This document shows, one piece after another, positions 1 to 64,000 of a DNA stretch of 64,000 bases. The translations under genes were made by a program, and so were the position numbers. The stretch covers positions 310,001-374,000 of the forward strand of contig PABP01000014.1 of NCBI GenBank assembly GCA_002699585.1, read 5' to 3'. Under the pieces are notes generated by a model. The model did not search any database, was not told where the DNA came from, and saw only the letters and a list, made by a program, of their open reading frames with translations. The stretch's first letter is position 1. Every line of letters starts with the position of its first letter. The stretch is from Anaerolineaceae bacterium. GTDB lineage: Bacteria > Chloroflexota > Anaerolineae > Aggregatilineales > Phototrophicaceae.

Positions 1-212
1 CGCTGGGCGATATAGAGAAAAAGGGTCGCTAAGAATGCCAGGGCGATAAAACCGACAGCCCCAATCAGGATGGCACGACGCTGCAAACCACGCAAGTGGT
101 CCACCTGATTAGGGCTGAGCTGCTCCTGATGATTGGCGGCGAGGTCAGTCTCATCAAATTCCATCGCCGCCATCAGTTCAGACAGCGGCGGGATAACGTT
201 CGGATCGTTCAT
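1..212 (-). CDS. Membrane protein, partial (C-terminus outside window)
   Basis: This open frame begins with ATG at 212 and runs off the left edge. It encodes at least 70 residues. The first ~45 are soluble and acidic (start MNDPNVIPPLSELMAAME), followed by basic residues LRGLQRR and a hydrophobic segment of about 22 residues (AILIGAVGFIALAFLATLFLYI). The start codon overlaps the stop of the upstream MscS gene by one base (TGATG), so the two are probably translationally coupled. The visible part matches no family I recognise; a single-pass or multi-pass membrane protein working with or after the channel is possible. Confidence 0.6.
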   Translation of the reverse strand, partial: MNDPNVIPPLSELMAAMEFDETDLAANHQEQLSPNQVDHLRGLQRRAILIGAVGFIALAFLATLFLYIAQ

Positions 213-1438
213 CAGTCACTATCGTTTGAGGCTGATTCATTGGCCTGGTTAGGTGTGTCGGATTCACGCGGGCTGTTGTCCAAGAGCACTTCAGCCGCTT
301 CCTGCGATGCGGGGGCATAGCGTTTGGTCCGCTTGGCGGCGGGTTGCTTCGACTTGGGCACGCTTTCGATATAGACCGATGTGCTGGGGAAGGCGAAGCC
401 CAGGCCCATTGATTCCACAATGTCCATAACTTCGAGGTTGATGGCTTCTGTCTCAGCCGTATAGGCATTCCAGTCGGCGATGAAAACGTAGCAAATAATG
501 CGGATGTCCAATGAACTGCCGCCGAAACGTACAAAATGCACGACCACGCTTTCCGGGTCAACATCCTCGCGCGAGAGCAGCATTTCTTTAATCTTGCTGG
601 TGATTTCGCGCATTTGTTGGCTGGTGGTGTCATAAGTCAGGCCGACATAGAAATCAATACGGCGCTTGCTCAATCGGGACCAGTTAGTTACGGCAGCGCC
701 GGTCATGACGTTATTCGGCACAGTCACCAGCGATTGGTCCAGCTTACGAATGCGTGTCGAGCGAATGCCGACATGTTCAACAATGCCCTCTGCCTGGCTG
801 GTGATGATGAAATCACCCACATCGAAGGGATTATCGCCAATGATGGCCGTAAAGCCAAAGACGTTTGCAGCCGTATCCTGGGCGGCCAGGGAGAAGGCCA
901 AACCGACAATACCAAAGGACGCCACCAGCCCGGTGACATCAAAGCCCCATTCCTGGATGATAATCAGCGTGCCCATAATGACCACGAAGACCTTAACCAC
1001 CGTCGATAGGAAGGGCAGCAGCCGTTCTTCGATTTTGAGGCCAGTGGTGCGCCGGATGATGGCTGGCGTCAGCGCTATAAGACCGACCAGATTATAAGCG
1101 GTGAAGGTCAGCGCGGCGATGAACATCGAACGCGCAACAAGATCGGAGACGCCCTTGATCTCTGGTCCGAAGTCCATCACGGATGTCGTGACCCCCAGTG
1201 CTACCGCGATGATGACCAGGTTGAGTGGACCGCGCACAGCATCCAGAACGATGCCGTCATAAGAAGTCTTGGACCTTTTAGCAACTCGCGTCAGCGGGGA
1301 AAGGATGATAGCCGCAATCACGCGCCGCAGCATCCACACGATACCGATCACGATCAAAAATAGTAGAACGCGCAGAACGATGTCCTGCATCTCTAAAGGT
1401 AGATCGCGTAAAATCGGGATATCTCTTGCGAGATCCAT
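212..1438 (-). CDS. MscS-family mechanosensitive ion channel
   Basis: This 408-residue protein should form a small-conductance mechanosensitive channel that opens under membrane tension to release solutes. Hydrophobic segments lie at about 20-45, 70-88, 103-128 and 145-162. A glycine/alanine-rich pore helix follows at about 168-197 (GLVASFGIVGLAFSLAAQDTAANVFG), then the conserved GDNPFDVGDFI start of the MscS beta domain, including a VPNN motif near 240. The C-terminal alpha/beta domain is followed by a ~45-residue low-complexity polar tail with KR-rich and acidic stretches. The start is supported by AAGGAC about 8 bases upstream. It overlaps the next gene by one base. Confidence 0.93.
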   Translation of the reverse strand: MDLARDIPILRDLPLEMQDIVLRVLLFLIVIGIVWMLRRVIAAIILSPLTRVAKRSKTSYDGIVLDAVRGPLNLVIIAVALGVTTSVMDFGPEIKGVSDLVARSMFIAALTFTAYNLVGLIALTPAIIRRTTGLKIEERLLPFLSTVVKVFVVIMGTLIIIQEWGFDVTGLVASFGIVGLAFSLAAQDTAANVFGFTAIIGDNPFDVGDFIITSQAEGIVEHVGIRSTRIRKLDQSLVTVPNNVMTGAAVTNWSRLSKRRIDFYVGLTYDTTSQQMREITSKIKEMLLSREDVDPESVVVHFVRFGGSSLDIRIICYVFIADWNAYTAETEAINLEVMDIVESMGLGFAFPSTSVYIESVPKSKQPAAKRTKRYAPASQEAAEVLLDNSPRESDTPNQANESASNDSD

Positions 1439-1541
1439 ATCTTGTCCTTCATAATTAGCTTTGGCTCAATCACTGTATTCTACCCTATCGAGCCGCGCCG
1501 TGTTTTTCAACATGTGATGCTAACCCTAAATGAAAAGTGGG

Positions 1542-1952
1542 TTAGCCAGCGCTCACCACATGGGTCGGACTGAGCTTAAAGACCACCCGCGTTTCTTTAC
1601 CGCGATTGCCTGGATTGTATTTGTAATAGTCCGGTTCGCCTGTGTAGGCTTCGCTCAGGCTGTTGATGTGCTCAAGCCCCTGTTCTTCGTTGATTTCCAA
1701 CACAGCACAGCGCACTTCGCAATAGCGATAGGGGTTTTCCGGGTCGATGGCCAGCACGGTTGCTTTAGGTCGTTCGAGCATATTCTTGTATTTCTGGCGA
1801 CCTTTGGCCGTGTTGATCCAGATGTGCGTGCCATCATAGCTGCACCAGACGGGTGTCGCCTGCGGCTGGGTATCGGGCATAATCGTAACCAGGGTCACAA
1901 CGACCGGGCGTTCAAACAGATCACGATAAGACTCAGGAATTGTGTCGCTCAT
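1542..1952 (-). CDS. PPOX-class F420-dependent oxidoreductase (Rv1155-like)
   Basis: The 136-residue product has the split-barrel fold of the pyridoxamine-phosphate-oxidase superfamily. It has the N-terminal strand PVVVTLVTIMPDTQPQATPVWCSYDGTHIWINT followed by a basic K-GRQKYKNML segment, as in the Rv1155-type enzymes that bind deazaflavin F420. Members reduce small substrates with F420H2; the actual substrate cannot be read from sequence. The start has a good AGGAG about 9 bases upstream. It stands alone between the MscS gene and the GT39 gene. A second PPOX protein lies at 62682-63071 and an F420_ligase-family gene at 57369, which fits an F420-using organism. Confidence 0.85.
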   Translation of the reverse strand: MSDTIPESYRDLFERPVVVTLVTIMPDTQPQATPVWCSYDGTHIWINTAKGRQKYKNMLERPKATVLAIDPENPYRYCEVRCAVLEINEEQGLEHINSLSEAYTGEPDYYKYNPGNRGKETRVVFKLSPTHVVSAG

Positions 1953-2088
1953 AGGGATTCACTCCTGCGCAAAACATGGGTAGATGTATGACAAAATGTA
2001 TTTTAATCATATTACTATTTTAGCCAAATCGTCTGGTGAATGGCCAATCTGTCATGCAAACTATGAGCATTTGCTTATATAGAAAGGC

Positions 2089-3957
2089 CTACTCACTGAG
2101 GTGCAACGTGCCCAATATCAGGCTGTCCTGGCCATCGGTGGTTAGCAAGCGCACGAGGTCATCCCCATCATGGCGGTAGACGACCACGCCGACCGTGTAA
2201 TCGCCTGCGGGCAAAGTCCCGACAGGCTGCATGAGCTTGCCATCATAGACCAGGGTCGCTGGGTTCCACTGGGATGTCGGGCGGCTGTCAGGGGCGCTGT
2301 CCTGCTGCGCGACGAGCTGCCCGTCACTGTTGAGCAAAAAGGCCGAAGTCGTGTAGTCGGCATCCAGCGGGCCATCGCTCGCCCATAGCAAATCGACGGC
2401 GAGGTCGTCATAGGTGTTGGCTTTTACCAGCAGCAGACCATTTTCATAAACGGCCTGTGGCTCGTCGGGTATGCGATCATAGCGCCATAAAAATACATCG
2501 GGATTAAAATCGACAGTGATTTCTTCTGTGCGCCGGAACCCAATTTGATCCAGCCAATTCAGCGCGGAGGTGTCTTTGCCCCAGTAGAACAGCCACACCG
2601 TTTGTTGGGCATCCAACAGGGCGGGCAGTCCAGCTTCGTAGGTATCCGGCTCATAACGCCGCCAACTGGTCAGGCCGCGCACCAGCACATCTTCCGGCAA
2701 GGTATGCTGATAGTGATACACGGGCGCATAATCATCGCCGCCCAATTCCACCAGCAGGATAGCATCCTCGTGGATGTAAGGGGCAGTTTCGGCGGCCATC
2801 TCGCGCCAGGGTTGTTTATCACGCCAGAAATCGACCGTTGTCAGGCCATAGACAACGAGCACGCCCACCAGTAACCAGCGTGCAGGCCGCTGAATATTCG
2901 CCAGCCCCAGGGCAATCAACAGCACCACCGCCCCCGTGATGAAGTTAACACGGCGCGGTTGATATAAGGGTAGCCACTCATTAGCGATGAAGGTCAGCAC
3001 CAGCGACAACACCAGCCATAAGATGAGCAGCAGCGCCGGAGCATAGGGCTTCCAACGCACGCGCCAATCCTCAGCCTGATAACGTACATGCACCAGCCCC
3101 AGCAGCAGCAGCGCCCCTGTCAGCGGCCACATGCGTCCCAACCAGCGCAGGGCCAGGTCTGCCAGAATGCCGATGTCCTCGCTCAGGATGCGGCGGTCGA
3201 CCATTACCAGATTATCCGACTGTTGGCCGAGCGTGCCCGCTAGCCAGGGTGCAGCCATTAATGCCGCTGCGATCAGCGCGCCTACGGCGATGATCCGCTT
3301 TTGTCCGCGCAGCACGAACAAGACCCATAAGCCCTGGGCGACTGCCACCAGCGCCGCCAGATAAAACGTATAGACTAGCGCCACGTTGCTGAGTGTCCAC
3401 AATAGCAGCCAGCCTGTACCGCCGCGCCGTATCCAGCGCAGCAGGCCCCAGGTACTCATCAGGATGAAGGTGGTTTGCAGGGTATAGCTGCGCACTTCCT
3501 GCGCGAGGAAATTCTCGGAATCCGCCAATGTCAGCAGTAGGGCCGCCAGTACGGGCACCACCAGCCGCGAGGCACCGCGCCAGCGCGCCAGTTCATCCGC
3601 AACTGGGACGATCAGGGCGATGCTAATCAGGCTAGCCAGCAGGCTGAAGGTGCGCATCGCCAGCACACTATCCCCCGTGAGTGCCACCCAGCCATCAAAC
3701 ATCAAAAAATATAGCGGCGGATGGACATCGCGTGTCAGGATAAAGATAGGGTTGGGCGATTGTGTCAGATACCAGGTGAAGCCCTCGTCGATCCACAAGC
3801 TCTGGTCGTTGATGCCCCAGAAGCGCGTGATAACCGCCAACAGCAAAATCGGCAGCAGCCAGACCATGCGTCTGACTATCAGGTTGGGCAGGGCATTTTC
3901 AAATCGGGCGGTTTGCATGGGGCCACTTTCAGTCCGTACACGATGGGCCGCAAGCAT
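2089..3957 (-). CDS. GT39/ArnT-like membrane glycosyltransferase
   Basis: This 622-residue polytopic protein resembles GT-C (dolichyl-phosphate-mannose protein mannosyltransferase/ArnT) enzymes that move sugars from lipid carriers on the outer face of the membrane. After the first membrane helix (about 31-48) comes the catalytic-loop signature WIDEGFTWY (Asp57-Glu58) and then DVHPPLYFLMF. Roughly ten further hydrophobic helices follow, then a ~230-residue extracytoplasmic C-terminal domain that includes a beta-rich tail. The acceptor is unknown. Met14 (position 3918) is an alternative start; neither has a clear ribosome binding site. It begins 13 bases after the stop of the STAS-like gene at 3971 and may be co-transcribed with it. 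Confidence 0.85.
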   Translation of the reverse strand: MLAAHRVRTESGPMQTARFENALPNLIVRRMVWLLPILLLAVITRFWGINDQSLWIDEGFTWYLTQSPNPIFILTRDVHPPLYFLMFDGWVALTGDSVLAMRTFSLLASLISIALIVPVADELARWRGASRLVVPVLAALLLTLADSENFLAQEVRSYTLQTTFILMSTWGLLRWIRRGGTGWLLLWTLSNVALVYTFYLAALVAVAQGLWVLFVLRGQKRIIAVGALIAAALMAAPWLAGTLGQQSDNLVMVDRRILSEDIGILADLALRWLGRMWPLTGALLLLGLVHVRYQAEDWRVRWKPYAPALLLILWLVLSLVLTFIANEWLPLYQPRRVNFITGAVVLLIALGLANIQRPARWLLVGVLVVYGLTTVDFWRDKQPWREMAAETAPYIHEDAILLVELGGDDYAPVYHYQHTLPEDVLVRGLTSWRRYEPDTYEAGLPALLDAQQTVWLFYWGKDTSALNWLDQIGFRRTEEITVDFNPDVFLWRYDRIPDEPQAVYENGLLLVKANTYDDLAVDLLWASDGPLDADYTTSAFLLNSDGQLVAQQDSAPDSRPTSQWNPATLVYDGKLMQPVGTLPAGDYTVGVVVYRHDGDDLVRLLTTDGQDSLILGTLHLSE

Positions 3958-3970
3958 ATCAGGTGGGGCG

Positions 3971-4378
3971 TCAATCGTCAGCGGTTAGCTTGCCGATGTC
4001 GCCCGTGCTGTTTTCGACGATGTAATCGTAGGCTTCTTGGATAGTCTCTTTAATGACCATCCCTTCAAGGAGGTCAGGAAAAGCGCGGTTGGCCAGGTCA
4101 TACACCAGGCGAATGATCCGGTTAGGGCCAACAAAAACGCGAAGCTGGATGTCAGGGTTGCGATGTTCACGCAGTTCACGCATGACTGTCATAAACGATC
4201 TGGGGATCATCCCCGCTTCTTTAACATCAAAGACGATTGCAACGGGTACATTTCCTTGTTCCGCGGCCACATCACCCTGATTAAGCGCATTATAAACGTC
4301 ATCCAGTGACCAGGGGAAAATAACTTTGTAGCAGAAAATGGTTTCAAGATCATCCAGCCATTTGATGTCAATTGGCAT
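3971..4378 (-). CDS. Small STAS/SpoIIAA-like protein (paralog A)
   Basis: The 135-residue protein has the alternating beta/alpha pattern of SpoIIAA/STAS-like domains. It shows a hydrophobic strand (VPVAIVFDVKEA), a helix (FMTVMRELREH), a second strand (IQLRVFVG), a helix (IIRLVYDLANRAF), and a C-terminal strand plus helix ending EAYDYIVEN. The same order and a similar ending occur in four other small proteins of this window (26975, 40889, 41371, 53805), although pairwise identity is low. No phosphorylatable Ser in the classical position is obvious. The function is unknown; such domains often act as protein-interaction or membrane-association modules. It lies immediately upstream of the GT39 gene. 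Confidence 0.6.
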   Translation of the reverse strand: MPIDIKWLDDLETIFCYKVIFPWSLDDVYNALNQGDVAAEQGNVPVAIVFDVKEAGMIPRSFMTVMRELREHRNPDIQLRVFVGPNRIIRLVYDLANRAFPDLLEGMVIKETIQEAYDYIVENSTGDIGKLTADD

Positions 4379-4550
4379 TGCATTAGCTCAAGAAATCGAG
4401 AGATAAGATTGTAGATATAACATATCGTTACGCCTTTGCCAAAAAATGAGCATAAAGACTTTATTTTAGAAGAGGGTATGCCTTTTACTTATAACTGATT
4501 AAGGGTTTGGCAACGACTGGGTTGAGGGTAGATACATTGGGTCATAAAGC

Positions 4551-4573
4551 AAAAACGGGCATCATGCCCGTTT
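4551..4573 (-). terminator. Rho-independent terminator for 4596-4892 gene
   Basis: AAACGGGCAT and ATGCCCGTTT form a 10-bp stem around one base (4553-4573). On the minus strand it is followed by TTTTTGC, giving a terminator just after the carbinolamine dehydratase gene. Confidence 0.8.
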
Positions 4574-4595
4574 GAATTGCTGTAGTGAATGCCCA

Positions 4596-4892
4596 CTAGG
4601 ATTTGGGATAGGGGACGTTGTCGATGGCTTTGGCGACGTCGATGTCCTTCTGGGTGATTTTGCTACCGGCATCGTGGGTGGTGAATGAAAGCGTCACCTT
4701 GCGCCAGCCAACCGTCATATCCGGGTGATGGCCAAATCCTTCGGCAATCGTACCTGCTGTTGCGGCAAAGGCGATGCCGCCCAGGTAGCTGTCAAATTCA
4801 TAGGTTTTGGTCAGGGCGTCGCCATCACGCTCCCAACTATCTAGTCCGGTCAGTGCTTCGATGATCTGTGCGTCGTTTAGTGGCGTTGCCAT
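4596..4892 (-). CDS. 4a-hydroxytetrahydrobiopterin dehydratase (PCD/DCoH)
   Basis: The 98-residue product is a full-length pterin-4a-carbinolamine dehydratase, which dehydrates 4a-hydroxytetrahydropterin after aromatic hydroxylation. The active-site block EGFGHHPDMTVGWRKVTLSFTTH contains the family His-His-Pro, the aromatic residue and the second His, and a downstream Asp follows in KDIDVAKAID. The frame extends upstream to 4931, but an AAGGAG 10 bases before the ATG at 4892 marks MATPLNDAQ as the start. No aromatic amino acid hydroxylase is in the window, so its role here may be in other pterin recycling, which is inference. Confidence 0.93.
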   Translation of the reverse strand: MATPLNDAQIIEALTGLDSWERDGDALTKTYEFDSYLGGIAFAATAGTIAEGFGHHPDMTVGWRKVTLSFTTHDAGSKITQKDIDVAKAIDNVPYPKS

Positions 4893-5006
4893 ATCTCTCG
4901 CTCCTTGATCTCGTTTGCTAGTGACAGGCACAGCCTACCATGAGGACATGAGAACGGCCTTATCCATGTGTAAGCAGAACATATTCCTGCTTCACCGTCG
5001 GTGTAG

Positions 5007-5552
5007 TTACAGGCGTGTCGCCGGGAATTTTTCGTTGTAACGGTCCATGGACACCTTGATGAGATCGTATGTCTCTTCTGTGCCGACCCAACCCATATTT
5101 TCCACATTACCGCCTTCGAGCTGCTTATAGGTCATGAAGAAGTGACGGACTTCTTCTAAGAAATGCTTGGGAATATCCTCAAATGTTTGCAGATGGGCGA
5201 AGTTGGGGTCGGTATTGGGGACCGCCAGTACTTTATAGTCCGGTTGGCCGTTGTCGATCATCTTGAGCGTGGCCAACGTGCGCGCTTCGATCACGCAGCC
5301 GGGGAAGGTGGATTCGGTCATCATGACCAGCACATCCATCGGGTCGCCATCCTCAAAGTAGGATTGCGGGATAAAACCATAATCGCCCGGGTAGTGCAGC
5401 GGGCTGTAGAGCACGCGGTCGAGCTTGATAACGCCTGCGGATTTGCTGTATTCGTACTTGTTGCGGCTGCCCTTGGGGACTTCAATGACAGCATAAACGA
5501 TTTCCGGTGAATGGGGCCCGGCGGATAGATTGTGCCAGAGATGAAAGACCAT
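5007..5552 (-). CDS. ppa: Inorganic pyrophosphatase (family I)
   Basis: The 181-residue soluble enzyme hydrolyses pyrophosphate to phosphate. Family I marks are all present: the N-terminal EVPKGSRNKYEY substrate-binding motif (about 24-35), the HYPGDYGFIP motif, and the metal-binding signature EDGDPMDVLV (about 67-76, Asp68/70/73). A further acidic segment DNGQPDYKVLAVP and the C-terminal KQLE motif of the family follow. Length is normal for the bacterial form. The start has a strong AGGAGG 9 bases upstream. It is transcribed divergently from the HtrA-type gene with a ~500-base shared upstream region. Confidence 0.96.
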   Translation of the reverse strand: MVFHLWHNLSAGPHSPEIVYAVIEVPKGSRNKYEYSKSAGVIKLDRVLYSPLHYPGDYGFIPQSYFEDGDPMDVLVMMTESTFPGCVIEARTLATLKMIDNGQPDYKVLAVPNTDPNFAHLQTFEDIPKHFLEEVRHFFMTYKQLEGGNVENMGWVGTEETYDLIKVSMDRYNEKFPATRL

Positions 5553-6055
5553 ATGTGTTCATTCCTCCTGTGGATGTCAGGGTGTCATTCAGGTTGATGC
5601 GACGAATTGCACATGACTCATTATGTCAGAGAACCCAGGCAAGGGTAAAAACCTATTGAATAAAAGGGCCTTTTTGCACGGATTCTACATACTTTCAGTA
5701 TACTCTAAGGAGAGCGTTGGCAGATACCGACGTCTGCAAGCGTCTGGTTTTTATAGCATCAGTTTACGATTCGTTTACACCTGCCTAAGAATTTGTTTAT
5801 AGCATTAGGCTAAAGTCGGGCAATCCATTTGTGTCGATTGTCTCGTAAGCTAGATAGGGGCTATGTTGTTGGTGATGTGGCGACAACAACGCAGCATGTT
5901 GTTTTGCCAATGCCCCACCATCGTTTCAGCCTATATCCTACCACTGTACCAGCCTGCTGATCCGATGGTCTGTGTATGCCCTGTTTAGAATGTACCTGGC
6001 GCGTTGCCTTTGGCACGATGCCCTATTATGTCCCAGAAGTTGTTGAGGAAGTCTC
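5553..6055. other. 503-base divergent intergenic region
   Basis: This gap between ppa (minus) and the HtrA-type gene (plus) must hold both promoters. No convincing coding frame is present; a 77-codon minus frame at 5938-6171 lacks a ribosome site and overlaps the protease start. A set of helically phased GTTTAC repeats lies at 5762-5800, and an imperfect hairpin with TTGTTG/CAACAA arms lies near 5868-5891. I could not assign -35/-10 boxes with confidence. Confidence 0.6.
5762..5800 (+). promoter_or_regulatory. 11-bp-phased GTTTAC direct repeats, possible response-regulator site
   Basis: GTTTAC occurs at 5762-5767 and again at 5773-5778, exactly 11 bases apart. GTTTAT follows at 5795-5800, 22 bases further on. 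Direct repeats with 11-base phasing are the usual binding layout of OmpR/PhoB-type winged-helix response regulators. The site lies about 210 bases upstream of ppa and 260 bases upstream of the HtrA-type gene. The regulator is unknown. Confidence 0.3.
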
Positions 6056-7174
6056 ATGAACCCGTTCAATCGCATCAGCCGCACCGTCTTTTTAGGTGCT
6101 CTTATGCTCGCCGTAGGGGTTTGGCTGGGTAGCTCGTTCCATGTAGGGACGGCTGGCAGCAGCGAAGACACGACGACGGCCTACCAGGCGCTTGCACTTG
6201 GTAGCGATAGCCTCTCGGAAAATAACCGTGTCTTCAATGAAATTTATACGAGCGTCAGCCCATCGGTGGTGGCTATCACTGTTGCCCAGCAATCCAGCGG
6301 CGGGACCACCCGCGATGTTGGCACTGGCTCCGGCTTTATGGTCGATACAGAGGGCCATATCGTCACCAATCTGCACGTCGTGGAAAATGCCGACCGCATT
6401 GAAGTCAACATGTTCGATGGCACCATCACCCGTGCCGAGTTTGTCGGCGGTGATGAAGACAGCGATCTGGCGGTGCTTCATGTCGATTTACCCGCAGACC
6501 GCCTGCGCCCGGTGACATTGGGCGATAGTGACAACATGAAGGTTGGTGATACGGTGCTTGCCATCGGCAACCCCTTTGCCAACGATTGGACGCTGACCAG
6601 CGGCATTGTCAGCGCCATTAATCGCTCCATCAATGGCCTGAACAATTACCGTATCGGCGGCGTCATCCAGACCGACGCGGCCATCAACCCCGGCAACAGT
6701 GGCGGACCGCTGCTCAACTTGCAGGGGGAGGTCATCGGCGTCAACAGCCAGATTTACAGCCAGACGCGCTCCAACAGCGGTATCGGTTTTGCCGCGCCCA
6801 GCAACCTGGTGCGCCGTGTGCTCGATGAGTTGATCCAAACGGGTAAAGTCAGCTACAGCTATATCGGCATCGTCCAGCGTGACATTGACCTGGACTTGAT
6901 CGAAAGCTGGCAGCTCCCGAATAACATTCGTGGCGTGGCCATTCGTCAGGCTGTAGACGGTTTCCCGGCGGCGTTGGCGGGCGTGCAGACGATGACGTCC
7001 GACAGCATCGACATTATCACGGCTATCGACGGCGTGCCCATGACCAGCTTCGATGAACTGATCGGCTATTTGGCGATTAACACTTTCCCTGGCGAGACGA
7101 TTAACCTGACGGTCTATCGCAACGGCGATGTATTGACCCTGCCCGTCACCCTCTCGGAGCGGCCCGGTCGCTAA
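6056..7174 (+). CDS. HtrA/DegP-like membrane-anchored serine protease with PDZ domain
   Basis: The 372-residue protein begins with a signal-anchor helix (about 10-28), a short polar linker, and then a trypsin-like domain. The catalytic triad is clear: His107 in VTNLHVVENAD, Asp137 in EDSDLAVLHVD and Ser215 in NPGNSGGPLLN. A single PDZ domain follows from about residue 275 (YIGIVQRD ... GVAIRQAVDGFPAALAGVQ). This is the DegS/HtrA architecture, acting outside the cytoplasmic membrane on misfolded or regulatory substrates. GAGGAAG just before the ATG supports the start. It is a single-gene unit ended by the hairpin at 7201-7223. Confidence 0.93.
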   Translation: MNPFNRISRTVFLGALMLAVGVWLGSSFHVGTAGSSEDTTTAYQALALGSDSLSENNRVFNEIYTSVSPSVVAITVAQQSSGGTTRDVGTGSGFMVDTEGHIVTNLHVVENADRIEVNMFDGTITRAEFVGGDEDSDLAVLHVDLPADRLRPVTLGDSDNMKVGDTVLAIGNPFANDWTLTSGIVSAINRSINGLNNYRIGGVIQTDAAINPGNSGGPLLNLQGEVIGVNSQIYSQTRSNSGIGFAAPSNLVRRVLDELIQTGKVSYSYIGIVQRDIDLDLIESWQLPNNIRGVAIRQAVDGFPAALAGVQTMTSDSIDIITAIDGVPMTSFDELIGYLAINTFPGETINLTVYRNGDVLTLPVTLSERPGR

Positions 7175-7200
7175 AGGCACCTCCTTAAGACCAACCAAGG

Positions 7201-7223
7201 GGCGCGACATGTTCGCGCCTTTT
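7201..7223 (+). terminator. Palindromic terminator, GGCGCGA-type
   Basis: GGCGCGA (7201-7207) and TCGCGCC (7213-7219) flank a CATGT loop and are followed by TTTT. The same core, as an uninterrupted palindrome, recurs at 58267-58284, so this is both the terminator of the protease gene and a member of a dispersed palindrome family. Confidence 0.75.
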
Positions 7224-7245
7224 CAATTTAAAGAAAGAGCATTTG

Positions 7246-7668
7246 ATGCAGGAAATCAAACAGCTTCTACATGATTACATTGTTGGTGTTGTTTCGTCTG
7301 AGGAGTTTGTTATACAGTATTTGGCGCTAGCACGAACTGTAAGAGACAAAACATGGATGGTATTGGACAAATCTCCAGAAGTTAAAGAACAATTATATCA
7401 GTTGTCGGTGGATCGTTTTGAAGAAAAAATATCCGAACTAGAGTATCAACAAAAGTGGGAGTATCTAACTAACCAGTTGGAAAAAGTCAGTGTGAAGCCA
7501 TACTCTAAGGAAGAAAAGATTCTTTCACATCTTTTTGTTGAAGCAGATGCCTACAAAGAAAATCCTGAAGATCGTGAGGCAGGATTGCACATAGGCGAGA
7601 CTGAGTTAAGAACAGAAGCGCAAAAGGCTCTGGATGTGCTCAATTCATTGAACAAACCTGGAACCTAA
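7246..7668 (+). CDS. Colicin-immunity-like protein, orphan
   Basis: The 140-residue acidic helical protein has the pattern of the self-protective colicin-like immunity family (PF09204 type). The N-terminus EIKQLLHDYIVGVVSSEEFVIQYLALAR corresponds to the family's helix pair with an S-x-E-E-F motif. The C-terminus has LFVEADAYKENPEDRE ... ELRTEAQKALDVL, matching the VDAY...ELR...L ending. Its base composition is visibly more AT-rich than the neighbouring genes, suggesting transfer. No toxin gene is adjacent. The start is the ATG at 7246; a TTG one codon earlier is also in frame. It converges on the nuclease gene with a four-base overlap. Confidence 0.5.
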   Translation: MQEIKQLLHDYIVGVVSSEEFVIQYLALARTVRDKTWMVLDKSPEVKEQLYQLSVDRFEEKISELEYQQKWEYLTNQLEKVSVKPYSKEEKILSHLFVEADAYKENPEDREAGLHIGETELRTEAQKALDVLNSLNKPGT

Positions 7669-8489
7669 AACGCAATCTCAGCGATCTGGTCGAAGTCAAA
7701 ATCAAGGTCGTCGAGGTCGGTTGGCTCGTCGATTTGCTCCCACTCGTCCAGCGAACCGGCATACTTGCCGCGTTCACACAGCGACCGATAGGTGCAGTAG
7801 GCGCAGCGGGCCATGTCGTCCGTCAACGGGAAACGCTCGCGGTCCTCAATTTCGCGGACGAGGCCCTCTAGGTAGTCGGCATCGGCTTTGAACTGGGCCG
7901 CATCATAATTGAAAGCAACCTCCTGCCCATCGTGGTCAGCGTACCAATAGCGCATCTCGATCTGCTCCGGCGGAATGGGATTCCCGCCATTGAGTGCCGT
8001 TCCGCCTTTGGCCAGCACATAACGATAGACGACCGTCTGCAAACGCGCTTGCAGGCGGTCCCGGCGCGGCACATGGCGCGAGGTCTTCCAGTCGATGATG
8101 AGCGCCTTGTCGTCACCCAGCGCCAGCAGGTCGAACTTGGCCAGCAGCCGATAGTCACCCAACGGCACGGTCAGGCTGTATTCGGGATAGCGTCGTTCGG
8201 GAACGCCGTTTAAGCCGTTTGCCAAGTACGTATCGAACCAGCCGCGCACCTCGTCGTCGCTGATGCCCGCTTGCAGGACATCGGCAGGCAAGCCGACTGC
8301 ATGTTGATGCAGCAGATGGTGAAAGCGCTCGCCCTGTGCCATGCGCCGCTCGAACTCTAACAGATCATCAACTTCCGGCGCGGGGTAACGCTGCCGCAGC
8401 AAATACTTAAGCTGGAATCGGCGCGGGCAATCCACGTAATCCTGCAAGCTGCTCTGGCTAAAAACAAAATCCTCTGGCAGATGGTTCAT
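7665..8489 (-). CDS. RecB/Cas4-type PD-(D/E)XK nuclease with Fe-S cysteines
   Basis: The 274-residue protein is a free-standing nuclease of the RecB/AddB/Cas4 type. The PD-(D/E)XK core is visible as AKFDLLAL (Asp120) and IIDWKTSR (Asp133, Lys135), with a QTVVYRY helix after it. A family His lies near 57-61. Four cysteines, Cys21 (CPRRFQLKY) and Cys229, Cys232, Cys238 (CAYCTYRSLC), have the spacing that holds a 4Fe-4S cluster in AddB and Cas4. It ends with an Asp-rich tail. The frame extends further upstream, but the ATG at 8489 overlaps the helicase stop (ATGA), marking the start and translational coupling. It is the last gene of the 12899-7665 operon. Confidence 0.85.
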   Translation of the reverse strand: MNHLPEDFVFSQSSLQDYVDCPRRFQLKYLLRQRYPAPEVDDLLEFERRMAQGERFHHLLHQHAVGLPADVLQAGISDDEVRGWFDTYLANGLNGVPERRYPEYSLTVPLGDYRLLAKFDLLALGDDKALIIDWKTSRHVPRRDRLQARLQTVVYRYVLAKGGTALNGGNPIPPEQIEMRYWYADHDGQEVAFNYDAAQFKADADYLEGLVREIEDRERFPLTDDMARCAYCTYRSLCERGKYAGSLDEWEQIDEPTDLDDLDFDFDQIAEIAF

Positions 8490-10747
8490 TCGCTGGCCTC
8501 CTGTTGTTGCGTCCACCAGCCGCGCAGATAGGCCGCGGGCCGTGCTTCGATCTGGTCGCCGTTGCGGCCCGTGTTCCAGGTGATGACCAGCTCGCGGCGG
8601 GCGCGGGTAATGGCCACGTACAGCAGCCGTAGCCGCTCGGCGGCGTATTCCACGCGGGCGGCTTTGGTCGCTGGCCCCGGTTGATAGACATCGCCTGAAT
8701 GCAGTGCTGCTAATTGCGCCAGCGCTTCCGCTTCCAGATTGAGGCCATCGCGCACGAACCACTTTTCGCTCATAAAGCTGTCGAAGGGGTCATCCGATGG
8801 GAAGATGTAGTTATTGGCCGACAAAATATACACGCGGTCCCATTCCAGACCTTTGGCTTTGTGCATGGTCGTTACCGTGACTTCGCCCTTGTGCTGCTCT
8901 GGGTCGAAGGTGTCTTCGCTGTCGCTCATGCCGTTGAAGTTGCGGCGTCCGCGGGCAATTTCACGCAGCTCTTCCGTGAATTCCGGCAGTCGTGCTTCCG
9001 GGTGCAGCTCATGGAAGCGGCGCAGGTGCAGGGCCACGCTGTAAGCCGTAGCGATGTCCGTATCCAGCCGGAACAAATCGCCGCTGACGGTCAGCACAAG
9101 CTGGTCGATAGGCAAATCGGCGGCTGCCTGCCAGCGCTGGATCATGGCGCGGAATTGGCCCAGGTGGGCGATCATGAATTCGTTGTCTTCGACCGTATCT
9201 TCTAGCCAATCGCTCTTACGCGGATAGAGATAGTCCTCAACGGTTTTGACGCCGCGTAGCACCTTGGCTACATCGTTGATACCACGTTCGGCTTCTTCAT
9301 CGCCGCGATCATCGCGCCGCCACACACGGTAGACATCGGCCAATAGCTGGCTGTTGGTCGGATCTTCCAGATAGGCCAGCACGCGCGTCAGCGAGCCGAC
9401 AATCGCCCGTGTGCCGCTGGTTGAACGCAGATTTTCCACATAAGGGATATTTTCTGCGCGGAGTCGCTGCACCATCTTGGCCCCGCTGCTGTTGATTGGC
9501 AGCAGCACGGCACAGGTCCGATGGCCATTTTCCGGCAGCCATTGCTTTAATGACTGAATGACCGCCTCGCGCTCTTGATCGCCCGTGTACTTATTTCCGA
9601 TTAGATAGATGGCCTGCGGATCATCGGGCGGGTTCCCCTGGGGATCGCCCGGCGGGGTCGGTTCGATGTGCGGCTCGGTCAGCGGCTGTTTGGTTCGAAT
9701 GTCTGCATTCGGGTGGCGCAGTGACCAGTCGATTAGGGCGTTGGCCAGCGTAATAATGCTCTTGGTATTGCGTCCGCTATTGGGCAAGGCCCGGGCCGCC
9801 ACATCCGGCTCATCCAGAAATTCACGCAGATAACGCGGGTTGGCTGTGGTGAACGTCTCGTAAATAGCCTGATTCGGGTCCCCGACGCGCACCCAGTTGC
9901 CGCCTTCCCCGGCCAGCAGCCGCAGAATCGCTTCCTGGAGTTTGCTGCTGTCCTGGGCTTCGTCTTCCAATATATAGGGGAAGCGCTTTTGCAGCCGCGC
10001 CAGATAATCGGCATCGCGCTGGAGGATGCGCAGCGCCAGCCGGATCAAATCCTGGAAATCGACCGCGCCGCGATAGCGCAGGCCACGTTCATACTGGTCA
10101 TAGATGATGGTACAGATCGATGCCAGCGGCAGGTTCTGCGGGTGGGCCTGTACCAATTGCACGGCTTGTTCGCTGGTGATCTGCAAATCCTTGGCCTGCT
10201 TGATGAAAGCGCTGGCTACGTTCTTGACCGTATCCGGCCAGTGATGGTTGCGTGTGTACTGGTTGGCGAAGTGCTCGTCATTCAAAAATTCGTTGGCTGC
10301 ATCGGGATTGGTGCGCGTCCAGGTTTCGACTGCTTCTTGCAGGATGTCATCGGAGGCGCGTTCATCCAGCACCGTAAAGGCATCCGACAAGCCGACCAGA
10401 CCGGGGCGCTCGCGCACGATGTCATTGGCGAGGCCGTGCAGCGTCCGCACCCGATAGCCCAGGTACGGTAGCAAATCAAAGTCTTTTTGCAGGTAATTGC
10501 GCATCGACGTGGCGAAATTGCCCACTGCCGATTTCACCAGCGTAACGATGAGTACTTCCTGATCGTCGGCCAGGTCGGCTGTGGCCACCAGATTGGCGGC
10601 TAGATAAGACAGCGTGGCCGTTTTGCCGCTGCCAGGGACCGCCGACACGCCCATTTTGCCGCCGCGATAGGCCAACACCTCAGCCTGTGCCGGACGCGGC
10701 ACGAAGCTCTTGCGCTCGGTTTGCTCAGATGGGGATGAATCAGGCAT
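8486..10747 (-). CDS. UvrD/Rep-family (SF1A) ATP-dependent DNA helicase
   Basis: The 753-residue protein carries a full set of UvrD-type motifs: Q-motif region PRPAQAEVL, Walker A AVPGSGKT (36-43), Walker B EDEAQDSS (261-268), motif III VGDPNQAIYETF, motif V-like VTTMHKAKGLEWDRVYIL and motif VI LRLLYVAITRARRELVI. It should translocate 3' to 5' on DNA using ATP. Unlike AddA or RecB it has no fused C-terminal nuclease; that activity is in the next gene. AGGAG lies 7-11 bases before the ATG. It overlaps the upstream AddB-like gene by 8 bases and the nuclease gene by 4, so all three are probably co-translated. Confidence 0.92.
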   Translation of the reverse strand: MPDSSPSEQTERKSFVPRPAQAEVLAYRGGKMGVSAVPGSGKTATLSYLAANLVATADLADDQEVLIVTLVKSAVGNFATSMRNYLQKDFDLLPYLGYRVRTLHGLANDIVRERPGLVGLSDAFTVLDERASDDILQEAVETWTRTNPDAANEFLNDEHFANQYTRNHHWPDTVKNVASAFIKQAKDLQITSEQAVQLVQAHPQNLPLASICTIIYDQYERGLRYRGAVDFQDLIRLALRILQRDADYLARLQKRFPYILEDEAQDSSKLQEAILRLLAGEGGNWVRVGDPNQAIYETFTTANPRYLREFLDEPDVAARALPNSGRNTKSIITLANALIDWSLRHPNADIRTKQPLTEPHIEPTPPGDPQGNPPDDPQAIYLIGNKYTGDQEREAVIQSLKQWLPENGHRTCAVLLPINSSGAKMVQRLRAENIPYVENLRSTSGTRAIVGSLTRVLAYLEDPTNSQLLADVYRVWRRDDRGDEEAERGINDVAKVLRGVKTVEDYLYPRKSDWLEDTVEDNEFMIAHLGQFRAMIQRWQAAADLPIDQLVLTVSGDLFRLDTDIATAYSVALHLRRFHELHPEARLPEFTEELREIARGRRNFNGMSDSEDTFDPEQHKGEVTVTTMHKAKGLEWDRVYILSANNYIFPSDDPFDSFMSEKWFVRDGLNLEAEALAQLAALHSGDVYQPGPATKAARVEYAAERLRLLYVAITRARRELVITWNTGRNGDQIEARPAAYLRGWWTQQQEASE

Positions 10748-12899
10748 TGGCTTCGCTCCTGTTCAGGCGGCGCAGCATGGTCTGGATGGCCATTAGCAGG
10801 TCGCCGCGCTGCTCGTAGCCCTGTTCGCTGTATTGGCTGAACCCCAGATAAATCTGTTTGCGACAGCGCCGTACCAGACCCAGCGCTAAATAGGCTAAGG
10901 TCTGCTCATCGGTCCTGACCTCGTCGTCATCGGTCCAGCGACGGCCACTTTGCCACTGCCGACTGAGCACATAGGGGTGCGTCAGCGGCTGGTAGAGGCG
11001 CTGCGCCCAACCGCTGCTGCCGACGTTCAGCCAGAACTGGTAATCGACGGGTTGGTTGGCCAGCAAAAAGGTATAGGCTGGAGCGATCAACACAGCATCG
11101 CGCTTGTCGTCTTCCCAATCGCGCAAATACTGGTTGGCGATGACGCCTTCCTCGACCATTTTGACGTATTCAACCGGGATGTCTAAGTTCGGCTCGATTT
11201 CGCTAATCGTCTGCCGGAACGCCTGCGCCGAGTCGATGAGGTTGGCCGCGACGTTGGCCGCGTCGGTCTGGCCATGGAATCCGAACCCCGGTTGCGACAG
11301 CACTTCCCCGAATAATTTGCTGAAGAAAATATCCAGCGGCAGGGCGTCCTGCGACTGATACTCTTGCAGCCAGTCGAACAGCGTTTGGTAACGCATGCCC
11401 AGGTCGAAAGTGATGCGCTGCGTCAGGGCGTCGTTGGTGATGCCTGTAAACGGGGCCAATTTGCCCTGGCGATAGAGCACATCGGCCAGCAAACGCGCCC
11501 GGATTAGGTCCAATTCCGTGATGGCTGCGGCCAGCATATTGGCCACATCAAATTTATTAGCGGGCAGGTTCCATTGCGGGTGCGCCAGCCGAGCCAGCGT
11601 CAGCAATGTGCGACTGGCTGTTTCTTCGCGCAATGCTCGCGAGGGCCGGTGCGAGCGATGCGGGACCAGTTGCAGGTCGAGTTCTTTTTGCAGCGAGAAG
11701 CGCAGTGCATCCGGCATATACGGCGCCATGATGACGATCTCGCGTGGCGGCACGCCCTGTTCATGCACCAGGGCAGCGATGCTTTCCGCGGCCCAGGTAA
11801 TCATCTGCGGCTGGTAGCTGATGTCCGGCGCATAGGCGATGGCATCCCGCGCATCCACATCGGAATCCGGCATGTCGTTGGTTTGATGCAGACTGAAAGC
11901 CAGTTCGTCGTGCAGCGCTTCCAACTCTTTGGACATCACGCGATGGTTATCCAGCGTGATATGCACCTGGCACAGGTCGCGAAGTTCAGCCGCATTGATG
12001 GGGTCCGCGCCCAAAAAGCGCCGATAGCCACCGCCGCTGTCGTTGATGAGCAGCGCGGAATCGGTTTGTGGCAGCCAGTCGCGCAGGATGTCATGGCTGG
12101 CGGGCGTGTCTTCCTCAATGTTATCCACGATCAAATGGCGAAAATTACTCGTTAGATAGCGCTGAACCTCTTTCAGCGGCCACAGGTGCTTGACGAACAA
12201 CTCGACCTGTAGCGAGAAATCCAGTAGGTTGTGTTGCAGGCACAACTCCCGGAACTTAGCTGCGGATTTCTGGGCATCATCGTAGATAAAGCTTTGCTCG
12301 ACGCTCTCGCCCAGGGCGCTTTTCAGGCGGTCGCCAATCGTATCCGGCGCAAAGCCGACCAATGCGGCCTTGTTCAGATTATCGACGATCTGCGTATACA
12401 GACGATTGCGGCTGATATGCACGCTGTTGAAATAATCGTTTGTATCGATTTCCGGCCCCAGGTGGCGCGTCATGTAGTACTGCACCAGTTCCAGGCTAAG
12501 GAAATGCGGGTCTTCGATCTGGTTGGACTGCTCCGATTGCTGGAATCCAAGTTCCTTTTTGTTGGCAATCATCGGCCAGAAAAGCTTGACCATGTCATAG
12601 GCCAGCTTACCGATGGTCGTGGTCGGTACGTTGGTATCGGCGTCGATGCGCGCGCGCTGTAAGGCCTGCCGATAAGGGATCGCCAGGGTGGCTTGCGGCA
12701 CCCAGATTAGGATGCTGCTGGCCGGGACGCCATTGCGGATCAAGGTCTTGACGCGTTCAATGGCGGCGGTGGTTTTGCCCGTCCCGGCGAGGCCGTCTAA
12801 GTAGAGGCGGGTATCCAAATGCTCGCTGGCGACGCGCTGTTGATCTTTGAGTAATCGCATAGGGTTTGCCGATGCTCTTTGGCTGGATTGGGAGTCCAT
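10740..12899 (-). CDS. AddB-like / degenerate SF1 helicase subunit
   Basis: The 719-residue protein has a perfect Walker A (LDGLAGTGKTTAA, about 35-46), but its motif II reads LIVDNIEED (about 257-264) instead of DExxQ. The regions corresponding to motifs V and VI (FWLNVGSSGWAQRL and LALGLVRRCRKQIYLGFS) are only vaguely UvrD-like. This is the pattern of AddB-type subunits, which bind ATP but have lost helicase motifs. It lacks the C-terminal nuclease domain and Fe-S cysteines of AddB; those features are in the separate 7665-8489 protein. First gene of the operon. Neither the ATG at 12899 nor the in-frame ATG at 12860 has a good ribosome site. Confidence 0.75.
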   Translation of the reverse strand: MDSQSSQRASANPMRLLKDQQRVASEHLDTRLYLDGLAGTGKTTAAIERVKTLIRNGVPASSILIWVPQATLAIPYRQALQRARIDADTNVPTTTIGKLAYDMVKLFWPMIANKKELGFQQSEQSNQIEDPHFLSLELVQYYMTRHLGPEIDTNDYFNSVHISRNRLYTQIVDNLNKAALVGFAPDTIGDRLKSALGESVEQSFIYDDAQKSAAKFRELCLQHNLLDFSLQVELFVKHLWPLKEVQRYLTSNFRHLIVDNIEEDTPASHDILRDWLPQTDSALLINDSGGGYRRFLGADPINAAELRDLCQVHITLDNHRVMSKELEALHDELAFSLHQTNDMPDSDVDARDAIAYAPDISYQPQMITWAAESIAALVHEQGVPPREIVIMAPYMPDALRFSLQKELDLQLVPHRSHRPSRALREETASRTLLTLARLAHPQWNLPANKFDVANMLAAAITELDLIRARLLADVLYRQGKLAPFTGITNDALTQRITFDLGMRYQTLFDWLQEYQSQDALPLDIFFSKLFGEVLSQPGFGFHGQTDAANVAANLIDSAQAFRQTISEIEPNLDIPVEYVKMVEEGVIANQYLRDWEDDKRDAVLIAPAYTFLLANQPVDYQFWLNVGSSGWAQRLYQPLTHPYVLSRQWQSGRRWTDDDEVRTDEQTLAYLALGLVRRCRKQIYLGFSQYSEQGYEQRGDLLMAIQTMLRRLNRSEANA

Positions 12900-13054
12900 G
12901 ACTGTGCTATTAGATTATACGTTCTTATGGGTTTCTCGGCTACGGTCGGTGGGCCGCATCCACCAGTGGTAGTTGTCAAAGTGGGACGGATACGTCAGAA
13001 TGTGGGCCATTCTGGACAATCACCAAAGCGTATTCACCAATAGGAGTAATTACC

Positions 13055-14053
13055 GTGTACGATCTCATCAAAACGCTGACAGAAACCTGGGGACCATCTG
13101 GCTATGAGCATCATGTCCGGGAACGGATCATGGAAGAAGTGGCCGATCTGTGCGATGAGATGACGGTCGATGGCCTGGGTAACCTCATCTGTAAGGTGGG
13201 GTCCGGCGGTAAGCGCATCATGATGGCTGCCCATATGGACGAGATCGGCCTCATGGCCAACTACACGGAACCCAAAACAGGCTATCTGCGCTTTACGGGT
13301 ATCGGCGGCATTTTTCAGAATTCGCTGTTTGGTAACCGCGTGATGTTTGAAGACGGTACGGTTGGCGTCATCGGCGGCGAGGATGTGGTTGGCAAAGGCC
13401 GCACCTCGATCCCTGGGTTGAATAAATTCTTCATCGATACGGAAGATGAAACGGGCCAGCAGCGTGTCAGCGAAGGCCAGCCGTGCAGCATGTGGCGCGA
13501 GACGACCCGCCGCGGTGGGCGCGTCATCGGCAAGGCGATGGATGATCGTATTGGTTGTGTGGTCGCTATCGAAACCATGCGTAAGCTGAATAAGCAGGCG
13601 CCCAACGAATGCGTGTTTGTCTTTACAGTGCAGGAAGAAGTCGGCACACGTGGGGCACGCGCTGCCGCCTATGGCGTCGATCCTGACATCGGCATTGCCC
13701 TGGATGTAACCGCAACGGGTGATGACATCAACAATCGCAAGATGGCCGTTAAGCTCGGTGGTGGGGCAGCCATCAAAGTGCATGATTCCACACTGATTGT
13801 GCCCCCAGCTATTGTCCGTTGGATGGTCAGCCGAGCGGAAGCCGATGGCATCCCGTACCAGCGCGAACTGCTGGTCGGTGGTGGCACTGATGGCGGGGCG
13901 ATCCAGGTAGCGCGGGCAGGTGTACCCGCTGGCTGCATCTCGATCCCGCTGCGCTACGTCCATACCACCAGCGAAACAGCCGATATGAATGATGTCCAGG
14001 CTTGCATCGACCTGCTCACAGGCTTGCTCAGAAATCCGGTGGAGTTGGAGTAG
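13055..14053 (+). CDS. M42-family metallopeptidase (glutamyl/deblocking aminopeptidase type)
   Basis: The 332-residue protein belongs to the M42 dinuclear-zinc aminopeptidases, which form large TET-like cytosolic assemblies that trim peptides. It shows the N-terminal PSGYEHHVRE motif and MAAHMDEIGLMA (first metal His and Asp). Also present are GKAMDDRIGCVVAIE (bridging Asp), FTVQEEVGTRGA (catalytic Glu pair), ALDVTATGDD (metal Asp) and the C-terminal IPLRYVHTTSE with the last metal His. Length is typical. Translation starts at GTG, supported by AGGAG 9-12 bases upstream. It is monocistronic, ending at a terminator. Confidence 0.93.
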   Translation: MYDLIKTLTETWGPSGYEHHVRERIMEEVADLCDEMTVDGLGNLICKVGSGGKRIMMAAHMDEIGLMANYTEPKTGYLRFTGIGGIFQNSLFGNRVMFEDGTVGVIGGEDVVGKGRTSIPGLNKFFIDTEDETGQQRVSEGQPCSMWRETTRRGGRVIGKAMDDRIGCVVAIETMRKLNKQAPNECVFVFTVQEEVGTRGARAAAYGVDPDIGIALDVTATGDDINNRKMAVKLGGGAAIKVHDSTLIVPPAIVRWMVSRAEADGIPYQRELLVGGGTDGGAIQVARAGVPAGCISIPLRYVHTTSETADMNDVQACIDLLTGLLRNPVELE

Positions 14054-14093
14054 CAAAAAATTTCGTCTGCACATGGGATATATGCAAAAAAAA

Positions 14094-14118
14094 GCGAGCC
14101 GTGTGAGGCTCGCATTTT
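14094..14118 (+). terminator. Rho-independent terminator after the M42 gene
   Basis: GCGAGCC (14094-14100) pairs with GGCTCGC (14107-14113) and is followed by ATTTT; A-run on the other side makes it potentially bidirectional. Confidence 0.75.
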
Positions 14119-14483
14119 GATCAAGCAACAACATCGGGGTGTTGTGCTGTTGCCCGTTGATCAACATGTTTTATGACGATGGAATCGCTAGTTGGACTGG
14201 TGTTCACGTTCATTGTTGTCAGCGACGCGAACTGCATTCCCATCTATCAACATACAACGCCATTATCGCACATTGTTGGCCTAAAGGCAATTACGAAAGC
14301 TGTGAAAAGCTGTAACCTTAACATATTGTATGATGCACAAACTGAGAGGGGAATTGTCCTCCCAAACAGTGCCTTTGTTGTAAATCACCAACGGTTAGAT
14401 GGCTGACTCATCCTGCATAGGCCGCTCCGCCCATGCTATAATGCTCCCTGAACTGTTCAGTACGTATCAGGACGGGGCACTGC
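14119..14483. other. 365-base gap, no supported gene
   Basis: Between the M42 terminator and the ABC-F gene there is only a 77-codon plus frame at 14173-14406 with poor coding character and no ribosome site, which I do not call. The region must carry the ABC-F promoter; CATGCTATAATGC at about 14433 contains a good TATAAT -10 box some 45 bases before the ABC-F start. Confidence 0.5.
14438..14443 (+). promoter_or_regulatory. TATAAT -10 element ahead of the ABC-F gene
   Basis: A perfect sigma-70-type TATAAT sits about 40 bases before the ATG at 14484, within CATGCTATAATGCTCC. No strong -35 match was seen at the expected distance (the region reads ACTCATCCTGCATAGG). Confidence 0.4.
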
Positions 14484-16376
14484 ATGTCAATTCTCAGCGC
14501 CAATAAGCTGACCAAATTCTTTGGACCCGACGAAATTTTCAGCGATATTACGGTCGATGTGCCGCCCGGTGCGCGGGTCGCGCTGGTGGGGCCGAATGGT
14601 GCTGGCAAGACCACGCTGGTCAATATTCTGATTGGGCACGACATTCCGACCGAAGGCAGCGTCCATAAGGCCAAGGATGCCCGCATTGGCTTCTTGCCAC
14701 AGCGTCCAGAGCTGCATGGTGCCCATACAATTTGGGAAGAACAGCTCGAAGCCTTTGACCATCTGCGCGAGATGGAAGCGCGGCTGGCGGAGTTGGCCCA
14801 CAAGATGGCCGATCCTGACACGCACGATGCCGCCCTGGCCGAGTATGGCCCCCTGGAAGAGCGCTTCGACCTGGCTGGGGGTTACAACTACGAGACCCAG
14901 ATCAAGATGGTGCTAACGGGCGTCGGCTTTACTGCCGATGACTACCAGACGCCCCTCAATAAGCTCAGTGGGGGCCAGAAGACTCGCGCCCTCTTGGCCA
15001 AACTGCTGCTGGATAAGCCCGATTTGCTGGTACTGGACGAACCCACCAACCACCTCGATATCGCCGCTGTAGAATGGCTGGAAAATTATCTCAAGAGCTA
15101 TGACGGTGCAGTGGTGGCCATCAGCCATGATCGCTATTTCATCGACCATTACGCCAATGTGGTCTGGGAAATGGAATACGGCCGCATCGAAACCTATCGC
15201 GGCAACTATACGCATTATCTGCAACAGCGCGAGGAACGCCGCGAACGCTGGGAAAAAGAGTACGAAGCTCAGCAGGCCTTCATCGCCAAAGAGCAAGAGT
15301 ACATCCGCAAGCATATGGGCAGCCGCTGGACCGCCCAGGCCAAGGGCCGTCAAAAGAAGTTGGAGACGATGGCCAAACGCGGCAAGATCATCCAGCGTGG
15401 GCCGCAGCAGCGTAAAGCCATGCGCCTCAAGATGGTCGCGGCGAACCGCAGTGGCGACAAAGTGATCATGACGCGCAAGCTGGAAGTTGGCTACGACGAA
15501 TCTCTCTTTTCTGTGCCGGACCTGACCGTTTACCGGGGTGAAACGGTCGCGATTATTGGCCCCAATGGCGCCGGGAAAAGTACCCTGCTCAAGACGATTA
15601 CGGGCCAACTCGAACCCATCAGTGGGCGCGTCAAGCTGGGGGCGCAGGTCAAAGTCGGTTACTTTGCTCAGGCGCACGAGGGCCTGAATGCCAACAACAC
15701 GCTCTACGATGAGATTTACGCGCTCAAGCCGATGACCGAAGTCGATCTGCGCAGCTACCTGGGACAATATTTGTTCAGTGGCGATGATGTCTACCGTCCG
15801 ATTGCGACCCTCAGTGGTGGCGAACGTGGGCGGCTGGCGTTGGCCAAACTCAGTTTGACGGGCAGCAACTTGCTGTTGCTGGATGAGCCAACCAACCATC
15901 TTGATATCGATAGCCAGGAAATTTTGCAATCGGTCATCGATGCCTTTAACGGCACGGTGCTGCTGGTCAGCCATGATCGCTACCTGATCGACGCGCTGGC
16001 TACACAAATCTGGTCAGTCGGTGGTGGGGCGTTCGATGCCTTCGAGGGCACCTACGCTGACTACGTCGAAGCCCGGAACCAGGGCAAGACGCAAGAGGCG
16101 TCGTCCAATGGCAGCAACGGCAAAAGTCGTAAGCAGGCTGCCCAATACGCCGAGAAAAAACATGGCCTCAGCCCGTATGAGCTGCAAAAGCGCGTTGGCG
16201 AGTTGGAAGCGCAGATCACCGAATTAGAGAGCGAAATGGCCTTTCTGACACGCGAAATCGCCGATGCCAGCGCCGAGGGCGACACCGACCGGATCGAATC
16301 CCTGGGTAAGGATTACAATCGCACGGAAACGGCCCTGGAGGCATCCCTGGCAGAATGGGAACGTCTGGCGGAGTAG
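14484..16376 (+). CDS. ABC-F family ATPase (ribosome-associated type)
   Basis: The 630-residue protein has two ABC ATPase domains and no membrane segment, as in ABC-F proteins that act on the ribosome (EttA/Uup/YdiF/antibiotic-protection group). The first has Walker A GPNGAGKT (36-43), signature LSGGQKTRALLAKL and Walker B LLVLDEPTNHLDI. A charged inter-domain linker rich in Arg/Glu follows (REERRERWEKEY...). The second has GPNGAGKS near 358, LSGGERGRLALAKL and LLLLDEPTNHLDI. A C-terminal coiled coil of about 90 residues (LQKRVGELEAQITELESEM) is of the Uup/YdiF type. Which member it is cannot be settled by eye. Terminated by the hairpin at 16392. Confidence 0.93.
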   Translation: MSILSANKLTKFFGPDEIFSDITVDVPPGARVALVGPNGAGKTTLVNILIGHDIPTEGSVHKAKDARIGFLPQRPELHGAHTIWEEQLEAFDHLREMEARLAELAHKMADPDTHDAALAEYGPLEERFDLAGGYNYETQIKMVLTGVGFTADDYQTPLNKLSGGQKTRALLAKLLLDKPDLLVLDEPTNHLDIAAVEWLENYLKSYDGAVVAISHDRYFIDHYANVVWEMEYGRIETYRGNYTHYLQQREERRERWEKEYEAQQAFIAKEQEYIRKHMGSRWTAQAKGRQKKLETMAKRGKIIQRGPQQRKAMRLKMVAANRSGDKVIMTRKLEVGYDESLFSVPDLTVYRGETVAIIGPNGAGKSTLLKTITGQLEPISGRVKLGAQVKVGYFAQAHEGLNANNTLYDEIYALKPMTEVDLRSYLGQYLFSGDDVYRPIATLSGGERGRLALAKLSLTGSNLLLLDEPTNHLDIDSQEILQSVIDAFNGTVLLVSHDRYLIDALATQIWSVGGGAFDAFEGTYADYVEARNQGKTQEASSNGSNGKSRKQAAQYAEKKHGLSPYELQKRVGELEAQITELESEMAFLTREIADASAEGDTDRIESLGKDYNRTETALEASLAEWERLAE

Positions 16377-16391
16377 TCTGAATAAACTAAA

Positions 16392-16424
16392 AAGCAGGCC
16401 CACATACGCGGACCTGCTTTTTTG
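16392..16424 (+). terminator. Rho-independent terminator after the ABC-F gene
   Basis: AAAGCAGGCCC and GGACCTGCTTTTTT form a near-perfect stem around CACATACGC, with a run of T on the plus strand and A on the other side. Confidence 0.8.
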
Positions 16425-16494
16425 ATAGTCTATGTCAGGTGAGATGATGCGTTAGCGTTTGCCTGATAGTCTCACCTGGCTATGTTTTTGAAAG

Positions 16495-16755
16495 CTATCG
16501 GCGGATCAGACGCAGCAGACCCAGCAGGATGACCGCACCAATGAAGGCCGTCAGCAGGCTGCCGAGGTTCAGTTCACCCTGAGCCGCTTCAACGCCAACT
16601 GCGCTGAGCACGAACCCACCAATGAATGCACCGACAATACCGACGACGATGTCCATGATCAGGCCCTGGCTGGCGTTGGTCTTCATGACAATGCTGGCCA
16701 ACCAACCCGCAACGGCACCGATAATAATCCAGATGATAATTGAGACAATATCCAT
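16495..16755 (-). CDS. GlsB/YeaQ/YmgE-family small stress membrane protein
   Basis: The 86-residue protein belongs to the transglycosylase-associated (YeaQ/YmgE/GlsB) family. Three hydrophobic helices carry small-residue repeats: IIWIIIGAVAGWLASIVM, GLIMDIVVGIVGAFIGGFVLSAVG and LGSLLTAFIGAVILLGLLRLIRR. The GAVAGWLAS and GIVGAFIGG motifs are the family signature. Members are membrane proteins linked to envelope stress, with no enzyme activity known. AGAGG lies about 8 bases before the ATG. It is about 260 bases beyond the start-distal DUF421 gene on the same strand; co-transcription is uncertain. Confidence 0.9.
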   Translation of the reverse strand: MDIVSIIIWIIIGAVAGWLASIVMKTNASQGLIMDIVVGIVGAFIGGFVLSAVGVEAAQGELNLGSLLTAFIGAVILLGLLRLIRR

Positions 16756-17012
16756 CTATATACCTCTTTCCCTTATTCAGGCTTCATGTTTTTTCGAAAT
16801 ATAGCTGTGATGTGTTTCTGTGATTCGTCTTTGTATTCTGCCTTGTTCACGACATCACTGTAGCAACATTCATATGGGCAAATCAAACGTTTTAGGCTGT
16901 CTTTGTGCGTACGCTGAACTGCGCTTACGCGAATCATGCTGTCGGCTCATGCGGCTATCATAAATGGCATTGAGAGACCACGTTACGACTATTGTTCATG
17001 CATGATTGGCGC

Positions 17013-17720
17013 CTAAGGATGTATGACGTGGCCCAGCCAATTGTCATGATCGCAGCGCCGACAGCGCCCAAAATTGGCTCCTTCTTCATGTTGCTGGATA
17101 TGTCCACATTTATAGCAGCCATAAGGTTTGCTGGTGGGGACGGTATCGTGTTCTGTATAAAAGTGCTGGCTGTTGAGGTTCGGCAGCGGGATAAGGGGCA
17201 AACCGGTGCGTTTTTCATCTGGGTCATAGGGATAGATGCTGATGGATCCGTTGGTTTCAATATAAGCTGCTTTGACCTCACCCAGATTTTTGTGCTCCTG
17301 CATTCGCAGCGCCATGAAGACATCCTCGCGCGTCAGGCTGGCAACATCCATGCCACCTAGATCGAGCTTACCCTCATCCACGACTTGTATCGGGTCGCCT
17401 TCAATGATGCGCTCCCAATGGTCACTGCGGCGGGCGAGTTTGATCAGCACCTGGTTGATGACGGCAATTAGCGTGATGACGACGATACCGTGTATCAGCG
17501 GTACACCTGGGTAAAACATGGGGTCACCTAGCGCGGACCCCAGCGCGATAATCAGCAGGACTTCGAGCTGGGTCATGTTGCCCATATTGCGCCTGGGCAG
17601 CAACCGGAACAGTAGCAAAGCATAAGCATACAAAACGAAGGTCCGCAGGATGATCTCAAAGATGAAGATCAGCGGCAGGTCACCGAAGAAGATGCGTTGC
17701 AAATCAAATGTGTAGTCCAT
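17013..17720 (-). CDS. DUF421 (YetF-type) membrane protein with C-terminal zinc ribbon
   Basis: The 235-residue protein starts with the YetF/DUF421 architecture. Three membrane helices (about 15-40, 50-72, 75-92) include the LRTFVLYAYALLLFRLLPRR and TQLEVLLIIALGSALGDPMF signatures. The soluble beta domain follows, with GDPIQVVDEGKLD and ITREDVFMALRMQ-type elements. Unusually, the last ~40 residues contain CYKC and CRRC separated by 14 residues, a treble-clef or zinc-ribbon pattern not found in ordinary DUF421 proteins. The function of the family is unknown. AAGGGAAG precedes the ATG. Confidence 0.88.
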   Translation of the reverse strand: MDYTFDLQRIFFGDLPLIFIFEIILRTFVLYAYALLLFRLLPRRNMGNMTQLEVLLIIALGSALGDPMFYPGVPLIHGIVVITLIAVINQVLIKLARRSDHWERIIEGDPIQVVDEGKLDLGGMDVASLTREDVFMALRMQEHKNLGEVKAAYIETNGSISIYPYDPDEKRTGLPLIPLPNLNSQHFYTEHDTVPTSKPYGCYKCGHIQQHEEGANFGRCRRCDHDNWLGHVIHP

Positions 17721-17898
17721 TCAGTTCTTCCCTTGATCAGATGAAGATATGCCAACTGTAGCATCATCAAGTTCTACAAAACCCGTTTAAGAGTTAGAAA
17801 AACATCATAATTGGACCATCATGCCCCGTCTCGGTTGCCCATGCCAGGGGACCGATCTACAATCGCCCTGACTATTTACGGCGCGAGGAGCCAGCACT

Positions 17899-18894
17899 AT
17901 GGACCTTTTGTTGATCGGCGGGACGCAATTTGTCGGGCGAGCACTGGTAGAAAAAGCATTGCAACGTGGTCATAACGTGACCTTATTCAATCGTGGCAAA
18001 ACCAACCCCGACTTGTTCCCGGAAGTCGAGCGCATCACGGGGGATCGTGATGGCGACCTCGCTAAGCTTGGTGACCGCACCTGGGATGCTGTCATCGATA
18101 CAGTAGGCTACTTCCCGCGCGTGGTCAAAGACTCTGCCGAGTATCTCAAAGGCAAGGTCAATCAATATGTCTTCATTAGCACGATTAGCGTCTATGATCT
18201 GGAAAAGCTGCCGCCCCAGGGTAAGGAAGATAGCACCCTGGCCACATTGGCCGACCCAAGTGTCGAAGAGATCACAGGGGAAACCTATGGCGGCCTCAAA
18301 GTGCTGTGTGAACAGGCCGTGATGGATGCCTTCCCTGATACCTACCTGATTGTACGACCGGGTTTGATCGTGGGACCGCACGACCCGAGCAACCGCCTGC
18401 CGTACTATGTTGGGCGCATGGATAAAGGTGGCGATGTGCTGCTGCCGGATATCTTCGACCAGCCCGTGCAGTTCGTTGATGCCCGCGACCTGGCTGATTT
18501 CACCCTCGACCAGACTGAAAAGGGCACCAGCGATATTTTCCATGTCACCGGGCCGGACACCACGCTGCACTTTGGCGAAGTCATTGATAGCTGTATACAG
18601 GCAGCGGGTAAAGACGTCGTCTTGAAGAAAGTCGCCCCCGATTGGCTGATCGAAAATGAAGTCCAACCCTTTAGTGAAATGCCGTTGTGGGTGCCATCGA
18701 GCTTGGCCCCGCCGGAGGCCTTCATGGGCGTGGATGTCTCCAAAGCCATTGACGCGGGCCTGACTTTCCTGCCGCTTCAGCAGACCATTGACGATACCCT
18801 GGCCTGGATTCGCTCACTCGACGGGGATGTGCCCGGTAATGCGGGCCTCGCACCGGAAAAAGAAGCCGCCCTGTTAGCTAAATTGGAGGACTAA
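17899..18894 (+). CDS. NAD(P)-dependent epimerase/dehydratase-family (extended SDR) protein
   Basis: The 331-residue protein has a Rossmann N-terminus of atypical type, MDLLLIGGTQFVGRALVEKALQRGH, where GGTQFVG replaces GxxGxxG. It is followed by VTLFNRGKTNPDLFP and WDAVIDTVGY, which is the pattern of the CSP41/RNA-binding-like SDR branch widespread in Chloroflexota and actinobacteria. An FISTISVYD segment provides the Ser/Tyr region and GGLKVLCEQAV replaces the usual YxxxK, so catalysis is uncertain. GAGGAG lies upstream of the ATG. First gene of a 17899-21070 run with the GNAT and AraC-type genes. Confidence 0.85.
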   Translation: MDLLLIGGTQFVGRALVEKALQRGHNVTLFNRGKTNPDLFPEVERITGDRDGDLAKLGDRTWDAVIDTVGYFPRVVKDSAEYLKGKVNQYVFISTISVYDLEKLPPQGKEDSTLATLADPSVEEITGETYGGLKVLCEQAVMDAFPDTYLIVRPGLIVGPHDPSNRLPYYVGRMDKGGDVLLPDIFDQPVQFVDARDLADFTLDQTEKGTSDIFHVTGPDTTLHFGEVIDSCIQAAGKDVVLKKVAPDWLIENEVQPFSEMPLWVPSSLAPPEAFMGVDVSKAIDAGLTFLPLQQTIDDTLAWIRSLDGDVPGNAGLAPEKEAALLAKLED

Positions 18895-18898
18895 TCCG

Positions 18899-19753
18899 TT
18901 GCCCAAAGTCGAACTCGACCTGACGCCTAGCAAAACCGATATTCAGACCATCCGCAGCGGACTGGTCACGTATAACCTCAAGCATGCGCCCATTTTGCCG
19001 GAACTGCCGCGCGGTGATGTCGCCATCATCGCGCGCGGGCCGCATAAGCGTATCATCGGTGGGGCTATCGGCGAGGTCGATTGGGGGTGGTTGTACGTCG
19101 ATACACTGTGGGTCGAGGCTAGCCAACGCAAACGTGGGCTGGGCTGGCAGTTGATGCTGGCCATTGAGCAATATGCCCTGCAACAGACCATCAGCCATTG
19201 TTACCTGATGACCACCAGCTTCCAGGCGCGTGAATTTTACGAAAAACTCGGCTACAAAGTCATCGGCCACAACGATGACCGCCCGCGTCGGCATACCATG
19301 TACTATCTGGAAAAGACGATTTTGCCCGTAAGTGGCTTGCCCGCCTTCGAGGTACAGACGCCTCCCCATGCCCATGTCGTCCAGCAAATGAACGATGTTT
19401 TCATCGAAGAAACGACAGAAACAGTGCCACTGGTCAACCAGAAGCTGGCGGTCTTTTTGCGTGATGACGAAGGCAACGTACGCGGTGGCCTGTACGGCAA
19501 CGTGTTCTGGGACTGGTTCGACCTGCGCTATTTGTGGATAGACGAGGCCTATCGTGGCCAGGGCTATACGCGGCAGTTGTTTGATGTGGCCGAAGCGGAA
19601 TTACGAGAGCGACAGGCAGTCGGCATCGTGACCGACACCGCCGATTTCCAGGCCCCGGATGTCTACAAAAAGCTCGGCTTTGAGGTGTTCGCTACCCTGG
19701 CTGATCGTCCGCCAGGGCACACCTCGTACCTCATTCAAAAATACCTGGGCTGA
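18899..19753 (+). CDS. Tandem GNAT acetyltransferase
   Basis: The 284-residue protein is a duplication of the GNAT fold. The first half has LYVDTLWVEASQRKRGLGWQLMLAIEQYA, and the second has LRYLWIDEAYRGQGYTRQLFDVAEAEL. Both have the R/Q-x-x-G-x-G/Y acetyl-CoA pyrophosphate loop, and both end in a YxxLGYKV / YKKLGFEVF strand. Tandem GNATs acetylate small amines or aminoglycoside-like molecules; the substrate is unknown. The start is TTG with GGAGG 12 bases upstream, only four bases after the epimerase stop. It overlaps the AraC-type gene by one base, so the three are one operon. Confidence 0.85.
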   Translation: MPKVELDLTPSKTDIQTIRSGLVTYNLKHAPILPELPRGDVAIIARGPHKRIIGGAIGEVDWGWLYVDTLWVEASQRKRGLGWQLMLAIEQYALQQTISHCYLMTTSFQAREFYEKLGYKVIGHNDDRPRRHTMYYLEKTILPVSGLPAFEVQTPPHAHVVQQMNDVFIEETTETVPLVNQKLAVFLRDDEGNVRGGLYGNVFWDWFDLRYLWIDEAYRGQGYTRQLFDVAEAELRERQAVGIVTDTADFQAPDVYKKLGFEVFATLADRPPGHTSYLIQKYLG

Positions 19754-20703
19754 TGACTGACCCAAAAACGACTCCGGCTCAGCCGATCTATCTTGAGCGC
19801 ATCAATACGGTTATTGACTATATCGGCGCCCATCTTACGGAGGATTTGCCCCTGGAGGTCCTGGCTGAGCAGGCCGCCTTTTCCCCATTTCACTTTCATC
19901 GCATCTTTAAGATGATAACCGGCGAAACCCTCAATCGCTTTGTGATGCGTATGCGGCTGGAACGGGCCGCGTTGATGCTCAAGAGTGCGCCCAACATGAC
20001 GCTGCTCGACGCCGCTATTGCCTGTGGCTTTAAGTCAGCCTCGGTTTTCTCCAGGGCATTTAAGAAGCACTTTGGTATCACGCCCCGTACCTGGGACCGC
20101 AGCACGCCGCTAAAAAATAGCAAGAATGGTCAAGTCCTTGAGGGCTTTCCCCGTTACACTGTCGATCAGTTGGCTGACTTTGAGCATAACGAAACGTTTT
20201 CCGTAGACATTCAACAAGTACCGGAACGGCGCTTGGCCTATGTGCGGGTGCGGGCAGCCTACGATTGGGACCGCAATCTACAGGCGTACAACACGCTCGT
20301 GGATTGGTATCAACGGCGTGGGGGTGACCTGGCTTTGGCTCAGATGATAGGCATGTCGCCGGATGATCCGTCGCTGGTCCCGCTGGAAAAATACCAATAC
20401 GATTGGTGCATCGTTGTGCCGGATGACTGGCAAGCCAGCGACAATATCAACATACGGACGTTCCCGGCCTGCACCATCGCCAGCATCACCTGTGATGGGG
20501 ATATTTATCTGGTTGATCGCATCTGGCAATACCTGTTTGAGTACTGGTTGCCGCGCAGCCCTTACCAGCCGGATAATTTACCCGCGATGGAGATTTTTCT
20601 GTCGCTGCCGCACCTGTCGGGGTTCCAGCATTGGCATCAACAATGTGTACTGCCCATTATTGATGTGTATGCTCACTGGACGCCGTACGATTTCGATCTT
20701 TAA
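19753..20703 (+). CDS. AraC-family regulator with GyrI-like effector domain
   Basis: The 316-residue protein has an N-terminal AraC double helix-turn-helix (about 15-115). The first unit is LEVLAEQAAFSPFHFHRIFKMITG, and the second is LLDAAIACGFKSASVFSRAFKKHFGITPRTW. A GyrI-like/SOUL small-molecule-binding domain fills residues 155-315 (QQVPERRLAYVRVRAAYDWD ... LVDRIWQYLFEYWLP ... HLSGFQHW). This is the Rob/SoxS-GyrI architecture of drug- and stress-sensing activators. It starts inside the stop of the GNAT gene (TGATGA). It probably regulates its own operon or the neighbouring DMT exporter, which is inference. Confidence 0.92.
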   Translation: MTDPKTTPAQPIYLERINTVIDYIGAHLTEDLPLEVLAEQAAFSPFHFHRIFKMITGETLNRFVMRMRLERAALMLKSAPNMTLLDAAIACGFKSASVFSRAFKKHFGITPRTWDRSTPLKNSKNGQVLEGFPRYTVDQLADFEHNETFSVDIQQVPERRLAYVRVRAAYDWDRNLQAYNTLVDWYQRRGGDLALAQMIGMSPDDPSLVPLEKYQYDWCIVVPDDWQASDNINIRTFPACTIASITCDGDIYLVDRIWQYLFEYWLPRSPYQPDNLPAMEIFLSLPHLSGFQHWHQQCVLPIIDVYAHWTPYDFDL

Positions 20704-20737
20704 AAGCCTTGAGTAGAAATCAGAGAGAGGTGGTTAT

Positions 20738-21070
20738 ATGGACCTGGGCATTTTTTCAATTAGTTTGGCCGTCAAAGACTTGAAGGTGTCGCGTGCCTTT
20801 TATGAAAAACTTGGCTTTGAGGTCTTCGATGGCGATGAAGCCCAAAACTGGCTCATGTTGCGCAACGGAACGACCAAAATTGGCCTGTTCCAGGATATGT
20901 TTGAGCACAATACGCTCACGTTTAATCCAGACGATGTCCGCAGCATTCAAAAGCAGCTCAAGGCGCAGGGCATCAGTCTCATGAGTGAAGCCGACGAGGG
21001 TACGACAGGGCCAGCGCATATTGTCTTGATGGACCCCGATGGTAATCCCATTTTGATTGACCAGCACTAA
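20738..21070 (+). CDS. VOC-family (glyoxalase/bleomycin-resistance fold) protein
   Basis: The 110-residue protein has the paired beta-alpha-beta-beta-beta modules of the VOC superfamily, with [33 protein letters not shown] at the start and [18 protein letters not shown] at the end. The metal ligands of true glyoxalase I are not all evident, so binding or resistance roles are as likely as catalysis. AGAGGTGG precedes the ATG. It follows the AraC-type gene by 34 bases on the same strand and converges on the DMT transporter gene three bases later. Confidence 0.85.
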
Positions 21071-21073
21071 TTA

Positions 21074-21949
21074 TCATACGTTGACCAGCACAACGCCTAT
21101 CAGAATCAGGGTAACGGCGGTCCATTGCAGCCGTGATAGACGCTCGCCATAGAAGATACGCGCCAGGATGACGGTGATGGCGCTGTATAAGGAAGCCAGC
21201 ACGCTGACAATGGTCACGCTGCCGACTGTGTAGCCCACGTTATTGGCCACGAAAGCCCCCATGTCCAGCGCGGCATACAGCATAATCAAGATGCCGATGC
21301 GCCAGGTCATACCGTCATACGCTGTTTTGCGATTGCGCCGCCAGCGCGCATAAATCGCCAGTGCTGCCAGCGTACACATCCGCCCGATCCAGATGGGTGT
21401 GATGCTGCCCAACACAGGCACCACATGCCATCCTGTCGCCCAATAGCTATAGCCATAGAGTAAAGAAGCCGCAATCGCTGCGATAATCCCCAGCATCTGC
21501 CCACGCTGATCGTGGCGAATGGGTGATTTGCGGCGCGGCATGGTAATCAGCATCACGCCCAGGATCGCCAGTGCAATCCCCAAATACTGCCCGCCATCCA
21601 GCACCGCCCCCGCCAGAATATCAAAAATGGTGATGAAGACCGCATAGGCCGATGTAATCGGAATGACGATAGCCATCACGCCGATGTCAATGGCGATGAA
21701 CATCAGCAGATTGGCCACGCCGTTGATCGCCAAAATGACGACCGCATACAGCCAGTCATCGACCAGATGAGGATGCATCAGATCGGCTAGCGTGCCGCTT
21801 TGCAGCATATAGAGTGTCAGTAGCGATAGCGAAAAGAGTTCAGCAAAGGCGGTTGCGCGGATCATGCCGACAGCCCGCATCGGCAGCCGCGAGAGGAATA
21901 ATGACCATCCCCAGCCAAAGGCGGCAACCAGTCCCCATACCACGTCCAA
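21074..21949 (-). CDS. DMT-superfamily (EamA-like) transporter
   Basis: The 291-residue integral membrane protein has about ten hydrophobic helices arranged as two EamA-like repeats. The first begins MDVVWGLVAAFGWGWSLFLSRLP, and the second begins GQMLGIIAAIAASLLYGYSYWATGW and ends SALYSAITVILARIFYGERLSRLQWTAVTLILIGVVLV. The ending (ALYSAIT-x-x-LA-x-x-x-x-GE-x-L) is typical of drug/metabolite exporters. The start is TTG with GGAG about 10 bases upstream. The substrate is unknown. It faces the AraC/VOC operon tail to tail. Confidence 0.85.
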   Translation of the reverse strand: MDVVWGLVAAFGWGWSLFLSRLPMRAVGMIRATAFAELFSLSLLTLYMLQSGTLADLMHPHLVDDWLYAVVILAINGVANLLMFIAIDIGVMAIVIPITSAYAVFITIFDILAGAVLDGGQYLGIALAILGVMLITMPRRKSPIRHDQRGQMLGIIAAIAASLLYGYSYWATGWHVVPVLGSITPIWIGRMCTLAALAIYARWRRNRKTAYDGMTWRIGILIMLYAALDMGAFVANNVGYTVGSVTIVSVLASLYSAITVILARIFYGERLSRLQWTAVTLILIGVVLVNV

Positions 21950-22287
21950 TGATGTCTGCTCCGGTAGTGATACAGCCCCAGGCTGGCCAATACATAGTCG
22001 GGATTCTAGGCCTTTGCTGCCGCGTTTGACATCCCCAGATTACACAATAGTTTTTAAGAAAAATGAGGCAAAGTGTACCAAAATATTAAGATTTCGTGAT
22101 GGATGTAACAGGCATCAGATGACCATAAACACGCTATACAGGTGCATACTAATTAAGAAGGATGCTGCACCCGTATAGGGTGGCACCGGAACGGTGCGCT
22201 CCGTTGGGCGTTGGCTTTTAGGGTCACTAAAAATAAGTTTGGTTATTACAAAATATCAGTTTGATTTTATTGGAAAGAGAGAGGGCT
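21950..22287. other. 338-base gap with a possible structured leader
   Basis: No supported coding frame is present between the DMT transporter start and the small protein at 22288. The first ~130 bases must hold the transporter promoter (minus strand). The part nearest 22288 contains adjacent hairpins, listed separately. Confidence 0.5.
22167..22222 (+). ncRNA. Possible structured 5' leader, two tandem hairpins
   Basis: CACCC-GTATA-GGGTG is followed at once by GCACCGGAACGGTGC and an overlapping AACGG-TGCGCT-CCGTT alternative pairing, then GGGCGTTGGCTTTT. Mutually exclusive stems before a small gene could be a leader or attenuator. It matches no riboswitch class that I recognise. Confidence 0.25.
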
Positions 22288-22584
22288 ATGTACGTCAAAA
22301 TCAACCGTAATGTATGCGATCATCAGCTCGCGATTTGTGAGCGTTGTCTGGGCAAGTTCCTGCAAAATCCATTTGGTTATGAACGTCAGTGCTTTGAACA
22401 GATCGTTGACGATGGCAAAGAGAATATCACCATCGACCTGCATACGGGCGATGAGGATGTTCACATGGAGCTGACGCTTGAAGAAGCCAAGATGATGGCC
22501 GGTGAAGGCTGGGCACAGTTCGTGGACTTTGCCGTGCCGATGTTCCGCGATACGACAGAAGAACCGCATAGCACAACCGAGTAA
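22288..22584 (+). CDS. Conserved-looking small cysteine-containing protein, unknown
   Basis: The 98-residue acidic protein begins MYVKINRNVCDHQLAICERCLGKF, with three cysteines as C-x7-C-x2-C that could bind metal. It continues with a beta-rich stretch (NITIDLHTGDEDVHMELTLEEAKMMAGEGW) and an acidic tail. The frame extends upstream to 22261, but GAGAGAGGG just before the ATG at 22288 marks the start. I do not recognise the family. It is a single-gene unit ending at a strong terminator, possibly preceded by a structured leader. Confidence 0.7.
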   Translation: MYVKINRNVCDHQLAICERCLGKFLQNPFGYERQCFEQIVDDGKENITIDLHTGDEDVHMELTLEEAKMMAGEGWAQFVDFAVPMFRDTTEEPHSTTE

Positions 22585-22649
22585 TCTGGTTATTAGAACG
22601 TGCTCAACCAGTGATTCATCAAGACGTTCAATAAGCAATAAGAATATAA

Positions 22650-22680
22650 AAGGGCATCTACCAAGATGCCCTTAAATTTT
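22650..22680. terminator. Bidirectional terminator between convergent genes
   Basis: AAGGGCATCT and AGATGCCCTT form a 10-bp stem with an ACCA loop, followed on the plus strand by AAATTTTT and on the minus strand by TTTATATT. It can end both the 22288 gene and the 22700 gene. Confidence 0.8.
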
Positions 22681-22699
22681 TCTGCTATGGAGTGGGTTT

Positions 22700-23737
22700 T
22701 TAGTAGACAGGCACCGCGTCGATAATGCCGTTGTTGATGCCTACATAAGCGGCCAATATCCAGCCGATCTGGTCTTCCCAGCGCACCTGATACCAGAAGT
22801 TCATGCCACCCTGTACAGTACGGCTGAGGATTTTTACCTCACCGCCCCAGGGGATCTGGGCCAGCAACGGCGTACGCGGGCTGGGGTACTGGCGTAGGTT
22901 CATCACCGAGCGGGTGATGCCCGTCACGCCTTTGTATTCCTCAACCGGCAGCGTCGGGAAGATACTATCCGCATACGGCAGCACATTTTCGTCACCCTCA
23001 ACGAACAAATAGCGCCCGGATGACCAGCCAACCGTATCTTCGTCGTACTGGATTAAATACCAGGTAAACAGGCCTTCGCGCTCGTTACGGGCCAGTAGCG
23101 GGTAATTGACATCAGGCCGCGCTACAGCCACCATGCTCGCTCCCAGGAAGGGACCCGTGCGCACAGCCAAACCGCGTACATAATTTACAACGCCGATGGC
23201 CAACGGCGCTACGGTCGCTGTCGGGGCGATACTGGTGCCGGACGTCGGGAACCATTGCACCTGGATCAGGGCCAGGTCAACCCGTTCGACGTATTCCACA
23301 ATCACTGTGGCTGGGCCGCTGAGGTTGACAATCGCTGAGGTGGTCGCCAGCCCGGTATTATCGAAATTATCAATCACGGGGAGGCCGTTAATGCTCATGC
23401 GTACGCCGTCATCAGCCGTAATGACGAACTCGTACAGACCCGCAGCGAAGGCGACATTGGCGGTAAAACGCGCCGAAAAATTATCTGAGTTGACATCCGT
23501 CAGCGTCCGGGTATCGTCGCTCGGTTGGCCAAAGCCCCAGTTCTGGCTAAGCCCATTGAGATAAGCCCCATAGTCCGCGATGCCGCAGTTAAAATCCGTA
23601 CAATTATAAAACTGGCCGATCCAGCTTGCGCCGGCCTGCGCTTGGACGGTCGGCCCAGGCAGCAGTGCCGTCGGCACCACCAAGCCAACTAGCAGCAGCG
23701 TGAGCGCGAGTATCATCAATATAGAGATGCGTTTCAT
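22700..23737 (-). CDS. Secreted protein with PA14-like and SH3b domains
   Basis: The 345-residue protein opens with a signal peptide (MKRISILMILALTLLLVGLVV, cleavage likely after VQA). A PA14-like beta domain follows (about 35-155), with WIGQFYNCTDF, YEFVITADDGVRMSINGLPVIDNF and VEYVERVDLALIQVQWFP. A Thr/Ala-rich linker leads to two bacterial SH3-type repeats with YVRGLAVRTGPFLGA and RSVMNLRQYPSPRTPLLAQIPWGGEVKIL. PA14 binds carbohydrate and SH3b often binds cell wall, so an envelope-associated adhesin or structural role is inferred. GGAG about 10 bases upstream of 23737 fixes the start; the frame is open to 23806. Confidence 0.88.
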   Translation of the reverse strand: MKRISILMILALTLLLVGLVVPTALLPGPTVQAQAGASWIGQFYNCTDFNCGIADYGAYLNGLSQNWGFGQPSDDTRTLTDVNSDNFSARFTANVAFAAGLYEFVITADDGVRMSINGLPVIDNFDNTGLATTSAIVNLSGPATVIVEYVERVDLALIQVQWFPTSGTSIAPTATVAPLAIGVVNYVRGLAVRTGPFLGASMVAVARPDVNYPLLARNEREGLFTWYLIQYDEDTVGWSSGRYLFVEGDENVLPYADSIFPTLPVEEYKGVTGITRSVMNLRQYPSPRTPLLAQIPWGGEVKILSRTVQGGMNFWYQVRWEDQIGWILAAYVGINNGIIDAVPVY

Positions 23738-24205
23738 CGACTTTTGCTCCATTCTCTTACAGGCCAGCCCTGTTCCGCTATGATAAGCGGGTGTGTCGCG
23801 TGTCAAACGCGATGATTAGCTCCCATAATCTACCCGTTATTATAACCTCAACCGCTGTAAGTGACATTGCGGATGCGCCCATAATCGGTGCTTTTATGTG
23901 AATAAGATCACAGCGGCGCAAAACACTATTGGAGATTATGTATGGAAATGATGCGGCTCTAATGAATCTGGATTATCATTTCCTCAATAACGAGCGTCGA
24001 CCTGAGCGTCGACAGGTGTTTTTAAAATTCCGAGTTCCATAATTAGTGTAACCTATCTAACGTTTTTTGCGTATAAGGCATTAGAACTATCATTACAATC
24101 CGTAAAACAATCCATACAACGATTGATCGCATATGACGTGACTTGCCACAGTCCGTCGATAAATAAGGTGATGAGGGCGGCAGAATATCCGCCCGGAGGG
24201 AAAAC
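23738..24205. other. 468-base divergent intergenic region
   Basis: This holds the promoters of the PA14/SH3 gene (minus) and the DUF4342 gene (plus). No coding frame is supported. The only marked structure is the GTCGAC repeat at 23992-24013. AT-rich stretches at about 23930-23990 and 24030-24070 may contain promoters, but no clear -35/-10 pair was identified. Confidence 0.5.
23992..24013 (+). repeat. Two GAGCGTCGAC direct repeats, 12 bases apart
   Basis: GAGCGTCGAC occurs at 23992-24001 and 24004-24013, each containing the palindrome GTCGAC. The pair sits alone in a 468-base intergenic region about 190 bases before the DUF4342 gene, compatible with a dimeric regulator site. Confidence 0.35.
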
Positions 24206-24517
24206 ATGACTGAGCAAAAACCAACACAATTTTCCGGGGAATCTATTATTGAGCGCGGTAAAGAAATTGTCGAAATGGGGAACGAGCGCCGTTTGGTCGT
24301 CCGTCGAGAGAGCGGCGAACCCCTGATTGACGTTTCGTTGACCGTCGCTGTCGCAGCGGCAGTGGTCTTCTTCTTCCTGCCAATTTCGTGGGTCTGGTTG
24401 CTGGTTTTGGCCGTTGTCGGTGTCGCTATGAAACTGCGCATCGAAGTCCTGCGCGAAGTTGGCGATGGCGGTACCATTGAGATGAAGACTAAGAACGAAG
24501 ACATCGAAGACGTGTAA
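24206..24517 (+). CDS. DUF4342 domain-containing small membrane protein
   Basis: The 103-residue protein matches the DUF4342 pattern. An N-terminal segment FSGESIIERGKEIVEMGNERRLVVRRESGEPLIDVSLTVAV is followed by a two-part hydrophobic stretch (about 48-78) and a short acidic C-terminus rich in Glu/Asp/Lys. Family members are small, membrane-associated and of unknown function, often found singly. GGAGGG precedes the ATG. It is terminated by the hairpin at 24544. Confidence 0.85.
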   Translation: MTEQKPTQFSGESIIERGKEIVEMGNERRLVVRRESGEPLIDVSLTVAVAAAVVFFFLPISWVWLLVLAVVGVAMKLRIEVLREVGDGGTIEMKTKNEDIEDV

Positions 24518-24543
24518 CACACATCTGAGCAGAATGGACTAGA

Positions 24544-24575
24544 AAAGGGCATGGCGACCATGCCCTTTTTGTTTT
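24544..24575. terminator. Bidirectional terminator
   Basis: AAAAGGGCATGG and CCATGCCCTTTTT flank a CGA loop. T-runs on both strands allow it to end the DUF4342 gene and the convergent cytidylate-kinase-like gene. Confidence 0.85.
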
Positions 24576-24611
24576 CTATCTTTGCTGGCCTGGGGAATAT
24601 GCCGCGACCAG

Positions 24612-25286
24612 CTAGTCATCCATTGCAAGGTACTGTTTCGCGCTGGCGACAATCAGATTGGCGATGGCAGTTGTGCTTAGTTTGCCACTGTTGATGACCA
24701 TGTGATACAGATTGGTGTCATCCCAATCGGCATCAAAATACATCCGCATATATTCTATGGCGGCTTTATCATGTTGCTGGGCAATGGTGAGTGTATCTTG
24801 CGCTGGGATACGCGCGTACTCTGCTAGCCTCCGCATGCGGACATGCATGGGCGCACGCACGCGCACATGCAAGACGTCGGGTTCATCCTGTAAGATGATT
24901 TGCCCCCCACGGCCCACGATGATCACATTGCCGCGTTCATAAGCGTGCATGATGGCCCGGTTAACCAGCAAAACAGCCCCTTCCTGGTCCATTTCTTCAC
25001 TGGTGAACGTTGTAGCCGTTACTGGACTGTACGTTATCTGCATGGGGCTGGGCACATCCGCTACTTGCGCGCTTCTAGCGGAACCCAACAAACGATCCCA
25101 GAAATTCTTGACTTTGTAATCGTCCTCTGTGAAGTCGATCACATCGGCGGGTAAAAGGCCCACTTCGCTGGCCACGTCTATCATGAGGCGCTTGTCGAAC
25201 ACGGGCCAACCCAACAGCTCACTGACTTTCAGGGCGACTTTGCGTCCGCCACTGCCATATTGACGAGAAATGGTGATTGCTGCCAT
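24612..25286 (-). CDS. Cytidylate kinase-like family protein
   Basis: The 224-residue protein belongs to the cytidylate-kinase-like P-loop family (PF13189). It starts MAAITISRQYGSGGRKVALKVSELLGWPVFDKRLM, with the GSGG P-loop at about 11-16 and the WPVFDKRL motif. A lid-like segment follows in VLHVRVRAPMHVRMRRLAEY, and the family ending DWDDTNLYHMVINSGKLS is present. It should phosphorylate a nucleoside monophosphate-like substrate, but this family is separate from canonical Cmk. AGGAG 8-12 bases before the ATG at 25286 fixes the start; the frame is open to 25307. Confidence 0.9.
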   Translation of the reverse strand: MAAITISRQYGSGGRKVALKVSELLGWPVFDKRLMIDVASEVGLLPADVIDFTEDDYKVKNFWDRLLGSARSAQVADVPSPMQITYSPVTATTFTSEEMDQEGAVLLVNRAIMHAYERGNVIIVGRGGQIILQDEPDVLHVRVRAPMHVRMRRLAEYARIPAQDTLTIAQQHDKAAIEYMRMYFDADWDDTNLYHMVINSGKLSTTAIANLIVASAKQYLAMDD

Positions 25287-25462
25287 CAGATCATCTCCTA
25301 AAACCAATTTGACATGGGGCTACATCGATGGATGGAGACGGCCTTGTATGTAGGAGCAAAGATGATGTGTGCGGATGATGTAGCTACTCATATTATACAG
25401 AGTACTATCAGAAGATGGCGGCTTGCGCGCATGCCACAGAGACAAAAAGCACTGTAGAGCCA

Positions 25463-25502
25463 GGAGGAATGTAAAAAAGGCTACTCAGTAGCCGTTTTTT
25501 GC
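25463..25502 (+). promoter_or_regulatory. Possible attenuator: start-stop codon pair plus terminator hairpin
   Basis: A good Shine-Dalgarno AGGAGG precedes ATGTAA (a start codon followed directly by a stop). Immediately after it lies GGCTACT-C-AGTAGCC with flanking A6 and T6 runs. The hairpin lies about 75 bases upstream of the DinB gene, so it is either an attenuator in its leader or the terminator of an unseen short transcript. Confidence 0.35.
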
Positions 25503-25576
25503 GATTATGATATGAGCATATAGTGCTTCATACTCTGGTATTTTTTGTGGTAATACTTAGTGAGGGGCGTTTGCTC

Positions 25577-26059
25577 ATGCTCATCGACCTGATCCGCAAC
25601 TACTACGGTTATCATTTTACGATCAATCGCAAAATCTGGGATACATGCATCAGTGAGCTGACCGACGAGCAGTTTCTCGAAGAAACTGAGTATGGTGTTG
25701 GCTCGGTCCGCGACCAGGTTGTGCATATGATGAGCGTCGATAATGCCTGGTTTGGCGACCTGATTGGCGAGGCGTTCATCGCGCATATGGACCCGGCCCA
25801 CTATCCTAATCGCGATATCATCCGCAAAACCTGGGATGAGGTCGAGAAGAAGATGCGTAACATCCTGAAGAACCTGAACGATGATCTCCTCGTAAAGCCA
25901 TTCCCTGGCTCTGAGGGCGCGTTCAATCATGGCCAGATGCTGCTACACGTCGTCAATCATGGGACCGACCACCGCGCCCAATTGCTGAAAATGCTGCACG
26001 CATATGGCATCGAAACCTTCCCACAGGATTACATCTTTTTCGCATTGGATCGTATGTAG
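25577..26059 (+). CDS. DinB-family protein
   Basis: The 160-residue helical protein is a DinB/YfiT-type four-helix bundle. It begins MLIDLIRNYYGYHFTINRKIWDTC and carries the family's metal-binding pattern: a His in SVRDQVVHMMSVDNAWFG and two in HVVNHGTDHRAQLLKML. DinB proteins are thiol-dependent or metal-dependent enzymes acting on small electrophiles or thiol adducts; the substrate is unknown. The frame is open to 25523, but a GAGGGG some 11 bases before 25577 supports the shorter start. A possible attenuator lies upstream. Confidence 0.88.
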   Translation: MLIDLIRNYYGYHFTINRKIWDTCISELTDEQFLEETEYGVGSVRDQVVHMMSVDNAWFGDLIGEAFIAHMDPAHYPNRDIIRKTWDEVEKKMRNILKNLNDDLLVKPFPGSEGAFNHGQMLLHVVNHGTDHRAQLLKMLHAYGIETFPQDYIFFALDRM

Positions 26060-26285
26060 TACTAGGTTTGTAGGCCCATAAACGATTGTCATCGGGGTGA
26101 TGTTTGGCATCAGCCGCGATGACGTTCCTCGTGAGCAGTGACGTAAGAGTGACTCCAGCCATCACCTCTAGGTAATATAAGGTCGACTGTTTTGCAGGTT
26201 GGTTTTGCCTATCCTGAGAGCAGGTAAACGGCTACATTCGATTGACAATCATATATGGACATTACACACAAGGAAGATCTGTTAC

Positions 26286-26756
26286 ATGGCTAAAGCAACT
26301 GTCTCATTAGGCCCGGAAGGGTATCGCACGATCATCAAGAGCCGCGACCACGAATATATCGCTGATGAGCCGCTAGACGAAGGTGGCACCGACAGCGGCC
26401 CGATGCCAACAGAAATGCTGTTAGGTGCACTGGGTGCATGCATCGCGGTCACCTGCCGCCTGTATGCTGAACGCAAAAAATGGCCGCTGGAAGGCGTTGA
26501 CGTCTCTCTGGATTCCGAGCGCTTTAAGGGCAAAGACTACGCCGATTATGACGGTGACGAGTTGTTCGTCCATGAAATCCGCAAGAGCATTTCCTTCAAA
26601 GGTGACGATCTGACCGATGATCAGCGCGAACGCCTGCTAGAAATTGCCGGGAAATGTCCAGTCCACAGGCTGATCGCTCTACCGACCTTCTTCAAAGAAA
26701 CACTGGTCGATGACATCTTTGCAGACGATGAAGCCGAGCCGTTGGTGCGCGACTAA
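26286..26756 (+). CDS. OsmC-family peroxiredoxin-like protein
   Basis: The 156-residue protein has the OsmC/Ohr fold. It shows the helix bearing the first reactive cysteine, GPMPTEMLLGALGACIAVTCRLYAERK (Cys52, with Cys57 nearby), and the second in IAGKCPVHRLI. It follows the YhfA-type branch (central motif KWPLEGVDVSL) and not Ohr proper. Members reduce organic peroxides with thiols. The ATG at 26286 has AAGGAAG upstream; a longer frame to 26199 lacks a ribosome site. It is monocistronic, ending at 26816. Confidence 0.9.
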   Translation: MAKATVSLGPEGYRTIIKSRDHEYIADEPLDEGGTDSGPMPTEMLLGALGACIAVTCRLYAERKKWPLEGVDVSLDSERFKGKDYADYDGDELFVHEIRKSISFKGDDLTDDQRERLLEIAGKCPVHRLIALPTFFKETLVDDIFADDEAEPLVRD

Positions 26757-26815
26757 ACCGTCTCAATACCAAATAACACCGAGCCATCGTAATAATACGT
26801 AGAACAAACACGTAG

Positions 26816-26844
26816 AACGCCCGTATAATGCGGGCGTTTTTATT
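26816..26844 (+). terminator. Rho-independent terminator after the OsmC gene
   Basis: AACGCCCG and CGGGCGTT pair across TATAATG and are followed by TTTTTATTT. Confidence 0.85.
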
Positions 26845-26974
26845 TAAGTATTGGCTTAAGCATCACACTATCTACGTAGAAAATCCGTATTTCATTACGA
26901 TTTATTTACACCTTGCGAGTACAGATTAATGTATGATTAATAGCAAGTAAAAGTAATGCACGTGGGGTGTCATT

Positions 26975-27361
26975 GTGTACATAAACGAATGGGATAACGC
27001 TGATAAGACGATTGTGACACAAACCGTAGCCGGTCGAATTTCTGCGGAAGAAATGAGACAGGGCATGATTCAGTTAGGCGAAATGATCGATAGTGTTGAC
27101 CACGATGTTTTTATGATAACGGTTGTCGACAACTGGATATGGTTGCCTAAAGATTTCGGCAGTATTGTCCGTGACTATGATGCTCATTTTCGTAAAAATC
27201 TTGTTCTGCAGTTGGTTGTCGGCAGCAGTTATACCCTACGCTTGGCGATGAACCTCGCAAGCATCGTCGCCCCACAATCTTTTGAGCGGTCCCGTATGGT
27301 CAAAAGTGAAGCTGAAGCTTATGAATTAATCGCCCAATATCAGCAGGGTACCCCCGTCTAA
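26975..27361 (+). CDS. Small STAS/SpoIIAA-like protein (paralog B)
   Basis: The 128-residue protein follows the same plan as the 3971, 40889, 41371 and 53805 products. An N-terminal hairpin (WDNADKTIVTQTVAGRISAEEMRQGMIQL) leads to a strand VFMITVVDNWIWLPKDF, a helix, a strand LVLQLVVGSSYTLR, and a final segment ending EAEAYELIAQY. This G-x-I-S/T-x-E-E pattern with a closing acidic helix is what SpoIIAA/STAS-like (SEC14-like) domains show. The start is GTG with GGGGTG upstream. It is a lone gene with its own terminator; role unknown. Confidence 0.6.
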   Translation: MYINEWDNADKTIVTQTVAGRISAEEMRQGMIQLGEMIDSVDHDVFMITVVDNWIWLPKDFGSIVRDYDAHFRKNLVLQLVVGSSYTLRLAMNLASIVAPQSFERSRMVKSEAEAYELIAQYQQGTPV

Positions 27362-27414
27362 GATTGAGATTCAGCGTCGAAAGTCAGTAATGACAACTTC
27401 ACTCCAAAGAGGTC

Positions 27415-27435
27415 GGCCCACTGTGGGCCTTTTTT
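27415..27435 (+). terminator. Rho-independent terminator
   Basis: GGCCCA-CTG-TGGGCC followed by TTTTTT, about 50 bases after the STAS-like gene. Confidence 0.85.
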
Positions 27436-27557
27436 GTCTATAAGCCCATAAATGATGCACACAGTTGCAAAGTCCGGCCTTGCCTGCCACTATTGGCCTG
27501 ATTAATCTGGTTGCGCTTGACGGAAAGCACCTTGTTGTGCTGCACAAAGTAGGGCTT

Positions 27558-28937
27558 ATGCCACCTAAATTGCTCCAACGCACATTTTTCACGCTGATCC
27601 TGCTCAGCTATTTGCTGGTTGCGGGTTTATTTGCGCTGCAAACACCAGACTGGCAAGCGCCGGATGAACCGGCCCACTATAACGTCGTGCGCCAAATTGT
27701 GGCCAATACGGCCTACCCAGTCATCGAAGCCGGGGATTGGGACAGCGCCTATTTAGAAACGCTCAAGAGCAACCAATTTTCGCCAGGGCTGTTGAGTGAT
27801 CTCGACAGCGTGCAATACGAAGATCATCAGCCGCCGCTGTATTACCTGATTCAAGCGCCTGTGTTTGCATTAACAGGCGGTAGCCTCCACGCGCTGCGGC
27901 TCGCCTCGGTGCTGATGGGCACGATTGTGGTCGTGATGGCCTATTTCATTGGCCGCGAGATGTTCCCTGGGCAGCCGCAAATCGCGCTAGGAGCGATGGC
28001 CCTGGTGGCCTTTTTACCGCAGCATGTGCATATATTGGCCTCAGTGAACAATGACGCCCTGGGCGAAGCAGTCGTGGCGGTGGCGCTGTGGTTGATGGTG
28101 CTGCACATTAAGGGCAGCCGCGCCCCGGTCTGGCTGCTGGGCGTCGTGCTGGGCATCGGCTTGCTGACTAAAACCACAACTTACTTTTTGGTGGTTCCAG
28201 CAGCGATGGCCATCTGGCTGCGCTGGGCCTTACGCCCCGATGGGGAACGTAAGCTGCTGCGGCTGGCGCATCTGTGGCTGGTGATGGGCATCATCGCCCT
28301 GCTGATTGGCGGCGGCTGGTGGCTGCGGAACATCGCTACCTACGGCATGCCGGACTTTTTGGGGTTGGCGGCCCATGACAGCGTGGTCGTCGGCCAATTG
28401 CGCACCGAGGAACTCATCGCACAGGTGGGTAGTACCCAATACACCAATCAGTTCCTACGCACGACCATGCGCAGCTATTGGGGACAATTCGGCTGGATGG
28501 CGGTACCACTGGAAGCGCGTATCTACCTCGGTATCCAGATTTTGATCGTCTTCTCGCTGATTGGGCTGGTGCTGCGGTTGGGCATCCGCGCCATGCGACC
28601 GCGTGACCCGGCCCTGGGCAATGATCTGCCTAACGAGGTGCTCATTCAGGACCAGTTGTGGGTGCTGATGGGCACGGTGCTGCTGCTGAGTATGCTGGCG
28701 TTTGGCTATTACAACAGCGAATTTGTGCAGTTCCAGGGGCGCTATATGTACCCGGGCCTGATTCCGTTCGCACTGGCGCTGGTGCTGGGCGTCGATGCGT
28801 GGCGGCACTGGCTACTAGGGCGTATTCCGGCCACGCGCTGGCTGACCGTGCTGCCCTTCTGGGCCTTTGCCCTGGTCGATGTCTATGTGCTGACACGGCA
28901 CATTGTACCCGCGCTCAGCCCGCCCATCATCGGCTGA
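27558..28937 (+). CDS. GT-C fold membrane glycosyltransferase (GT39/DUF2142-like)
   Basis: The 459-residue protein starts MPPKLLQRTFFTLILLSYLLVAGLFAL, then PDWQAPDEPAHYNVVRQI, where the acidic DEPAHY pair matches the catalytic loop of GT39/DUF2142 proteins. Near residue 95 comes EDHQPPLYYLIQAP. About ten further hydrophobic helices follow. It likely transfers sugar from a polyprenyl-phosphate carrier at the outer membrane face. Another 31 codons are open upstream to 27465, but AGGG close to the ATG at 27558 and the hydrophobic onset favour this start. It leads an envelope cluster that continues to 38 kb. Confidence 0.8.
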   Translation: MPPKLLQRTFFTLILLSYLLVAGLFALQTPDWQAPDEPAHYNVVRQIVANTAYPVIEAGDWDSAYLETLKSNQFSPGLLSDLDSVQYEDHQPPLYYLIQAPVFALTGGSLHALRLASVLMGTIVVVMAYFIGREMFPGQPQIALGAMALVAFLPQHVHILASVNNDALGEAVVAVALWLMVLHIKGSRAPVWLLGVVLGIGLLTKTTTYFLVVPAAMAIWLRWALRPDGERKLLRLAHLWLVMGIIALLIGGGWWLRNIATYGMPDFLGLAAHDSVVVGQLRTEELIAQVGSTQYTNQFLRTTMRSYWGQFGWMAVPLEARIYLGIQILIVFSLIGLVLRLGIRAMRPRDPALGNDLPNEVLIQDQLWVLMGTVLLLSMLAFGYYNSEFVQFQGRYMYPGLIPFALALVLGVDAWRHWLLGRIPATRWLTVLPFWAFALVDVYVLTRHIVPALSPPIIG

Positions 28938-29013
28938 CCGCAGGCCAAACGTTAGGCCGAGCGGGGCGTATCTGCCTGTAGAATAGGGTCATGAGAACAA
29001 ACGAGAGGCTTTC

Positions 29014-29649
29014 ATGACACTTGTGATGTCCGGCGAAACCCTGCGTAAATCGTTAGCTCGACTGCTGAAAATGGCCGCGCTGTTGGCGACCTGGGGCTTT
29101 ATCTTATTCATCCTGGCCATGTTTACCGAGTTCATTATGGCCCCGTGGGATACAGCCATCACGCAGCCAGATATCGGCACCTGGCAGCGGACGCTCAATG
29201 ACTTCTTCGACCTGGGGCCGGGACAATGGTTGGTGGCGACGGCGGTCGTGCTGGGGAATGTTTATATCGCCTTCCGCTTGTGGCTCAAGCGAAACCGCTT
29301 ACCCTGGCGCTTTATCATCAACAATGCACTGTTCGTGTGGCTGCTCTTCCCGCTGATGATGCTGGCGTTCCGGCTGAATAGCATCATCTTCCCCTATCCC
29401 GATGTGCTCTACGACCCAAATTATCGCGGCTACCACCTGTCGATTGTACCCGGTGTGGTCGCCCTGGCCGTGATTGCTATGTGGTTTATGGTGCAAAATC
29501 GGCTGCATGATAAGCGCAAACGCAAACGTCAATCAGAGGATGTCGCCCGCGCGCCGGATGTGTCGCGGTTGGTTGATGGTGAACAGCTAACAGGGCGACA
29601 ATCAGCGGAGATGGACAACAGCCTGTTGCAGGATGCGCACAGCCAATGA
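29014..29649 (+). CDS. Membrane protein of unknown function (tandem paralog 1)
   Basis: The 211-residue protein has four hydrophobic helices (about 21-45, 72-90, 103-122, 147-165) and a polar ~45-residue C-terminal tail rich in Lys/Arg then Gln/Asp. Between helices 3 and 4 lies FPYPDVLYDPNYRGYHLSIVP, almost repeated in the next gene (FPYPETYDPNYAGYHLTVLP). Both halves of the pair share the helix order, so they are duplicated. I do not recognise a family. The last four bases overlap the next start (ATGA), giving coupled translation. Confidence 0.75.
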   Translation: MTLVMSGETLRKSLARLLKMAALLATWGFILFILAMFTEFIMAPWDTAITQPDIGTWQRTLNDFFDLGPGQWLVATAVVLGNVYIAFRLWLKRNRLPWRFIINNALFVWLLFPLMMLAFRLNSIIFPYPDVLYDPNYRGYHLSIVPGVVALAVIAMWFMVQNRLHDKRKRKRQSEDVARAPDVSRLVDGEQLTGRQSAEMDNSLLQDAHSQ

Positions 29650-30173
29650 TTCTGGAGCCGCAGTCACGAATTCACCGATTGGGACTGTCTATAGGTTTAT
29701 TTGCCACATCTATCGTAATGGCATTGTTCGTCACGCGCTTTACGTGGTACTACGTGGGATTGAGATTGGTTCGAGAGTTTACAATAAGCTACTTGTCGCC
29801 TGATCCCTTGCAATATGATGTAGGAAACATTTCGGGCTGGCTAGGGCCAGGAACGACCCTAGTTGGGTGCTTGATACTGGTTGCCCATATGATGTTCGTC
29901 TATAGGGCCATGCAGCGAAAAATGCTATTTCTCCAAAGGATGACAGTCTACAGCTTCTTTTTCCTCGGCGCATTGTTTGTGTTCGTTCCGCTGGCTGAAC
30001 AGGTAACGACTCAAGTGCTATTTCCCTATCCAGAGACATACGACCCCAATTACGCAGGCTATCATCTGACGGTGCTGCCAATGGGAGTGATGGTTGGATT
30101 GCTGGCAATCTGGTTCCGGGCGCAGTGGAAGCTGACCAGTGGTCGCAAGCGGAAAGTTGAAGAATTAGTCTAA
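29646..30173 (+). CDS. Membrane protein of unknown function (tandem paralog 2)
   Basis: The 175-residue protein has four hydrophobic helices and the conserved loop YPETYDPNYAGYHLTVLPMG before the last helix, as in its upstream neighbour. It lacks the neighbour's long polar tail and ends in a short basic stretch (SGRKRKVEELV). The sequence is more AT-rich than the preceding gene, so the duplicates have diverged in composition. The start overlaps the upstream stop. The shared loop, predicted on one side of the membrane, is the only candidate functional site. Confidence 0.75.
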   Translation: MILEPQSRIHRLGLSIGLFATSIVMALFVTRFTWYYVGLRLVREFTISYLSPDPLQYDVGNISGWLGPGTTLVGCLILVAHMMFVYRAMQRKMLFLQRMTVYSFFFLGALFVFVPLAEQVTTQVLFPYPETYDPNYAGYHLTVLPMGVMVGLLAIWFRAQWKLTSGRKRKVEELV

Positions 30174-30196
30174 CTACAAAAGGCAAAGCTCGTTCT

Positions 30197-31438
30197 ATGC
30201 TATTCAAACTCAAAATGATCGTCATTGTACTGTTTACAACTGTAGCCATGCGGCCCCCTGTGCAAGAAAAGGCCTCTTCCTGGATTTACGACCTCGTTGA
30301 ATTTGGTTATGACAGATACGAGATCACACGGACGAATTTCCAGACGAATGAAAGTGAAGTTGTTGCATCGATATCGCGCAAACCTACGTTCAGTCTGGCG
30401 TCGTTGATGAGAGCGGAAGAACTCGATATTGCAGCGAGATATCGAGCTCAAGATTGGGCATTACCTTCTGATGTAGATCCTTACAGCTATTTTGACCAGC
30501 CCCCAACAAATGTCTTCGTCACTAGCTTTGCCGTTTCACCTGACGATGAATTGCTTGCCGTTTCGATAACTTATAGCTCATGTTTGACTCGTCCAAGGTA
30601 TGAGTGTTTTGGAGCATCCAATATAGATGTTATCACAATTGCAACAGGGGAAACTGAAACGGTATGGAGCATTCCCCTTCAGGCACAAACGCCATACCTT
30701 CCTAGTTGCAATTACAGTTATACGTATTTCGAACTTTTTACTGAGGTTATTGTTTCTGAAATACGCTGGACACCTGACAACAGTGCCATCATCGCTCAAC
30801 TTTCTAATGCTGCTCGTTTACCGGACAAGCCGCTTGTAGTAATACCTCTTGCGACGAGTGATACGCCCTTCAGCGTGATAAATGGTGGCCATGACTGGGC
30901 CATTCTTCCAGATAGCCGCACGATTGTATCGGTAGCCGGAGATTGTGTGACGAATGATTCAGATGTTTTCTACAGAGCTTCATTCGATCTTGATGGTAGC
31001 GTGACGGCCGATTCCGTAAACCTCGCTGCTCCAATTTGGAGAGCCGGTATCCCTGATGGGAATTGGAGTCCTGGGATAGTGTCTTTCGAGGACAAGATTT
31101 TATTTGCTATAGAAACAGAGGATGGAGCATATGTCGTTGGAGATACACAGCGGCTAGCCGTTATTTCCCCAGGCCCATTAGCCCAACCGACACTGCTTGA
31201 TCTGACCCTACCGGGATTCCAAAGGTTGGAATCTTCATCAACTGGCGATCAGGTTGTGATTGAAGATGTTAACGGCATACTCTGGGCGTTGGATGAATCC
31301 CTGACAGATAGACAAATAACCCAATCGCCTGTGACGTTCTGGCGATTTATGGATAGTACACATCTGGCTGTCCAATATGAAGGTAGCGAAGATTTCGACA
31401 TCATCGAGATCACTCCCTTTATAGCACCAACCGATTAA
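30197..31438 (+). CDS. Probable exported propeller-like protein, unknown
   Basis: The 413-residue protein begins with a short hydrophobic stretch (LKMIVIVLFTTVAM), probably a signal or anchor. It then contains repeated beta-strand blocks typical of TolB/WD40-like propellers: VFVTSFAVSPDDELLAVSI, IRWTPDNSAIIAQLS, HDWAILPDSRTIVSV and LESSSTGDQVVIEDVNGILWALD. Four cysteines lie in the middle blade (YSSCLTRPRYECFG and PSCNYSY). The S/T-P-D-x-x motifs recur about every 60 residues, but no family is identifiable. Base composition is AT-rich compared with the following GH gene. It lies 23 bases after the paralog pair. Confidence 0.6.
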   Translation: MLFKLKMIVIVLFTTVAMRPPVQEKASSWIYDLVEFGYDRYEITRTNFQTNESEVVASISRKPTFSLASLMRAEELDIAARYRAQDWALPSDVDPYSYFDQPPTNVFVTSFAVSPDDELLAVSITYSSCLTRPRYECFGASNIDVITIATGETETVWSIPLQAQTPYLPSCNYSYTYFELFTEVIVSEIRWTPDNSAIIAQLSNAARLPDKPLVVIPLATSDTPFSVINGGHDWAILPDSRTIVSVAGDCVTNDSDVFYRASFDLDGSVTADSVNLAAPIWRAGIPDGNWSPGIVSFEDKILFAIETEDGAYVVGDTQRLAVISPGPLAQPTLLDLTLPGFQRLESSSTGDQVVIEDVNGILWALDESLTDRQITQSPVTFWRFMDSTHLAVQYEGSEDFDIIEITPFIAPTD

Positions 31439-31476
31439 GCGCACACAGGCTGGTGGGTTTCAGATCCCAAATAGCC

Positions 31477-33441
31477 CTATTCCACGCGGGTGGTGGCCTG
31501 CGCGATCAAATCCAGGTTGCCGGACCAGTGACCAGCGGCATCCAGCGCCCAGGCAGCAAAAGCATAGGTATGCCCGGGTTCGCCATTGTAGACGCCTCTT
31601 GTCTCCGGTGTTTCCAGCCAGGGCTGCCACTCGCCGCCATCAATCTGCACCCAGATGAGATAACGCTCAATCGGGCTGGCATCGGTCGCGCCCCAATTGA
31701 CCTGGAAGCTGGGCAGGCTGATATCCGGCAGCGGCGCCATGAAGGTCACGGGGGCCTCGTCATCGCCCGCAACCGGAATCAGCGGCACAGCTCCGGGCGT
31801 TGGATCAAACGGCGAACTGGGTTCGGGCGTGCCCGTCGGCGTAGGAACCAGAGTTGGGGTTGGCGGCAGGAGTTCACCTTCAGCAGCCTCGATGATGATA
31901 ACGGGTGGCCCACCAATCGCGGAGGGGTCGCGCGCCTCACGCTGCGGATAGGCATCTTCATGGGCGGCAGCCAGATTCACGCGGAACTCGCCCTCGGAAT
32001 CCGGGCGGATGGTGCGATTGTCGCCTTCTAGCGTGTAGAGCAGCGCCGTGCTGCCCGATGCGGAAAAGACCGCCGCGTTGGCGTCTAAGCTGTGGTTCCA
32101 GATGACGTGGATGAGTTCGCCTGTGCGAGAAAAGGTAATACGGGTGACGTTATTGCTGCGCACGATGCCCGCTGGCTCGAAAGGTTCGCGGCCAAAAATA
32201 TCGGCCAACAAGCGGAAAGCAGTTGCCGCCGGACGCGGTGAGTTCGGCAAGGGATGCTGACTGTAGCAGGCGGCACTGCTAGGGTTGCGGAACAGCCCAT
32301 AGGCATCCCCAGAGCAGGCCACGCCGCTTAAACAGAGTTCGCCATTGTTCGGTGGGAAATCGGTCCCGGCGTGTTGGTCGCCGCAGTCATCATAGAGCTG
32401 GTGGAAGAAAACCACCGACGCGCCTTCGTACCAGGCATAGGCCGTGCTCTGGATGATGAACCAGGCCTGCTGCTGCTGCGTCGCACGCTTAAAACGGGCA
32501 TCTTCGTCGTTTGCCGCCCAAACAGGACCGGGATAGTCATCCCACACGGAAACGCCCGTTTCTGTCAGCCAGATAGGTTTTTCGATGTCATAGGCATCGA
32601 GCGTCTCGCGGGCGACCAGGGTCAGCCAACCACTGCGCCAGGGATAGCTGTAGTTATGCACAGCGACGGCATCCATGTACCAGTTATTGGCCTCAACGTT
32701 GGGATCATTGATGTAAATATCGAGCACGCGCGCCAACCAGTTAGATTCTGTGCTATAGAGCAACCCGCCAAAAACGATAGTCGCATTGGGGTCGGCCTGT
32801 TTCGCCGCCAGATAGCCGACTTTCAGCAGGCGAGCGTATGCCAGCACGCCCCCGCTCCAGAACTGCTCCAAATCGGGTTCGTTCCACATTTCCCAGGTTT
32901 TAACGCCGATACCCGCTGACCATCCCAATTCGCGGGCCAGCACGCCTCCCGGTTTGTAGCGATCCACTGACGCATACACAAAATTGGCCCAAGGGTTGTT
33001 TGGATTGAGCGCCTTACCCGGTTCCGGGAAGTCGCTGCCATCAGCGAAAACGGGTTCGTTCAGACCAGTGATGCTATCGCCATCCTGGGCAAAATCAGGA
33101 CGCCCCAACAACACTGCCAGCGACTGCATCCTGAAGCGCATGTCATCACTGACGAGGCGATCATACTCGCCCCATTGATATTGACCTTGTTGGGCTTCCA
33201 CGGAGGACCAGTACAGCGGCCAGCGTGTGCGGCCAGCCCCCAGGCTGAGGGCATGCTGATAACGCATGTCATCGGCGGGAGATTGGGCAGATGAAACGAA
33301 GGTGATGCCCAATTGTGGCGATCGAATATAGGTCTGGTCGAAGATGCTGTTGGCATCGGTCGTGGGCACCGGGCTAAGCTGGGCCTGAACTGCACCTATT
33401 ATTAACAGCAGCAGGCCGAATAGAATACACACACGCTTCAT
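31477..33441 (-). CDS. Secreted clan-A glycoside hydrolase (GH39/GH5-like)
   Basis: The 654-residue protein has a signal peptide (MKRVCILFGLLLLIIGAVQA, about 1-20). A TIM-barrel hydrolase domain follows, with acid/base Glu188 in KTWEMWNEPD and nucleophile Glu294 in IEKPIWLTETGVS, the pair expected of retaining clan-A enzymes. The block LGAGRTRWPLYWSSVEAQQGQYQW matches the N-terminal strand of GH39/GH5-like proteins. A Pro/Thr-rich linker (PTPTLVPTPTGTPEPSS) precedes a C-terminal fibronectin-like module. The polysaccharide target is unknown. The frame is open to 33537; the hydrophobic signal fixes the start near 33441, with AGGAG about 14 bases before it. Confidence 0.85.
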   Translation of the reverse strand: MKRVCILFGLLLLIIGAVQAQLSPVPTTDANSIFDQTYIRSPQLGITFVSSAQSPADDMRYQHALSLGAGRTRWPLYWSSVEAQQGQYQWGEYDRLVSDDMRFRMQSLAVLLGRPDFAQDGDSITGLNEPVFADGSDFPEPGKALNPNNPWANFVYASVDRYKPGGVLARELGWSAGIGVKTWEMWNEPDLEQFWSGGVLAYARLLKVGYLAAKQADPNATIVFGGLLYSTESNWLARVLDIYINDPNVEANNWYMDAVAVHNYSYPWRSGWLTLVARETLDAYDIEKPIWLTETGVSVWDDYPGPVWAANDEDARFKRATQQQQAWFIIQSTAYAWYEGASVVFFHQLYDDCGDQHAGTDFPPNNGELCLSGVACSGDAYGLFRNPSSAACYSQHPLPNSPRPAATAFRLLADIFGREPFEPAGIVRSNNVTRITFSRTGELIHVIWNHSLDANAAVFSASGSTALLYTLEGDNRTIRPDSEGEFRVNLAAAHEDAYPQREARDPSAIGGPPVIIIEAAEGELLPPTPTLVPTPTGTPEPSSPFDPTPGAVPLIPVAGDDEAPVTFMAPLPDISLPSFQVNWGATDASPIERYLIWVQIDGGEWQPWLETPETRGVYNGEPGHTYAFAAWALDAAGHWSGNLDLIAQATTRVE

Positions 33442-33478
33442 CACCGTGTTACAACTCCTAGGGGCATAATATTGAACT

Positions 33479-34498
33479 CTACTCAATTTTCGTGAGATTG
33501 GGTGAGCCCGTGAACAAAAAAGTCTCCATGGAACCATCTATGTTTTCAATGAAGAAATAATCCTCTTCAATGAGCGTTACCACACGGAATGCTAAACCGT
33601 TCCGATCATCACTGGTTAGCCGCCATTCAAGATTACCCTGGTTATCTAACTTAAGAAGTTCAGATGTCGTTTCTGACTGTGAATCTATCCAATTAACATG
33701 GAAATAGATATTTCCCTGCGGATCCACAGCGACAAAATGAAAGAAAAACAGATCTTGTTCTTTATGTGTCAGGAGAATAGGGTCTAAATGAGCAGAGACA
33801 TCCTGCCACTCCCCATCAGAATGGCTGTAGCGCTTGATAACAAACGTTCCCCATTCTTGATCGCTCATCGTCGGTATGACATACAGATCGCCATCTAACC
33901 CGGCCACTATGCTTTGCCAGGGGCGCACCATTGGATGACTATAGTTACCCATTTCAATGACGGTATCTAAAATAAGATCTTCGCTGCTGACATGCATCAC
34001 ATCCACATAAACCGTGTCATTATCTACGTTGCAAACCAGGAAGCGGTCGTTTGCAAAAGCGTAAACATAGGGTTCTCCGATCATGACAGCGTTTGCATTA
34101 CAGTAGGTTAGTTGAGCTGTTGATTGAGGCCCGACTAAAGTCATAAATGTTCGGGTAGGTATATCAAATAGGACGTAATCCTGGGGTCCATCTATACCAA
34201 CAAATAGGATGCGATTGTCCGTAAGGGGAATGAAACCCCGCCTTATAGTTTGGAAATCATGTAGCGCAGCTATGTCAAATCTCTGGATATCGCTGCCACT
34301 CTTGCTAAGCACAAACAATTCTATTTCATTACGCAGCATATAGATCGTGCCATCTTCAGCAACTTTGTATCTATCTACGCAGTAATGCGCTTCACACTCA
34401 ATGGCACTTAAATAGGCTTCTTGCTGTATTGTTTGAGCAGCATCAGCACCTATTGTTAGCCACAGCATAACCAAAACTGAAACAATACGTTTAATCAT
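33479..34498 (-). CDS. Secreted propeller-like protein, unknown
   Basis: The 339-residue protein has a clear signal peptide (MIKRIVSVLVMLWLTIGADA). Repeated blades follow, in which a strand reading VAEDGTIYMLRN, LTDNRILFVGIDG, GLDGDLYVIPT or VDPQGNIYFHVNW recurs, suggesting a six- to seven-bladed beta-propeller. Two closely spaced cysteines (CEAHYC) near the start could form a disulfide. The gene is AT-rich relative to its neighbours. It lies directly upstream of the glycoside hydrolase on the same strand (gap 37 bases), so they may be co-expressed. Confidence 0.65.
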   Translation of the reverse strand: MIKRIVSVLVMLWLTIGADAAQTIQQEAYLSAIECEAHYCVDRYKVAEDGTIYMLRNEIELFVLSKSGSDIQRFDIAALHDFQTIRRGFIPLTDNRILFVGIDGPQDYVLFDIPTRTFMTLVGPQSTAQLTYCNANAVMIGEPYVYAFANDRFLVCNVDNDTVYVDVMHVSSEDLILDTVIEMGNYSHPMVRPWQSIVAGLDGDLYVIPTMSDQEWGTFVIKRYSHSDGEWQDVSAHLDPILLTHKEQDLFFFHFVAVDPQGNIYFHVNWIDSQSETTSELLKLDNQGNLEWRLTSDDRNGLAFRVVTLIEEDYFFIENIDGSMETFLFTGSPNLTKIE

Positions 34499-34669
34499 TG
34501 CATTTGTTTTTCGATTGCTTTTCAGAATACAAAGCTATCATTTGTCAGCTATCATAAAAAATATCTTAATCATTGTAATGGGCCTTCCCTACCAGCCAAA
34601 TGATAAGATAATTGACAAGTAGTCTAAACAAACGCACAGTAGCAAACAATCCAGGCGAGGATGCGTGAT

Positions 34670-35377
34670 ATGATCCAGGTCACACCCAGGGTGTACCAGC
34701 TTGATGGCATCGTCAATGTATATTTACTAAAAACCAGCGAGGATGAACTCACCATCCTTGATGCCGGTTTGCCAGGGAGTGGTCGGCGCATTTTGAAAGC
34801 CGCCCAGGAACTGGGGTATGGGCCGCAGGCGATCCGCCATTTGCTCATCACGCATGCCGATGTCGACCATGTCGGCAGTCTGGCAGGGTTGGTCAAGGCG
34901 ACGGGCGGGACAGTCTATGCAGGACCGATCAGCAAGCCGTATATCGAAGCTGCTAAAACGCCGCCCCATCTAGGGCCAATTGCCCGCCTGACCACAGGCT
35001 GGCTTGGGCAACTGACGATACGCCCCACGCGCGTTGACCAAGCGGTCGATGAGGGCGATACGCTGCCACTGGGCGAGGGCATTGAGGTCTACAGCACGCC
35101 CGGACATACAGAAGGCAGCCTGAGCTATTATTGGCGCGAAGAAGGCGTCATGTTTGTGGCGGATTTACTAACCACGCGCAGCGGCAAACTAGAACCGATG
35201 CCTGCTATGGTCACATGGGATGCCAGTGCTGTGGCGAACAGCACGCATAAGGTGTTGGCACTGCTACCAGACATCATCGCTGTGGGGCATGGGCCAGCAG
35301 TCGCTACCAACACCATCAAAGAGGACATCCGCCAGCTACAGACCAGCGTTCCGCTGACAGCGCGGCCTGTATATTAA
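34670..35377 (+). CDS. MBL-fold metallo-hydrolase
   Basis: The 235-residue protein has the metallo-beta-lactamase fold of the glyoxalase-II-like branch. The signature reads THADVDHVGS (about 61-70): His62, Asp66 and His67 are in place, but the second His of HxHxDH is Asp64, a variant common in a subgroup of MBL proteins. The later ligand His is in YSTPGHTEGSLSYY, Asp in MFVADLLTTR, and the last His in IIAVGHGPAV. The substrate is unknown. ATG at 34670 has GAGG at 9-10 bases; the first in-frame ATG (34661) is too close to it. It overlaps the convergent zinc-motif gene by four bases. Confidence 0.9.
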   Translation: MIQVTPRVYQLDGIVNVYLLKTSEDELTILDAGLPGSGRRILKAAQELGYGPQAIRHLLITHADVDHVGSLAGLVKATGGTVYAGPISKPYIEAAKTPPHLGPIARLTTGWLGQLTIRPTRVDQAVDEGDTLPLGEGIEVYSTPGHTEGSLSYYWREEGVMFVADLLTTRSGKLEPMPAMVTWDASAVANSTHKVLALLPDIIAVGHGPAVATNTIKEDIRQLQTSVPLTARPVY

Positions 35378-35673
35378 TCGGCATCATCCGCATACGGGTT
35401 TTCGCCGCCTTTGGTTCCCTCACGAATATTCTGCTCCCAGGGTTTTTTGGCCGCGCCCTGATAGCCCATCTCACGCAGGCGCTGTGTTTCCAGGGCTTCT
35501 AGCTGGCTGGCGACCTGCTCCCAATCCTCACGCGGGATTTTATGATCGACGCCCTGGTCATCGCGGTAGACATACCCAATCCCCGCGCACCAATCACAGT
35601 CGCTGCTCTCGCCAGTGAAGTCATCCTCTACCCAGCCAAAGCCATCGCAGGAGATACAACGTACAATTTGCAT
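35374..35673 (-). CDS. Small protein with two DnaJ-type zinc motifs
   Basis: The 99-residue protein carries two CxxCxGxG-like motifs, CISCDGFGWV (near residue 6) and CDWCAGIGYV (near 25), which together make one zinc-binding site as in the DnaJ cysteine-rich domain. The remainder is an acidic helical segment (REDWEQVASQLEALETQRLREMG) and a Gly/Asp-rich end. No J domain is present. It may bind unfolded protein or an RNA/protein partner, which is inference. The ATG at 35673 has GGGAG 6-9 bases upstream; an earlier ATG at 35715 lacks one. Confidence 0.75.
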   Translation of the reverse strand: MQIVRCISCDGFGWVEDDFTGESSDCDWCAGIGYVYRDDQGVDHKIPREDWEQVASQLEALETQRLREMGYQGAAKKPWEQNIREGTKGGENPYADDAD

Positions 35674-35714
35674 GCATGCTCCCATACGTTCATTTGCTGT
35701 GGGCGATCCAAACA

Positions 35715-35775
35715 AAAAGGACCGCGTCCGCAGCCCATTATGACATAGGCCAGCGGAACACGGTCCCCTACGTTA
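35715..35775 (-). terminator. Long-stem terminator with CCCCTACG edge
   Basis: GGACCG...GCGG-type arms (AGGACCGCGTCCGC and GCGGAACACGGTCCC) flank a ~25-base loop. On the minus strand the stem is followed by CCTTTTTG, so it ends the 35786 gene. The outer right edge TCCCCTACG matches the edges of the palindromic repeats at 51.8 and 58.2 kb. Confidence 0.6.
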
Positions 35776-35785
35776 TGCAAATTGA

Positions 35786-36940
35786 CTATTCTTCTTGCGA
35801 TTCTAGTGTTCGGACAAAGGGAATAAGCTCCGTTAGGGGCACAATATGTGCGTCTGACGGATTATGAGCAGCTACAGTCGATCCGTGATCGCGCATCTCC
35901 AAGGTTGCTACCAGCGACACACCATTGTAGAAGCCATATTCGGTGAGTGGCCCTTCACTTTCTAAAGTACTTTCATCGTTGGGCGCAAGAAAAAGCTCAA
36001 TCTGTATCGTATAGATATCAGCTGTTTCCGGGTCAATGAATATCCATGCTGTGAATGACGACTGCCCGGGCCAAGCAGCTTCAGGTTCGACCGTTGCGGT
36101 AGGTTCCGGCATCGTAGGAGTTGGCGATGGAAGTGGCACATGACCTTCCAGATATGTTGTCACCTCTCGCTTCTGCCCCGATACGGATTGACGCGCTTCT
36201 ACAACAGTCATTTCTTGCTGGGGCATATCCTCGAAGTCCACATCGAGTTGAAAAGCAGCAAGGGTACGATCTTCAACAGTGACATCCGGTAGCCGCACAA
36301 TATCTATTCCTCTTGCAGCCAGTAGATCAATCGTAAAGACAATGTCCGGGTAGAAGGGTTCCGTCCCAAACGGATCGATTTCGGCGAGCGCCACAGACAT
36401 AAACGGACGAATATCGACGCCATACCACCCGTCCGGTATTTGATCGGGATCAATTGCATGGAAGTCACGGAAGTCAAAATACAAGATGCTATCAACCAGA
36501 GCAACACCCGTTTGCACTCGTCCAGGGAGCGAGCCATTGCCGTCCGTTACCCATTCCGGCAAATACGCCACGATATTCATCTGCGCGGCAATTGCCTTAA
36601 GTGCTCTCTGTAAAGCGCGGAGTGGTGTATCAAAGATCAGCGCACTACGATCTGCGAACTCTTCCTGTATCGCCGCATCAATCCAAAGTGTACCGTCAGC
36701 CAACAGGTGGATCGGTTGATCGTAAAATTCAGTTTTACTAGGAAATCGCACACTCACATCAAGATTATATGTAACTGAACTAATCGTTTTCGAAGCAGCC
36801 TGCAAAATCAGATCACAGTCCGGCTCAGACATCATCAGATTGTGGCATATGGCCGAACGATGATACTGAGCCCGCACTGTGCTCACCCATGCTAAACTGA
36901 TCATCAGAGCAATTAGGAGTGTTTTACGTAGGTGTTTCAT
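35786..36940 (-). CDS. Secreted protein of unknown function (tandem paralog 1)
   Basis: The 384-residue protein has a signal peptide (MKHLRKTLLIALMISLAWVSTVRA) and then a mature domain. Its motifs are also found in the next gene: SLPGRVQTGVALVDS, IPDGWYGVDIRPF, GIDIVRLPDVTVEDRT and AFQLDVDFEDM. A Pro/Thr-rich insertion (LPSPTPTMPEPTATVEPE) separates the N-terminal domain from a C-terminal strand region ending in PLTELIPF. Two early cysteines (AICHNLMMSEPDC) align with those of the paralog. The fold looks like a beta-rich lipoprotein carrier of LppX/LolA type, but this is speculative. It lies 28 bases after the upstream paralog. Confidence 0.7.
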   Translation of the reverse strand: MKHLRKTLLIALMISLAWVSTVRAQYHRSAICHNLMMSEPDCDLILQAASKTISSVTYNLDVSVRFPSKTEFYDQPIHLLADGTLWIDAAIQEEFADRSALIFDTPLRALQRALKAIAAQMNIVAYLPEWVTDGNGSLPGRVQTGVALVDSILYFDFRDFHAIDPDQIPDGWYGVDIRPFMSVALAEIDPFGTEPFYPDIVFTIDLLAARGIDIVRLPDVTVEDRTLAAFQLDVDFEDMPQQEMTVVEARQSVSGQKREVTTYLEGHVPLPSPTPTMPEPTATVEPEAAWPGQSSFTAWIFIDPETADIYTIQIELFLAPNDESTLESEGPLTEYGFYNGVSLVATLEMRDHGSTVAAHNPSDAHIVPLTELIPFVRTLESQEE

Positions 36941-36968
36941 AGTCCTATACTTAACTAGACTCTTTTGA

Positions 36969-38045
36969 TTAGCTGGATTGCTGACCCAACAGCAGCGGCA
37001 TGATCTCCGTAAAGGGGATCAGTTCGGCGCCTTGCGGGGCAACTGCCGGGCCTGTTTCGTTATGGCCGCGCAGTTCAATCGTCATGGTCATCCGCATACC
37101 ATCGAGTCCGGTATCGTATCCGGTGCCATATAGCGCCTCGAAGGTCTCATTGCTGACCGGCATGTCAAACTCCATCTGATAGGTATACGTATAGCCGTTT
37201 TCGACATCCACGATCTGGATAAAGGACGCCTGCATCTGTCCCAACAATGAGGTTAGCATGTCCATCTGCGCCAGAGCCTGCTCGCGGGTCATGCCCTGTT
37301 GCGTGTAGGCATCGATGAATGTATCGAGAATGCTATTCATGAACTGTTCGTAGTCCACATCCGTCTGGAAAACGGCAGCCGTGCGCCCCTCAATGGTGAC
37401 ATCGGGCAAACGCACGATGTCCACGCCCTCAACGAAGGGGTAGGTATAGGTCGCAGATGGCGACTCACCGGGCTGCATCTGGAAGAGATCGGCCTCGCTG
37501 CCAAAGATCACCGGAATGAAGGGGCGAATATCGAGACCGTACCAACCGCTGGGGATGTTTTCCGGGTCGAGTAAATGCAAGTCGGACAGCTCTACATAGC
37601 CCACACTATCGACCAGGGCCAGTCCCATACGCAGACGACCGGGTAGTTCAGGGGCGTCATAGCGTATCCATTCGGGAATATCTAAAGCGACATCCAGGCG
37701 CGTGTTCACGGCAGCGATGGCTTCTTGCACAGACTGGACAGACAATGCGTCGGTATCCTCATAAAGCGCGCTGAGTTTGTCGGGGTCATAGGCCAGTGAA
37801 CCCACCACAGCCATATGTATCGGATCATCGCCGAACATGGAGCCTTCATAGGCAAAGGCCAGGTCAAGATCAAACTGAACGGAATTTACCTGCGTGCTGG
37901 TCGCGAGCATGTAAATCTCGCAATCCGCCGGGGAGAGACCCACGCTCTCGCACATTGCATCCATGTCCTGGGCGGCTGCCGTGCTGGCAAACATCAGCAC
38001 CAGGAGCAAACTAAGCATCCAGCCATAACGGAACGTCATTTTCAT
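36969..38045 (-). CDS. Secreted protein of unknown function (tandem paralog 2)
   Basis: The 358-residue protein has a signal peptide (FRYGWMLSLLLVLMFASTAAA), a paired cysteine motif (AMCESVGLSPADC), and the conserved blocks LPGRLRMGLALVDSVGYVEL, IPSGWYGLDIRPFIPV, GVDIVRLPDVTIEGRTAAVFQTDVD and FTEIMPLLL. The C-terminal part contains YTYTYQMEFDMPVS, strands suggestive of a lipid- or ligand-binding half-barrel. The frame opens at 38078, with internal ATGs at 38063 and 38045; I choose 38045, with GAGG 12-15 bases upstream, but this is not certain. It forms a two-gene unit with the 35786 paralog. Confidence 0.7.
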   Translation of the reverse strand: MKMTFRYGWMLSLLLVLMFASTAAAQDMDAMCESVGLSPADCEIYMLATSTQVNSVQFDLDLAFAYEGSMFGDDPIHMAVVGSLAYDPDKLSALYEDTDALSVQSVQEAIAAVNTRLDVALDIPEWIRYDAPELPGRLRMGLALVDSVGYVELSDLHLLDPENIPSGWYGLDIRPFIPVIFGSEADLFQMQPGESPSATYTYPFVEGVDIVRLPDVTIEGRTAAVFQTDVDYEQFMNSILDTFIDAYTQQGMTREQALAQMDMLTSLLGQMQASFIQIVDVENGYTYTYQMEFDMPVSNETFEALYGTGYDTGLDGMRMTMTIELRGHNETGPAVAPQGAELIPFTEIMPLLLGQQSS

Positions 38046-38215
38046 TGTGGTACGAGTCCTCATATTATCTACAGTCACTACAGGTTTACTTTAGCATGAA
38101 AACGGCTAGGCCAACGTAAGGGTGGCCGCATACGTAGGCTATGCGTCTGGAAACTCATATTTCATACCACGATTCACCCACTAGTTTTCAACAAAAGGTA
38201 AATTCATGGCCAATT

Positions 38216-38722
38216 TCAGATGATGAGATCCTCAATGGCTGCTAAAATTGCGTTTAGACCAGCGATTACACTGTGTTTTTTGTTACCAGCGCGATCACTC
38301 TCCCACCGGTACTCCACTACATTTACTTTTTCATTCCCCCAGGCACAACCTACATATACCAGACCGACTGGTTTTTCAGGTGTCCCCCCCCCAGGCCCAG
38401 CGATTCCCGTCACGCTTACACCAATATCAGCCCGAAAAAGGGCCCTAACGCCGATGGCCATCTCACGAGCTGTTGGTTCGCTAACCGCCCCATGAGCAAC
38501 TAGAGTCGCTTTTTGCACAGCGACAAGCTGCATTTTGGCCTGGTTGCTATAGCTAACCACTCCACCCAGCGCATATGCCGAGCTACCGGGCACGTCGGTC
38601 AGGTTGCTCATGAGCAACCCGCCTGTGCAGGATTCCGCCGCGCACACCGTCAAACCCGTTTCTAGCAGCCGATTTCCGACTTTTTGGGCCAATTCGAGCA
38701 GTTCGTTTGGATTTTGTGTCAT
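38216..38722 (-). CDS. CinA-C-type nicotinamide-nucleotide amidohydrolase (PncC)
   Basis: The 168-residue protein is the stand-alone PncC domain, which deamidates nicotinamide mononucleotide to nicotinate mononucleotide in NAD recycling. It shows the conserved [36 protein letters not shown], the [47 protein letters not shown] block with the active-site Ser/Gly residues, and a C-terminal helix. The N-terminal CinA (pyrophosphatase/COG1058) half is absent, as in the E. coli YgaD/PncC type. A strong GGAGGTG precedes the ATG. It is transcribed divergently from the 38810 gene. Confidence 0.93.
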
Positions 38723-38809
38723 TTTTTCACCTCCAGATTGATGGATTTCCGAGTTTTTCTCGTTATAATCGTTCTAATTCTTGGAAAAATATGGGTTTTT
38801 AGCTGAAAA

Positions 38810-39676
38810 ATGCCCAATGCCTTGTCGATTCTTGGACTCTTTGCGTTTCTGGCGCTGGTTTTAGCGGCCACGCTGGTTTTACTGCGTATTCGCCAGGACC
38901 CAGGGCCATTTGTGCCGATTCAGGCGACAAATAGCATCATTCAGGCTTATGAAACCCCATTTTCAGTGGATCTTGCGCTCCAAAACAGCAATTACCTCAT
39001 CTTAGGTCCCCCTGGGGCGACCCGACAGCGGGGGCATCCTACGACTGCGCCACCTGATATGAGCAGCCCAACGTATAGTGATATGGCATCAGAAACAGAT
39101 GCTTTATTATACGCGCCTGATCCCGTCTGCTACGACAGTCCAAATAACACCCTTTTATGCCTGGGGCGCGTCTTCAACGTCAGTGAAAATACGCTGGCAG
39201 GTACGACTGTTCGTGTGCAGTTACAGCAAGCTGGACGGACGGTTCGTGGGCAAACTGCCAGCCCAGAACAGCCCCTGATCCAGCCAGGGAGCTTCGCCCC
39301 TTACCGGGCGATGTTCCGTGAGCAGATGCTAGATTTTGACGCTGTACAAGCCATTCCGCTTGCGGCGCAGGTTGTCGATGAGATCAGGGCCGATATCAGC
39401 GTGCGCGATGTCAGCGCTGTGCATTGGATGAACGACATGGGCACTGGCGGTCGCTATGAGCTGCAAGCGACACTGGTCAACAATGAGGACCGACAAGCCA
39501 GCAACATCCGCGTGACCTTTACGCTCTTCAATCAGGATGACGAGATAGTTGGCTACCGCGTGCTCGCGCTTAGTGTGCCGATAGACGCCAATGGTGTTTA
39601 TCCCATCCAGATGGACATTATCCCACTGACGACCGATACTGATTTGCATCACACGATTACCGTCACCGCACAATAG
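38810..39676 (+). CDS. Membrane-anchored protein with FxLYD-like C-terminus, unknown
   Basis: The 288-residue protein has one N-terminal membrane helix (LSILGLFAFLALVLAATLVLLRI) and an extracytoplasmic part with two beta domains. The C-terminal ~90 residues (GGRYELQATLVNNEDRQASNIRVTFTLFNQDDEIVGYRVL) follow the FxLYD/DUF3426-like pattern of small immunoglobulin-like modules that meet cell-surface partners. Residues 100-160 contain a similar strand set (CLGRVFNVSENTLAGTTVRVQL), so the protein may be an internal duplication. No catalytic motif is seen. It starts without a strong ribosome site and is followed by trmH-like gene 52 bases later. Confidence 0.6.
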   Translation: MPNALSILGLFAFLALVLAATLVLLRIRQDPGPFVPIQATNSIIQAYETPFSVDLALQNSNYLILGPPGATRQRGHPTTAPPDMSSPTYSDMASETDALLYAPDPVCYDSPNNTLLCLGRVFNVSENTLAGTTVRVQLQQAGRTVRGQTASPEQPLIQPGSFAPYRAMFREQMLDFDAVQAIPLAAQVVDEIRADISVRDVSAVHWMNDMGTGGRYELQATLVNNEDRQASNIRVTFTLFNQDDEIVGYRVLALSVPIDANGVYPIQMDIIPLTTDTDLHHTITVTAQ

Positions 39677-39727
39677 CCTATCCTGGTCGCCCTTGACCTG
39701 CATTCCGTTTTTTGTAGCATATGCCCC

Positions 39728-40417
39728 ATGAACGATGAAAACGCACTGCATAAAATACCGCCGCGCCACAGCAGCGATAAAATCATCGCTGAGCAGGAAG
39801 ACGAGCAAAAGCCGCTGACGCCAGCCCGTCGCCAACGGATTGAAAGCGTCGTAAGACAGCGCCAGCGGGGTCTGATGGTTGTGATGGAATCCGTCTGGAA
39901 CCCGCATAATCTGGCAGCGATTGCCCGTAGCTGCGATGCCTTCGGCGTGCAGCAATTGGCCTTTACACCCGGACATGCAGATGATGAAGACATCAAGATG
40001 GCCGGGAAGTTGAGTTCGGCATCGGCCAGCAAATGGCTGGATTACCGTGTCTTTGAGGAAGATAGCAGCAGCGCTTTGACGTCGCTCAAAAGCGAGGGAT
40101 GGCATCTGGTGGCCACCACACTCAGCGATCAAGCCGTTAGCATCCACGATATTGATTTCACGGCTATGGATAAGATCGCCCTACTGGTCGGCAATGAAAA
40201 AGACGGCCTCAGCCAGACAGCCCAGGACCTGGCCGATACCCATATGATTATCCCCATGCTGGGCATGGTCCGCAGCTTTAATGTCTCCGTAGCAACGGCT
40301 ATCGCCCTGTACGAGATCAACCGCCAGCGGGCGCTCAGTGAGCAGGATTATGCCCTGCCACATGCAGAAGCCGACGCTCTGCTCAAGCGCTGGCTCAAAC
40401 GCGAATACGAGCGTTAG
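39728..40417 (+). CDS. TrmH/SpoU-family RNA 2'-O-methyltransferase
   Basis: The 229-residue protein is a SPOUT methyltransferase of the TrmH (tRNA Gm18) type. All three family motifs are clear: motif 1 VWNPHNLAAIARSCDAFGV, motif 2 ALLVGNEKDGLSQTAQDLAD, and motif 3 IPMLGMVRSFNVSVATAIALYEI with the SAM-binding trefoil knot. The Arg and Asn of motif 1 and the Ser of motif 3 are the catalytic residues. The N-terminal ~50 residues are a basic extension (TPARRQRIESVVRQRQRG) like that of TrmH. TrmH itself is likely; assignment to a particular tRNA site is inference. Confidence 0.9.
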   Translation: MNDENALHKIPPRHSSDKIIAEQEDEQKPLTPARRQRIESVVRQRQRGLMVVMESVWNPHNLAAIARSCDAFGVQQLAFTPGHADDEDIKMAGKLSSASASKWLDYRVFEEDSSSALTSLKSEGWHLVATTLSDQAVSIHDIDFTAMDKIALLVGNEKDGLSQTAQDLADTHMIIPMLGMVRSFNVSVATAIALYEINRQRALSEQDYALPHAEADALLKRWLKREYER

Positions 40418-40533
40418 CGTTGCCTGTGCGTCAGGTAGCCGCCGGATGCCCGTTCTGCATGCAAACAGCAAAACCGTTACGCTGTATTTAGATCGTTAAA
40501 TAAGGCAGCTAGCACGCAGAAAGACATATCCTC

Positions 40534-40755
40534 ATGGCAGGCTACATCATCGGATTCTTGTGCTTTGTGGCTTTTGTGGTGCTGGTGGGGGTGCTGGCGC
40601 TGATCTTCATTTCGTTTGATGGGCCATCTGACGCCAAACCCGGCCCGATCCAGCGCATTACGGGGCACTTCCCGGCAGTACGGCGCATCAACACCACAAC
40701 CATTGAAACAGTCGACCAGAGCGGAACCGTGCAGCAGTGGCAGCGTTTGGGATAA
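40534..40755 (+). CDS. Small membrane protein, unknown
   Basis: The 73-residue protein consists of one N-terminal membrane helix (GYIIGFLCFVAFVVLVGVLALIFISF) and a ~45-residue polar tail (KPGPIQRITGHFPAVRRINTTTIETVDQSGTVQQW). A weak AGAAAGA sits ahead of the ATG. The shape, with the hydrophobic segment at the N-terminus and a basic tail, is credible for a genuine small protein, but no homology is recognised. Confidence 0.45.
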   Translation: MAGYIIGFLCFVAFVVLVGVLALIFISFDGPSDAKPGPIQRITGHFPAVRRINTTTIETVDQSGTVQQWQRLG

Positions 40756-40888
40756 AACTTGCGATATAAGCGGAATCGCCCCTCAAATCAGACTATTCGC
40801 GCCAGTTATCCCAAATTTATCCCAACATATCCCAAGACACGCTAACATCAATATAGATCAGGTGGCTGTTTTCGGCGGCAAAAGGCAC

Positions 40889-41308
40889 TTATGATTCTTG
40901 TAGCAGCCAACTGATGGCATCATCAAAGCTTTCAGATACATGCGTCTGAACATGGGGGTTTTTAGGCATCAGCCGCACAGAGACTTCCAGCATGCGCGAA
41001 TCAATGCCCCCATCTAGCAAGTACGCTAAGAAGGTCTGTAAATCAGGTCGGCTCTCCAATAGGCGCTGGAGAGATTGACGAAAATAGGGTGTCATCATGC
41101 CAGCGGAGCGTTGATCTATCAGAACACGCAACGGTTCTTCATGCCGCCATCCTTCACGCACCTGGGTACTCTGATCAATGAAAGCATCCACCGATTCGCG
41201 GTCCACATCCGTAAGCTGGCTAATGAAGATACGATGATCATGTATCCAGGTATAACGATAATGCGGGGCTACTTGTACCCAATCAAATTCTTGGTTATTG
41301 ATGTCCAT
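40889..41308 (-). CDS. Small STAS/SpoIIAA-like protein (paralog C)
   Basis: The 139-residue protein is strongly similar to the next gene upstream (41371-41784). Shared segments are F-W-x-Q-x-APHYRY near the N-terminus, QLT-x-VD-x-x-SVDAFI, P-x-R-x-L-x-DQRS, TPYFR-x-S-x-QRL, a LLD-x-x-I-x-SR-x-LE-x-x-VRL block, and a final SFD-x-x-x-WLLQ. The beta/alpha order matches SpoIIAA/STAS-like domains, with the loop DQRS where the phospho-acceptor loop would lie. The function is unknown. It lies 62 bases downstream of its paralog and may be co-transcribed with it. Confidence 0.65.
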   Translation of the reverse strand: MDINNQEFDWVQVAPHYRYTWIHDHRIFISQLTDVDRESVDAFIDQSTQVREGWRHEEPLRVLIDQRSAGMMTPYFRQSLQRLLESRPDLQTFLAYLLDGGIDSRMLEVSVRLMPKNPHVQTHVSESFDDAISWLLQES

Positions 41309-41370
41309 GCAGGATCTCTCGCGATAATCGGACAGGGGCCAAGGTCATCCACAGAGCATTAAAATGCACC

Positions 41371-41784
41371 TTATCCTTGCTGTAATAACCACGCCATTGA
41401 CTCGTCAAATGAATAACATATTTTGAATACCGTGTGTGTTTGTTTCATCTGGAGCCGAACCGCAGCTTCAAGCGTTCGCGATGCAATACTCTTATCCAGC
41501 AAGAAAGCGGTATAACATATCCGGTCCGGCTTGAGCAAGAACAGGCGCTGGATCGATTTACGAAAATAAGGCGTATTCAAATTAACAGATCGCTGATCGA
41601 CCAGGCCACGCATGGGTTTATCCTCTGGCCATGTGTGCCGCAGTTCAAGACAGTGATTAATAAATGCGTCAACAGATGCCCAGTCAACACCTGTCAGTTG
41701 AACAACAAGAATTTTTTCATCATGGGTCATCGCATAGCGATAGTGCGGGGCAAGCTGCGTCCACTCAAAGTTTTGATCGTACAT
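41371..41784 (-). CDS. Small STAS/SpoIIAA-like protein (paralog D)
   Basis: The 137-residue protein forms a tandem duplicate with the 40889-41308 product. It begins MYDQNFEWTQLAPHYRYAMTHDEKILVVQLTGVDWASVDAFI and ends SFDESMAWLLQQG. Hydrophobic strands KILVVQLT and RICYTAFLLD alternate with helices in SpoIIAA-like order. Its closest relatives in the window are the C copy, then the more distant 3971, 26975 and 53805 proteins. GAGAG precedes the ATG. It is divergent from the metal-permease gene at 41971. Confidence 0.65.
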   Translation of the reverse strand: MYDQNFEWTQLAPHYRYAMTHDEKILVVQLTGVDWASVDAFINHCLELRHTWPEDKPMRGLVDQRSVNLNTPYFRKSIQRLFLLKPDRICYTAFLLDKSIASRTLEAAVRLQMKQTHTVFKICYSFDESMAWLLQQG

Positions 41785-41970
41785 CTATGGGATGCTCTCA
41801 GCACATTATACGAGAAAAAAGCCATCCCCTCAGTTGCCAACATAACTCTATATAGCATACAACAAGCTGCTACACCTCATCTATCAGTAAGAATACGGGT
41901 TTCATGTGACTCTTTACAACGCTATGGGTCTGGCGCACAATGGCACAAACCATAGCCAGATGGAGTCTTT

Positions 41971-42993
41971 ATGGCTTCTTTTGCCCCATCCAAGCCCCCT
42001 GCATCGTCCTTCAGTCGTTATGTCATCACAGCCGCTCTGATCCTAGCAAGTCTGGCCGTGGTGCTGCTGCTGGCGATCAATGACCCACGACCGCCGGATA
42101 CGTTGCTGAGCATCTTTGCGACACGGTTTTTAGGCATCTTGATCGAAGCGCTGCCCTTCCTTGTACTGGGAACGCTCGTCTCTGGTTTGATTGAAGCTTT
42201 CATTCGGCAGGAAGATGTACTGCGCCTGCTGCCGCGCAATCGCTACCTGGCGACCATCGGCGGGGCATTCATGGGCCTGATTTTCCCGGTTTGCGAGTGC
42301 GGCGTTGTGCCTGTGGCGCGGCGACTGTTCACCAAAGGGCTGCCTGTTTCAGTGGGTGTGGCATTTTTGCTGGCCGCACCCTTCATGAACCCGATTGTCT
42401 TCGCCAGCACCTATATCGCCTTTGGCTTCGGGCCGATTTTCATCCTGCGCTTTGTGGTGACAGCTATCGTCGCCATCACGGTCGGGCTGCTGTTCGCCCT
42501 TAATCGGCAGCCAGAAACATTATTGCAGCCAGCGAGCTGGCAAAAAGAGACGCTGCATACAGGTCCACGCCGGAACTGGAAAGAGGGCCTACAACACACG
42601 CTGGCCATCGCCAGCACGGAGTTCTTCGAGATGGGGCGTTATCTATACATCGGATGCCTGCTGGCGGCAGCCATGCAGACCTTCGTCCCGCAAGAGGCGC
42701 TGTTGGCGGTGGGCACAGGCCCGGTGTTAAGTGTCATTGTGATGCAGCTATTGGCGTTTATCCTGAGCATTTGCAGCACGGTCGATAGTTTCTTCGTGCT
42801 GGCATTCGTCAACACGTTTACGACTGGCTCGGTCATTAGCTTCCTGACTTTTGGACCAATGGTCGATATTAAGAGCACGATGATGTTCACAGGCGTTTTC
42901 CGGCGGCGGACGGTAGTCTATCTGGTGCTGCTGCCCTTCGTGATGAATTTGTTCGCGGGCGTGTTGATTAACGCGCTGGGCGTCACGTTTTAG
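41971..42993 (+). CDS. ArsP/YraQ-type (PF03773) permease
   Basis: The 340-residue integral membrane protein belongs to the DUF318/ArsP_1 permease family. About eight hydrophobic helices carry the two conserved blocks GLIFPVCECGVVPVARRLFTKGLPVSVGVAFLLAAPFMNPIV and LAFILSICSTVDSFFVLAF. The paired CECG and CSTVD cysteines are the family signature and resemble those of metal or organoarsenical exporters. In Firmicutes the homologue YcgR is paired with YcgQ (TIGR03943), as here with the 43636 gene. The cargo is unknown. TGGAG precedes the ATG. First gene of the 41971-45711 run. Confidence 0.9.
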   Translation: MASFAPSKPPASSFSRYVITAALILASLAVVLLLAINDPRPPDTLLSIFATRFLGILIEALPFLVLGTLVSGLIEAFIRQEDVLRLLPRNRYLATIGGAFMGLIFPVCECGVVPVARRLFTKGLPVSVGVAFLLAAPFMNPIVFASTYIAFGFGPIFILRFVVTAIVAITVGLLFALNRQPETLLQPASWQKETLHTGPRRNWKEGLQHTLAIASTEFFEMGRYLYIGCLLAAAMQTFVPQEALLAVGTGPVLSVIVMQLLAFILSICSTVDSFFVLAFVNTFTTGSVISFLTFGPMVDIKSTMMFTGVFRRRTVVYLVLLPFVMNLFAGVLINALGVTF

Positions 42994-43020
42994 CCATCTA
43001 CTTAGTATGGAGTTTATGTC

Positions 43021-43602
43021 ATGAGCATTTTTGACCTGGAAACCGAGCGACTTATCATCCGCGAGTATCAACGCGATGATCTGGAAGATCGGCGGCGGCA
43101 GGATGCGGAAATCTACGAGAACCAAACGGATGAAGAATCGGCCAAGTCCTGGTTGGAATGGACAATTTCGACCTACCGCGAACTGGCCACGCTCTATCAG
43201 CCACCTTATGGGGACTACGCCGTGACGCTCAAATCATCTGGGGAATTGATTGGCTCGGTGGGGTTGGTACACAGCATCATCCCCTGGGGTGTCTTCGACC
43301 CGGCAACGCCTGTGCAATTGCGCAATCTGGTATCGCCGGAGTTCGGACTGTACTGGGCGATTTTGCCATCCATGCAGGGCCAAGGCTATGCAACCGAGGC
43401 CGCAGCCGCCTTTGTGGATGCTATCTTCGAGAATCTGGGCGCGCGCTGTGTGGTTGCCACTACCGATTATGACAACCAGCCCTCGCAAAAAGTCATGGAG
43501 AAATTGGGCATGCTCGTCCAAAGCAACCCGCATGACGATCCGTTCTGGCTACAGGTGGTCGGCAAGATTGAGCATCCGCTGGTACGGGCACATTCATCGT
43601 AG
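43021..43602 (+). CDS. GNAT acetyltransferase (RimJ/RimL-like)
   Basis: The 193-residue protein has the RimJ/RimL-type GNAT fold. It begins FDLETERLIIREYQRDD, followed by the substrate strands and the acetyl-CoA loop in LYWAILPSMQGQGYATEAAAAFVDAIFENLG (Q-G-x-G-Y-A). The family ending is present in KVMEKLGMLVQSNPHDDPFW. It may acetylate a ribosomal protein, a peptide amine or a small molecule. GGAG lies before the ATG. It is inserted between the permease and its TIGR03943 partner, all on the same strand with gaps of 27-33 bases. Confidence 0.85.
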   Translation: MSIFDLETERLIIREYQRDDLEDRRRQDAEIYENQTDEESAKSWLEWTISTYRELATLYQPPYGDYAVTLKSSGELIGSVGLVHSIIPWGVFDPATPVQLRNLVSPEFGLYWAILPSMQGQGYATEAAAAFVDAIFENLGARCVVATTDYDNQPSQKVMEKLGMLVQSNPHDDPFWLQVVGKIEHPLVRAHSS

Positions 43603-43635
43603 GCACAATTGTCCATTGTTCGGGTAGAGTGATTC

Positions 43636-44412
43636 ATGGAAATTCGGGATTATAGCCAGCAAGCGAATATCGGTATCAAGCAGAATAACTGGCAAAACTG
43701 GCTGAAAAGCGCCGTTTTACTGGGCACGGGGCTGTATATGCTGGTACTGCTGCTGACGGGCAATATCGGCCATTACGTCAATGTGGCCAATCCGAGCATT
43801 TTGTGGCTCTCCTGGCTGACGGTACCCCTGCTGCTGAGCCTGGGTGGTTGGTCACTGTGGCGGACGCTCAAACCCGCACCACCGAGCGCTACCCCCGCCA
43901 ATCAGAGCCGCCTGACGACGACTGCCCTGGTGATCTGCACGCTGCCGCTGATCCTCGGTTTGCTACCCTCGCGGCCCTTAGGCGCGGACGCAATCAACGG
44001 CGGCGTCAATATCGCGCCCCTGGGCCTGACCAGCGGAACCAGTGTGAACATCGCACCAGAGGACCGTACCGTGCTCGATTGGCTGCGTGAATTTGGCCGC
44101 CTGGGCGATCCTACCGTGCTCAATGGCGAGACGGTCGATGTGATCGGCTTCGTCTATCGAGAACCGAATATGGCCGAAAATCAGTTCATGGTGGCACGCT
44201 TTACGATGAGCTGCTGTGTGGCCGATGCCTATGCGATTGGCCTGCCTGTGATTTACGAAGGCGCACCAGACCTGGCCGAAGGCAGTTGGGTACATATCCA
44301 GGGGACGCTGCAAGTTGGCACATTCCGCCCCGGCGACGATCCGCTGCCAATCATCACGCCGACGCTGGTCGAACCCACTGACGAACCGGATTCAGCATAT
44401 TTGTATTCGTAA
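43636..44412 (+). CDS. TIGR03943/DUF1980-like membrane protein, YraQ-family partner
   Basis: The 258-residue protein resembles the YcgQ/TIGR03943 family that co-occurs with DUF318 permeases. Two to three N-terminal membrane helices (about 24-46, 56-76, 92-110) lead to an OB-like domain. That domain has the family motif VDVIGFVYREPNMAENQFMVARFTMSCCVADAYAIGLPVIYEG, including the Cys-Cys pair, and GSWVHIQGTLQVGTF. It probably forms a complex with the 41971 permease in transport of metal or an arsenical, based on the known gene pairing. The C-terminus is Pro/Asp-rich. Confidence 0.8.
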   Translation: MEIRDYSQQANIGIKQNNWQNWLKSAVLLGTGLYMLVLLLTGNIGHYVNVANPSILWLSWLTVPLLLSLGGWSLWRTLKPAPPSATPANQSRLTTTALVICTLPLILGLLPSRPLGADAINGGVNIAPLGLTSGTSVNIAPEDRTVLDWLREFGRLGDPTVLNGETVDVIGFVYREPNMAENQFMVARFTMSCCVADAYAIGLPVIYEGAPDLAEGSWVHIQGTLQVGTFRPGDDPLPIITPTLVEPTDEPDSAYLYS

Positions 44413-44429
44413 AAAGCGGCGTCGCTGGT

Positions 44430-44480
44430 CTAGGGGATTGGCATGCCAATCCCAAGGACAAGACATGTCTTGCTCCTACG
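44430..44480. repeat. Tandem palindromic repeats in the permease operon gap
   Basis: GGGATTGGCATGCCAATCCC (44434-44453) is a perfect 20-base palindrome. It is followed at once by AGGA-CAAGACATGTCTTG-CTCCTACG (44455-44480), whose 14-base core is also a perfect palindrome. The GCATGC and ACATGT centres and the TAGGGG/CTCCTACG edges link it to the repeats at 7201, 51.8 and 58.27 kb. Confidence 0.7.
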
Positions 44481-44523
44481 AGCCTTTTTACCCTAATCGC
44501 ACATAGTCAACGGTAACGCAGGT

Positions 44524-45711
44524 ATGACAGAGACAAACAACAGCGACGGTATCGCCATCAGCCGCTTTGACCTGATTATCGGCACGGTAATTGCGCTGGT
44601 GCTGCTGGCGACTATCGGGCTGGCTATCCTCAGCGATCCCGGTCGCCAGGGGGCGATGGTCGCCTATTTAGCGCCGTATACGGGCAGCGCGCCCAATCTA
44701 TGGGTGGCCCCGGTCGATGACCCCAGCGCCGCCCGTCAGCTATCGGACGTGACGATTGGGGTTTTCGACTTTGACGTCAGCGCCGATGGCAAGTTCATTG
44801 CGTATGCCGCCCGCGATGGGGAATCTCTATTTAATGATATTTACCTGGTTAACGTGCAAACGGGCCAAACGGAGCGCGTCACAAGCTGCCAGGAAGAAGA
44901 AGCCGATTGCACCACCCCGGCTTTCCGGCCAACAGGCGACCTGATCGCCTATGCGCGTGTCGATACCAATATCAGCGTACCGGGTGTGGGACCGGGTGCG
45001 CAGCGCATCTGGCTGGTCGATATTCGGCAGAAGCCCTATGCCAACCAGCCGCTGTCTGGCAATTCGCAGATCATCGGCCACTCGCCACAGTGGGCCGGGG
45101 ACGGGCGCAGCATCGTCTTTTTCAGCAGCGATATCGGCAACCCAGGTGTGATGTTCTATACCTATGCGCCCCAGGAGGGACAACAATCCTTGCTGCTGCT
45201 GCCAAGTGAAGCCGGGGATGTCGGTACACTTTCTTCAGATGGGAACACGCTGGTCTATCCCGTATTTGGGGATGGCATCAACAACTTTAACCGCGTGCTC
45301 AATCTGATTGATACCACCTCCCCCAGTGATGACCTCGAACCGGAGGTGCTCACGCTGGAGGATGCCGTCGTCGATGACGCCACCGCCAATTTCCACCCGG
45401 ATGGGACGAAGCTGGTCATTGAGCGGCGCTATACCGATGGCGACCAGCGCACCAACGGCTACCAACTCTACGAGATGGCTATCGACAGTGGGCAAGTGGC
45501 GCCCCTGGTGGTCGATGGACGTTATCAGCATGGGTTGGCCCAATGGAATGCCAATGGCGATCAGATCGTATTCCAGCGAGTGCGCCTGGAAAATGACGAT
45601 GGCAGCCCCGCCATCAGCACCAACCCGGAAGTATGGGTGCTGAACATGGAAAGCCGCGATCTGATACAGATTTCAGGCAATGGGTTTTTGCCGCAGTGGG
45701 TCTTGCCTTAG
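44524..45711 (+). CDS. Membrane-anchored TolB/WD40-like propeller protein
   Basis: The 395-residue protein has one N-terminal membrane helix (about 16-38) and then a six- to seven-bladed TolB-like propeller. Repeated S-A/P-D-G-K-x-I-A-Y motifs are seen at VSADGKFIAYAARDG, FRPTGDLIAYARV, WAGDGRSIVFFSS, LSSDGNTLVYPVF, FHPDGTKLVIERR and WNANGDQIVFQRV. These bind peptides or sense envelope state in TolB-like proteins. It may belong to the permease run but is separated from it by a ~110-base repeat-bearing gap. A bidirectional terminator follows. Confidence 0.8.
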   Translation: MTETNNSDGIAISRFDLIIGTVIALVLLATIGLAILSDPGRQGAMVAYLAPYTGSAPNLWVAPVDDPSAARQLSDVTIGVFDFDVSADGKFIAYAARDGESLFNDIYLVNVQTGQTERVTSCQEEEADCTTPAFRPTGDLIAYARVDTNISVPGVGPGAQRIWLVDIRQKPYANQPLSGNSQIIGHSPQWAGDGRSIVFFSSDIGNPGVMFYTYAPQEGQQSLLLLPSEAGDVGTLSSDGNTLVYPVFGDGINNFNRVLNLIDTTSPSDDLEPEVLTLEDAVVDDATANFHPDGTKLVIERRYTDGDQRTNGYQLYEMAIDSGQVAPLVVDGRYQHGLAQWNANGDQIVFQRVRLENDDGSPAISTNPEVWVLNMESRDLIQISGNGFLPQWVLP

Positions 45712-45716
45712 ACAAC

Positions 45717-45744
45717 AAAAAACGCCCCGTAGATGGGGCGTTTT
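45717..45744. terminator. Bidirectional terminator between convergent genes
   Basis: AAAACGCCCC and GGGGCGTTTT form a 10-bp stem around GTAGAT (45719-45744), with T-runs on both strands. It ends the TolB-like gene and the convergent HEAT/Yip1 gene. Confidence 0.85.
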
Positions 45745-45766
45745 GATTTAGAGAACTGGTAGCCAT

Positions 45767-47068
45767 TTACATGCCCGAAGACATGCCCATCGCTAGATTG
45801 CTGAATAAGCTGCCCGCAACTGCACTGAATAAGAAGGCACAACCACAAGCGACAACGACCATCATGATGCTGCTGATGAATAGCGAAACACAGCCTTTGC
45901 CGGCACCAAATTCATAGGTTTCCCCCAGGATTTTACTGTAGAAAATCAGAACGACGATAGAGAAAATCCAACTGATGAGCTGCATGACATTGAGTGCATC
46001 TTCAAGGCTACGTTCGACAGCGATCTGCTGGTCAAAGCTACCATCGACCGTGCTGACAAGATCGCTCATGCCACGCATCAGGAAGAAAAACATCACACCC
46101 AGCACCAGCGCCTGGACGAAGTTTATGATCGACAAGAATGGCGTCATCTTATGGATCAGCTTACGGAAGCTACCCATACCGCTCATGAAGTTGGTCGAAA
46201 CAAAGTGAACAACCCCATACCAGAATAAAATGCCAATGATACTGAACACGCCCGTTGACAGGCCGGACAACAGCAAACCAGGAATGCTCGGGTTGCTGAC
46301 TTGATTAAACAACAGTTTCATATCTTCGACGGTCTGCATGTCGTAGTATGAGGAGCTATCCTGCATATAGATGTTCATCATATTGATGAGCATGTCACCA
46401 AACAGGCGAGAAATGAGCAGACCACCTACAAATACAATGATCGCAATCACCAGACCATACGTCGCTAGGTCAGCAAGGGCGGTTTCCCAGGTAATGCCAT
46501 CATCAGCCACATCATTGGCTGCACTGTACATCAACTCGTCGATGGCTTCGTCTTTGGGCAAGCCCATGACCTCGGCAGCCAGGGTGGTTGTGTATTCATC
46601 GTTGGCCAGATTGGGGTTAATGTGTAGAGCTTTGCGCAGTTCGGCAGCGGCCATGTCGTTTTTGCCCGACATGGAGAAGTTCATAGCCCGGTCAACCAGC
46701 CCTTTGGCGCGTTTTTCCGCCGCAGCGCTGACTGGCTCCATCCGCTTGTTTTTCTTCTTCTTGCGCGTTAGGTCGCCAATGCTGGCAGCGGCATCGGTCA
46801 TCTCGTATTCGGGGCCATCCGCCCCAAGACGAGCATCACCAACGGTGGCGTCATCAATGACAAAAGGGGCTACTTTTTGCTGCTTGCTGCGGATATAACG
46901 GCCCGCTTTGAGAGCCATCTCACGGACCTCAGGGTCATGATCGTTTTTGTGGATTAACGCCAACTGTGTTAGCAGCGAAGGATCTTCTGTACGGGCGATC
47001 TCTTTAATAGCCCGGATGCGATCCTTAGGGTCTGAGCTGTGCAGCAGTTCCAGGATGTCGTCGTACAT
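45767..47068 (-). CDS. HEAT-repeat plus Yip1-like membrane protein
   Basis: The 433-residue protein joins several parts. The N-terminal ~70 residues form HEAT/PBS-lyase-like helices (DILELLHSSDPKDRIRAIKEIARTEDP...DPEVREMALKAGRYI). A Lys-rich linker (KKKKNK) and a TPR-like helix pair (AMNFSMSGKNDMAAAELRKALHINPNLA) follow. The C-terminal ~230 residues have five membrane helices in the Yip1-domain pattern (GLLLSGLSTGVFSIIGILFWYGVVHFVS and a cluster of short helices). Yip1-family proteins are membrane scaffolds of unknown bacterial role. GAGG precedes the ATG. It may be transcribed with the ThpR operon upstream, but an ~89-base gap separates them. Confidence 0.8.
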   Translation of the reverse strand: MYDDILELLHSSDPKDRIRAIKEIARTEDPSLLTQLALIHKNDHDPEVREMALKAGRYIRSKQQKVAPFVIDDATVGDARLGADGPEYEMTDAAASIGDLTRKKKKNKRMEPVSAAAEKRAKGLVDRAMNFSMSGKNDMAAAELRKALHINPNLANDEYTTTLAAEVMGLPKDEAIDELMYSAANDVADDGITWETALADLATYGLVIAIIVFVGGLLISRLFGDMLINMMNIYMQDSSSYYDMQTVEDMKLLFNQVSNPSIPGLLLSGLSTGVFSIIGILFWYGVVHFVSTNFMSGMGSFRKLIHKMTPFLSIINFVQALVLGVMFFFLMRGMSDLVSTVDGSFDQQIAVERSLEDALNVMQLISWIFSIVVLIFYSKILGETYEFGAGKGCVSLFISSIMMVVVACGCAFLFSAVAGSLFSNLAMGMSSGM

Positions 47069-47157
47069 GGTTGCCTCGTAACTCGGATTACTTATAAAAC
47101 TAGTTTATGGTGAAAAACGCGCTTTATTCCTTAAGGGCGGGGCCAATATTACCCTTG

Positions 47158-47688
47158 CTAACGGGCTTCCAACCGATGGCGCACGGTATAGACAGCCCCA
47201 CGCGGCCCCAACTGACTTTCATAGAGTATCACAGATTTTGCAGTAAATGGATCATAAGCCAATGGCGTGTGGGCCTGCATATATTCGGCGACCGCGGCGG
47301 GGTCCGGCGGCATACGGAAACGGGCTAAAGTCACATGCGGATGGAAGGGGCGCGTCTCTGGCACGTAGCCTGTCGTTTGCAGGGCCGTACTCAATTGCTC
47401 ATACAGATTTAAAAGCGCCTGGTCGTGCTCGACTCCGGCCCACAGCACGCGCGCTTGCCTGCGCGGCGGGAAGGTCCCCAGCCCTTTGGTTTGTAAATTT
47501 AGTTCTGGCAGCTGAATGCCTTCCAGGGCGGCAATCACCGGTTTAAGGGATGCCTCCCCTAAAAAATGCAGGGTGATATGCATCTGGTCCGGTTGGGTCC
47601 AGCGGGCGGACGTCAGGCCTTGTTGCAAACGTTGCAATTTCTCTTTATCTGCTTCGGGAATATCAATGGCGAGGAAAAGGCGCGGCAT
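47158..47688 (-). CDS. thpR: RNA 2',3'-cyclic phosphodiesterase (2H family)
   Basis: The 176-residue protein is a LigT/ThpR-type 2H phosphoesterase that opens 2',3'-cyclic phosphates on RNA. The two catalytic HxTx motifs are present at HITL (37-40) and HVTL (118-121), spaced about 80 residues as usual, with RLFLAID at the start and FHPHVTLARFR around the second. The start has GGAGT immediately upstream, located in the tail of the preceding gene. It is the last gene of a three-gene operon (49327-47158) with five-base gaps. Confidence 0.93.
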   Translation of the reverse strand: MPRLFLAIDIPEADKEKLQRLQQGLTSARWTQPDQMHITLHFLGEASLKPVIAALEGIQLPELNLQTKGLGTFPPRRQARVLWAGVEHDQALLNLYEQLSTALQTTGYVPETRPFHPHVTLARFRMPPDPAAVAEYMQAHTPLAYDPFTAKSVILYESQLGPRGAVYTVRHRLEAR

Positions 47689-47693
47689 CGGTG

Positions 47694-48731
47694 TTACTCC
47701 AAATCGTAGTGGGTAATCAGCACATCCCCCACTGATTGTACCGCACCCGCTTGCAGCCTTTCAGCGACAGCCTCGTGGATGGTACGACCATAGGCATCGT
47801 CAGTTGTCAGCACCCAGACTGTAGACTGATCCCGTAATCGGCGCACGACATTATAAATCTGGGGCGGTGTAAAGCGGCGCCAGCCGAGGTCAACGGCGAT
47901 GCCATCGAGCAAACCCACCTGCCGATCATAGTAGATCAGCGGATGGTCATCTGGCAGGGCATAAAGGGCCGGGGCGCGTACAGCGCGTGTGTCAGCAGTC
48001 GCCTGCGCCAGGGATTGCCAATCGGGTTGGGGCTGAGCCAGGGTGGCGATGAGCAGCGGCGCAACGGTAACGGCTAGCAAAACAGCGATCAGTAGATAAC
48101 GCCACAGTTGGCTGGCCTGGGTCCGCAGCCAGGGTAGCATGCCATAGCAAATGTGCAGCAGCAGAATCAACCAGCCGACCCAGCCCGTCAGCAGCATAGC
48201 CAGGGTTGGCAGCAGGTAGAGCAGCATACGTCCCAAAGAAGGCGACTGTCGCCAGCGGAGGAAGAGCAGCGTGCTCCATAGGCTGAGAGCCAGCATCAGC
48301 GCTGAGGGTCCCAGGCGCAGCATCGGCCCAGGGATGAGCAGCACAGCCGCAGCGGCCACCAGCATCAGACGATAAGGCGTGTTTTTGAGCAATTGAGCGA
48401 GGGCGACCAGGGCCAACAGACCGCTGAGGACGTTCGGCAAGCGCAGCACAAGTTGCGACTCGCCAAAGATGAGCGCCCAGGCGTTCAGCAGCGGGGGGTA
48501 CAGCGGCCAGATGTCGGCGCGACGGGTCCATACTTGCTGGAAATCCGCCAGCAGGGCACGCAGGGCCATACTCACCCCGGCATCTAGATCGGGCACATCG
48601 TGGGGGTAAATTTGCCAGATGAGGTGGGTTTCGGCGGCGTTGAGGCTGATGACGTTAGCTAACACCAGCGCGATGACACCCGTCAGCAGCAACAGTGCCA
48701 GCAGGGGCCATCGACGCGGGTATTGCGGCAT
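47694..48731 (-). CDS. Polytopic membrane protein, GT39-like
   Basis: The 345-residue protein has seven to eight hydrophobic helices over the first ~235 residues and a ~110-residue soluble C-terminus. After the first helix lies a region (DVPDLDAGVSMALRALLADFQQVWTRRADIWPLYPPLLNAWALIF) that recalls the loop of GT-C enzymes, but the clear Asp-Glu pair of 2089 and 27558 is absent. The soluble end includes DYAYGRTIHEAVAERL-type segments. It may be a shortened or degenerate glycosyltransferase. It is the middle gene of the ThpR operon, five bases after the 48737 stop. Confidence 0.65.
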   Translation of the reverse strand: MPQYPRRWPLLALLLLTGVIALVLANVISLNAAETHLIWQIYPHDVPDLDAGVSMALRALLADFQQVWTRRADIWPLYPPLLNAWALIFGESQLVLRLPNVLSGLLALVALAQLLKNTPYRLMLVAAAAVLLIPGPMLRLGPSALMLALSLWSTLLFLRWRQSPSLGRMLLYLLPTLAMLLTGWVGWLILLLHICYGMLPWLRTQASQLWRYLLIAVLLAVTVAPLLIATLAQPQPDWQSLAQATADTRAVRAPALYALPDDHPLIYYDRQVGLLDGIAVDLGWRRFTPPQIYNVVRRLRDQSTVWVLTTDDAYGRTIHEAVAERLQAGAVQSVGDVLITHYDLE

Positions 48732-48736
48732 GCGGT

Positions 48737-49327
48737 TTATTCCTTTTCAGGCGGGGTGCTGTAAAGCCACCAGTATTCATCCGTCGGGTACATGGGCGCG
48801 AGCGCTTCATCCCAGATGAAATCACTCTTGGTGACGATGCTGCGCAGGGCGGCATCAGCTTCTTTGAGCCTGTCGTTGACGACCTGGCTTTCAATATGCA
48901 GCCCGGGCATCACGCCCAATAGTTCTTCGACGATGGTGCGCTTGAGCGCTTCCGGCTTGTAAAGGTGCGGGCACTGGCCAGGATTTTCCCGGCATTCCCG
49001 GAAGAAGACCAGCATACTCTTGAGGCGTGATTCGGCTTCCCACAGCAATTTTTCTTCATAATGGGCGAACCACTCGCGCTGCACCTGGTTATGGAGCGCA
49101 GTTGCTTTTTCCAGGTTTTCGCGTTGCTTATCGCTCATGCTACTATCCAGCATATGCAGGCGACGCAGGCGCATCACCAGCGCGCCGATAGTCAGGCTGG
49201 GCATGCTATTGAAGAATCCGCCGCCGGTGCTGCCATATAGCTGGCTGCCGCGTACGTATTCCGACAAACCCTCTGCCATGGCGAGCGCCTCTTTGAGGTC
49301 GGTTTCCATACTATATTGTGTTGACAT
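48737..49327 (-). CDS. Helical protein of unknown function
   Basis: The 196-residue protein is almost entirely helical, with no signal or membrane segment. It begins MSTQYSMETDLKEALAMAEGLSEYVRGSQLYG, has two Arg/Leu-rich helices (LVMRLRRLHMLDSSMSDKQRENLEKATALHNQVQREW) and a conserved-looking CRENPGQCPHLYK segment. It ends in an acidic tryptophan-rich stretch (DEYWWLYSTPPEKE). I do not recognise the family. AAGGAG about 13 bases before the ATG at 49327 supports this start; the frame opens at 49360. It leads the operon with the GT39-like and ThpR genes. Confidence 0.7.
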   Translation of the reverse strand: MSTQYSMETDLKEALAMAEGLSEYVRGSQLYGSTGGGFFNSMPSLTIGALVMRLRRLHMLDSSMSDKQRENLEKATALHNQVQREWFAHYEEKLLWEAESRLKSMLVFFRECRENPGQCPHLYKPEALKRTIVEELLGVMPGLHIESQVVNDRLKEADAALRSIVTKSDFIWDEALAPMYPTDEYWWLYSTPPEKE

Positions 49328-49579
49328 GGGGCACCCTCTCCTTGTGATAGGTGTGGTCATATCTGCCGATTATTGTATCACGCAACCAGGGTCGACATCG
49401 GCTTTTGCCAGCAGGTTGTTCAGGCTTTGTTCACAATTACGGCCTATACTGGACGGTATTCAAACGAAGTTTATACAGACCAAAGAAACAGATCGCCATC
49501 TTCGGATGCAGCATGCTGCGTCTCTACGGAAGTAATCATTACAACGTCATATTCCTATTTGGAGAGGTTAAGACCCCTT

Positions 49580-51637
49580 ATGCGAAAGATTGCCTTACTG
49601 ATACTGGTCCTGGCTGTTGTCCTGATCGGCGTCGTGCTGCTGCCGACGCTGGCCCAGGGTGATAACCCGGAAGACCTCTATGTTGGGACGGTCGCGGCCC
49701 CGGCCTTCCCCGATGATGTCGAATGGCTGAACGTCGATGCGCCGCTGACGCTGGATGGCCTGCGCGGCAAAATCATCCTGCTTGACTTCTGGACATACGG
49801 CTGCATCAACTGCATCCACATGATCCCGGTGATACAGCAGATCGAGGAAACCTTCCCGGACGAAGTGGTGGTCATTGGCGTACACAGCGCCAAGTTCCTC
49901 AACGAGGGCGAGACAGAGAACATCAGTCAGATTGTGCAGCGCTATAATCTGCATCACCCGGTCATCAACGACGATGAATTTGAAGTATGGCGCAGTTTCG
50001 GTGCCAGTGCATGGCCGACCTTCGCCATCGTCGACCCGCGCGGCAATATGGTCGCGCTGCAAGCTGGCGAAGTGCCCTTTGAAGCCTTTGAGCGCTATAT
50101 CAGCGGCATGATTGACTACTATGACAGCCTGGGCACAGACGAGATCGATCGCACGCCGCTGGAACTGGCCCTAGAAGGCGCATCCGACCCAGGCACGCCG
50201 CTGCGCTTCCCTGGCAAAGTGCTGGCTGACCCGGATGGCAATCGCCTGTTTATTGCAGATAGCAACCATCACCGCATTGTCGTCGCTGACTTGACCACCT
50301 ACGAAGTCCTGAGCGTGATTGGCGATGGCCAGCGGGGCTTTGTCGATGGGGAATACAACGAGGTACGCTTCGACCAGCCGCAGGGCATGGCCCTGGGCGA
50401 TGGCTGGCTGTACGTGGCTGATGTGAACAATCATGCGATCCGCGTGGTGGACCTGGAAGCTCAGAAAGTGCGCACCATTGCCGGTAACGGCATCATGGGT
50501 ACATCTTTAGCCCCATTCGGGACGGCCTTTAATGCCCCGCGCGAGGTGCCACTGCGCAGCCCGTGGGATGTCGAACTCAGCCCCGATGGCGAGACGCTAT
50601 ACATTGCGATGGCGGGTATGCACCAGATATGGTCTATGAACCTGGCCACTGACAGCCTGCAAGCCAGCATTGGCAATGGCCGCGAAGCCCAGTTCAACGC
50701 GCGCCTGTCGAACAGTGAATTGGCCCAACCCAGCGGCCTGTTCCTGACGGGCGACCTGCTCTACTTCGCTGACAGCGAAAGCAGCACGATTCGCGTGGCT
50801 GACCTGGCCAATGATTCGGTCGCCGCCGTGGCCGGGACACCCAACAACGACCTGTTCGATTTCGGCGACATCGACGGCGAATACACGGTCAACCGCTTGC
50901 AGCACCCGCTGGGCGTCACCGGAACCGCTGATGGCAGCCAGATTTATATCGCCGATACCTACAACAGCAAGATCAAGCTATACGACCCGGAAACACAGGA
51001 GACAAACACCCTATTCGGTCAGACGGGCAACGGCGGCTATCGCGATGGGGGTGCCGATGTGGCTGCCTTCGATGAACCGGGTGGCCTGGATTACGTTGAC
51101 GGCACGCTGTACGTGGCCGATACCAACAACCACGTCATCCGTGTGATTGACCTGGAAGCAGAAACTGTCGAAACGGTGACGTTCCCCAACCCGGAAGCGC
51201 TGGTGATCGACAGCAACAGCGTGACTGTCGTGGGGGGCAACGCAGCCGAGGGTGGCACCATTGAACTGGATTCGCAGACCATCGCAGCAGGTGATGGTGA
51301 GTTGGTCATGACACTGGTACTACCAGAAGGCTACAAGATTAACACGTTGACCAGCAGCGTTTTAGAAGCCAACAGCGACAGCGAAGCGGTCACATTTACA
51401 GAGAACGCAGTCGCGGTTGAGGACACGACCGTCAGCATGGCGGCGAACTTTGCCGAAGGCGAAGCAACGGTCAGCCTGGAACTGGACGTGTTCTATTGCG
51501 AAGTCGAGAATGAAACGGTTTGCTTGATCGAACGGGCGGCGTTCGAACTGCCGGTGACAGTTAGCGAGGATGGCAGCGAGGGCATCGCCATTGAACATAG
51601 CATCACCCTGCCGGAGAACATCAGCCAGGGGTTGTAG
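49580..51637 (+). CDS. Exported thioredoxin-like/NHL-repeat protein (NHLRC2-like)
   Basis: The 685-residue protein has a signal-like hydrophobic start (MRKIALLILVLAVVLIGVVLLP). A thioredoxin-like domain of the TlpA/NHLRC2 type follows, with active site WTYGCINCIHM (Cys75, Cys78). Next comes a six-bladed NHL beta-propeller made of VLADPDGNRLFIADSNHHRIVV-type blades, repeated every ~55 residues up to about 510. The last ~150 residues are a beta-sandwich-like C-terminus rich in Glu and Thr. This mirrors the human NHLRC2 layout and related bacterial proteins. A redox or signalling role on the outer side of the membrane is inferred. GGAGAGG precedes the ATG; the frame is open from 49373. Confidence 0.9.
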   Translation: MRKIALLILVLAVVLIGVVLLPTLAQGDNPEDLYVGTVAAPAFPDDVEWLNVDAPLTLDGLRGKIILLDFWTYGCINCIHMIPVIQQIEETFPDEVVVIGVHSAKFLNEGETENISQIVQRYNLHHPVINDDEFEVWRSFGASAWPTFAIVDPRGNMVALQAGEVPFEAFERYISGMIDYYDSLGTDEIDRTPLELALEGASDPGTPLRFPGKVLADPDGNRLFIADSNHHRIVVADLTTYEVLSVIGDGQRGFVDGEYNEVRFDQPQGMALGDGWLYVADVNNHAIRVVDLEAQKVRTIAGNGIMGTSLAPFGTAFNAPREVPLRSPWDVELSPDGETLYIAMAGMHQIWSMNLATDSLQASIGNGREAQFNARLSNSELAQPSGLFLTGDLLYFADSESSTIRVADLANDSVAAVAGTPNNDLFDFGDIDGEYTVNRLQHPLGVTGTADGSQIYIADTYNSKIKLYDPETQETNTLFGQTGNGGYRDGGADVAAFDEPGGLDYVDGTLYVADTNNHVIRVIDLEAETVETVTFPNPEALVIDSNSVTVVGGNAAEGGTIELDSQTIAAGDGELVMTLVLPEGYKINTLTSSVLEANSDSEAVTFTENAVAVEDTTVSMAANFAEGEATVSLELDVFYCEVENETVCLIERAAFELPVTVSEDGSEGIAIEHSITLPENISQGL

Positions 51638-51638
51638 A

Positions 51639-51752
51639 CAAGACCCCCATCCTCAGTCCTTGCCCCGAAGGAGGAAGGATATCTTTCTTCAACCATAATA
51701 GCCCGTAAAAGTCCCCTCTCCTTCGGGGAGGGGATTTAGGGGTGGGGTCTTG
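51639..51752. repeat. MITE-like palindromic element, ~114 bases
   Basis: The left end CAAGACCCCCATCCT and the inverted right end AGGGGTGGGGTCTTG differ at only two or three positions. The wider arms (~41 bases each, including CCCCGAAGGA) pair at roughly three quarters of positions. It lies two bases after the NHLRC2-like stop, and no coding frame is present inside. The GAGGGG-type sequence recalls widespread nonautonomous palindromic elements. Confidence 0.65.
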
Positions 51753-51789
51753 AAAAGCTCCCCGAACAGTAACGTTGCCAACAAAAAAC

Positions 51790-51860
51790 GGCCGCAGCGT
51801 ACTGCGGCCCTACGCATCGCAAATGCAAATTCTGGGCAAGGCAGCGCCTTGCCCCTACGG
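51790..51860. repeat. Two palindromic repeats with CCCTACG edges
   Basis: GGCCGCAG-CGTA-CTGCGGCC (51790-51809) is followed by CTACG. GGGCAAGGC-AGC-GCCTTGCCC (51834-51854) is followed by CTACGG. Each is a perfect stem of 8-9 base pairs, and each ends in the shared CCTACG motif. The pair lies between the MITE-like element and the M29 gene. Confidence 0.7.
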
Positions 51861-51877
51861 TTCGTTATGGATGTGGC

Positions 51878-53131
51878 TTAGATGTCAAAGGCCCATTCGC
51901 CATCGCGCATGACCGGCTCTGACGAGCCATCGGCTTTGATACCGTCGATCTGCATTTCGCCGCTGCCAATCATGAAATCGGTATGGACGAGGCTGCTGTT
52001 GCCGCCAGCGGCTTCATAGTCCTCTTCGCTCATGAAGGGGCCATTTTTCATGGTGTTGTGATAGGCCGCGCCCAGGGCCACATGGCAGGAGGCATTCTCA
52101 TCGAACAGGGTGTTATAGAAGAGCGTGCCCAACTGCGAAATCGGTGAGCTATGCGGGACCAGAGCAATTTCGCCCAGGTGGGTCGCCCCTTCGTCGATTT
52201 CCAGCATTTTGCGCAGGGTGGCCTCGCCCTTAGCGGCTTTCACATCAACGACTTTGCCGCCTTTGAAGGTCAACGAGAAGTCATCAATCATGGTGCCACT
52301 ATAGATAAGCGGCATGGTCGCCGTGAGCGTGCCATCGACGCGGGCACGATGCGGCATAGTAAAGACTTCTTCGGTTGGGATGTTGGGCATGTAGTGACGG
52401 CCATCCTGAGTAGTATCGCCGCCACCCAGCCAGATATGGTTGTCGGCCAGCCCCAAAGTGAGGTCGGTGCCGGGGGCGATGAATTTCAGAGAGGTGTATT
52501 GCTTGTCGGTCAGGGCCTTGGCGCGGTTGATAAGCGCCTGCGAATGGGTTTTCCAAGCCGCCACCGGGTCATCCTCGAACATACGCGTCACCTGGAAGAT
52601 CATCTCCCACAGCTTGGCGACTCGTTCGTCTTCCGGCAGGTTGGGTAGGACTTTATCAGCCCAGGGTTGGAACGACGCCGATGCAAGGCTCCAGGTGCCA
52701 ATGCCCTGGTTCCACAGCTTGCGAGTAGGTTGGCGCAGAGCAGCGGCTGTCGCCCGATAGGTGGCGATTTTCTGGGCATCCTGGCCCTCTAGCAGCGATG
52801 GATCAGCAACGCGCAATGAAAATGCAGAGCCACCCTCTTCGATGACTTGGTGCAGGGCTTTGGCGTTCCACTCGTTGGCTTCCGTAAAGCTATCATCCGG
52901 GGCGTGCTCCAGGCGAATCTTGAACTCTTGTTCATCGGCCCAGTTGACAATGACGTGGCGTGCCCCGGCATCATAGGCGCTGGCGACAATATAGCGGCAC
53001 AGACGCAAGATCGTCGGATCATCGGTCACAGGGGCATTAAAGACCAACTTCTTGCCCGGTTCAACGTTCGCGCCGACGCGCACCAGCACATCGGCGTAAT
53101 TTTTGAGGGCGGCATCAAAATCGTAGGACAT
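51878..53131 (-). CDS. M29-family aminopeptidase (AmpS/aminopeptidase T type)
   Basis: The 417-residue protein is a dinuclear-metal aminopeptidase of family M29. Metal ligands are visible as Glu in IPTEEVFTMPHRARVDG, Glu in GEIALVPHSSP, His in NASCHVALGAAY, and His plus Asp in LVHTDFMIGSGEM. The GKKLVFNAP start and VNWADEQE block are also typical. The enzyme trims N-terminal residues from peptides in the cytoplasm. Length is normal. GAGA precedes the ATG. The gene is monocistronic and lies between the repeat cluster and the tail-tube gene. Confidence 0.92.
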   Translation of the reverse strand: MSYDFDAALKNYADVLVRVGANVEPGKKLVFNAPVTDDPTILRLCRYIVASAYDAGARHVIVNWADEQEFKIRLEHAPDDSFTEANEWNAKALHQVIEEGGSAFSLRVADPSLLEGQDAQKIATYRATAAALRQPTRKLWNQGIGTWSLASASFQPWADKVLPNLPEDERVAKLWEMIFQVTRMFEDDPVAAWKTHSQALINRAKALTDKQYTSLKFIAPGTDLTLGLADNHIWLGGGDTTQDGRHYMPNIPTEEVFTMPHRARVDGTLTATMPLIYSGTMIDDFSLTFKGGKVVDVKAAKGEATLRKMLEIDEGATHLGEIALVPHSSPISQLGTLFYNTLFDENASCHVALGAAYHNTMKNGPFMSEEDYEAAGGNSSLVHTDFMIGSGEMQIDGIKADGSSEPVMRDGEWAFDI

Positions 53132-53218
53132 GGGCTGTCTCGTTTCTATAGGCTGTAGTTAGGTTACGAGATTATAGCCAGTCAAACGCTAAATACCGTA
53201 GGACCAATACATAGGAAC

Positions 53219-53656
53219 TCAGTCAGACAGTTCGATGCGCTCTACAGCCAGGACGAGTTCTTCAATGGCGATATCGGTGCCTTTGGCATTCAAGGTGCTT
53301 AGTTCCCAACGAGCAGGCCAGGCCTCAAATAGGTTAAAGCGCGACACTTCTTCGCGATTTTCGTTTAAGAGGAGAATCGACACGGCGCGGCGGTCAACCG
53401 CACCATCAATTATTTGCTGGCGCCACTGGTACAGATCATTGTTGCCAATGTAACCGCGCTTGAGCGTCACATCGCCGTATTTTTGCAGGCCGGGTAGCTT
53501 ACGCACCGCCGCTGAACGATCATTGCCGGAGCGAAACAGCAGCACTTCCGTTTCCGAACTGAGGCCGCTGACGCTGAGGAACGCGCTGGATTCCATCCCG
53601 TCGATTTCCACAATAAAATTAAATTGCCCAATGGGGTCTTGTTCACGACGTGCCAT
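53219..53656 (-). CDS. Phage tail tube-type protein (TIGR02241/gp19 family), orphan
   Basis: The 145-residue protein matches the tube proteins of contractile phage tails and extracellular contractile injection systems. It reads DPIGQFNFIVEIDGMESSAFLSVSGLSSETEV at the start, RKLPGLQKYGDVTLKRGYIGNNDLYQWRQQI in the middle, and WPARWELSTLNAKGTDIAIEELVLAVERIEL at the end. These are the hallmarks of the Afp1/Pvc1/Hcp-like beta-barrel monomer. No sheath, baseplate, spike, ATPase or other tail gene is in the window. GGGAGAG precedes the ATG. It could be a domesticated or displaced component of a system elsewhere in the genome. Confidence 0.88.
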   Translation of the reverse strand: MARREQDPIGQFNFIVEIDGMESSAFLSVSGLSSETEVLLFRSGNDRSAAVRKLPGLQKYGDVTLKRGYIGNNDLYQWRQQIIDGAVDRRAVSILLLNENREEVSRFNLFEAWPARWELSTLNAKGTDIAIEELVLAVERIELSD

Positions 53657-53804
53657 GATATGCTCTCCCTATATATTAAGTTTGCGAATTGGAGATTTAA
53701 CTGATGTATTCAGCATAGCATGGCTGTGCCCGATGCTTGCCTATCAGCGTCGAGATCGTTATGGCATCTTTACAGGTTGTAGCTATTGGGAGACTAAAAT
53801 AGCA

Positions 53805-54272
53805 TTACTGTAAAGAATATTCTGTAATGCGGCTGCCATTTATTTCATAGAGGGGTATGCATTTATCGTAACCCGCATAGGGTTGCAAATCCGGCAGATT
53901 ACAATCGACGTCCATTAGCATCCTGGCGGCTTGCTCGTAACTATCCGCTACATGGATGCGGGTCTTTGCTGCACTCAGGATAAGCTTGGTTACAAAAGCG
54001 ATAACATCGTTGGGGATATTCACAAACACCATCCAGCCCAACCCGGAATGTGCCAGTGTCTGTTTTGTCGCTTTAATGGCTCTGGGGACATTTTTAGGGA
54101 AATCCGTGAGCTGTTTTTCTTCAATGATGAGGTGCAGCAGTGGTGTGTCGGCTTCGTTAATGATTTGCTCGCCGACGATAGCTATTTGTTCCAGTTCTTC
54201 AATGAGTATGTGGCCTATAACTTCTAAAAGCACGACTTTGTCTTTGATAAGCCAACTAATTTTTGCAGGCAT
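53805..54272 (-). CDS. Small STAS/SpoIIAA-like protein (paralog E)
   Basis: The 155-residue protein begins MPAKISWLIKDKVVLLEVIGHILIEELEQIAIVGE, followed by PLLHLIIEEKQLTDFPKNV, a helix, the strand GWMVFVNIPNDVIAFV and the final block ADSYEQAARMLM. The I-x-G-x-I-x-x-E-E-L and closing Y-E-Q-A-x-x-M-L pattern is that of SpoIIAA/STAS-like domains and of the other four small paralogs here. About 30 extra C-terminal residues (DLQPYAGYDKCIPLYEINGSRITEY) are unique to this copy. AGGG precedes the ATG. Monocistronic, AT-richer than its neighbours. Confidence 0.6.
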   Translation of the reverse strand: MPAKISWLIKDKVVLLEVIGHILIEELEQIAIVGEQIINEADTPLLHLIIEEKQLTDFPKNVPRAIKATKQTLAHSGLGWMVFVNIPNDVIAFVTKLILSAAKTRIHVADSYEQAARMLMDVDCNLPDLQPYAGYDKCIPLYEINGSRITEYSLQ

Positions 54273-54448
54273 AGATTTACCCTATAAAAACCAACGACAA
54301 TCTTCATCTTAGTAGAAAATATTCAAAGTAATGACAAAGATTGCACAGTGCTCATTTTTAGCATCCCTGTTGCGGGTAGCCACCTCGAAAGAAAATTAGC
54401 GCTTGCCGCATCATAACAATGACCCAAAAGAGAGGATGAGGCACGATT

Positions 54449-54838
54449 ATGGCAAACATGACAACAGTCACATCGCCGACTGAAAGCCATACGAGCAACA
54501 CGCTGGTTGTCTATGGCACACCCGCCTGTCCGATGGTCTATCCGCTGCGGTCGGCGTTGGACAGCACCAAGGTCCCCTATGATTACATCAACATATGGGA
54601 AGATGAGCATGCTCGCCAGCGCGTGCGCGAGATCAACGATGGCAACGAAACCGTGCCGACGCTGGTGTTCCCGGATGGCAGCACCCTGACCGAACCCAGC
54701 ACAGGCGACCTGGACGCCAAGCTCAAGGGGATGGGCTATTCCCTGGGGCTGATGGGGTTCATTCGTGGTAACTTTATCTGGATTGTGACAGGTTCCGTGA
54801 TTTTCTTTGGCATTCTGCGCTTTTTAGAGCTGATCTAA
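54449..54838 (+). CDS. Membrane-anchored glutaredoxin-like protein
   Basis: The 129-residue protein has an ~18-residue polar N-terminal extension, then a glutaredoxin fold. Active-site Cys27 lies in VVYGTPACPMVYPLRSAL (CPMV, one Cys only) and the cis-Pro loop in NETVPTLVFPDGSTLTEPS. A C-terminal hydrophobic helix (FIWIVTGSVIFFGILRFLELI) anchors it. The TVPT and DGSTLTEPS motifs place it near actinobacterial/Chloroflexota mycoredoxin-like glutaredoxins, though those usually have a CxxC. GAGGATGAGG precedes the ATG. It converges on the DUF1152 gene with a four-base overlap. Confidence 0.85.
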   Translation: MANMTTVTSPTESHTSNTLVVYGTPACPMVYPLRSALDSTKVPYDYINIWEDEHARQRVREINDGNETVPTLVFPDGSTLTEPSTGDLDAKLKGMGYSLGLMGFIRGNFIWIVTGSVIFFGILRFLELI

Positions 54839-55854
54839 TAGGGTAAAGGCTTGTTATGACGCGCTTTGCTCATCAGCATGGCGCGTAGCTTGATGGTCTG
54901 GGCATGCGCTTCCTGAATGCTAGCCGTGCCCTCAATGGCCTTACGCAATAAGCTGCGACGTGCGACTGCCTCAGCATCAAAGAACCAGTACAGGCTCATC
55001 AATGGCGAAACGTAGACTTCCAACGGCAGATAGTCATGGTAGAGGTGATAATTGCCAAACGCGCCCAAGGTCGCGCTGACGATACGCATGTTGATCTGGC
55101 TTTTATAGTGTGAAGGCTGTTCCCAGACGTAGCGACAGGCCGCTTCGTATTGCTCATAAACAGGCATCTTGCGGGTAAGCGCACACGAGCCATAAAAGGC
55201 ATCTTCAACGATGAGCGCGGCCATATTGGCCAGGGCGTTATGGTGGCTGACTTCCAGTTCGGAGCCAAAGCCAATGCAGGCCAGTATTTTGGTCGGAATG
55301 TCGAGATCAAAGGTGGCCGCTAGTGAAATGGTATCTTCCAGCAGCGTTCCAGCCCCAGCTTCATCACCGATCATCAGCGAATCCACGCCGCCATCGACCA
55401 GGATGAGCGTATCAATCTGAAGATGGTCAACCAACTGCTGATACAGCTCCATCAGCAAACTCGGACCCACTTTGGCGAACATCCAGATGGTAATGTCTTC
55501 TTCATAGGTTTCTTTAAACCAGCGCGATAGATAGCCTTCTGGGAAGTAACCATGATTGAAATCATAAGGCACACCCGCTTTGGCCCCAGCCAACAACCCA
55601 TCGCGTAGCACCTCGACCTCGCTATAATGGCTGACGATTTCCACAGGTGAAAAGCTATAATTGGCGAGATGCACATTCTTGCCCATGTCCCGCAGCGTGA
55701 AGTAAATCGGTAGGCCACAAAATACATCGAAGCCCCCACCGGCCCCGGCAATCAGAATATTCTGGCTATTTTCCAGCAGATGGTTGATGGGCAAATTCAG
55801 TTGCACGTCTACACCTTTATGACTTAACTGACAAATTTTCTCGGTGACGATCAC
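54835..55854 (-). CDS. DUF1152 protein, coupled to SHMT-like gene
   Basis: The 339-residue protein matches DUF1152. It has the N-terminal nucleotide-binding-like loop NILIAGAGGGFDVFCGLPIYFTLRDMGKNVHLANYSF, the acidic block IDTLILVDGGVDSLMIGDEAGAGTLLEDTIS, and the segment ACIGFGSELEVSHHNALANMA. The G-A-G-G-G-F-D loop suggests phosphate or nucleotide binding. No activity is known for the family. It starts with GTG inside the stop of the SHMT-like gene (GTGA, four-base overlap), so the two are surely co-translated and likely act together. Confidence 0.85.
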   Translation of the reverse strand: MIVTEKICQLSHKGVDVQLNLPINHLLENSQNILIAGAGGGFDVFCGLPIYFTLRDMGKNVHLANYSFSPVEIVSHYSEVEVLRDGLLAGAKAGVPYDFNHGYFPEGYLSRWFKETYEEDITIWMFAKVGPSLLMELYQQLVDHLQIDTLILVDGGVDSLMIGDEAGAGTLLEDTISLAATFDLDIPTKILACIGFGSELEVSHHNALANMAALIVEDAFYGSCALTRKMPVYEQYEAACRYVWEQPSHYKSQINMRIVSATLGAFGNYHLYHDYLPLEVYVSPLMSLYWFFDAEAVARRSLLRKAIEGTASIQEAHAQTIKLRAMLMSKARHNKPLPY

Positions 55855-57179
55855 GCATGGACGTAGCGCATGGTGTCAAAGGGTTGGCGGAAAGCAGCGA
55901 CTTCGGCAGTAATAGCGGCCAGGTCGCTATCAGTCTGAGTCGCACGCAAGATGAAATCAGCCACAGTCGGCATATCGGCCTCGGTCATACCCCAGCGAAC
56001 GACTTCGTTGGTCCCCAGGCGCAGACCATTGACGTCGTCCTCAACAGGCGCAATCGGTAAGCCGATGCCACAGCTCAGGATATTGGCCTGCCGCAGGCGC
56101 TTGGCCCATGTTTGACCGCCGCCATAGTCAGTGGCTTGCAAGGCGAATTGGTGCGACTGTGTATAGGGATGCTGGCTGTTTTGTGTCTGGAAGACGGGCA
56201 AGCCACGTTCTGCCAGTTCCGTCGCCAGGCGCTGGGCTGTACTGACCATCACGCTGGCGTAGTCCTGGCCATAATCGCGCCAATCGAGCAGGGTGATGGC
56301 TAGAGCCGCCGAGTTACCCGCGTCGAAGTTGGCTGTCAGGCCGGGATAAGCAATCGCATCGACTCGCTCGGCGATCTCAGCATCGTGGGTCACCAGCAAG
56401 CCAGCAGCAGGTCCGCCGAGGCTTTTATAGGTGCTCATGGTCATCAGATGCGCGCCCAGCGCCAGCGGATTTTCCCAGGCGTTCCCAGCGATGATGCCCG
56501 ACAGGTGAGCCGCATCGAACAGCACTTTCGCGCCGATGGTATCCGCAATGGCACGGACCTCGGCAACCGGATGCGGGTTCAGGTTTAGGCTACCGCCGAT
56601 GGTAATCAGCCTGGGTTTTGCCTCGTGAGCAAGTGCGTTGAGGGCATCCAGATCGACCGTATACGTGGCGGCATCAATCGGCGCGTGCAGAATGTTGAGG
56701 CCATAGAGGCCAGCGGCCCCGGCACGATGATGCGTTACATGGCCAGCGATAGTCGGCGGCGGCGTGATAATCGTATCCCCCGGTTGGCAGGTGGCCATAA
56801 AAGCGTACAGATTGGCAATCGCCCCCGATGGCACTCGAATTTCGGCATAATCGGCCTGGAAAATTTCACAGGCCAGGCCTGCCGCCAGCATCTCGATGCG
56901 CTCAATGCCTTCCAGGCCCATTTCATATTTATCACCCGGATAACCCAGCGAGGGCCGTCCCAACCCCTGCGACAGCACCGCTTCCGCACGCGGGTTCATA
57001 GCATTGGTGCCAGGGTTGAGATTGATGCAGTCCTGCTCATGAATTTGTCGATTTTCGTCGATACGAGTCAAGATTTCATTATAGATGGCGTCCGACGAGT
57101 GGCTGAGCTGCTGCGCGGTGTAGTCCGCAATCGCATTTTCGATGTCGCTATCGACCCATTGGCGTGATGTGTATCCCAT
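55851..57179 (-). CDS. SHMT-fold PLP enzyme, divergent paralog of glyA
   Basis: The 442-residue protein has the serine hydroxymethyltransferase fold. PLP residues are kept: Lys252 in MSTYKSLGGPAAG, Asp222/His225 in VLFDAAHLSGI, His147 in TIAGHVTHH, and the carboxylate-binding Arg in GLRLGTNEVVRWGM. But the folate-site motif IELIASENYTS of true SHMT is replaced by CINLNPGTNAMNP, so the catalytic Glu that contacts tetrahydrofolate is absent, while the GYPGDKYEMG segment corresponds to GYPGxRYYGG. A folate-independent lyase, aldolase or racemase is more likely than GlyA. AAAGGA precedes the ATG. It overlaps DUF1152 and is divergent from the F420_ligase gene. Confidence 0.85.
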   Translation of the reverse strand: MGYTSRQWVDSDIENAIADYTAQQLSHSSDAIYNEILTRIDENRQIHEQDCINLNPGTNAMNPRAEAVLSQGLGRPSLGYPGDKYEMGLEGIERIEMLAAGLACEIFQADYAEIRVPSGAIANLYAFMATCQPGDTIITPPPTIAGHVTHHRAGAAGLYGLNILHAPIDAATYTVDLDALNALAHEAKPRLITIGGSLNLNPHPVAEVRAIADTIGAKVLFDAAHLSGIIAGNAWENPLALGAHLMTMSTYKSLGGPAAGLLVTHDAEIAERVDAIAYPGLTANFDAGNSAALAITLLDWRDYGQDYASVMVSTAQRLATELAERGLPVFQTQNSQHPYTQSHQFALQATDYGGGQTWAKRLRQANILSCGIGLPIAPVEDDVNGLRLGTNEVVRWGMTEADMPTVADFILRATQTDSDLAAITAEVAAFRQPFDTMRYVHA

Positions 57180-57368
57180 CGCTGTGTGCGTCCTTTGGTA
57201 GATGTGATGCCATGCTCGAAGTAAGTGAATGATAGCTCAAAAACGGGCCTCAGCCAGCAAGAATCAGCACTGTTTGGACACCTATCTACCGTTGGCAAAC
57301 GCCTTATGGTACGATGTCCGCCTAAAGTCCAAAGAGAACCCATCCACAGCCCAGAAAGACATTACCCA

Positions 57369-58211
57369 ATGCCCAATACGCTCAATGTGATCCCGGTGCG
57401 CGCGCCGATACAGCAAACGCCCTTCCCCCTCGTCGATACCATTGCTGATGCCCTGGCGGAGACTGGCCAATCCCTACAAGATGGGGATGTGTTGGCGGTC
57501 AGCAGCAAGTACGTCGCCATCGCGGAAAATCGCATCGTCACGTTGGCAGATGTCCTCCCTGGCGACCAGGCCCATGCGTTGGCCGAGCGCTATAACATGG
57601 ATGCTTATATGGCGCAGTTGGTCATCGATGAAGCCGACCACATCTTCGGCGGCATCCCGATGGGGTATCTACTGACGTGGCGCAGCGGTATTATCGCGCC
57701 CAACGCCGGCATCGACCGCAGCAACATTCCCAATGGGCTAGCCGTACTGCTGCCGGAGCATCCTTATGACAGCGCCCATGATCTGCGCGATGCCTTGTAT
57801 GAGCGTTTCGGCGTCAAGGTGGGCATCATCCTGACTGATAGCTGGCTGGTTCCGGGCCGTTGGGGCACGACTGGCGTGGCGCTGGCTGCTGCCGGGTTCA
57901 GCCCGACACAAGATGAACGCGGCAAAGAAGACCTGTTCGGCAACCCGATGGCCGTCACCGTACGCGGCATCGCAGATTCCCTGAGCATCTGTGCCCAGAC
58001 GGTCATGGGCGAGCGCGACGAAGCCACTCCGCTGGCCATCATTCGCGGCGCAGACGTTCAGATGACCGATGCGCGCATCACGCAGGATGATGTGTCGATC
58101 CCCTGGGAGATGTGCATCTATGTCGAATCCTTAACGCTGGGCCTGCTGCCAGATGGCGCTCCTCGTGAATCGCTGACGGCCAAACTCAGCAAGCGCGATA
58201 AGACAGTCTAG
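57369..58211 (+). CDS. F420_ligase-family (CofE-like) protein, divergent
   Basis: The 280-residue protein belongs to the CofE/F420:gamma-glutamyl ligase family, which adds glutamate to F420-0. Recognisable segments are IPVRAPIQQTPFPLVDTIADAL, the VLAVSSKYVAIAENR strand, AVLLPEHPYDSA, KVGIILTDSW, RGIADSLSICAQTVMGERDEATPLAIIRGADV and the C-terminal TLGLL block. The usual TDSHGRPWRxG block reads TDSWLVPGRWGTTG, a local change near the active site, so the exact substrate is uncertain. Its 189-base upstream gap with the SHMT-like gene contains the divergent promoters. The frame is open to 57225; I use the ATG at 57369. Confidence 0.8.
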   Translation: MPNTLNVIPVRAPIQQTPFPLVDTIADALAETGQSLQDGDVLAVSSKYVAIAENRIVTLADVLPGDQAHALAERYNMDAYMAQLVIDEADHIFGGIPMGYLLTWRSGIIAPNAGIDRSNIPNGLAVLLPEHPYDSAHDLRDALYERFGVKVGIILTDSWLVPGRWGTTGVALAAAGFSPTQDERGKEDLFGNPMAVTVRGIADSLSICAQTVMGERDEATPLAIIRGADVQMTDARITQDDVSIPWEMCIYVESLTLGLLPDGAPRESLTAKLSKRDKTV

Positions 58212-58218
58212 GAAAATC

Positions 58219-58256
58219 AAAAGAGCCGCCTATCGCAAGGTAGCTCTCTTTTTTCA
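58219..58256 (+). terminator. Rho-independent terminator after the CofE-like gene
   Basis: AAAGAGC...GCTCTCTTTTTT arms flank an ~18-base loop with mismatches; a T6 run follows. Confidence 0.6.
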
Positions 58257-58261
58257 CTATC

Positions 58262-58288
58262 GTAGGGGCGCGACATGTCGCGCCTTTT
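58262..58288. repeat. GTAGGGGCGCGACATG palindromic repeat / terminator
   Basis: GGCGCGACATGTCGCGCC (58267-58284) is a perfect 18-base palindrome preceded by GTAGG and followed by TTTTT. It shares its core with the terminator at 7201-7223. It may end both the CofE-like gene and, on the other strand, the pentapeptide gene. Confidence 0.75.
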
Positions 58289-58290
58289 TG

Positions 58291-58316
58291 TTGGTGATGC
58301 CTATTGGTGATGCCTA
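58291..58316. repeat. Perfect 13-bp tandem duplication at a stop codon
   Basis: TTGGTGATGCCTA occurs twice in direct succession (58291-58303 and 58304-58316). The second copy contains the stop codon of the pentapeptide gene (minus strand), so the duplication leaves that protein unchanged. Confidence 0.8.
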
Positions 58317-58760
58317 AACGTAGGCTGCCGGGCTGGAGCTGCTGCCCTTTTTGCCATCGGGCCAGGTGGTGTTCTCATCGAACTTGACGCCGCTGACATT
58401 GGCCCCGGTCAGGTTGGCATTGGTCAGGTTGGCACCATTGAGCACGACGTTGGTCATGTTGGCATTGGTCAGGCGCGTCCCCTGCAGGTTGGCGCCGCTC
58501 ATGTTGGCCATCGTCAGATTGGCCCCATTGAGGTCGGCAAAAGGCATCTGGACGACCTGGAGATCGGCTCCAGTCAGGTTGACGCTGCGCAGGATGGCCT
58601 CTTGCAAGTTGGAGGCCGCCATACGCACGCCGCGCATGTTCGAGCCTTCAAAGTCCAGGCGATGTAAATCCAGCGCACCCAGATCAATACCTGCTAGGCG
58701 GGGCTTGCTACCTGCCCCGATCAACGCGAGAACCAATTCTTTGCGTGAGATTTCAGCCAT
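58314..58760 (-). CDS. Pentapeptide-repeat protein
   Basis: The 148-residue protein consists mostly of A-(D/N)-L-x-x pentapeptides (about 40-130): GANLTMANMSGANLQGTRLTNANMTNVVLNGANLTNANLTGANVSG and similar. These form a right-handed quadrilateral beta-helix. The N-terminal ~25 residues and the C-terminal ~15 are not repetitive. The function is unknown; some relatives act as DNA mimics or quinolone-protection proteins, but most do not. GGGAGAG precedes the ATG. Transcribed on its own toward the palindromic terminator. Confidence 0.92.
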   Translation of the reverse strand: MAEISRKELVLALIGAGSKPRLAGIDLGALDLHRLDFEGSNMRGVRMAASNLQEAILRSVNLTGADLQVVQMPFADLNGANLTMANMSGANLQGTRLTNANMTNVVLNGANLTNANLTGANVSGVKFDENTTWPDGKKGSSSSPAAYV

Positions 58761-58903
58761 TTATTCTCTCTCCCGGTCGTAGGCAATGGTTTGCTCAGAC
58801 AATTCATGCCCCTATTGTATCATCAAGCGCGACAACTGGCTTGCTGCGGATGTCCTCAGATTACGCCAAATCCAGTTTGTACGCCAGCAAATGCCCACAA
58901 CGC

Positions 58904-59575
58904 TCAGTCGAATGCCGATTTAATCCGTGCGGCTTCGTTCAGATGGATAAAGTTGTGGCGCGTCGGGGGCATCAACAGCAGGCCTGCGACATTGCGTTTG
59001 CTCCAATAGTCGATGACACCGCTGGCTTCCGGCAGCACCGAATCGGATTGTCGCAAAGCCTGGATACGGCCTGCATCGACCTTTTTAGGCATATCCTCTG
59101 CCGATAATCCGGCAATGATCGTCTGTGTCCGGCGCCCAACGGCTGCGCGATAGGCCCGCAGCGCAGGGACATCCACCTGTTCATTGAGCAGAACCATGTC
59201 ACTGTCACTGATCTCGTTGCCCGTATGGGCGAAGGGTACGTTCAGCGCAGATTGCCAGTTCTCCGCATAGAACAGTTCCGGGGTGCCAGCCAGCAGGGCA
59301 TTCATGGTGATATCTTCAATGCGCGCCAGATGCAAGAAAATCCAGGCGAAGCTGTGCTCGAACTTTGCCGGAATACGGCGCGCATCGCTGTCAGAAATAC
59401 CCGTCCAGACCTCATCGGCATAGGACCACAAGCCAGATGGACCGACACCTGCCATATGCGTCATAGCATGATGCGCCAGCAGCAGTGGCTGCATCTGCGC
59501 GAAATCTTCCCCGGTGGGCAGTTTGTCGCGCAAGATACGTTGATTAGCATTCCACTGCTGCTGATTGGCATCCAT
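58904..59575 (-). CDS. DinB-like protein
   Basis: The 223-residue protein is helical and resembles the DinB_2 superfamily. The helix pair RDKLPTGEDFAQMQPLLLAHHAMTHMAGVGPSGLW carries a His cluster, KFEHSFAWIFLHLARIEDITMNALLAG is the second helix, and MPPTRHNFIHLNEAARIK is near the end with further His. The metal-binding triad of DinB enzymes is plausible but not certain. It lies 14 bases after the ilvD stop on the same strand, so read-through from ilvD is possible. No strong ribosome site precedes the ATG. Confidence 0.7.
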   Translation of the reverse strand: MDANQQQWNANQRILRDKLPTGEDFAQMQPLLLAHHAMTHMAGVGPSGLWSYADEVWTGISDSDARRIPAKFEHSFAWIFLHLARIEDITMNALLAGTPELFYAENWQSALNVPFAHTGNEISDSDMVLLNEQVDVPALRAYRAAVGRRTQTIIAGLSAEDMPKKVDAGRIQALRQSDSVLPEASGVIDYWSKRNVAGLLLMPPTRHNFIHLNEAARIKSAFD

Positions 59576-59589
59576 TTGGCTAAATCCGA

Positions 59590-61290
59590 TTATTTCACCA
59601 GCATGCTGACGGCGCCGTCATCGGCCTGGGCCGCCAGACGGGCATATTTGGCCATCACACCGGATTTGTAGTTGGGTTCCGGGGCCTGCCAGGACTTGCG
59701 GCGAGCGACCATTTCCTCGTCATCAATCAAGACGTTGATGCTGCCAGCGGCGATGTCCACTTCCACTGTGTCGCCTTCTTGCAGCAGGCCGATAGGACCA
59801 CCGATCATGGCTTCCGGCGCGATATGACCGATCATCAGGCCGCGTGTACCACCACTGAAGCGGCCATCGGTGATGAGCATCACATCCTGGCCCAGGCCTT
59901 GACCGACCAGCGCGGCTGTCACCAGCAGCATTTCGCGCATGCCGGGGCCACCAACCGGGCCTTCATAGCGGATGACAACCACATCACCCTTCTTGATTTC
60001 ACGGTTTTGGACAGCATGGAAGGCATCTTCTTCTGTGTCAAAGATGCGTGCCGGACCTTTGTGATACTGCGGCTCGTTGCCCTTGAGCTTAACGACGGCG
60101 CCATTGGGAGCGAGGTTACCGTGCAGGATGACCAGACCACCCGATGTCTTGATCGGATCGTCAAACGCATGGATCACTTCCTGACCGGGCGTTTCTTTGG
60201 CGGATGCGGCTTCTTCGGCCAAGGTGGTGCCATTGACCGTCAGTGTGCTGCCATCCAGATAGCCACCTTCCAGCATGCGCTGGGCCAGCAAGCGAATGCC
60301 ACCAGCTTTGTACATATCTTCCGCGACAAAACGACCCGTTGGGCGCATGTCAGCGATGATAGGCGTCTTCAGGCTGATTTCGCGGATGTCTTCCAGGCTG
60401 AAGTCGATGCCGGCTTCGCGGGCAAAGGCTAGCGTATGCAGGACGCTGTTGGTGCTGCCACCTGTCGCCGCTGCGCTGGCAATGGCGTTTTCCAGGGCTG
60501 TGCGCGTGATGATTTTGTCGGGCGTAATATCGTTCTCAATCAGGCCCAGGAGCATTTCACCAGCTCGCAGAGCCACATTCAGCTTATCAGGGTCTTCTGC
60601 CGGAACATCGTTCATGCCCATCGGTGAGATGCCCATAATTTCGCCGATGGTCGCCATCGTGTTGGCCGTGTACTGACCACCACAAGCACCCGGTCCAGGG
60701 CAAGCACGGTCTTCAATGGCTTTCAACTCGCTAAAGTCAATCGCGCCCGTCTGATACTTGCCGATAGCCTCGAACACGCTGACCACATCCAGCGGCTTGT
60801 CCAGGTAGTGCCCTGGGGCAATCGTTCCACCGTAGATCATCAGCGAGGGGATGTTCAGGCGAATGAGGGCCATAATCGTGCCCGGAATCGTCTTGTCGCA
60901 GGAGCTAATGGCGATTACACCGTCGAAGTAGTTGGCGCGCGTCACCAGTTCAATGCTATCCGCGATCAGTTCACGGCTGATGAGCGAGGCTTTCATACCT
61001 TCCGTGCCCATCGTGATGCCATCGTTGATCGAAATGGTATTGAATTCCAGCGGGGTGCCGCCTGCACGCTTGATGCCTTCTTTAATCTTGGCCGACAAAC
61101 GGCGCAGGTGGAAGTTACACGGGCCGACTTCGGTCCAGGTGTTGGCGACCGCGATCAGCGGCTTTTCAAGGTCTTCATCGGTCAGGCCGATGGCTTTCAG
61201 CATAGCACGAGCCGCAGCGCGATCCGAACCTTCCAGCAGCGTACGGCTGCGCGCATTCAAAGCTGTTTTTTCTGGGGCAGCGATGGACAT
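59590..61290 (-). CDS. ilvD: Dihydroxy-acid dehydratase
   Basis: The 566-residue enzyme dehydrates 2,3-dihydroxy acids in valine and isoleucine synthesis using a Fe-S cluster and Mg2+. Cluster cysteines are visible at Cys58 (GPCNF), Cys131 ([10 protein letters not shown]) and Cys203 ([11 protein letters not shown]). The [16 protein letters not shown]-type and PNGAVVK motifs are also present, and FSLEDI and GHIAPEA segments match the family. AGGAG nine bases before the second ATG (61290) favours it over 61296. Gene context is otherwise unrelated to branched-chain synthesis, so regulation cannot be read here. Confidence 0.96.
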
Positions 61291-61502
61291 ATACATGATC
61301 TCCTGAGGACAATAAACGGGTTTTTTCCTAAGAATGGGCACATTGTACCGCAAGGGGTCGGAATGGTCAGGTGTCGGTCATCGAGTTGGTATTACAAAAG
61401 CTGGCATCAGCCCCAGTATAAAAACGCATTACCCATCTCTACGATGTGACCCGTCCATTCATTGTATAATCAGTTAAACTTACTGGCTTAAGGCAGTTCT
61501 CT

Positions 61503-61988
61503 ATGGCAAAAGATTTCCTTCTGGGTTTGACCAATGCAATCTACAATGTTGGCGGTGCCGTTCGACGCTTTGTGGAACACCATCCAGATGAACAGCTATT
61601 GGCAGCCGGCGCGGCTAAAGCGCGGCGAATGTCTGAAGAGCAAGACGTCATGTATGGCGTGGGTTGGATGGTAGCGAGACGCGCACCCGTTATTTTGAGC
61701 GACCATCGCCTCAAGTGTGGCGACTGGGATATTCCGTTGGCCAAGATCAAATATGCCGAGATCATGACCATACGGAGTTTTATCTCAAAAGGATTCGTCA
61801 TCAAAGTTGCTGATGACACAGGCAATCACTATCAGTTTGGCGTGCCATATGATACAGCGTGGTTAGAGCAGGATGTGCTGTCCTTCAAGCAAGTAGAATC
61901 GTCAATGTCTTACTCGCTTGTGAGTATTGGGCTGCGCGTCGTTGTTTTCGGCTATCTGGCTATCAAATTGATGGAGCTGCTGACGTAG
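61503..61988 (+). CDS. PH-like domain protein with C-terminal membrane helix, unknown
   Basis: The 161-residue protein has a basic helical N-terminus, then a segment resembling a bacterial PH (GRAM-like) domain: ARRAPVILSDHRLKCGDWDIPLAKIKYAEIMTIRSFISKGFVIKVADDTGNHYQFGVP. A hydrophobic C-terminal helix (LVSIGLRVVVFGYLAIKLMELL) follows. The strands with SDHRLKCGDWDIPLAKI match the bPH layout where the domain senses or binds lipid or proteins. AAGG precedes the ATG. Its partner is unknown. It lies between ilvD (divergent) and the DUF3795 gene (convergent). Confidence 0.65.
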   Translation: MAKDFLLGLTNAIYNVGGAVRRFVEHHPDEQLLAAGAAKARRMSEEQDVMYGVGWMVARRAPVILSDHRLKCGDWDIPLAKIKYAEIMTIRSFISKGFVIKVADDTGNHYQFGVPYDTAWLEQDVLSFKQVESSMSYSLVSIGLRVVVFGYLAIKLMELLT

Positions 61989-62040
61989 TGCCCAGGGTTA
62001 CCTCTACAAAAACCCTTCTGAAATTAAATGTCGACATGTC

Positions 62041-62454
62041 CTAGACTTCGACCACTTGCCCGCAGTTGCTACAAACGTAATGGTAGAGATAGACTTTTCC
62101 ACCACAAACAGGACATGTCCATCGTTTTTGCTGATATTCGAGGTAATCGACTACACCGAGTTCCGCTAATTTGGCAAAATTCTCTGGAATCTCATGCCGA
62201 TACCTGAACCTGGCGTCCCCAGGATGGGATTGAATGAGCTTTTTATTCACTTTTGCACACGGGAACTCAGAGCATTGCGCGCAGAAAGGAAGCTGCTTCT
62301 GCTCAGTACAGCATTTCCGAATTTTGCAGCTCCATTTGCTTGTTCGTTTCTGTTCTTTGCTTTGAGAAGCACAGCCCAAGCAGGTCTTGCTGAACGATGG
62401 ACACGCTCCACAGAATACACCGCATGGTGCTAGTTTAGGAGGAATGGTGTTCAT
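62041..62454 (-). CDS. DUF3795 zinc-binding protein
   Basis: The 137-residue protein has many cysteines: CGVFCGACPSFSKTCLGCASQSK at the N-terminus (about 10-35) and PFCAQCSEFPCAKV in the middle. A C-terminal ribbon, WTCPVCGGKVYLYHYVCSNCGQVVEV, holds two further CxxC motifs. The first blocks match DUF3795, whose function is unknown; the last zinc ribbon is an addition to the usual DUF3795 length. The start is the ATG at 62454; a TTG two codons earlier is also in frame. Confidence 0.85.
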   Translation of the reverse strand: MNTIPPKLAPCGVFCGACPSFSKTCLGCASQSKEQKRTSKWSCKIRKCCTEQKQLPFCAQCSEFPCAKVNKKLIQSHPGDARFRYRHEIPENFAKLAELGVVDYLEYQQKRWTCPVCGGKVYLYHYVCSNCGQVVEV

Positions 62455-62681
62455 ACACAAGCCCTTTAAACCAAATTTGCATAGGGTGGCCAGCTTGCCC
62501 TGCTCCTGAGGCGATACCCACTGACGGGGCAGGTCTGCTCCCTTTCATCTTACGCTGACGTGCAAGCCAGCGATAGTGACGAAACTCCCCACTATACATA
62601 AGCCCATCTGTTATGTATTCCCGCACATCCGTATCTGTGGGTTTATACAGCAAAAGACCCTAAAACGAGATCTATACGACT

Positions 62682-63071
62682 TTATGCCGTAATCTCAAAG
62701 TAGGTTGATTTGCTGCCACGCAGACGGCCCATTAGCATGAGGGCCGTTTTCTGCCAGCCATATTTTTTGCTGAGCGCTTTGTCAGCTTGCTTGTACTCAC
62801 TTTCTGGCAGAATGTGGGCCTGGGCTTCGATGGTTGTGGCCCCTTCTTTGGGATTGCCACGGGCATCACTGGCAATTAGCTCGACGCGGGGGGTATGGCG
62901 CATGCGCTTGATTTTGCCGCTGTTGGGGCTGGTTGTAACGACCAGGCGGTCGCCATCCTGGGCGAACCAAACAGGTGTCGGCACGGGCTTGCCACTCTTG
63001 CGGAATGTGGTCAGCCGGATGAAATTCTCACCTTGCAGACTAGCAAAGCTGGCATCGGTTGTTGTACTCAT
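62682..63071 (-). CDS. PPOX-class F420-dependent enzyme (TIGR03666/Rv2061-like)
   Basis: The 129-residue protein has the split-barrel fold of Rv2061-type F420 enzymes. It has GENFIRLTTFRKSGKPVPTPVWFAQDGDRLVVTTSPNSGKIKRMRHTPRVELIASDARG and the family ending SKKYGWQKTALMLMGRLRGSKSTYFEITA, which contains the conserved basic KK-x-x-x-x-K-x-x-LM-x-x-x-R motif. It probably uses F420H2 or a flavin on an unknown substrate. A good AGGAG precedes the ATG. Together with 1542-1952 it shows at least two PPOX enzymes in this window. Confidence 0.88.
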   Translation of the reverse strand: MSTTTDASFASLQGENFIRLTTFRKSGKPVPTPVWFAQDGDRLVVTTSPNSGKIKRMRHTPRVELIASDARGNPKEGATTIEAQAHILPESEYKQADKALSKKYGWQKTALMLMGRLRGSKSTYFEITA

Positions 63072-63162
63072 GTTGCGCTCCTGGCAGTTGGATTGGATCT
63101 CATCTTGCCCTATTATGAGCGCATTGTATAAACGAAACGTAATCCCTACCTGAGCATTGCCT

Positions 63163-63735
63163 ATGACAACCTATCCTCTGCCAGAAAATACGCCCTTGAA
63201 AACACTCGACAGCCACTATGTATGGCAATCACGCTGGTACAGTGTGCGCCAGGATACGGTTCAGTGGCCGGATGGCAGCGTCGGGCCGTACAATGTGGTC
63301 GAAAAGCGCCCATCGGTTTTCATTGTGCCGATGACGACTGAGGGTGACATTGTACTCATCCAGAATTATCGGCATACGCTGGGGAAGTGGTGCTGGGAAA
63401 TGCCTGCCGGGGGCATCGAACTGGAGCAGACGCCGTTGCAAGCCGCCCAGGCAGAACTGCTGCAAGAGGTCGGTGGCACCAGTGACGACTGGCATTTTCT
63501 GTTTGCTGCGCCGACCATGAATGGCATCGGCGACAACATCGGCCATTATTTTGTGGCGAAGAACGTCCAGCTAGGCGAAACACAGCACGAATCCACCGAG
63601 GTCATTCGCGTATATACCGTTCCGCTGGACGATGCCCTAGCGATGGCCCGCAGCGGCGCCATGCAGGATGTCCTGACTATCGCGGGCCTGCTGGCCGCCG
63701 AACCCCTGCTGCGTATGGAATCAGCTTGCCGCTGA
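63163..63735 (+). CDS. Nudix-fold protein with altered Nudix box
   Basis: The 190-residue protein resembles ADP-ribose pyrophosphatase-type Nudix hydrolases: WYSVRQDTVQWPDGSVGPYNVVEKRPSVFIVPM, GDIVLIQNYRHTLGKWCWEMPAGGIE. The box itself, GGIELEQTPLQAAQAELLQEVGG, retains two catalytic-site Glu residues (of AELLQE), but the family Arg and one Glu of REUXEE are replaced by Ala and Gln. The preceding Glu of the box is displaced by one residue. Activity may be reduced, or it may act as a binding protein. The ATG at 63163 is chosen over TTG at 63157. It overlaps the convergent membrane gene by 15 bases. Confidence 0.85.
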   Translation: MTTYPLPENTPLKTLDSHYVWQSRWYSVRQDTVQWPDGSVGPYNVVEKRPSVFIVPMTTEGDIVLIQNYRHTLGKWCWEMPAGGIELEQTPLQAAQAELLQEVGGTSDDWHFLFAAPTMNGIGDNIGHYFVAKNVQLGETQHESTEVIRVYTVPLDDALAMARSGAMQDVLTIAGLLAAEPLLRMESACR

Positions 63736-64000
63736 GGGACTATTATCCCCGTTGGCGACGACTTGCTGCCTCTGCCGATAGTCTCTAGATAGCATCATCA
63801 TCGGTATCATCGCATACCAGGTCAGCAGGAAGAAGAACGCTTCAAACAGCACGCTGCTATCTTTAGCCGGGTTGCCTCTCAGGCGACTGACGATGGCATC
63901 CCAGGTATTGCCAGATAAATTGCCGAAGGTGATCATGCGGATAATGAGCAGAATTTGTGAAGCGGTCTCTTCGCCATAAAATGCCCGTAGCTTTTCGGTC
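63721..64000 (-). CDS. Membrane protein, N-terminally partial
   Basis: The reading frame is open to the right edge (residues before the first internal ATG read TEKLRAFYGEETASQILLIIR in two halves), so the N-terminus lies outside. The visible ~93 C-terminal residues include one hydrophobic helix (VLFEAFFFLLTWYAMIPMMML) and a polar Gln/Asn-rich tail ending DNSPSAAS. No family is recognisable from this piece. Confidence 0.55.
   Translation of the reverse strand, partial: TEKLRAFYGEETASQILLIIRMITFGNLSGNTWDAIVSRLRGNPAKDSSVLFEAFFFLLTWYAMIPMMMLSRDYRQRQQVVANGDNSPSAAS

Follow-up and report, generated by a model that had tools for sequence, protein, structure and literature searches.

The window, meaning the whole 64,000-nucleotide stretch of Anaerolineaceae DNA that was analysed, encodes a protein of the serine hydroxymethyltransferase (SHMT) fold which falls into a distinct subfamily, widespread and uncharacterised, here called SHMT-like. 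Judging from its residues, the subfamily probably does not carry out the ordinary SHMT reaction. The best reading, given a probability of about 0.5, makes it a retro-aldolase that works without folate, its substrate probably being a beta-hydroxy amino acid substituted at the alpha position, as the altered donor site would suggest. The neighbours of the gene in this genome (Table 1) do not form a conserved pathway with it.

Table 1. The SHMT-like gene and adjoining features, in positions of the window
Feature	Positions	Strand	Remark
DUF1152 protein, directly downstream of SHMT-like, not a conserved partner	54835-55806	-	likely GTG start 55806 (ORF list: 55854)
SHMT-like, SHMT-fold PLP enzyme, 442 aa, intact ORF	55851-57179	-	
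Intergenic region between the divergent SHMT-like and CofE-like genes	57180-57368		
CofE-like (F420_ligase) paralogue, 280 aa	57369-58211	+	start probably at Met49 of the ORF as listed

Fold and active site of the SHMT-like protein

The protein matches the SHMT family PF00464 at 130 bits (cut-off 27) and scores 266 bits on the curated NCBIfam SHMT model NF000586, below its cut-off of 335; two relatives likewise stay below it (297 and 310 bits), and two cousins that keep the catalytic glutamate exceed it (352 and 358 bits). The nearest solved folds to its predicted model (pLDDT 90.8, with a low-confidence loop at 78-84) are SHMTs, 4bhd_A reaching Z 51.0 over 398 residues, and the threonine transaldolase ObiH (7k34_B) matches at Z 47.6. 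The SHMT of the methanogen Methanocaldococcus jannaschii (4bhd/4uqv) is the top match in both sequence and fold. The earlier note had doubted ordinary folate chemistry and advised a search for another, true glyA; a separate one, fused to gcvT, is present in the same genome, which supports that doubt.

With SHMT (GlyA, EC 2.1.2.1; 4bhd/4uqv) the protein shares a predicted fold of about 400 residues, the PLP lysine and its partners, and the carboxylate arginine; the residues named in the earlier note are indeed all there (Lys252, Asp222, His225, His147 and the carboxylate Arg, which is Arg387). It differs from SHMT at several sites, given here first by their E. coli numbers: the catalytic Glu57 of the YAEG motif (Thermus 53) is Leu78, the donor-specificity residues Tyr55 and Tyr65 are Pro76 and Glu86, and His228 is Tyr251. 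The ASEN motif reads PGTN (PGTN or PATN in the subfamily), Ser35 being Gly57 and Glu36 being Thr58. The note was thus right that ASEN is replaced and its glutamate lost, but wrong in taking that glutamate, which is E. coli residue 36, for the catalytic Glu57; a phmmer alignment with a solved SHMT sequence gave the same column, that of YAEG, for the catalytic residue.

These replacements recur across the 80 closest relatives among the matches listed (58-66% identity, mostly Alphaproteobacteria, drawn from at least 584 related stretches). All 80 have Leu at site 57, Glu at site 65 and Tyr at site 228, 79 have Ile at 347, 78 have Pro at 55 (Ala in two) and 76 have Thr at 36 (Gly in three, Ser in one); H126, S175, D200, H203, K229 and R363 are retained in every one, as is Tyr64. 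One of the two scan patterns behind this set includes the Leu at site 57, so that the set may be enriched for it. With the replaced residues fixed and the PLP site kept, these relatives point to a conserved subfamily and not to decay. Four full-length orthologues from the same phylum all have Thr36, Pro55, Leu57 and Tyr228, and three of them have Glu at site 65, the fourth (G448) having Asn.

Candidate reactions

According to PMC5958214, the catalytic glutamate (Glu53/75) is needed for folate-dependent serine cleavage and not for folate-independent cleavage of allo-threonine, and the substitution E75L speeds the folate-independent release of formaldehyde. The loss of key SHMT catalytic residues therefore suggests a probable cleavage of unusual amino acids without folate. 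A beta-hydroxy amino acid would be bound by the SHMT-like enzyme as an external aldimine, and a retro-aldol cleavage that needs no tetrahydrofolate would then break its Calpha-Cbeta bond, so that an amino acid and an aldehyde are released. Since both donor-specificity sites are replaced, the released amino acid might, somewhat more speculatively, be bulkier than glycine, for instance alanine from a substrate of the alpha-methylserine type; with similar caution, Glu86 of the partner subunit might stand in for the lost Glu57/Tyr65 pair and handle the hydroxyl or the alpha substituent. Alpha-methylserine hydroxymethyltransferases and aldolases, which are related or analogous to SHMT but altered in their use of donors, offer a parallel, the aldolases (reportedly the Ralstonia and Bosea enzymes of Nozaki et al.) being likened to the present protein by description only and not by sequence. 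Alpha-methylserine aldolase is folate-independent in vitro (PMC7918591). As to the donor site, Tyr55 and Tyr65 determine SHMT donor specificity (PMC6411801), and Y55T gives SHMT activity on D-serine (PMC4761611).

A threonine transaldolase of the ObiH/FTase/LipK type, which would transfer threonine's glycyl unit onto a different aldehyde in a biosynthetic route, is an unlikely alternative. These enzymes (ObiH/ObaG, LipK, FTase) likewise have the SHMT fold without folate chemistry, and the ObiH structure is a close match to the model; the fluorothreonine transaldolase model TIGR04506 is also matched, but at 156.8 bits, far below its cut-off of 650. The His-Gln pair, a transaldolase motif according to PMC8072733, is invariant in a 31-row alignment of the subfamily; however, it is also present in the methanogen SHMT and in the Glu-keeping cousins, and is absent from the four same-phylum orthologues. 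ObiH, which also has a loop motif F58/W68/F70, keeps Tyr55, according to PMC8072733, whereas the SHMT-like relatives listed have lost it, Pro standing there in 78 of the 80. Moreover, no recurring biosynthetic cluster was seen, for besides LysR no neighbour appears in more than 10 of the 80 loci.

Equally doubtful is a hydroxymethyltransferase, perhaps one for alpha-methylserine, that depends on folate or methanopterin and whose site is rearranged. The leading place of the methanogen SHMT among the matches speaks for it, yet that enzyme still has the YAEG glutamate, which is gone from all 80 relatives listed, and site 347, presumably the equivalent of Bacillus Asn341, is Ile in nearly all of them. 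A paper title links this Asn341 and Bacillus Tyr60, the equivalent of Tyr64, to folate binding; the full retention of Tyr64 among the relatives listed is compatible, by sequence, with use of folate or methanopterin. Alpha-methylserine hydroxymethyltransferases are altered at sites 55 and 65 too, but reportedly to Thr60 and His70 (PMC6411801) and not to Pro and Glu.

It is just as improbable that the protein has left aldol chemistry for another PLP reaction, be it racemisation, transamination or decarboxylation. Glu57, Tyr65 and His228 are all lost together, and one group, in opposition to the view adopted above, takes Glu53 as the general base of folate-independent as well as folate-dependent cleavage (PMC10397204), in which case its loss could mean that the SHMT-like protein is no aldolase. 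Against this, the SHMT-type H126, S175, D200, H203 and R363 are kept throughout the relatives listed, and the list of closest folds consists of SHMTs and ObiH. Literature searches found no paper joining SHMT-like enzymes, transaldolase and tetrahydrofolate, and none joining SHMT, LysR, Alphaproteobacteria, aldolase and fitness.

Gene neighbourhood and origin

An orthologous LysR gene accompanies 44 of the 80 SHMT-like loci, divergent and adjacent in 40 of them; the other 36 have no LysR orthologue within the stretch examined. All other recurrent neighbours are rarer (ABC transporter ATPase in 10, response regulator in 7, enoyl-CoA hydratase and inositol monophosphatase in 6 each), these counts being taken from ORF lists that lose some genes overlapping longer frames. 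Cousins of the gene adjoin GntR regulators and an amino-acid ABC transporter, and one same-phylum orthologue adjoins an amino-acid permease. The neighbours name no substrate. In Alphaproteobacteria, LysR probably controls the SHMT-like gene, whose role there is probably a catabolic one.

None of the 60 other same-family genomes gave an SHMT-like match below about 1e-34, and the copy in the window was probably acquired horizontally, its adjacency to DUF1152 being probably due to chance. Its exact sister is unsure (94/20) in a tree from which 5 of 95 rows were omitted (the partial G406, G109, G119, a glyA of G210 and the genome's own glyA) and in which EcGlyA, G490, G288, G089 and G448 form long rows.

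Both genes that the earlier note had placed beside the SHMT-like gene are confirmed, DUF1152 (PF06626) at 75 bits against a cut-off of 27 and the divergent CofE-like gene (F420_ligase) at 206 bits. The note further held that DUF1152 starts inside the SHMT-like stop codon and is fused to it in translation. The listed frame does overlap the stop by 4 bases (GTG/TGA); the homologues, however, start where a second GTG stands, 16 codons further on and preceded by AAAGG, so that the real start likely lies 44 bp past the stop, and a translational fusion by overlapping codons was rejected.

Nor is the pair conserved. Since the ORF lists had lost real genes (the SHMT-like gene itself in 6 of the 80 loci, and one DUF1152), pairing was counted by tblastn: in the stretches examined, DUF1152 is absent from all 80 closest loci among the matches listed, from 6/6 loci of same-phylum orthologues or cousins and from 13/13 of more distant cousins, hence 0/99 overall. 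Conversely, SHMT-like occurs at 0 of the 18 other DUF1152 places checked, a set that leaves out six of the seven plasmid records with DUF1152; six of the 18 have only a GlyA-like match of 27-28%, kilobases away. The pairing is therefore random, the very outcome that the note had named as refuting its proposal. Two same-family genomes, G006 and G015, encode DUF1152 proteins of about 70% and 47-51% identity, and their SHMT matches are at glyA level only.

The predicted DUF1152 model (pLDDT 69) weakly resembles PIG-L-type deacetylases, at Z 9.1-11.3 and 6-12% identity, the Z values coming from a second comparison and Foldseek giving low-TM matches only. PIG-L/LmbE deacetylases are presumably marked by an HPDD-type metal motif; neither HPDD nor HxDD was found in the 9-row or the 5-row DUF1152 alignment, every row of which has GGGFD instead. 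Viral contigs yielded four relatives with the alignment as query and none with the single sequence, and no paper naming DUF1152 was found in the literature search.

As to the CofE-like gene, strong matches start at residues 37-53 and the congener's frame has 280 codons' worth of protein, which makes Met49 the most likely start. The product passes TIGR01916 (CofE, F420-0:glutamate ligase; 188 bits, cut-off 180.65), on which the genome's other CofE copy scores 259.8, and fails NF009809 (170 bits, cut-off 274). No sigma-70-like match was found in the intergenic region. The gene turns up in 58 of the 61 same-family genomes, and the only congener keeps it together with the last 40 codons of DUF1152 and lacks SHMT-like; it is thus conserved in the family and not tied to SHMT-like, and was rejected as its partner. 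That the three genes, adjacent in this one genome, cooperate in producing an unusual amino acid or a cofactor linked to an amino acid, as the note had supposed, is very improbable in view of these counts and of the congener.

Meaning for the SHMT family

SHMT-like genes match SHMT models and so invite the label serine hydroxymethyltransferase, in at least 584 related stretches. More tentatively than the retro-aldolase itself, the catalytic carboxylate may have moved: Glu57 has given way to an invariant Leu, and a Glu has replaced Tyr65, which lies eight residues further along in the same loop of the partner subunit. The result would possibly be a natural enzyme of SHMT fold in which the acid/base is relocated and the donor pocket opened. 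In many marine Alphaproteobacteria it would act on alpha-quaternary amino acids by a reaction that is folate-free and as yet undescribed. The natural Leu is the very change engineered into rabbit SHMT as E75L (PMC5958214), and the altered Y55 is the site engineered for alpha-quaternary products (PMC4761611); the subfamily may therefore offer a natural means of testing what the SHMT glutamate does, a matter of dispute, and might also yield enzymes for alpha-branched amino acids.

Active-site residues of the SHMT-like protein

The predicted model of the SHMT-like protein (pLDDT 90.8; Z 51.0 to 4bhd_A) has the fold and the PLP site of SHMT. The earlier note described an SHMT-fold enzyme that had lost the glutamate of the folate reaction; this core observation is real and reaches wider than claimed, involving several fixed changes in a large family, but the position assigned to the lost residue was wrong. 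When the protein is aligned by phmmer to an SHMT of solved structure, or with glyA sequences, the glutamate of ASEN falls at residue 36 (E. coli numbering, as for all sites), while the catalytic Glu57, which corresponds to Thermus Glu53 according to PMC10397204, sits in the YAEG motif. The window protein has Thr58 at site 36, Pro76 at site 55, Leu78 at site 57, Glu86 at site 65 and Tyr251 at site 228.

Scanning genomes with five aligned orthologues as the query returned at least 584 related stretches, and residues were counted in the best 80 of these loci (58-66% identity); one scan pattern includes the Leu at site 57, so that the counts describe this subfamily and not all SHMT relatives. Leu57, Glu65 and Tyr228 occur in 80/80, as do the retained H126, S175, D200, H203, K229 and R363; Ile347 is found in 79, Pro55 in 78 and Thr36 in 76. 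Tyr64, linked to folate binding in the title of one paper, is likewise kept in 80/80, which counts against complete loss of the folate site. All four full-length same-phylum orthologues carry Thr36, Pro55, Leu57 and Tyr228, with Glu65 in three and Asn in the fourth (genome G448), and a partial orthologue has the same residues wherever its sequence covers them. By this residue pattern, the SHMT-like protein is a member of a conserved family, not a decayed copy.

Among cousins at 31-43% identity the active sites vary: Glu57 is kept with Ala at 55 in genome G089 and in the group formed by G256, G067 and the second copy of G387, and Tyr55 is retained in G119 and G109. A separate cousin group (loci L067 and L068-L071) keeps Glu57, with APEA for ASEN and Ala at 55. 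Against the curated SHMT model the window protein scores 266 bits, short of the 335-bit cut-off that two Glu-keeping cousins pass; against the fluorothreonine transaldolase model it reaches 156.8 bits where 650 are needed.

Coordinates of the genes discussed, in the window unless a locus (L) is named
Feature	Position	Strand	Remarks
SHMT-like	55851-57179	-	442 aa; PF00464 SHMT, 130 bits
DUF1152 protein	likely 54835-55806	-	downstream of SHMT-like; 75 bits
CofE-like / F420_ligase protein	57369-58211	+	divergent from SHMT-like; 206 bits
T4 gp19-type tail tube protein	53219-53656	-	
Glutaredoxin-family protein	54449-54838	+	
glyA-GCV_T fusion	L001:1-2781 (own genome, contig C23, about 524333-527113)	-	Pfam
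DUF1152 remnant, congener	L215:10652-10774		
SHMT-like cousin	L067:8141-9499		
SAM hydroxide adenosyltransferase, G387	L121:7294-8187	-	

Distribution and origin of the family

Most of the best 80 of the at least 584 loci come from Alphaproteobacteria, including Ruegeria, Roseovarius, Mesorhizobium and Kiloniellaceae; three are from Actinomycetota and a few from other proteobacterial groups, among them Alcaligenaceae and Vibrionaceae. Among 400 same-phylum genomes, there are four full-length orthologues (41-48%) and one partial (53%); the best other match among 100 relatives from the genus, family and order is at 43% (G089), and 60 other same-family genomes gave nothing beyond a glyA-level match. 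In a tree of 90 rows, the window protein groups with 80 mainly proteobacterial proteins (branch 100/100), the same-phylum orthologues falling outside. This placement, together with the scarcity of the gene in its own family, fits a horizontal gain. The SHMT-like gene has a GC content of 58.5%, compared with 51.0% in DUF1152 and 53.9% over the whole window. In the same tree, G089 and the G256/G387 (second copy)/G067 group branch outside the family in a stepwise manner, which tentatively suggests, the branches being long, a change at the donor site ahead of the loss of the glutamate.

The SHMT-like gene is not the sole glyA-like gene of the 6.7 Mb source genome, whose phylum is presumably Chloroflexota, as a second SHMT gene encodes a fusion protein in which SHMT is joined to GCV_T, an aminomethyltransferase domain; the true glyA that the earlier note proposed to look for is present in this form. 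Many glyA-level matches among relatives come from reading frames some 1,000 aa long or longer, so such fusions may be widespread in the order; the Pfam analysis covered the source genome's own copy.

Neighbouring genes

The SHMT-like, DUF1152 and CofE-like genes had been proposed to form one pathway. This proposal is not borne out: the pairing is absent at all loci examined (DUF1152 at 0/99 SHMT-like or cousin loci), and CofE-like occurs in 58/61 same-family genomes, so the three genes form no conserved unit. Within the stretches examined, tblastn found DUF1152 at 0/80 closest SHMT-like loci, 0/6 same-phylum orthologue or cousin loci and 0/13 more distant cousin loci. The SHMT-like gene was found at 0/12 other DUF1152 loci, six of which have a GlyA-like match only (27-28%, kilobases off), and another six sites with DUF1152 lack it too: four viral contigs, a Deinococcus plasmid and one place in G006. 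CofE-like was not seen in G020, G021 and G037, genomes 71-85% complete. A second CofE match exists in 54 of the 58 genomes; the window gene is the second paralogue, carrying the block TDSWLVPGRWG.

In the single congener examined, CofE-like (79%) and other neighbours are kept, and no SHMT-like match occurs at the corresponding place. DUF1152 is there reduced to its last 40 codons, adjoining CofE-like; such a remnant marks a deletion reaching into DUF1152 and is best read as its scar.

DUF1152 probably begins not inside the SHMT-like stop codon, where the earlier note put its start, but at the GTG at 55806, 44 bp past that stop and preceded by AAAGG. The gene occurs in 13/400 phylum genomes, source genome counted, and seems older in the host family; its homologues in G006 (about 70% identical) and G015 (47-51%) are without the SHMT-like gene. 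Contig C10 of G006 carries two adjoining DUF1152 genes (loci L228, L230), which share about 70% and 50% identity with the window copy, also without it, and four IMG/VR contigs (L221-L224) hold homologues at 33-42%. PIG-L/LmbE-type deacetylases give the best structural alignments (Z 9.1-11.3) to the model predicted for DUF1152 (pLDDT 69). The protein has no HPDD motif, showing GGGFD in all rows checked, and may have derived from that fold by remodelling.

Elsewhere in the window, contractile injection system tube families match the tail tube protein below cut-off. The glutaredoxin-family protein is nearest to mycoredoxin, though below the mycoredoxin cut-off, and its C-terminal part includes a hydrophobic segment resembling a membrane anchor.

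Putative reaction and role

According to PMC5958214, the SHMT glutamate acts in folate-dependent serine cleavage, not in folate-independent allo-threonine cleavage, and an E75L variant releases formaldehyde faster without folate. Donor specificity is ascribed to Tyr55 and Tyr65, and alpha-methylserine hydroxymethyltransferases have Thr and His at these positions (PMC6411801), whereas the present family has Pro and Glu there; Y55T lets SHMT accept D-serine (PMC4761611). Taken with these site roles, Leu57, Pro55 and Glu65 would point to retro-aldol cleavage that needs no folate, with a beta-hydroxy amino acid, probably an alpha-substituted one, as the substrate. Glu53 has, however, been argued to be the base in both folate-dependent and folate-independent reactions (PMC10397204); if so, the family would need a new base or catalyse another reaction. 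Glu86 is a candidate replacement base, its location in the active site being inferred from a monomer model in which loop 78-84 is poorly modelled.

As to genomic context, 44/80 closest loci carry an orthologous LysR regulator (single linkage, identity 42% or more; Pfam). It is divergent in 40 of them: the gap is below 400 bp in 38, and the ORF calls are overlong in the other two (L136, L198). Of the remaining four, three in Mesorhizobium have the regulator downstream, and one has it upstream in the same orientation. No other neighbour family occurs in more than 10/80. A 37% relative on a Mesorhizobium plasmid has an amino-acid ABC transporter beside it, along with a regulator of the GntR type, and one orthologue adjoins an amino-acid permease gene. 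A GntR/FCD gene ends about 14 bp before the L067 cousin, which also has a glutamine-synthetase-like gene nearby. Such neighbours point weakly to catabolism of an amino acid. The SHMT-like stop in G387 is followed after about 4 bp by the start of a gene for a SAM hydroxide adenosyltransferase; fluorinases are relatives of that family.

The SHMT-like family may correspond to alpha-methylserine aldolase, described as a folate-free enzyme (PMC7918591). In Tris-buffer degradation, methylserine hydroxymethyltransferase is reported to act on 2-hydroxymethylserine (PMC10848231), so that bacteria do meet such substrates.
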